Source: a virus
Direction: 5' to 3' (one strand)
Length of the DNA: 20,288 nt
IMG/VR virus record: IMGVR_UViG_3300034152_000263
Span: 1 to 20,288 of that record
Shown here: positions 1 through 20,288 of the stretch, piece after piece
Numbering within the stretch: the first letter of the stretch is position 1
Layout of the letters: each line of letters opens with the position of its first letter
Translations under genes and position numbers: made by a program
The notes under the pieces: model-generated
Seen by the model: only the letters and a program-made list of their open reading frames with translations
Database searches by the model: none
Told to the model about the DNA's origin: nothing

Positions 1-1584
1 ACTCAAGAACAAATTGAGGAGTTTATTAAGTGTCAAAGTGATCCTGTGTATTTTGCAAAAAATTATGTTAAGATTGTAACTCTTGATAAGGGATTGCAAC
101 CTTTTGCAATGTATCCTTTTCAAGAAAAGTTAGTTAGAAATTTTCACGATCATAGATTTAACATCTGTAAGATGCCACGACAGACTGGTAAGTCTACTAC
201 CGTGGTATCGTTTCTTTTGCATTATGCAGTCTTCAATGATAATGTAAATATTGGTATTCTTGCAAACAAAGCAGCAACTGCAAGAGAACTTTTAGATAGA
301 TTACAAACCGCATATGAAAACTTACCAAAGTGGATGCAGCAAGGTATTATATCTTGGAACAAGGGTTCTTTGGAACTTGAAAATGGAAGTAAAATCTTGG
401 CTGCTTCTACTTCTGCTTCTGCGGTTCGTGGTATGTCATTCAATATTCTATTTTTGGACGAATTTGCGTTCGTTCCAAACCATATCGCAGATTCGTTCTT
501 TGCATCTGTTTATCCTACTATTACTTCAGGTAAAAGCACAAAAGTCATCATAGTATCAACACCTCACGGTATGAACCACTTCTACCGTATGTGGCACGAT
601 GCGGAGAAGGGGAAGAATGAATATATTCCAACTGATGTTCATTGGAGTGAAGTTCCAGGACGAGATGCGGAATGGAAAAAACAAACTATTGCAAACACAT
701 CAGAACAACAATTTAAGGTTGAGTTTGAGTGTGAGTTTCTAGGTTCTGTTGATACTCTGATTGCACCAAGTAAACTCAGAAGTTTAGTTTATGATCAACC
801 AAAAACAAGAAGTAAAGGATTAGATGTGTATGTTGATCCCGAAGATAACCACGATTATGTGATTACTGTTGATGTGGCAAGAGGAGTAAGTGAGGATTAT
901 TCGGCATTTGTCGTGGTTGATATTACACAATTTCCACACAAGGTAGTTGCAAAGTATAGAAATAATGAAATTAAACCAATGCTATTTCCAAATATAATTT
1001 ATGAAATAGCAAAGAGTTATAATGGAGCATTTATACTTTGTGAAGTGAATGATATTGGAGATCAAGTAGCAAGTATTCTTCAATATGATTTGGAATATCA
1101 AAACTTACTTATGTGTTCTATGAGAGGAAGAGCAGGGCAAATTGTTGGTCAAGGATTCTCTGGAAAGAAAACTCAACTTGGAGTAAAGATGTCCAAAACT
1201 GTGAAAAAAGTTGGATCTCTTAATCTTAAGACAATGGTAGAAGAAGATAAATTAATTTTCAATGACTATGAAATTATTTCTGAACTTACTACCTTTATCT
1301 CAAAAAGCAACTCATTTGAGGCAGAAGAAGGATGCAATGATGACCTTGCAATGTGTCTTGTAATATATGCTTGGTTAGTAGCACAAGATTATTTTAAAGA
1401 ACTTACAGATCAAGATGTTCGTAAAAGATTATATGAAGAGCAAAAAAATCAAATCGAACAAGATATGGCACCTTTTGGATTTATTTCTGATGGATTAGAC
1501 TCAAATAGTTTTGTTGATGCTGATGGGGATCGGTGGTTTACTGATGAGTACGGAGATAGATCATATATGTGGGAGTATATGTAA
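1..1584 (+). CDS. gp17: Terminase large subunit gp17, 5' end missing
   Basis: This is the DNA-packaging motor: an ATPase that pumps DNA into the prohead through the portal and a nuclease that cuts the concatemer. The frame is open from base 1, so the gene begins upstream; the GTG at 46 is internal. About 527 residues are visible, against 610 in T4. Walker A (PRQTGKST) is encoded at 175-198 and Walker B (ILFLDE) at 445-462. The C-terminal RNase H-like nuclease shows the acidic residues expected of the family: Asp in VDVARG (871), Glu in LCEVND (1042) and the Asp pair in CNDDLA (1339-1344). It ends in TAATG, overlapping the next start by one base. Identification is firm; only the N-terminus is unseen. 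Confidence 0.95.
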   Translation, partial: TQEQIEEFIKCQSDPVYFAKNYVKIVTLDKGLQPFAMYPFQEKLVRNFHDHRFNICKMPRQTGKSTTVVSFLLHYAVFNDNVNIGILANKAATARELLDRLQTAYENLPKWMQQGIISWNKGSLELENGSKILAASTSASAVRGMSFNILFLDEFAFVPNHIADSFFASVYPTITSGKSTKVIIVSTPHGMNHFYRMWHDAEKGKNEYIPTDVHWSEVPGRDAEWKKQTIANTSEQQFKVEFECEFLGSVDTLIAPSKLRSLVYDQPKTRSKGLDVYVDPEDNHDYVITVDVARGVSEDYSAFVVVDITQFPHKVVAKYRNNEIKPMLFPNIIYEIAKSYNGAFILCEVNDIGDQVASILQYDLEYQNLLMCSMRGRAGQIVGQGFSGKKTQLGVKMSKTVKKVGSLNLKTMVEEDKLIFNDYEIISELTTFISKSNSFEAEEGCNDDLAMCLVIYAWLVAQDYFKELTDQDVRKRLYEEQKNQIEQDMAPFGFISDGLDSNSFVDADGDRWFTDEYGDRSYMWEYM

Positions 1585-1817
1585 TGGAACTTGACAGTCA
1601 ACTTAGATTTGGACACCTGTTGTTGAATGATCGAAGATGTAGGGTATGTGGAGAGGTAAAGAATTTAATCGATGGTTTTTACAGAACACGAAAAGATAGA
1701 GGTCCTGTAGCATCTTCATACTCATATGAGTGCAAGGAATGTACAATAAAAAGAGTTTCTGTTAAAAGAAAAGCATATTCAAAACTTTCAATTATATGGG
1801 AATATCCAGATTGGTAG
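1584..1817 (+). CDS. Small zinc-ribbon protein next to terminase
   Basis: A 77-residue protein of unknown function. The ATG at 1584 overlaps the gp17 stop (TAATG), which favours it over an in-frame GTG at 1569; this coupling suggests translation with the terminase. Four cysteines (C19, C22, C50, C53) form a CX2C-X27-CX2C pair typical of a zinc ribbon. The surrounding pattern (CRVCGEVK...F...C.EC) resembles the zinc-binding part that precedes some phage HNH or endonuclease VII-like domains, but no HNH catalytic residues follow. The tail is basic (KRVSVKRKAYSK), so nucleic-acid binding is plausible. Its position invites a packaging-associated role, but that is inference from neighbourhood only. 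Confidence 0.75.
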   Translation: MELDSQLRFGHLLLNDRRCRVCGEVKNLIDGFYRTRKDRGPVASSYSYECKECTIKRVSVKRKAYSKLSIIWEYPDW

Positions 1818-1855
1818 TGTTCACTCCAGATTTCCCCTATGTAAACTCTTTTTTT

Positions 1856-1863
1856 AATAAATA
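1856..1863 (+). promoter_or_regulatory. Late promoter box before gene 18
   Basis: AATAAATA matches the T4-like late pattern NATAAATA recognised by gp55. It sits in the 83-base gap before gene 18. A clear ribosome binding site, AGGAG at 1890-1894, follows 6 bases before the sheath ATG. Confidence 0.65.
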
Positions 1864-1900
1864 TTTTTTAGATAAACTGAGAATTTCTTAGGAGAAAAAC

Positions 1901-4108
1901 ATGGCGACTCCTCAATTATCTCCAGGCGTACTCGTCAGGGAAGTTGATTTAACTACAGGAAGAGTTGATAATGTTTTAGATAATATTGGCGCAATTGCAG
2001 GTCCTTTTCCCATCGGTCCAGTAAACGAGCCTATTGATATTGCAACCGAACAAGATTTAATTAATACTTTCGGAAAACCACTCTCTACAGATGCTCAATA
2101 CGAGTACTGGATGAGTGCATCTTCTTTCCTCTCATACGGAGGAGTTTTAAAAGTAGTTAGATCTGGCGGAAGCACACTCAACAATGCTAATGCTGGTGTT
2201 GGTATTGCATCAACTACTGCACTTAAAATCGAAAACTACGACGATTATCTTGAGAACCATGCTGATGGTGAAGATAACAACTATACCTGGGCTGCAAAGA
2301 ACCCAGGAACATGGGCAAATGGTCTGAAGGTTTGTGTAATCGACGACATCGCAGATCAAACTCTTGGTATTACAACAACCGATCTTAGCACTGCTGGTGC
2401 AAGAGTTGGTTATGGAATTACCGCATCTCTTGTCGGTCAAGTAATTCCTGGAGCAGGAACAACCGCAACTTTTGATGGTTATCTAAAGGGCATCATTACT
2501 GGCGTTTCTACAGATGCTACTAACAGCGTTTCTACAATTGATGTAAAAGTTGTTTCAAGAGTATCTGCAGCAGGAACAGAAACCAAGATTACATATGCTG
2601 AAGGAAGTGCAATTGCATCTTTCGATACTTCAGATACTGTATTCTTTGTCAATAACTCAGGTATTAACACAGGAACATTTGGTGCTGGTTCTGGAACGAC
2701 TCCAGCAACAGCAGTTGACTGGTATGATCAACAGACACTTGGACTGACAAACTCCACAATTTTCTGGAAGTCTATCGCACCAAAACCAGTTTCAAACCAG
2801 TATGTTCTGGAAAGAAATGGTAAGAATGATGGAATTCATGTTGTTGTTGTTGATGATCTCGGAACAATTACTGGTAATCAGGGAACACTTCTAGAGAAGC
2901 ATGTAAGCCTTTCCAAAGCAAAAGATGCTGTTTCTTCAGTCAATTCACCACAAAAAATCTGGTACGAAGGTTTCGTTGCAGATTTCTCTCCAAATGTTTA
3001 TGCAGGAAGCAATCCTTCCTCTGCAGAAGATGTAAATTGGGGAACAGTACCTGTAGCAACAGGATTCTCGACAGACTTTACTGCAGTAACAACTGGAGAT
3101 GGTCTCTGGGGACTTGATGCTCAAGACGTAACTTATTCTGCAGTTGGTAACATTACATATACTCTTGGTGGTGGGGTTGATTATTCTGCCAATAAGGGAA
3201 TGACTGCAACTCTTGGCGATCTTATCACAGCATACGAAGAGTTCAGTAATAAGGATGAAGTAGAGGTTGATTACTTAATCATGGGCCCTGGTCTCTCAAA
3301 TCGTTTTGATAGTCAGGCAAAAGCAAACTATCTAATTTCTCTTGCAAATGAGAGAAAGGATTGTATTGCTACTGTTGGTCCACATAGATCTGATCTAATT
3401 GGAGTAACCAACACAACTACTCAGACAACAAATCTCATCAACTACTTTAGCACATTATCTTCTTCATCATTCTCAGTATTTGATAGTGGTTACAAGTATA
3501 CCTATGATAGATTTAATAACAAGTTCCGTTATGTACCAACAAATGCTGACGTTGCTGGTTTAATGACCCGCACGAACATTGTTGCATATCCTTGGTTCTC
3601 GCCTGCTGGCCAGCAAAGAGGTATCATTAACAATGCTATCAAACTTGCATATAACCCAAGCAAGGCTCAGAGAGATCAACTTTATCCGCAGAGAATTAAC
3701 CCAGTTGTAACACAACCTGGAGTTGGTACACTTCTGTTTGGAGATAAGACTGCTCTCGGTTATGCATCCGCATTTGATAGAATCAACGTTCGTCGCCTAT
3801 TCCTCACAGTTGAACAGGCACTACAAAGAGCGGCTGAATCACAACTCTTTGAACTCAATGATGAGTTAACAAGAGCAAACTTCAAGAACATTGTTGAACC
3901 ATACCTCCGCGATGTTCAGGCAAAGAGAGGTCTATATGACTTCCTGGTTGTTTGCGATAGCACAAATAACACTCCAGATGTTATTGATAATAATGAGTTC
4001 AGAGCGGACATCTATCTGAAACCAACCAAGTCTATCAATTATGTCACCCTCACGTTCGTTGCAACGAGAACTGGTGTAAGTTTTGAAGAAGTCGCTGGAC
4101 GCGCTTAA
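1901..4108 (+). CDS. gp18: Tail sheath protein gp18
   Basis: The contractile sheath subunit, 735 residues (659 in T4). The N-terminus (LSPGVLVREVDLT) is the typical opening of myovirus sheath proteins. The C-terminal part carries the conserved sheath core: a FDRINVRRLFLTVE segment, a region on terminal attachment (YLRDVQAKRGLYDF) and a final strand with a threonine-rich VTLTFVATR sequence. The variable middle, rich in Gly, Thr and Ser (about residues 150-450), likely forms the surface domains. A strong ribosome binding site and a late promoter precede it, as expected for a protein made in well over a hundred copies per virion. It is followed by the tail tube gene, the usual pairing. Confidence 0.95.
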   Translation: MATPQLSPGVLVREVDLTTGRVDNVLDNIGAIAGPFPIGPVNEPIDIATEQDLINTFGKPLSTDAQYEYWMSASSFLSYGGVLKVVRSGGSTLNNANAGVGIASTTALKIENYDDYLENHADGEDNNYTWAAKNPGTWANGLKVCVIDDIADQTLGITTTDLSTAGARVGYGITASLVGQVIPGAGTTATFDGYLKGIITGVSTDATNSVSTIDVKVVSRVSAAGTETKITYAEGSAIASFDTSDTVFFVNNSGINTGTFGAGSGTTPATAVDWYDQQTLGLTNSTIFWKSIAPKPVSNQYVLERNGKNDGIHVVVVDDLGTITGNQGTLLEKHVSLSKAKDAVSSVNSPQKIWYEGFVADFSPNVYAGSNPSSAEDVNWGTVPVATGFSTDFTAVTTGDGLWGLDAQDVTYSAVGNITYTLGGGVDYSANKGMTATLGDLITAYEEFSNKDEVEVDYLIMGPGLSNRFDSQAKANYLISLANERKDCIATVGPHRSDLIGVTNTTTQTTNLINYFSTLSSSSFSVFDSGYKYTYDRFNNKFRYVPTNADVAGLMTRTNIVAYPWFSPAGQQRGIINNAIKLAYNPSKAQRDQLYPQRINPVVTQPGVGTLLFGDKTALGYASAFDRINVRRLFLTVEQALQRAAESQLFELNDELTRANFKNIVEPYLRDVQAKRGLYDFLVVCDSTNNTPDVIDNNEFRADIYLKPTKSINYVTLTFVATRTGVSFEEVAGRA

Positions 4109-4119
4109 TCCACCTATAC

Positions 4120-4127
4120 GATAAATA
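4120..4127 (+). promoter_or_regulatory. Late promoter box before gene 19
   Basis: GATAAATA matches NATAAATA, in the 39-base gap between genes 18 and 19. The strong ribosome binding site AAGGAGG at 4132-4138 lies 9 bases before the gene 19 ATG; most other genes here have only weak sites. Confidence 0.65.
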
Positions 4128-4147
4128 ACACAAGGAGGACTTAAAAA

Positions 4148-4720
4148 ATGGCACATACAATTCAGGACTTCAAATCAACTCTAGTTGGGGGCGGTGCCCG
4201 CCCTAATCTATTTGAAGTTGTACTAACTGGAGAATTTCCAGGTGCTGGAGAAGCAAGCTACAGTGCAGACAACTTCTCAATTCTTTGTAAAGCAGCACAA
4301 CTTCCAGCATCAAATATTTCACCAATTGAAGTTCCTTTTAGAGGAAGAATTTTTAAAGTAGCAGGTGATCGTACTTTTGATACTTGGACAGTTACTGTTA
4401 TTAATGACACGGATTTCACCATCCGCACTGCGATGGAAAATTGGATGCAACAGATTGGTCAGTATGCCGATGGTTCAGGTTTTACTGATCCAGCAGACTA
4501 TCAAGTAGATGCTGTTGTTAAGCAATTTACAAGACAATCAACAAACACAGGTGCTGTTGACGGTTCTGGTCTTGAAGTCGCTAAGCAATATAAGTTTTAT
4601 AGCATCTTCCCAACCAATATTTCTGCTATTGATTTATCATATGATAGTTCAGATACTATTGAAGAATTCTCAGTAGAATTTCAAGTTCAATATTGGTCTC
4701 CATTATCAGGCGAAAACTGA
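4148..4720 (+). CDS. gp19: Tail tube protein gp19
   Basis: The subunit of the rigid inner tail tube through which DNA is ejected, 190 residues (163 in T4). Visible family features are the N-terminal NLFEVVLTGEFPG strand, the conserved segment with LCKAAQLPASNISPIEVPFRGR, the DTWTVTVINDTDFTIRTAMENWM helix-strand region, and the C-terminal strand EFSVEFQVQYWS. Its own late promoter and the strongest ribosome binding site in the window suit the high copy number needed. Position between sheath and portal is standard for the group. Confidence 0.95.
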   Translation: MAHTIQDFKSTLVGGGARPNLFEVVLTGEFPGAGEASYSADNFSILCKAAQLPASNISPIEVPFRGRIFKVAGDRTFDTWTVTVINDTDFTIRTAMENWMQQIGQYADGSGFTDPADYQVDAVVKQFTRQSTNTGAVDGSGLEVAKQYKFYSIFPTNISAIDLSYDSSDTIEEFSVEFQVQYWSPLSGEN

Positions 4721-4723
4721 TCT

Positions 4724-4731
4724 AATAAATA
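4724..4731 (+). promoter_or_regulatory. Late promoter box before gene 20
   Basis: AATAAATA, just after the gene 19 stop and about 30 bases before the gene 20 ATG. No obvious Shine-Dalgarno sequence precedes gene 20; the leader is AT-rich. Confidence 0.6.
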
Positions 4732-4761
4732 GTCCAAAGATCAGAAACAAAATAATAAATT

Positions 4762-6441
4762 ATGGCTAAACTTTTTGGTTTCTCTATTGAGGATAACGAA
4801 CCAAAATCACCCACTACAGTATCCCCCGTTCCTCCTAATAATGAGGACGGGGTTGATCATTATTTGACTAGTGGGTTTTTTGGTTCGTATGTTGATATTG
4901 AGGGGGTTTATAGAACTGAATTTGATTTAATCAAAAGATATCGTGAGATGGCCCTACATCCAGAATGTGATAGTGCCATTGAAGATATTGTAAATGAAGC
5001 AATTGTTTCAGATACCAATGACACTCCGGTAGAGATTGAACTTTCAAATCTCAATGCAAGTGATGGATTGAAAAAGAAAATTAGAGAAGAGTTTAAGTAT
5101 ATCCTAGAGTTATTGGATTTTGATAAAAAGTCTCACGAAATTTATAGGAATTGGTATATTGACGGTAGACTTTACTATCACAAAGTAATTGATTTAAAGA
5201 GACCTCACGAAGGCATTCAAGAACTTAGATACATTGATGCACTCAAAATGAGATATGTGCGTCAACATAAAAAGACTGATAATGATAGGTTTAGATCTGC
5301 AAACATTTCAGTTCAGGATAATCCAATGGGTTATAAGTTTCCTGAAATTGAAGAATATTTTGTATATAATCCAAAATCTGGATATCCAGTTGGCAACCCA
5401 GGAGCAATGGGAGGAAACACTGGAATTAAAATTGCAAGAGATGCAGTCACCTATTGCACATCAGGTCTTGTAGATAGAAATAAAGGATCAACTCTTTCAT
5501 ACCTCCATAAGGCAATTAAATCTCTCAATCAACTTCGCATGATTGAAGATAGCCTTGTTATCTACAGACTATCCCGTGCACCAGAAAGAAGAATTTTCTA
5601 TATTGATGTTGGTAATCTACCTAAAGTAAAAGCAGAACAATATCTTCGTGATGTCATGATGCGTTATCGTAATAAGTTGGTATATGATGCATCTACTGGA
5701 GAAATTCGTGATGATAAAAAGTTCATGAGTATGTTAGAAGATTTTTGGCTTCCTCGTCGTGAAGGTGGTAGAGGAACTGAAATCTCAACACTTCCAGGTG
5801 GCCAAAATCTTGGAGAAATCACCGATATCAAATACTTCCAAGAAAAACTTTATCGTTCACTAAATGTTCCTTCATCAAGAATTGGTGGTGAGGGTGGATT
5901 TAACCTAGGAAGATCTTCGGAAATCTTAAGAGATGAAGTTAAGTTTAGTAAGTTTGTAGGTCGTCTTAGAAAGAGATTTTCAAACATGTTTAATGACATG
6001 CTAAAAACTCAACTCATTCTCAAGAATATAATTACTCCCGAAGATTGGGAGATTATGAGTGATCATATTCAATATGATTTCTTATATGATAATCATTTCG
6101 CAGAACTAAAAGAAAGCGAATTGATGAATGAGAGATTGAATATGGTTGCTACAGCAGAACCATATATTGGAAAGTATTACTCTCAAGACTATGTTCGTCG
6201 CAAAATTCTTCGCCAAACTGATCAAGAGATCATTGAACAAGATACTCTCATTAAAAAAGAAATTAAAGAAGGTATCATTCCAGATCCAAATGCACCAATT
6301 GATCCCGAAACAGGTGCTCCACTAGAAGAACCAAAAGGAAAAATGGGAGATTTGGGAAAACCAGTTCAAGAGCCTGATTTAGAAAAGGATGCTGAGATTG
6401 TAGAACCGTCAGCAAAAGAATTTAAATCTGGAGAAATTTGA
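4762..6441 (+). CDS. gp20: Portal vertex protein gp20
   Basis: The portal forms the dodecameric ring at one capsid vertex that starts head assembly, docks the terminase and later joins the tail. It has 559 residues (524 in T4). Recognisable gp20 segments include the N-terminal RYREMALHPECDSAIEDIVN region, RLSRAPERRIFYIDVGNLPK, and GGEGGFNLGRSSEILRDEVK before the long helices. The last 60 residues are charged and Pro-rich, and probably form the flexible crown end. Its TGA stop overlaps the promoter box of the next gene. This gene is the common marker for cyanophage diversity, and the identification is secure. Confidence 0.96.
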   Translation: MAKLFGFSIEDNEPKSPTTVSPVPPNNEDGVDHYLTSGFFGSYVDIEGVYRTEFDLIKRYREMALHPECDSAIEDIVNEAIVSDTNDTPVEIELSNLNASDGLKKKIREEFKYILELLDFDKKSHEIYRNWYIDGRLYYHKVIDLKRPHEGIQELRYIDALKMRYVRQHKKTDNDRFRSANISVQDNPMGYKFPEIEEYFVYNPKSGYPVGNPGAMGGNTGIKIARDAVTYCTSGLVDRNKGSTLSYLHKAIKSLNQLRMIEDSLVIYRLSRAPERRIFYIDVGNLPKVKAEQYLRDVMMRYRNKLVYDASTGEIRDDKKFMSMLEDFWLPRREGGRGTEISTLPGGQNLGEITDIKYFQEKLYRSLNVPSSRIGGEGGFNLGRSSEILRDEVKFSKFVGRLRKRFSNMFNDMLKTQLILKNIITPEDWEIMSDHIQYDFLYDNHFAELKESELMNERLNMVATAEPYIGKYYSQDYVRRKILRQTDQEIIEQDTLIKKEIKEGIIPDPNAPIDPETGAPLEEPKGKMGDLGKPVQEPDLEKDAEIVEPSAKEFKSGEI

Positions 6442-6447
6442 TAAATA
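6440..6447 (+). promoter_or_regulatory. Late promoter box overlapping gene 20 stop
   Basis: GATAAATA shares two bases with the TGA stop of gene 20 (TGATAAATA). It lies about 27 bases before the gp67-like ATG, which is a workable leader length. Confidence 0.6.
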
Positions 6448-6473
6448 ACTGAGTATCAATCATTTATATTAAG

Positions 6474-6662
6474 ATGGAAGAACTTCTAGATATGATTGTT
6501 GCTGATGAATCACCATCTCAAATCAGTGACAAAATCAAAGATATGTTATTTGCAAAGTCTGCAGAAAAAGTAGATGCCTTTAGACCTGTAGTAGCCTCAG
6601 ATACTTTCGGTCAAGAAGATATCGACGTAGAAGACGAAGAGTATATCGAAGATCAAGAGTGA
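6474..6662 (+). CDS. gp67: Prohead core protein, gp67-like
   Basis: A 62-residue acidic protein in the place where T4 has gene 67 (80 residues), the small prohead core component needed for correct head shape and processed by the gp21 protease. The N-terminal half is helical (MEELLDMIVAD...ISDKIKDMLFAKSAEKVDAF) and the C-terminal half is strongly acidic (DIDVEDEEYIEDQE), the same two-part layout as T4 gp67. Similarity is by layout and position rather than long identical motifs. T4 gene 68 has no visible counterpart here; a different gene follows. No clear ribosome binding site is seen, but a late promoter box lies just upstream. Confidence 0.7.
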   Translation: MEELLDMIVADESPSQISDKIKDMLFAKSAEKVDAFRPVVASDTFGQEDIDVEDEEYIEDQE

Positions 6663-6663
6663 T

Positions 6664-6671
6664 TATAAATA
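6664..6671 (+). promoter_or_regulatory. Late promoter box, exact T4 consensus
   Basis: TATAAATA, identical to the T4 late consensus, directly after the gp67-like stop and 26 bases before the ATG of the 187-aa gene. Confidence 0.7.
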
Positions 6672-6697
6672 ATTAACATCAAATAATTATAGTAATA

Positions 6698-7261
6698 ATG
6701 GCGCATAATCCGGTAGGCATTTGCACATCTATAACATCATCAACATCGACTACACAATCAACAGTGTTTAGTCATCAAACTCCTTATTTGAGAGTTGTTG
6801 TAGTTAGTGCAGATGCTCATATTGCAATTGGTACAAATCCAATCGCAACACCTGCAAATTATTATGTTACTCAAGGAGAACCTGAAATTATTAGTCTTGG
6901 AAAACCAATGACTCAAAGAGTTGTTGGAATTACTACAGGTGCTACTACTACAATTGATTTCCCTGAAGGAACAGGATCACCATTTAATGTTGGAGATGCC
7001 GTACAACTGACTGTAACTGGACAGTCTGGATACGATTTCTCAAACAAAATTGTACTTAGTGTTAACGATTCATCCGGAGTTGCTGGTTATTTTGGAACAA
7101 GAATTGTTGTTGATGCGGATACATCTTCGGGAGCTCCTTCCCCAACCAGAGATGGTTTGGGCACATATGCAGAACTAAGAGGAAACTTCAAAGTTGCTGC
7201 ATTAGGTACTGGAAGTGGAAAAGTCTATTTACAACAAGTTCAAACTAGCGGATCAGTCTAA
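6698..7261 (+). CDS. Probable virion protein, 187 aa, function unknown
   Basis: I do not recognise a T4 counterpart. The protein has no Lys-rich or enzymatic motif; it is rich in Thr, Ser, Gly and Val and alternates like a beta-structured particle protein. Residues near 35-60 (VVVVSADAHIAIGTNP...YYVTQGEPEIISL) follow a pattern common in small phage structural or decoration proteins, in which a measured strand is followed by a position-dependent loop. The middle carries a GDAVQLTVTG strand and the end a Gly/Ser-rich strand pair. It sits in the gene 68 slot between gp67-like and the protease, behind an exact late promoter, and overlaps gene 21 by one base (TAATG). A capsid-associated role is inference from context. 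Confidence 0.75.
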   Translation: MAHNPVGICTSITSSTSTTQSTVFSHQTPYLRVVVVSADAHIAIGTNPIATPANYYVTQGEPEIISLGKPMTQRVVGITTGATTTIDFPEGTGSPFNVGDAVQLTVTGQSGYDFSNKIVLSVNDSSGVAGYFGTRIVVDADTSSGAPSPTRDGLGTYAELRGNFKVAALGTGSGKVYLQQVQTSGSV

Positions 7262-7911
7262 TGAAACTAATCAGAGAAGAAATAGAAAAGGTAGAAGTTA
7301 TTACTGAGAGTGTGAATGGTAAGAAAAACCTTTTCATTAAAGGCATTTTTCTACAGGCAGAGCAGGTAAACAGAAACGGTAGAGTATACCGTATGCCTGT
7401 AATGGAGCGTGAAGTTAAGCGTTATAATGAAAACTATGTTCAAAAAGGACGTGCTCTCGGGGAACTTGGTCATCCAGATGGTCCTACAGTTAACCTCGAT
7501 AGAGTTTCCCATAAAATTATAGATCTTCAGAGAGAGGGAAATAATTTTATTGGAAAGGCTCAAATTCTTTCAACTCCAATGGGAAAGATTGCAGAATCTC
7601 TTCTTAAAGATGGAGTTACTCTTGGAGTTTCCTCTCGCGGTATCGGATCACTAAGAGAAACAAGAGAAGGACATAAAGAAGTTGGTGAAGATTTCATGCT
7701 CGCAACTGCTGCTGATATTGTAGCAGATCCATCTGCACCTGATGCATTTGTTCAGGGAATTATGGAGGGAAAAGAGTGGATTTGGGATGGCGGTATTCTT
7801 CGTGAAAAGTATGCACAACAAACGAAGAAAAGAATTAACACATTAGTTGATCAAAGAATTTTAGAAGAGCATAAACTTAACTTATTCAACGAATTTCTAG
7901 CAAATCTTTAA
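7261..7911 (+). CDS. gp21: Prohead core protease gp21
   Basis: The serine protease that sits in the prohead core and cleaves scaffold and capsid proteins during maturation. It has 216 residues (212 in T4). The likely catalytic His is H71 in GELGHPDGP and the nucleophile lies in the GVSSRG motif (S124/S125), with conserved acidic residues in the ADIVADPSAPDAF segment. The N-terminal IKGIFLQAEQVNRNGRVY block is typical of the T4 protease family. Translation is probably coupled to the upstream gene through the TAATG overlap; there is no separate promoter box. The predicted substrates gp22 and gp23 follow directly. Confidence 0.93.
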   Translation: MKLIREEIEKVEVITESVNGKKNLFIKGIFLQAEQVNRNGRVYRMPVMEREVKRYNENYVQKGRALGELGHPDGPTVNLDRVSHKIIDLQREGNNFIGKAQILSTPMGKIAESLLKDGVTLGVSSRGIGSLRETREGHKEVGEDFMLATAADIVADPSAPDAFVQGIMEGKEWIWDGGILREKYAQQTKKRINTLVDQRILEEHKLNLFNEFLANL

Positions 7912-7913
7912 AT

Positions 7914-7921
7914 TATAAATA
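7914..7921 (+). promoter_or_regulatory. Late promoter box before gene 22, exact consensus
   Basis: TATAAATA, three bases after the gene 21 stop. It probably also serves gene 23, which has no box of its own. The ribosome binding site GGAG at 7947-7950 lies 7 bases before the gene 22 ATG. Confidence 0.7.
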
Positions 7922-7957
7922 AATATAGATTTCATACAGGTAAATCGGAGAGTTCAA

Positions 7958-9082
7958 ATGTCTCGTGGTACACAATTACAAGAAATGGAAGTAGGCACTA
8001 AGCAATCCAAAACTGCTGTCAATGCCGGTGCAAAACCAGCAGAGGCAATGCCAAGTCTTTCAGATTCAACCCCAGGTCAAACTGGTTCTTGGGAAGATCT
8101 CGGTGGTCCTACACCAGATAACTATAAGTCTGACGATGATTCAGCAAAGTTGAAGACTCCAGGTGCAACCCTTAAGCAAGTTAAGGATGTTGTAACTAAA
8201 GGAGCAAAACCTGCTGAGGCAATGAAAGCAGTGAAGGAAGAAGAAGAAATTGATGATGAAGAAGTCATCGAAGAGGAAGAAGAGATCAATGATGAAGTAG
8301 TTTCTGAAGAATCCGAAGATGAAACTGAAGAAGATATTGAAGAAGTAGTTGAAGATAATTATGATATTGAAGAGGATGTTAATGCTCTTCTAGAAGGTGA
8401 AGAACTCTCTGAAGAATTCCAAGAAAAAGCAAAAACAATTTTTGAAGCTGCTATCACTTCAAGAGTTACTCAAATTCAAGAAACTCTTGAGCAGCAGTAT
8501 GCTGTTGCTCTTGAAGAAGAAGTTCAGGAAATTAAATCCGAACTTTCAGAAAGAGTAGATTCATACCTTGAGTATGTATCAGAAGAATGGTTCCTAGAGA
8601 ACCAAATTGCAGTTCAAGCAGGCCTGAAAGAAGAACTCACTGAGTCCTTCATGACTGGTCTGAAAGGACTTTTTGAAGAACATTATGTATCAATCCCTGA
8701 AGATAAATATGATGTGCTTGAGAGCATGGTAGAAAAACTTGATGAAATGGAGACAAAACTCAACGAGCAAATCGAAAGAAATATTTCACTCAACAAGCGT
8801 CTCGCAGAGTCGGTTGCTGATGGAATCTTTGAACAGGTTTCTGAGGGCCTTGCTGCTACTCAGAAAGAGAAACTCGCATCACTTGCCGAAAGTGTTGAGT
8901 TTGAAAGTGAGGAAAGATATCGTGAAAAACTGGAGATGCTGAAGGAGTCATACTTCTCAGCAAAATCAACTCCAAAGGCTGCAAAATCTGAAACCCTATC
9001 CGAGGGTGTTGACTCAGCTCCAGAACAAGTTTCTGGTTCAATGGCAACCTACCTGAAGACCCTTTCAGCATTCAGCAAATAA
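7958..9082 (+). CDS. gp22: Prohead scaffold protein gp22
   Basis: The main internal scaffold around which gp23 assembles, later digested by gp21. At 374 residues it is well above the 269 of T4. The N-terminal 90 residues are flexible and contain an imperfect duplication ending in AKPAEAM (residues 15-31 and 73-89). Residues about 93-145 are almost entirely Glu/Asp with Val and Ile. The rest is predicted to be long charged helices and coiled coil (IQETLEQQYAVALEEEVQEIK, LDEMETKLNEQIERN). The end matches the T4-like scaffold layout. Several L-X-E sequences could be gp21 cleavage sites. Position directly before the major capsid gene supports the call. Confidence 0.9.
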   Translation: MSRGTQLQEMEVGTKQSKTAVNAGAKPAEAMPSLSDSTPGQTGSWEDLGGPTPDNYKSDDDSAKLKTPGATLKQVKDVVTKGAKPAEAMKAVKEEEEIDDEEVIEEEEEINDEVVSEESEDETEEDIEEVVEDNYDIEEDVNALLEGEELSEEFQEKAKTIFEAAITSRVTQIQETLEQQYAVALEEEVQEIKSELSERVDSYLEYVSEEWFLENQIAVQAGLKEELTESFMTGLKGLFEEHYVSIPEDKYDVLESMVEKLDEMETKLNEQIERNISLNKRLAESVADGIFEQVSEGLAATQKEKLASLAESVEFESEERYREKLEMLKESYFSAKSTPKAAKSETLSEGVDSAPEQVSGSMATYLKTLSAFSK

Positions 9083-9102
9083 TTGAATTTAATATAATTC
9101 AA
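9083..9102 (+). other. Hairpin between scaffold and capsid genes
   Basis: TTGAATT (9083-9089) and AATTCAA (9096-9102) form a perfect 7-bp stem with a 6-base loop. No U-run follows, so it is not an intrinsic terminator. It fills the only gap between genes 22 and 23. The TATAAT at 9093-9098 within it has no -35 partner. Confidence 0.5.
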
Positions 9103-9133
9103 ACCCAAACATTCAATAACAAAGGTAAAGCAA

Positions 9134-10552
9134 ATGTTCCATTCCGAGCATCTGCAGGAAAAGTGGGCACCTCTCCTCAACTATGAGGGTCTTGATTCAA
9201 TCAAAGATTCCCATCGTAGAGCGGTAACCGCAGTCCTGTTAGAAAACCAAGAAAAATTCCTTCGTGAGCAATCTGCTTTCGAAAATGGTTCAAACTATCT
9301 CACAGAAGCACCAACCAACGCTGTAGGATCTGATGGATATCAGAGCGGTTCAGCTGCTGGTGGTCCTACTGCAGGTTTTGACCCTGTTCTGATTTCGCTG
9401 ATCAGACGTTCAATGCCTAATCTGATCGCTTATGATGTTGCAGGCGTTCAACCAATGAGTGGTCCTACTGGACTCATTTTCGCAATGCGCTCCCAGTACT
9501 ACAAGGAAGGTGCAAGATCTGAAGCGTTCTTTAACGAAGCAGATTCAGCATTCTCAGGTCAAGACTACGGTTTCGACGAATCCGATGGTATGACCGATGA
9601 GCCTGTAGGTATGGGTACAACCACTCAGAGTGGCACCAATCCTTCAGTTCTCAACCCAGTTGGAACCGCTACCTCAACTGCCTACAATGTAGGTCAGGGT
9701 ATGCGTACTGATGCTGCCGAAGCACTTGATGGCACCGGTAACGATGCCTTCAACCAGATGGCATTCAGCATCGAGAAAGTAACTGTTACTGCCAAGTCAA
9801 GAGCACTGAAGGCAGAATACAGTCTTGAGCTTGCACAAGACCTGAAGGCAATTCATGGTCTGAATGCTGAAGCGGAACTCGCAAATATTCTCTCTACAGA
9901 GATTCTTGCTGAGATCAACCGTGAAGTCATCAGAACCATCTATAAGGTTGCCGAGCAAGGTGCTGTTCAAAATGTAGCAACTCCTGGTATCTTTGACCTC
10001 GATATCGACTCCAACGGTCGTTGGTCCGTTGAGAAGTTCAAGGGTCTCCTGTTCCAGATTGAGCGTGATGCTAACGCAATCGCTCAGAGAACTCGTCGTG
10101 GAAAGGGTAACGTTATCCTTTGTTCCGCTGACGTTGCTTCTGCACTCACCATGGCTGGTGTTCTGGACTACACCCCAGCACTCAATGCTAACCTCAACGT
10201 TGATGATACTGGCAACACCTTCGCTGGTGTTCTGCAAGGTAAATATCGTGTTTATATCGATCCTTATGCTGCTAACTTGACTGCTGCTAACGGAACTCCT
10301 GGCAATCAGTACTATGTTGTTGGTTATAAGGGAACTTCACCTTATGACGCAGGTTTGTTCTATTGCCCATATGTTCCTCTCCAAATGGTTCGTGCCGTTG
10401 GTGAGAACAGCTTCCAACCTAAGATTGGATTTAAGACCCGCTACGGCATGGTTGCTAATCCATTCGCGGAAGGAACCAACCAGGGTCTTGGTCGTCTTCA
10501 GACCAACCAGAACCGTTACTACAGACGTGTTGCGGTCAAAAATTTAATGTGA
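9134..10552 (+). CDS. gp23: Major capsid protein gp23
   Basis: The hexamer-forming shell protein, 472 residues (521 in T4). The N-terminus (LQEKWAPLL...GLDSIKDSHRRAVTAVLLENQ) and the blocks around LISLIRRSMPNLIAYDVAGVQPMSGPTGLIFAMRS are hallmark gp23 sequence. A gp21 processing site is predicted at LTE/A, residues 58/59, near the cut after residue 65 in T4. The C-terminal half carries VILCSADVASAL and FKTRYGMVANPF. Codons are visibly richer in C and G third positions (CTG, CTC, CGT, AAC, GAC) than in neighbouring genes, in line with very high expression. A strong terminator follows. No gene 24 (vertex protein) paralogue lies next to it. Confidence 0.97.
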   Translation: MFHSEHLQEKWAPLLNYEGLDSIKDSHRRAVTAVLLENQEKFLREQSAFENGSNYLTEAPTNAVGSDGYQSGSAAGGPTAGFDPVLISLIRRSMPNLIAYDVAGVQPMSGPTGLIFAMRSQYYKEGARSEAFFNEADSAFSGQDYGFDESDGMTDEPVGMGTTTQSGTNPSVLNPVGTATSTAYNVGQGMRTDAAEALDGTGNDAFNQMAFSIEKVTVTAKSRALKAEYSLELAQDLKAIHGLNAEAELANILSTEILAEINREVIRTIYKVAEQGAVQNVATPGIFDLDIDSNGRWSVEKFKGLLFQIERDANAIAQRTRRGKGNVILCSADVASALTMAGVLDYTPALNANLNVDDTGNTFAGVLQGKYRVYIDPYAANLTAANGTPGNQYYVVGYKGTSPYDAGLFYCPYVPLQMVRAVGENSFQPKIGFKTRYGMVANPFAEGTNQGLGRLQTNQNRYYRRVAVKNLM

Positions 10553-10573
10553 TCTAATTCACAAGGTTTATTC

Positions 10574-10602
10574 AGAGGGTCCTTCGGGACCCTCTTTTTT
10601 TT
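10574..10602 (+). terminator. Intrinsic terminator after gene 23
   Basis: A perfect 9-bp stem (AGAGGGTCC / GGACCCTCT) closed by a UUCG tetraloop is followed by an eight-base U-run. It is the strongest terminator in the window and ends the virion assembly block. Confidence 0.95.
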
Positions 10603-10603
10603 A

Positions 10604-10611
10604 TCTAAATA
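10604..10611 (+). promoter_or_regulatory. Variant late promoter box before gp3-like gene
   Basis: TCTAAATA differs from NATAAATA by C for A at the second position. It directly follows the gene 23 terminator, where transcription must restart, and lies about 17 bases before the next ATG. Assignment is by position and similarity. Confidence 0.45.
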
Positions 10612-10627
10612 CTTAGAAAACCCCATC

Positions 10628-11176
10628 ATGTCTAAACAGATTGAAAATAGGAACTTTTTAGCTCCTACTGGTTTTAAGTTTACTTTAGATAAAAGTCCTA
10701 AAGTTGCTTTCTTTTGTAATCAAGCAAATATTCCAGACTTAAATCTGGGCATAGCAGTTCAACCAACTTACCTCAAAGATATTGATCAACCAGGAGATAA
10801 GTTGCAGTTTGGAGACTTAAACATACGTTTTCTTGTGGATGAGAATCTTGAAAACTATATGGAAATTCAAAACTGGTTGAGAGGTTTAGGATATCCGGAA
10901 AAACTAGAACAAATTTATGACCTCCAAAAAACAGGAAATAGAGCATTAGACCGTCCATCCAGATCAATGGAAAATGTTTTTTCTGACGGAACTTTGCAGA
11001 TTTTATCTAGTAGTTTAATATCTAAATTTCAAATTAAATTTCAAAGATTATTTCCTTACTCATTGACAACATTAACCTTCGATGCTACAAATACTGACAT
11101 AGAGTACTTTACAGCAGACGTTTCTTTCAAGTATACTTACTATGAGATAACTGATTTGAGTGGCACACCTCTATGA
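10628..11176 (+). CDS. gp3: Tail completion protein, gp3-like (tail-tube fold)
   Basis: A 182-residue protein in the position where cyanophage genomes carry gp3, the tail tube terminator and sheath stabiliser (176 residues in T4). The sequence reads like a member of the gp19-type tube family: an early F-K-F-TLDKSP strand, IPDLNLGIAVQPTYLKDIDQPGDKL, then FLVDENLENYMEIQNWLRGLGYP and a C-terminal strand FTADVSFKYTYYEI. That layout resembles tube subunits, which fits a ring capping the tube. A separate tube-like or baseplate tube-initiator protein (gp54 type) cannot be excluded. The ATGA overlap with uvsY implies coupled translation. Confidence 0.65.
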   Translation: MSKQIENRNFLAPTGFKFTLDKSPKVAFFCNQANIPDLNLGIAVQPTYLKDIDQPGDKLQFGDLNIRFLVDENLENYMEIQNWLRGLGYPEKLEQIYDLQKTGNRALDRPSRSMENVFSDGTLQILSSSLISKFQIKFQRLFPYSLTTLTFDATNTDIEYFTADVSFKYTYYEITDLSGTPL

Positions 11177-11610
11177 CATTTGACCTTGATACTATTCAGA
11201 GAATGTGGGAAGAGGATGCAAAGATAGATCCAGATAATTTGCACACAGAATCTTTAAATATTCCAGCACTACATTCAAAATACTTTGAAATCTATAATAC
11301 TATATTTCTTCTCAGAAAAAAAGCAGAGCAGCAGAAAAGAAATATTAGACACGAAAGATATGAGTATTATTCTGGAAAGGCTGACCCAGATGTTTATGTA
11401 GAAAATCCTTTTCCCAAAAAAATCAGGGATAAAGATACAATGCAAAAATATCTTGATGCGGACGAAAAACTTTCTACAGTATGTCTCAAGATTGATTATT
11501 ATGATACAATTCTTGTTTATATTGAAAGTATCTTAAAGGTTATTCAGAACAGAACATATCAGATCAAAAATGCAATTGAGTTTATGAAATTCCAGGCTGG
11601 ACTAGGGTAA
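11173..11610 (+). CDS. uvsY: Recombination mediator UvsY
   Basis: UvsY loads the UvsX recombinase onto single-stranded DNA coated with gp32. The product has 145 residues (137 in T4). It matches T4 UvsY in the central ARLDYYSGRGD-like segment (here HERYEYYSGKADPD), the following acidic-Lys region with TMQKYLDADEKL, and the C-terminal helix (LKVIQNRTYQIKNAIEFMKFQAG). The start overlaps the stop of the gp3-like gene (ATGA), so it is probably expressed with it. The partner uvsX is outside the window. Confidence 0.9.
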   Translation: MTFDLDTIQRMWEEDAKIDPDNLHTESLNIPALHSKYFEIYNTIFLLRKKAEQQKRNIRHERYEYYSGKADPDVYVENPFPKKIRDKDTMQKYLDADEKLSTVCLKIDYYDTILVYIESILKVIQNRTYQIKNAIEFMKFQAGLG

Positions 11611-11617
11611 ATAAATA
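11610..11617 (+). promoter_or_regulatory. Late promoter box before uvsW
   Basis: AATAAATA overlaps the last base of the uvsY stop codon and lies about 22 bases before the uvsW ATG. In T4, uvsW is a late gene, so a late promoter here agrees with known biology. Confidence 0.6.
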
Positions 11618-11638
11618 ATCATAGCGACACAAATCGTT

Positions 11639-13126
11639 ATGATTGTAAGTGCATCAAACGCAAACCTGATAATTCAAAAGTCGAACGAAGTATTTTTAAA
11701 GATTAACACAGAACCTCACATTGAATACGAACTAAGAGATCATTTCAAATTTGAGGTTCCTAATGCAAAGTTTATGCCCCAGTACCGTGGAAGGAATTGG
11801 AATGGGGAAATTCATTTGTATGATATGAGATCAAAACAGATCTATGTTGGTCTGTTGGATAAGGTTGTATCCTTCTGTAAGCAATATGGATACACTTATC
11901 ACTTTGAGGATAATAAATTTTTTGGAGCTCCATTTGAAGTAAATGAGATGATCTCATTTGATGGAGTTAGAGATTATATGAAATCAATATCAGTACATGA
12001 GCCTAGGGATTATCAAATAGAGGGAGTATATGATGCACTAAGGCATAATAGAAGGTTATTGATAAGTCCAACTGCGTCAGGTAAAAGTCTGATGATTTAC
12101 GCACTCTCGCGGTATTATGTGGATAACCAGAAAAGAATTCTCTTAGTCGTTCCAACGACCAGTCTTGTAGAGCAGATGTATAAGGACTTTCAAGATTATG
12201 GATGGGACGCTGAATCATACTGTCACCGTATTTACTCTGGTAGGGATAAAGATGTAAACAAACCTATCATTATTACAACTTGGCAATCTATTTACAAACT
12301 AGAAAGATCTTGGTTTGAAGATTTTGATGTTGTAATTGGAGATGAGGCTCATCTATTTAAGTCAAAATCACTTATTCAAATTATGACTAAGCTTCATACA
12401 GCGAAGCATAGATTTGGATTTACTGGAACATTAGATGGAACTCAAACTCACAAGTGGGTTCTTGAAGGTTTGTTTGGACCATCATATAAAATTGTAAGAA
12501 CGAAAGAACTTCAAGAGAAAGGGTTTTTATCGAAGTTGGATATCAATTGCTTAATACTTAAACATTCACCTCAGAAGTTTGAAACCTATGAAGATGAGAT
12601 ACAGTATTTAATCTCTCATGAACAAAGAAATAATTTCATCAAAAAACTATCTCTTGATTTAAAAGGGAATACTCTTGTTCTCTTTAGTAGAGTTGAAGCT
12701 CATGGAGCAGTACTCTACGAAAAGATAAATAATGATAAGCAAGATGATCGTAAAGTATTTTTTGTCCATGGAGGAGTTGATACTGAAGAAAGGGAATTGG
12801 TAAGGGAAATAACAGAGAGGGAGAACAACACAATTATTGTTGCCTCTTATGGAACTTTTTCTACTGGTATTAATATTAAAAACCTTCATAACGTTATCTT
12901 TGCTTCGCCCAGTAAATCAAGAGTACGAAATTTACAATCGATTGGAAGAGTACTTAGAAAAGGAAAAAATAAAACTAAAGCAGTACTATACGACATCGCT
13001 GATGATTGTTCAACTAAATCAAGAAGAAACTATACACTAAATCATTTAATTGAAAGAATTAAAACCTATAATGAAGAGAAATTTAATTATGATATAATCA
13101 CCATACAACTTAAGAAAAATGATTGA
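11639..13126 (+). CDS. uvsW: RNA-DNA and DNA helicase UvsW
   Basis: UvsW is a superfamily 2 helicase that unwinds R-loops and branched DNA, moving T4-like phages from origin-based to recombination-based replication. The product has 495 residues, close to the roughly 500 of T4. The N-terminal 110 residues form the small DNA-binding domain. Motifs run in order: Q-like RDYQIEGV (123-130), Walker A SPTASGKS (143-150), DEAH box in IGDEAH (233-238), motif III FTGT (261-264), then the C-terminal helicase half with VLFSRVEAHG, the TGINIKNLHNVIFASPSKS block and the SIGRVLRKG arginine-finger motif VI. It overlaps the next gene by 8 bases. Confidence 0.94.
   Translation: MIVSASNANLIIQKSNEVFLKINTEPHIEYELRDHFKFEVPNAKFMPQYRGRNWNGEIHLYDMRSKQIYVGLLDKVVSFCKQYGYTYHFEDNKFFGAPFEVNEMISFDGVRDYMKSISVHEPRDYQIEGVYDALRHNRRLLISPTASGKSLMIYALSRYYVDNQKRILLVVPTTSLVEQMYKDFQDYGWDAESYCHRIYSGRDKDVNKPIIITTWQSIYKLERSWFEDFDVVIGDEAHLFKSKSLIQIMTKLHTAKHRFGFTGTLDGTQTHKWVLEGLFGPSYKIVRTKELQEKGFLSKLDINCLILKHSPQKFETYEDEIQYLISHEQRNNFIKKLSLDLKGNTLVLFSRVEAHGAVLYEKINNDKQDDRKVFFVHGGVDTEERELVREITERENNTIIVASYGTFSTGINIKNLHNVIFASPSKSRVRNLQSIGRVLRKGKNKTKAVLYDIADDCSTKSRRNYTLNHLIERIKTYNEEKFNYDIITIQLKKND
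13090..13098 (+). promoter_or_regulatory. Candidate extended -10 promoter inside uvsW
   Basis: TGATATAAT contains a perfect TATAAT with the upstream TGn of an extended -10 element, 20 bases before the ATG at 13119. No convincing -35 is found at 16-18 bases, which extended -10 promoters can do without. Confidence 0.4.
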
Positions 13127-13520
13127 AGACGATTTCTATGCCACAATCAAACTAAAGTCGGGAGAAGAAATATTTGCAAAGGTAGCAGCTTCTGAAGAAA
13201 AAGATAGAACTCTTTTGATTATAAGCAATCCTATCAATATTGTCGAGGTAAAAGGAAGAAAAGGTGAAATATATGGATATAAAATTGAACCTTGGTTAAA
13301 AACTACAACAGAAGATATGATCATCATTAACATGAATGATGTCCTTACATTAATAGAATCTTCTGATATTGAAATGATAACCATGTATCAAAATTATGTT
13401 AGACAGAATGATATCAATTTTTCTTCTTCTAATAATTATAAAATAGATAGAAAGATGGGATATATATCTTCAGTATCAGATGCAAAAGAGATATTAGAGA
13501 AGATCTATAAAAAAGGCTAA
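13119..13520 (+). CDS. Small conserved-type protein, Sm-like fold suspected
   Basis: A 133-residue protein with no assigned function. The start overlaps the end of uvsW by 8 bases. The N-terminus (FYATIKLKSGEEIFAKVAASEEKDRTLLIISNPINIVEV) reads like five short beta strands with the G-E-x-[IV] pattern seen in Sm/LSm-like barrels, where a KLKSGEEI turn starts the fold. A second beta part follows (EIYGYKIEPWLKTTTEDMIIINMNDVLTL) and the last 50 residues are helical. The barrel suggestion is a reading of strand pattern only. Its place between uvsW and gene 55 is shared with other cyanophages as I recall them. An RNA-binding or adaptor role would be speculation. Confidence 0.8.
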   Translation: MIEDDFYATIKLKSGEEIFAKVAASEEKDRTLLIISNPINIVEVKGRKGEIYGYKIEPWLKTTTEDMIIINMNDVLTLIESSDIEMITMYQNYVRQNDINFSSSNNYKIDRKMGYISSVSDAKEILEKIYKKG

Positions 13521-13532
13521 GCCCTGATCTTC
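13499..13532 (+). other. Interrupted hairpin across the 13119 gene stop
   Basis: GAAGATC (13499-13505) pairs with GATCTTC (13526-13532), with an inner GGC/GCC pair (13515-13517, 13521-13523). It spans the TAA stop of the 13119 gene. No U-run follows, so a classical terminator is unlikely; it may affect RNA stability or processing. The rest of the 103-base gap up to gene 55 holds the promoter below. Confidence 0.4.
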
Positions 13533-13569
13533 AAACCCAACAAAGGTATTCTACGCATATTTACGAAAC

Positions 13570-13598
13570 TTGTCAAGTACTTAATTAGATGTTAGAAT
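13570..13598 (+). promoter_or_regulatory. Sigma70-type promoter before gene 55
   Basis: TTGTCA (13570-13575), a spacer of exactly 17 bases, and TAGAAT (13593-13598) give 10 of 12 matches to TTGACA/TATAAT. The expected start near 13605 leaves a leader of about 19 bases to the gene 55 ATG. This allows the late sigma factor to be made by host polymerase before late genes are on. Confidence 0.75.
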
Positions 13599-13623
13599 TC
13601 ATACATAATTATGAAGACTACTT

Positions 13624-14163
13624 ATGGTAACAACATCAATTATGGCCAAAAGAAAAAGGTCAGAACATTACGTAAATAACAAAGAATTTCTTGCAGCATT
13701 AATCAAGTATCGTGAAGATGTTGAAATATCTTTCATTCAGAAAAATGGTAGAGAACCGACGAAAGATGAAAGATCGAAATCTTGGAGTACAAAACCTCCT
13801 ATTCCACGTTATATTGGTGAATGTTTTCTGAAGATTGCAAATCATTTATCCTTTAAACCAAATTTTGTAAATTATATGTTTAAGGAAGATATGATTTCTG
13901 ATGGAATTGAGAACTGCGTACAATATATTCATAATTTTAATCCAGAGAAATCTCAAAATCCATTTGCTTATTTCACTCAGATTATTCACTACGCATTCCT
14001 GAGACGCATTCAGAAAGAGAAAAAGCAACTTGAAATTAAAAATAAAATCATTGAGAGATCTGGGTTCTCGGAAGTTTTTGACGATAATAACACTATTGAC
14101 GGCAGCAACTATTCCGATTATAATTCCATCAAGGATGCCGTTCATTCAAAACTTCGTTATTGA
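13624..14163 (+). CDS. gp55: Late-transcription sigma factor gp55
   Basis: gp55 replaces the host sigma factor on RNA polymerase and directs it to NATAAATA promoters, helped in T4 by gp33 and the sliding clamp gp45. The product has 179 residues (185 in T4). Matching segments are YVNNKEFLAALIKY near the N-terminus, MISDGIENCVQYIHNFNPEKSQNPFAYFTQIIHYAF in the sigma region 2-like core, and the basic RRIQKEKKQ run after it. ATG 13624 was kept because it fits the promoter leader; ATG 13642 (MAKRKRSEHYV) is a reasonable alternative. The last 50 bases also hold the promoter of the gene 47 operon. Confidence 0.92.
   Translation: MVTTSIMAKRKRSEHYVNNKEFLAALIKYREDVEISFIQKNGREPTKDERSKSWSTKPPIPRYIGECFLKIANHLSFKPNFVNYMFKEDMISDGIENCVQYIHNFNPEKSQNPFAYFTQIIHYAFLRRIQKEKKQLEIKNKIIERSGFSEVFDDNNTIDGSNYSDYNSIKDAVHSKLRY
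14096..14124 (+). promoter_or_regulatory. Near-consensus sigma70 promoter inside gene 55
   Basis: TTGACG (14096-14101), a 17-base spacer and TATAAT (14119-14124) match 11 of 12 consensus positions. The expected start is near 14131, about 35 bases before the gene 47 ATG. It lies wholly within the gene 55 reading frame and would drive gene 47, the DUF3110 gene and gene 46 separately. Confidence 0.8.
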
Positions 14164-14166
14164 TTA

Positions 14167-15201
14167 ATGAAAGTCGCAATTATAACAGATACACATTATG
14201 GGTGTCGTAAAGGTTCTAAACTTTTTCAAGATTATTTTGAGCTCTTTTACAAGAATATCTTTTTTCCAAAGTTAGAAGAAGAAGGTATCACTACAGTCTT
14301 ACATTTAGGAGATGCATTTGATAGTCGTAAATCGATTGATTATCAAAGTCTTGAATGGACAAAAAGAGTAGTGTTAGATCCTCTCTCAAAGTATGATGTG
14401 CATATGTTAGTAGGAAATCATGATGCATATTATAAAAATACAAATAATGTAAATTCTCCTTCTCTTTTGCTGAGAAATTATTCAAATATCAAGACATATA
14501 GTAATCCTGATATTGTAAACATTGGTGGATTGGATGTTTTGTTTATTCCTTGGATTTGTGCTGATAACGAAGAAAAAACTCATGGAATGATTAAGAATAG
14601 CAATTGTAAAGTTGCAATGGGGCATTTAGAACTAAACGGATTCCAAGCATATCGTGGACATACTATGGATGATGGTATGGATTCCGTAGTATTTGATGGA
14701 TATCAAAAAGTATTTTCTGGACATTATCATACTCGTTCAGATAATGGTACGGTTTATTATCTTGGAAATCCTTATGAAATGTTCTGGAATGATGTGAATG
14801 ATATCAGAGGATTTCATATTTTTGATACTGAAACATTAGAACATATTCCTGTCAATAATCCTTATAGGATGTATTATGTTCTTCATTATGAGGATACTAA
14901 TTATCAAACATTTGATACGAGAGAGTATGAAAATAAAATTGTTAAAGTAATCGTTCGCAAAAAATCAAGTACTAAAAAGTTTGAAAAGTTTATTGATAAA
15001 CTTTATGCATCTAATGTTGCGGACTTAAAGATTGTTGAGAATTTTATCCTTGATACTCCAGAAGATTTTGAAGCACATGAATCTGAAGATACATTATCTA
15101 TTTTGAATAGATATATTGAGGAGGCAGAAATCACACTTGATAGATCAAAAATTCAAACGATGATTCGTGAAATCTATCAAGAAGCATGTGAGATGATTTA
15201 A
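14167..15201 (+). CDS. gp47: Recombination nuclease subunit gp47
   Basis: The Mre11/SbcD-type nuclease that works with gp46 to resect DNA ends for recombination-dependent replication and host DNA degradation. The product has 344 residues (339 in T4). All phosphoesterase motifs are present: DTH (D8, H10), GD in LHLGDAFDSR (D49), GNHD (N84, H85, D86), GH in MGHLELNG (H153) and GHYH (H186, H188), the usual Mn-binding set. The C-terminal 140 residues would form the capping and gp46-binding parts. It begins 3 bases after gene 55 and ends one base before the DUF3110 gene, an operon arrangement under the promoter embedded in gene 55. Confidence 0.95.
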   Translation: MKVAIITDTHYGCRKGSKLFQDYFELFYKNIFFPKLEEEGITTVLHLGDAFDSRKSIDYQSLEWTKRVVLDPLSKYDVHMLVGNHDAYYKNTNNVNSPSLLLRNYSNIKTYSNPDIVNIGGLDVLFIPWICADNEEKTHGMIKNSNCKVAMGHLELNGFQAYRGHTMDDGMDSVVFDGYQKVFSGHYHTRSDNGTVYYLGNPYEMFWNDVNDIRGFHIFDTETLEHIPVNNPYRMYYVLHYEDTNYQTFDTREYENKIVKVIVRKKSSTKKFEKFIDKLYASNVADLKIVENFILDTPEDFEAHESEDTLSILNRYIEEAEITLDRSKIQTMIREIYQEACEMI

Positions 15202-15202
15202 G

Positions 15203-15475
15203 ATGTTTATACTTGCAATCAATGGAAAAGAAACAGAGGGTGCATACTCTGTAATGAATGATAAAGGAGAAAAAGTTCTTTACTTATTTGATGAAGAAGA
15301 CGATGCCATTAGATATGCTATGATGCTGGAGGAAGAGGGATATCCAGAAATGCATGTGATTGAAATAGATGATGAATTAATGATAGAAACCTGCAATATG
15401 CATGGGTATCAATATACTGTTATTACTAAAAATGATATTGTAATTCCTCCTAATACTGAACATGATTTTATTTAA
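15203..15475 (+). CDS. DUF3110-type small protein between genes 47 and 46
   Basis: A 90-residue acidic protein resembling cyanobacterial DUF3110 proteins, whose function is unknown to me. The match is in the pattern VLYLFDEEDDAIRYAMMLEEEGYP, then MHVIEIDDELMIETC and GYQYTVI; the cyanobacterial family has the same order of a Phe-acidic-DDA-RYA-LE helix, an IDxxE strand-helix, a Cys and a final GY strand. It is inserted in the nuclease operon, one base after gene 47 and overlapping gene 46 by 14 bases, so it should be made with both subunits. It probably came from a cyanobacterial host. A regulator or partner of gp46/gp47 is inference. Confidence 0.8.
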   Translation: MFILAINGKETEGAYSVMNDKGEKVLYLFDEEDDAIRYAMMLEEEGYPEMHVIEIDDELMIETCNMHGYQYTVITKNDIVIPPNTEHDFI

Positions 15476-17174
15476 AAATATTTCTTGGAAAAATTTTCTT
15501 TCTACTGGCAATCAACCGACAAAAATTGATTTTACTGAAAATGCAACAAACCTGATTATTGGAACAAATGGTGCCGGCAAAAGTACTATTTTGGATGCAC
15601 TTACTTTTGCACTTTTTGGAAAACCATTTCGTAAAATTAATAAACCACAACTTATCAACTCAGTGAATGAAAAGGATTGTGTTGTGGAAGTCCAGTTTGA
15701 TATTGGAACTACAAACTGGAAAGTAATTCGTGGAATCAAACCAGCACTTTTTGAGATTTGGAAAAATGACACTCTTCTAGATCAAGCAGCAGCTGCATTA
15801 GATCAGCAAAAGTGGTTAGAACAAAATGTTCTAAAAATGAACTATAAATCATTTACACAGATTGTAATTCTTGGTAGTAGCACTTTTGTTCCTTTTATGC
15901 AACTTTCTGCTTCTCATCGTAGAGAAGTGATTGAAGATCTTTTGGATATTCGTATCTTTTCTTCTATGAATTCTCTGATTAAAGAAAAGATTCGTCAAGT
16001 TCGGGAAGAAACTAAAGTTCTGGATCTTAAAAAACAGTCTCTAAATGATAAAGTTGAAATGCAACAAAACTTTATTGAAGAACTAGAAAATCGAGGAAAG
16101 AAAAATATCAAGCAAAAAGAAGAAAAGATTGATGAGTTGTGGAAGTTAGAAACAGAATTTGGAGAAAAGAGTGAATCTCTTGGATATAAAGTTGATGATT
16201 TAAACAAGAAACTTCAAGAGTATTCTGGAACTTCAGATAAACTTCGTAAACTTGGAACACTCAAAGGAAAGATATCTCAGAAGGTATCTACAATTATAGA
16301 CGAACATAAATTTTTCTCTGATAATACGGTTTGCCCAACCTGTACTCAGGAAATTGATGAGAGATTTAGGTTAAATAGAATTAAAGATGCTCAAGCTAAA
16401 GCAAAAGAGTTGCAATCTGGTTATCAAGAACTAGAAGATGCAATTAAAGAAGAAGAAAAAAGAGAGCATCAATTTAATATTCTGACTAAGGAGATTAGTA
16501 AATTTACGAATGAGATTTCTCAAAACAATACTAGAATTTCTGGATATCAAAAGCAAATCCGAGATCTACAATCTGAAATTCAAACAATTACCAGTCAACT
16601 TGAAAACAGAAATATTGAACATGAGAAATTAGAATCTTTTAAGAATAGTTTACAAGAAACTTATGATGAATTGTCTGCAAAAAAGGATACAGTTAGTTAC
16701 TATGATTTTTGCTATTCTCTTTTAAAGGATGGTGGCGTTAAATCCAAAATCATTAAGAAGTATTTGCCCCTGATCAATCAACAGGTAAATCGTTATCTGC
16801 AGATGATGGATTTTTATATTAACTTCACTCTTGATGAAGAATTTAATGAAACTGTTCAATCTCCAATTCATGAAGATTTTTCTTATGCTTCATTTAGTGA
16901 GGGTGAAAAGATGAGAATTGATCTCGCACTTCTTTTTACTTGGCGTGAAGTTGCAAGAATGAAAAACTCAGTAAATACAAATCTTCTGATTATGGATGAA
17001 GTGTTTGATTCTTCGTTGGATGGATTTGGGACAGAAGAATTTCTAAAAATTATTAAGTATGTGATTAAGGATGCTAATGTATTTGTGATTTCTCATAAGA
17101 GTGGATTGGAGGACAAATTCGAAAGTGTCATAAAATTTGAAAAGATAAAAGGATTTTCTCGTATGGTGGCATGA
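15462..17174 (+). CDS. gp46: Recombination nuclease subunit gp46
   Basis: The Rad50/SbcC-type ATPase partner of gp47, 570 residues (560 in T4). Walker A is GTNGAGKS at 34-41. Two coiled-coil arms (about 175-285 and 305-405) flank a zinc hook, CPTC at 291-294. The ABC signature FSEGEKM is at 478-484, Walker B LLIMDEVFD with D512/E513 follows, and the switch histidine is H545. All parts needed for ATP-driven dimerisation are intact. The start lies within the DUF3110 gene (14-base overlap) and the stop overlaps a following ATGA, so translation is tightly linked on both sides. Confidence 0.95.
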   Translation: MILFKNISWKNFLSTGNQPTKIDFTENATNLIIGTNGAGKSTILDALTFALFGKPFRKINKPQLINSVNEKDCVVEVQFDIGTTNWKVIRGIKPALFEIWKNDTLLDQAAAALDQQKWLEQNVLKMNYKSFTQIVILGSSTFVPFMQLSASHRREVIEDLLDIRIFSSMNSLIKEKIRQVREETKVLDLKKQSLNDKVEMQQNFIEELENRGKKNIKQKEEKIDELWKLETEFGEKSESLGYKVDDLNKKLQEYSGTSDKLRKLGTLKGKISQKVSTIIDEHKFFSDNTVCPTCTQEIDERFRLNRIKDAQAKAKELQSGYQELEDAIKEEEKREHQFNILTKEISKFTNEISQNNTRISGYQKQIRDLQSEIQTITSQLENRNIEHEKLESFKNSLQETYDELSAKKDTVSYYDFCYSLLKDGGVKSKIIKKYLPLINQQVNRYLQMMDFYINFTLDEEFNETVQSPIHEDFSYASFSEGEKMRIDLALLFTWREVARMKNSVNTNLLIMDEVFDSSLDGFGTEEFLKIIKYVIKDANVFVISHKSGLEDKFESVIKFEKIKGFSRMVA

Positions 17175-17410
17175 ACCACCAAAAAACAATGACAACTCCA
17201 AACTGGCAACATAACTCTGGGAAACCTCAGAAACGAAAACTTAAACCACAAGCACTGAGGCAAGCAAAAGCAAGACTCAGACAGTTTAAGAAGCAGCACA
17301 TGGATCGCCCAAAAGGCGATCTTTCGTTTTATAGTGAGTTCATACGAAACGAATCAAATGCCAGTCTCTCACGAAATCAAGTCTCAACTTGCGAAACTGC
17401 TTGCTACTGA
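17171..17410 (+). CDS. Small basic ORF after gene 46, doubtful
   Basis: A possible 79-residue product whose ATG overlaps the gene 46 stop (ATGA); ATG 17189 is an alternative. The first 50 residues are very basic (QKRKLKPQALRQAKARLRQFKK), as in a small nucleic-acid-binding peptide. Two things argue against the full length: an intrinsic terminator hairpin lies inside it at 17303-17330, and its last 18 codons overlap the CobT-like gene in another frame. It may be real but end in an overlap, or the basic segment may be the remnant of a longer gene. I do not recognise a family. Confidence 0.4.
   Translation: MNHQKTMTTPNWQHNSGKPQKRKLKPQALRQAKARLRQFKKQHMDRPKGDLSFYSEFIRNESNASLSRNQVSTCETACY
17303..17330 (+). 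terminator. Intrinsic terminator after gene 46
   Basis: GATCGCC (17303-17309) pairs with GGCGATC (17315-17321) around the loop CAAAA, followed by TTTCGTTTT. The stem is GC-rich in an AT-rich context. It would end the gene 47-46 transcript about 130 bases after gene 46. Confidence 0.75.
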
Positions 17411-19529
17411 AGATCTAGTTGTTGAGCATCGTCGGGTTGAAACTGCTCAGTTTAATGTTCACACTCGGGTTCTGACTCTTCCTTTGTGGGAGAAAGCAAG
17501 TAATACTGTTTATGATTTGCTTGTCGGACATGAAGTTGGGCACGCACTTTTTACTCCCGATGAGGACTGGAGTGAAAATACAAAGATTCCTCAACAGTTT
17601 GTGAATATTGTTGAGGATGCTCGTATTGAAAAACTGATGAAACGCAAGTACATGGGACTTGCAAAGACTTTTTATAACGGATATCGTGAACTTAGTGATC
17701 AAGATTTCTTTTCTCTAGAGAATGAAGATATCTCCAAGATGAATCTTGCAGATCGTGCAAATCTGTTTTTTAAGATTGGTGGTTATGTTGATATTCCCAT
17801 TGAAAGTGGAGAAGAGAAAGAAATTATCGATACAATCTCAGATACGGAAACATTTGCTGATGTACTAATTGCTGCCGAACTTCTTTACAAACATTGTAAA
17901 AAAGAAAAAGAAGAACAAAAAGTTGATGATGTTTCAGTTCCACCACAACAATCTGGTGGTGGAAATCAAAATCAAGAACAAGATTACAAACAGGAAGAAA
18001 CTCCACAAGAAGAGAATGGCAATGAGAATGCCAATGATCAAAATAATGCCAACAAAATTACTGGTGGGCAATCTATTCCAGAAACTAATTCTCAGAATGA
18101 ACCAGAAGCCAAAACTGTAAATAAACTTGAAGAGAGTATTCGTGAATTGGTTTCAAAGAATGGAATCGATAATGTTTATGTTGAAGTTCCGAAATTAAAT
18201 CTTGATACTGTTATTGCAAAAAATGAAGAAGTTCATAAAGTAATTGATGATTTCTTTACACATCAACAAAAGTATTGTGATGAATATAATCAAAATAATA
18301 ATAATACACTTCGTAATATTTACAAAGAGTCTGATTCAGAATACCGCAAGTTTAAGGTATCTGCACAGAAAGAAGTAAATTATCTTGTAAAAGAGTTTGA
18401 GTGTCGTAAGTCTGCGGATGCATATGCTCGTTCTTCCACGGCTCGTACAGGAGTTCTTGATACTGCTCGCCTTCATACTTACAAATATAATGAAGATCTT
18501 TTCAAGAAAGTAACCGTGATTCCTAATGGAAAAAATCATGGACTTATCTTTATTCTTGATTGGAGTGGATCAATGTCACAAGTTCTTTTGGATACTTGTA
18601 AGCAATTGTTTAATCTGATTTGGTTCTGTAAAAAAGTTTCTATTCCATTTGAGGTTTATGCCTTTACAAATGATTGGAACCGAGCATATTATGATCAAGA
18701 AAAGAATGAATATGTTAATGCAAATATGCAACCACATTATGAGAAGAAAGAGGGACTTCTTGCAATTGATGATGATTTTAATCTGATGAATCTTCTTACT
18801 AGTAAAGTTTCTTCAAGAGATCTTGAAAAACAACTCATTAATGTATGGCGACTTGCTACTTATTTTAATAATGCCTATGGAAGTACATATTCTATCCCAG
18901 ACAAATTGAACCTTTCTGGAACTCCTTTAAATGAAGCATTAATTTGTCTTCATCAGATTCTTCCTAATTTTCAAAAAGAAAATAAACTTCAGAAAGTTCA
19001 ATGTATTATTCTGACTGATGGTGAAGCAAATCAACTTTCACATCATGTTGAGGTGAATCGGCATTGGGAATCTGAACCTTATATTGGAAATCGTAGAATT
19101 AATCCAGATCAATCTTTTATTCGAGATCGTAAACTGGGAACTACTTATTCTGTTGGTTACAATTATCATGAATTTACAGATTCTCTTCTTCGCAACTTGA
19201 AAGATAAATTTTCTTCAGTAAACTTCATTGGTATTCGGGTTCTTGCTTCTCGGGATGCAAATAGGTTTATCAACCTTTATCTTTCTTATGGTGAAAAGGA
19301 GTACGATAGAGTTCAGAATGAATGGAAAAAAATGAAGAGTTTTACTATTACTAATTCTGGTTATGATGCTTATTTTGGATTGTCTTCAACAGCACTTTCT
19401 CAAGAATCTGAATTTGATGTGAAAGAAGATGCAACAAAATCTCAGATTAAATCTGCATTTGTTAAAAGTTTGAAGACTAAGAAACTAAATAAAAAAGTTC
19501 TTGGTGAATTTATTTCTCTAGTAGCATGA
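17358..19529 (+). CDS. CobT-like protein: HExxH domain plus VWA domain
   Basis: A 723-residue protein from ATG 17358 (an in-frame GTG at 17334 is less likely). The N-terminal part has a metalloprotease-like motif, GHEVGHALF (H58, E59, H62), followed about 25 residues later by NIVEDARIE (E86, R89, E91), as in zinc gluzincins and in CobT/NorD relatives. Residues about 190-255 are a flexible Gln/Asn/Glu-rich linker. The C-terminal VWA domain has a full MIDAS: DWSGS (D401, S403, S405), T522 in SGTPLNEAL and D554 in LTDGEANQ. Such proteins normally work with a MoxR/CobS-class AAA+ ATPase, which is encoded 200 bases downstream. Cobaltochelatase function is not shown; a remodelling or maturation role is equally likely. 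Confidence 0.85.
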   Translation: MPVSHEIKSQLAKLLATEDLVVEHRRVETAQFNVHTRVLTLPLWEKASNTVYDLLVGHEVGHALFTPDEDWSENTKIPQQFVNIVEDARIEKLMKRKYMGLAKTFYNGYRELSDQDFFSLENEDISKMNLADRANLFFKIGGYVDIPIESGEEKEIIDTISDTETFADVLIAAELLYKHCKKEKEEQKVDDVSVPPQQSGGGNQNQEQDYKQEETPQEENGNENANDQNNANKITGGQSIPETNSQNEPEAKTVNKLEESIRELVSKNGIDNVYVEVPKLNLDTVIAKNEEVHKVIDDFFTHQQKYCDEYNQNNNNTLRNIYKESDSEYRKFKVSAQKEVNYLVKEFECRKSADAYARSSTARTGVLDTARLHTYKYNEDLFKKVTVIPNGKNHGLIFILDWSGSMSQVLLDTCKQLFNLIWFCKKVSIPFEVYAFTNDWNRAYYDQEKNEYVNANMQPHYEKKEGLLAIDDDFNLMNLLTSKVSSRDLEKQLINVWRLATYFNNAYGSTYSIPDKLNLSGTPLNEALICLHQILPNFQKENKLQKVQCIILTDGEANQLSHHVEVNRHWESEPYIGNRRINPDQSFIRDRKLGTTYSVGYNYHEFTDSLLRNLKDKFSSVNFIGIRVLASRDANRFINLYLSYGEKEYDRVQNEWKKMKSFTITNSGYDAYFGLSSTALSQESEFDVKEDATKSQIKSAFVKSLKTKKLNKKVLGEFISLVA

Positions 19530-19663
19530 ACTGGAAAGAAATTGCACTTGCTTCTGAAACCGATCCGAAAGTTCAAAAGGTTCTCCGAGAGGGACCAAAA
19601 AAACTTACGGATGCATGGATGCTCATGGCACTCCGATACAAGTATGGACGGTATGCGAAGTGA
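19526..19663 (+). CDS. 45-aa ORF overlapping the CobT-like stop
   Basis: A 45-residue reading frame beginning MNWKEIALASETDPK and ending ALRYKYGRYAK. Its ATG overlaps the stop of the CobT-like gene (ATGA), the coupling used repeatedly in this genome, and it ends 4 bases before a terminator stem. The sequence looks like a compact, charged helical peptide with a central LTDAWMLMAL amphipathic stretch and a basic, aromatic end. No family is recognised. Its coupling suggests joint expression with the CobT-like protein. Good placement and plausible composition support it, but so short a frame could arise by chance. Confidence 0.6.
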   Translation: MNWKEIALASETDPKVQKVLREGPKKLTDAWMLMALRYKYGRYAK

Positions 19664-19667
19664 CTAC

Positions 19668-19692
19668 AGGGGATTCCAAGCATCCCTTTTTT
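19668..19692 (+). terminator. Intrinsic terminator before cobS
   Basis: AGGGGAT (19668-19674) pairs with ATCCCTT (19682-19688, one G-U) around a 7-base loop, with a U-run to 19692. It closes the CobT-like transcript and separates it from cobS. Confidence 0.75.
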
Positions 19693-19696
19693 GTTC

Positions 19697-19702
19697 TATA
19701 AT
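19697..19702 (+). promoter_or_regulatory. Candidate -10 box before cobS
   Basis: A perfect TATAAT lies 5 bases after the terminator and 30 bases before the cobS ATG. The best -35 at 17 bases, TTCCAA, matches only 3 of 6 and lies in the terminator stem-loop. A restart of transcription is needed here, which supports it, but the box may need an activator. Confidence 0.4.
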
Positions 19703-19732
19703 AACTTCAGTTGAAACAAACAACCCAAACTC

Positions 19733-20288
19733 ATGGCTCTCTCAACCGACTACATTAGTTCTTCTCTGAAAAATCTGTACGGTGAAAACATTACTGCTGC
19801 TGATGTTCGTGCCTGGTGTGCAATGAATGAGACTTCATATCAAACCGTCTCTAAAAAACTTGATCAATTTAAAGTTGGCCGTGGAAAGTGGAATCTGACT
19901 GTGCAAGAAAAACTGGAACAAACCTATCAATCACCTGCAGCTCTTCCTGCTGTTGAGCAAAACCTTATCCCCCATAAAGATGATACCTTCGTCAAGTTTG
20001 GTAATTTTGGTGACATTAAAAAAATTATCCAATCCCGACTATTCTATCCGACTTTTATTACTGGGCTTTCGGGTAATGGTAAAACGTTTTCGGTGGAGCA
20101 AGCATGTGCTCAACTTAAGCGTGAAATGATTCGTGTCAATATTACAATTGAAACTGATGAAGATGATCTTATTGGTGGATTCCGTTTGGTTAATGGCGAA
20201 ACCGTTTGGCATAATGGTCCAGTCATCGAAGCCTTGGAGCGCGGTGCGATTCTATTGCTTGACGAAATTGACTTGGCTTCCAACAAAA
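19733..20288 (+). CDS. cobS: CobS-like AAA+ ATPase, 3' end missing
   Basis: A MoxR-class AAA+ ATPase of the type annotated as cobS in most T4-like cyanophages. In bacteria CobS is the ATPase subunit of aerobic cobaltochelatase in vitamin B12 synthesis. The first 185 residues are in the window; the frame runs off the end. The N-terminal 65 residues form a small domain, then Walker A GLSGNGKT (111-118), the MoxR-type segment NITIETDEDDLIGGFRLVNGE, and Walker B ILLLDEID (173-180) follow. The MoxR family remodels targets together with a VWA partner, which fits the gene just upstream. Whether the phage protein helps make B12 or acts on a phage target cannot be told from sequence. Confidence 0.88.
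   Translation, partial: MALSTDYISSSLKNLYGENITAADVRAWCAMNETSYQTVSKKLDQFKVGRGKWNLTVQEKLEQTYQSPAALPAVEQNLIPHKDDTFVKFGNFGDIKKIIQSRLFYPTFITGLSGNGKTFSVEQACAQLKREMIRVNITIETDEDDLIGGFRLVNGETVWHNGPVIEALERGAILLLDEIDLASNK

Follow-up and report, generated by a model that had tools for sequence, protein, structure and literature searches.

The cobS gene belongs to the core genes of T4-like cyanophages and is routinely listed among the auxiliary metabolic genes for vitamin B12. At the locus described here, a CobS-like AAA+ gene follows a gene for a VWA protein that also carries an HExxH motif, which raises the question whether such a pair serves cobalt insertion or rather a machine that remodels or processes other proteins. 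The window, i.e. the whole stretch of DNA analyzed, is a virus record of 20,288 bases and a fragment of a T4-like (Kyanoviridae) phage. Its genes, named by order and similarity, are arranged as gp18, gp19, gp20, gp21, gp22, gp23, uvsY, uvsW, gp55, gp47, and gp46, and the final two large genes are the 723-aa HExxH-VWA gene and then the CobS-like AAA+ gene. The 3′ part of the window contains the following genes:

17358..19529, + strand: 723-aa HExxH-VWA protein (PHROG 459 'peptidase')
19526..19663, + strand: 45-aa ORF overlapping the VWA stop codon (read from sequence)
19733..20288, + strand: CobS/NorQ-like MoxR AAA+ ATPase, cut by the window end (AAA_5 and PHROG 249 matches)

For the VWA gene, ATG 17358 is the sensible start because the in-frame GTG at 17334 overlaps a −10-like TATAGT (17330–17335). 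Gene 147 of phage Bellamy is a small ORF at the same place as the 45-aa ORF.

Architecture and conservation of the two proteins

The HExxH motif and the downstream ED.R.E described in the earlier note were found in the 723-aa translation exactly as given there (H58-E-V-G-H62, followed by E86-D87-A-R89-I-E91), and the residues of a complete MIDAS were located likewise (D401-W-S403-G-S405, T522, D554). The protein matched PHROG 459 'peptidase' at 1.5e-266, and its family is also labelled 'peptidase' as T4-GC 146; a Pfam search yielded no useful family match and a PDB sequence search no match. The following parts of the protein were distinguished:

17358..17927, + strand: N-terminal zincin-like domain, residues 1–190 (predicted; AF2 model, Foldseek)
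17922..18098, + strand: low-confidence Glu/Gln/Asn-rich linker, residues 189–247 (AF2 pLDDT <50)
18537..19415, + strand: VWA domain, residues ~394–686, with MIDAS D401/S403/S405/T522/D554 (motif, NorD structural match)
19437..19526, + strand: C-terminal tail, residues 694–723 (conserved in the consensus of homologues)

This architecture and the invariance of the motif residues are direct observations. H58, E59, H62, E86, D87, and R89 were invariant in all 70 distinct homologues, with identities down to 27%, and the same six residues were invariant in a 47-sequence alignment of the N-domain, bar the neighbours of D87. HEVGH plus ED.R was also present in six out of six divergent cyanophage isolates (Syn19, S-P4, P-HM1, S-CRM01, S-RIM14, ACG-2014b), so that the conservation check proposed earlier for H58, E59, H62, and E86 turned out positive; judged from these alignments, the conservation of HExxH is not due to chance. 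The MIDAS residues matched in 69 of the 70 homologues. The exception is phage XG4, in which the VWA with DxSxS and the HExxH part are encoded by separate neighbouring ORFs in swapped order and the ATPase is split, too (the record is marked unverified). Distant proteins encoded next to AAA+ genes also carry HExxH followed by an acidic motif (DLP6, pCS1, SSU5, RHph_N1_10, pCAR1, JSF27, HVTV-1, Jams, Perlina), and HExxH was absent from the CobT of a Paraburkholderia plasmid. The distant phages nickie and ANB28 have lost both histidines (SEISK and REVST, respectively) and keep the E59 position and the gene pair, which suggests that the machine can work without the zinc site there.

For the N-domain, the AF2 model (pLDDT 85, pTM 0.81) predicts strands at residues 21–42, a helix at 49–65 holding both histidines, and E86 in a helix at 79–97. 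In the model, the HExxH helix is thus followed by a helix with an acidic residue, E86, as a putative third zinc ligand, and the predicted fold is zincin-like. In a Foldseek comparison with the PDB, zincins occupied ranks 1–6 and 8–15, and ArdC, selecase, abylysin, Wss1, and IrrE/PprI headed the list. Probabilities reached 0.99, but the best E-value was 0.098 and none was <0.001. The comparison with viral models gave 19 matches <0.001, with phage and haloarchaeal virus proteins named 'CobT' or VWFA as significant matches. For the full-length model (pLDDT 74), the top PDB match was the NorD VWA of the NorQD complex (9qhe_G; E=1.1e-4, probability 1.0). Since the NorD C-terminus contacts NorQ (PMC13036017), the C-terminal tail (residues 694–723) is by analogy a possible ATPase-docking element.

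Of the ATPase ORF, which begins at 19733, the window covers the first 185 aa. This part contains a Walker A motif (GLSGNGKT) as well as a Walker B motif (LLLLDEID) and matched Pfam AAA_5 (3e-13) and PHROG 249 (5e-61). A complete relative matched CobS (9ujv, 1e-20) and NorQ (9qhd, 5e-14) in the PDB. Across 73 sequences, S. meliloti CobS among them, K121 (Walker A), D181/E182 (Walker B), and R248/R288/R303 (Bellamy numbering) did not vary. A cyanophage MoxR ATPase has been placed in the CGN subfamily (PMC9964418), and cobS is on the list of cyanophage core genes (PMC3037559).

Linkage, neighbourhood, and promoters of the pair

The pairing of the VWA gene with the CobS/MoxR-type gene, noted before for this DNA, extends to its relatives. 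By tblastn against 50,697 phage records, 463 records had the VWA protein and 462 had the ATPase, with an organism breakdown identical bar one fragment. The ATPase gene lay ≤1.4 kb downstream of the VWA gene in 112 of 125 loci, and 12 of the 13 loci without a nearby ATPase end ≤0.9 kb from the VWA gene. Among the loci long enough, the genes were therefore found apart only once, in L118 (ATPase on the contig of the VWA gene, at a distance of ~28 kb), and not in most relatives. The genes also stay paired in S-CRM01 and DLP6, where they are located outside the gp46–gp45 interval. A search for related loci with the Ochrobactrum phage protein and a tblastn search of this protein in plasmids found none.

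The neighbourhoods, compared as a survey of examples and not as a statistical test, showed a recurring pattern. Kyanoviridae including Pelagibacter and Ochrobactrum phages have the order gp46, pair, gp45, in some with small genes between. DNA polymerase III alpha follows the pair, adjoining or within ~1.6 kb, in SSU5, pCS1, nickie, RHph_N1_10, and ANB28, and DNA ligase precedes it in SSU5, nickie, and RHph_N1_10. The pair is flanked by primase and thyX in DLP6, is followed by helicase and Pol I genes at ~3–4 kb in JSF27, and lies within a region of replication and nucleotide genes in HVTV-1. No replication neighbour was present in the stretch read for S-CRM01, Gordonia phages, and Rhodococcus phages. 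The recurrence of related pairs in replication modules is a new observation of this study; like the linkage and the promoter type, it was read directly from the genomes.

Upstream of both genes, the following elements were identified:

17303..17330, + strand: terminator-like hairpin (GATCGCC-caaaa-GGCGATC) followed by TTTCGTTTT, between the gp46 side and the VWA gene (read from sequence)
17330..17335, + strand: −10-like TATAGT, 28 nt before the VWA ATG (conserved in homologous upstreams)
19669..19702, + strand: terminator-like hairpin (GGGGAT...ATCCC with T-run) followed by TATAAT (19697–19702), before the cobS-like gene (conserved upstreams)

TAT[AT]AT occurred ≤50 nt upstream in 51 of 57 distinct VWA upstreams (expected 1.9), mostly at −29/−28, and TATAAT in 52 of 55 distinct cobS upstreams (expected 2.3); since the upstreams are related sequences, these counts mean conservation and not independent events. 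The late motif ATAAATA was found in none of the 57 VWA and none of the 55 cobS upstreams. In many related loci, the −10 elements of both genes are preceded by terminator-like hairpins. A TTGAC box stands ahead of the VWA −10 element in several divergent isolates, and the cobS upstream of S-CRM01 has no clear TATAAT. Within the window, ATAAATA is located 27–45 nt before gp18, gp19, gp20, the gene at 6698, gp22, and uvsW; it is missing before the VWA/cobS pair and also before gp23 and gp21. The location of both genes behind conserved sigma70-type −10 elements, without the late motif that precedes virion genes, is likewise a new observation.

From these upstream regions, early or middle transcription is predicted for both genes. 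Own terminator-like hairpins, sigma70-type promoters, and replication neighbours together indicate that the pair most likely acts early or in the middle phase, and not in B12 synthesis or virion assembly. Data on expression timing of the pair were found neither in PMC7238727 nor in transcriptome work on SAR11 phages, which does not include HTVC008M, nor elsewhere.

A proposed machine and alternative roles

With moderate confidence, we favour a MoxR-type AAA+/VWA machine that includes a zincin-like domain of its own and probably remodels and cleaves a target in the early or middle phase. The CobS-like ATPase would form a ring on which the VWA domain docks, and the MIDAS metal of the VWA domain would grip an acidic site of the target. 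ATP-driven movement could then remodel the target and hand it to the N-terminal zinc domain, by which it would be cleaved. Host proteins or protein complexes on replicating DNA are candidate targets. The earlier preference for a remodelling or processing machine over cobalt insertion thus stands as the better fit to the zincin-like model, the NorD-like VWA, and the linkage; ring, docking and complex, metal binding, proteolysis, timing, and target are what we infer. More tentatively, and with low probability in this specific form, the pair, expressed early, might be the viral equivalent of DNA-linked zincin proteases that work with AAA+ assistance (Wss1/SPRTN together with Cdc48/p97) or of ArdC-like anti-defence proteins. 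Such an ATP-driven protease, common to phages and haloarchaeal viruses whose replication machineries are unrelated, would clear or dismantle complexes of proteins on the viral DNA during its replication, or proteins of host defence or host replication.

A doubtful alternative is a virion assembly chaperone and maturation protease, by which the particle would be assembled and structural proteins trimmed (PMC7824862). The combination of HExxH, VWA, and AAA+ motifs suits processing, and the same study cites the Acidianus two-tailed virus, whose tail assembly involves a MoxR-vWA system; however, in contrast to the structural genes of the window, neither gene is preceded by the late motif in any of its distinct upstreams (57 for VWA, 55 for cobS), a gp21-type prohead protease is already assigned by position at 7261–7911 of the window, and many pairs are located in replication modules rather than structural ones. 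Neither protein is named in the passages covered of two cyanophage virion proteomes (PMC9146016; PMC10665884). A protein that is expressed early may still take part in assembly, and the promoter and neighbourhood arguments are in this respect indirect.

It has also been proposed that the pair replaces the cobaltochelatase subunits CobS/CobT as a viral CobST, uses host CobN, and raises cobalamin synthesis (PMC8651126), a reading to which we give little weight. Among solved structures, true CobS is one of the nearest relatives of the phage ATPase, an enterobacterial phage-plasmid relative matches both CobT Pfam domains, and the control cyanobacterium S. elongatus has CobN and no CobT match, so that a gap exists for a viral CobST to fill and host CobN might be used in cyanobacteria. 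On the other hand, the window VWA protein matched neither PF06213 (CobT) nor PF11775 (CobT_C) up to E=1, while S. meliloti CobT matched both; CobS_N (PF12556) is present in S. meliloti CobS but was absent from four complete Kyanoviridae-type ATPase relatives; HExxH was found in 0 of 80 cellular (alphaproteobacterial) CobT proteins vs. its invariance in the phage family; and CobN was encoded in 0 of 9 complete phage or plasmid genomes. A B12 role of the pair is unlikely because of these four results. Related pairs are also found in Salmonella, Escherichia, Cronobacter, and Vibrio elements, whose hosts are not known to have aerobic CobN. Furthermore, the pair is present in HTVC008M, whose host clade SAR11 is reported to be B12-auxotrophic (PMC9296465). 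The view that 'peptidase' is a mistaken annotation (PMC8651126) is not supported, given the invariant HExxH and the zincin-like fold predicted by the model.

According to this evidence, the 'peptidase' label has real support, and the pair is unsuited as a marker of viral B12 metabolism unless such a role is proven. Instead, a core gene pair that abounds in marine viruses becomes a testable candidate for an ATP-driven protease with clear point mutants, for which early or middle expression is predicted. Insertion of Fe, Co, or Mg into enzymes is the task of known MoxR-VWA pairs. A metal-insertion or activation machine, in which HExxH would hold a metal for delivery and not for catalysis, could be argued from NorQD, which inserts non-haem iron (PMC9976466, PMC13036017) and contains the closest solved VWA in NorD, and from relatives that retain the pair without the histidines, but is improbable here since E59 occupies the position of the zincin catalytic base, is invariant and kept even in nickie and ANB28, and the predicted N-domain fold is closest to peptidases.

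Comparison with known systems

CobS/CobT (S. meliloti; PDB 9uka) resembles the phage pair in combining a CobS-like ATPase with a neighbouring VWA/MIDAS protein whose acidic linker is disordered, and V-E-Q-A-R-V-E of CobT stands in register with V-E-D-A-R-I-E of the phage protein. It differs in that CobT typically has H[D/N]xxxH and in none of the 80 sequences HExxH; the phage ATPase is without CobS_N, and the phage genomes searched are without CobN. Homology of the window N-domain to CobT is not claimed here: hhalign gave a probability of 2.7% (E 0.017), though with the expected register, and HMMER with a profile of cellular CobT N-domains was not significant. The pCS1 protein matched PF06213 (4e-29) with an intact HExxH; this bridge to CobT was not reproduced with the narrower N-domain profile, so that a common origin is only a lead.

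The minigluzincins selecase and abylysin, ArdC, and Wss1 share the HExxH helix in a zincin-like fold. They are otherwise built and without VWA, and are fold matches only, with 8–14% identity and E ~0.1–0.5. NorQ/NorD is similar in that NorD is the top structural match of the VWA domain and the phage ATPase is NorQ-like; it differs in its target, nitric oxide reductase, and a search of one NorD paper turned up no mention of HExxH, zinc, or a metalloprotease.

Compared by description, a close likeness is a pair of jumbo phages (group 2.2, ASV44729.1/ASV44728.2), in which a MoxR-type AAA+ gene lies beside a vWA protein with a metallopeptidase domain N-terminal to the vWA, and for which virion assembly was proposed (PMC7824862); the promoters and neighbours of the window pair point to an earlier role. 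This type of pair has therefore already been published and the idea itself is not new. Added here are conservation and structural support for the cyanophage zinc site, membership tests for CobT and CobS, the promoters, and the replication neighbourhood.

Relatives in a plasmid, a phage-plasmid and a 484-kb phage

L127:5914-10049, conjugative plasmid pCAR1 region
L128:2186-4513, VWA relative in Cronobacter phage-plasmid pCS1
L132 about 2209-7800, VWA/AAA+ region of an uncultured 484-kb phage

Besides a MoxR-like ATPase and a DUF3150 protein, plasmid pCAR1 encodes a NorD-like protein that carries both HExxH and ED.RIE. The Cronobacter phage-plasmid protein is matched by Pfam CobT (4e-29) and CobT_C (6e-104) and carries an intact HExxH; it may connect the viral zincin-VWA proteins with cellular CobT. 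In the 484-kb phage, a Clp-type unfoldase-like ORF adjoins the HEGSH-VWA ORF and the AAA+ ORF.

Altered and separated pairs

L218:2974-5058, pair locus of phage nickie
L219:2986-4971, pair locus of phage ANB28
L084:5685-9222, pair region of Pseudoalteromonas phage XG4 (record marked unverified)
Window 19526-19663, + strand, 45-aa ORF overlapping the VWA stop

In phages nickie and ANB28 the pair persists close to DNA pol III alpha, but HExxH is replaced by SEISK and REVST, respectively, so that both histidines are lost and the glutamate is kept. Their VWA proteins are apparent pseudo-enzymes occupying the same slot. XG4 encodes the HExxH and VWA parts on distinct ORFs whose order is swapped, and its ATPase is divided over two ORFs. 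Only at locus L118 does the ATPase not adjoin the VWA gene; there the two share a contig but are about 28 kb apart. Phage Bellamy has a small ORF at the same place as the 45-aa ORF.

Annotation in phage S-CREM1

OP535465.1, 155959-157560, VWA homologue H182

This homologue is labeled 'RNA binding protein'. A MoxR ATPase was described as a unique gene of S-CREM1 (PMC9964418), whereas the pair is core in cyanophages.
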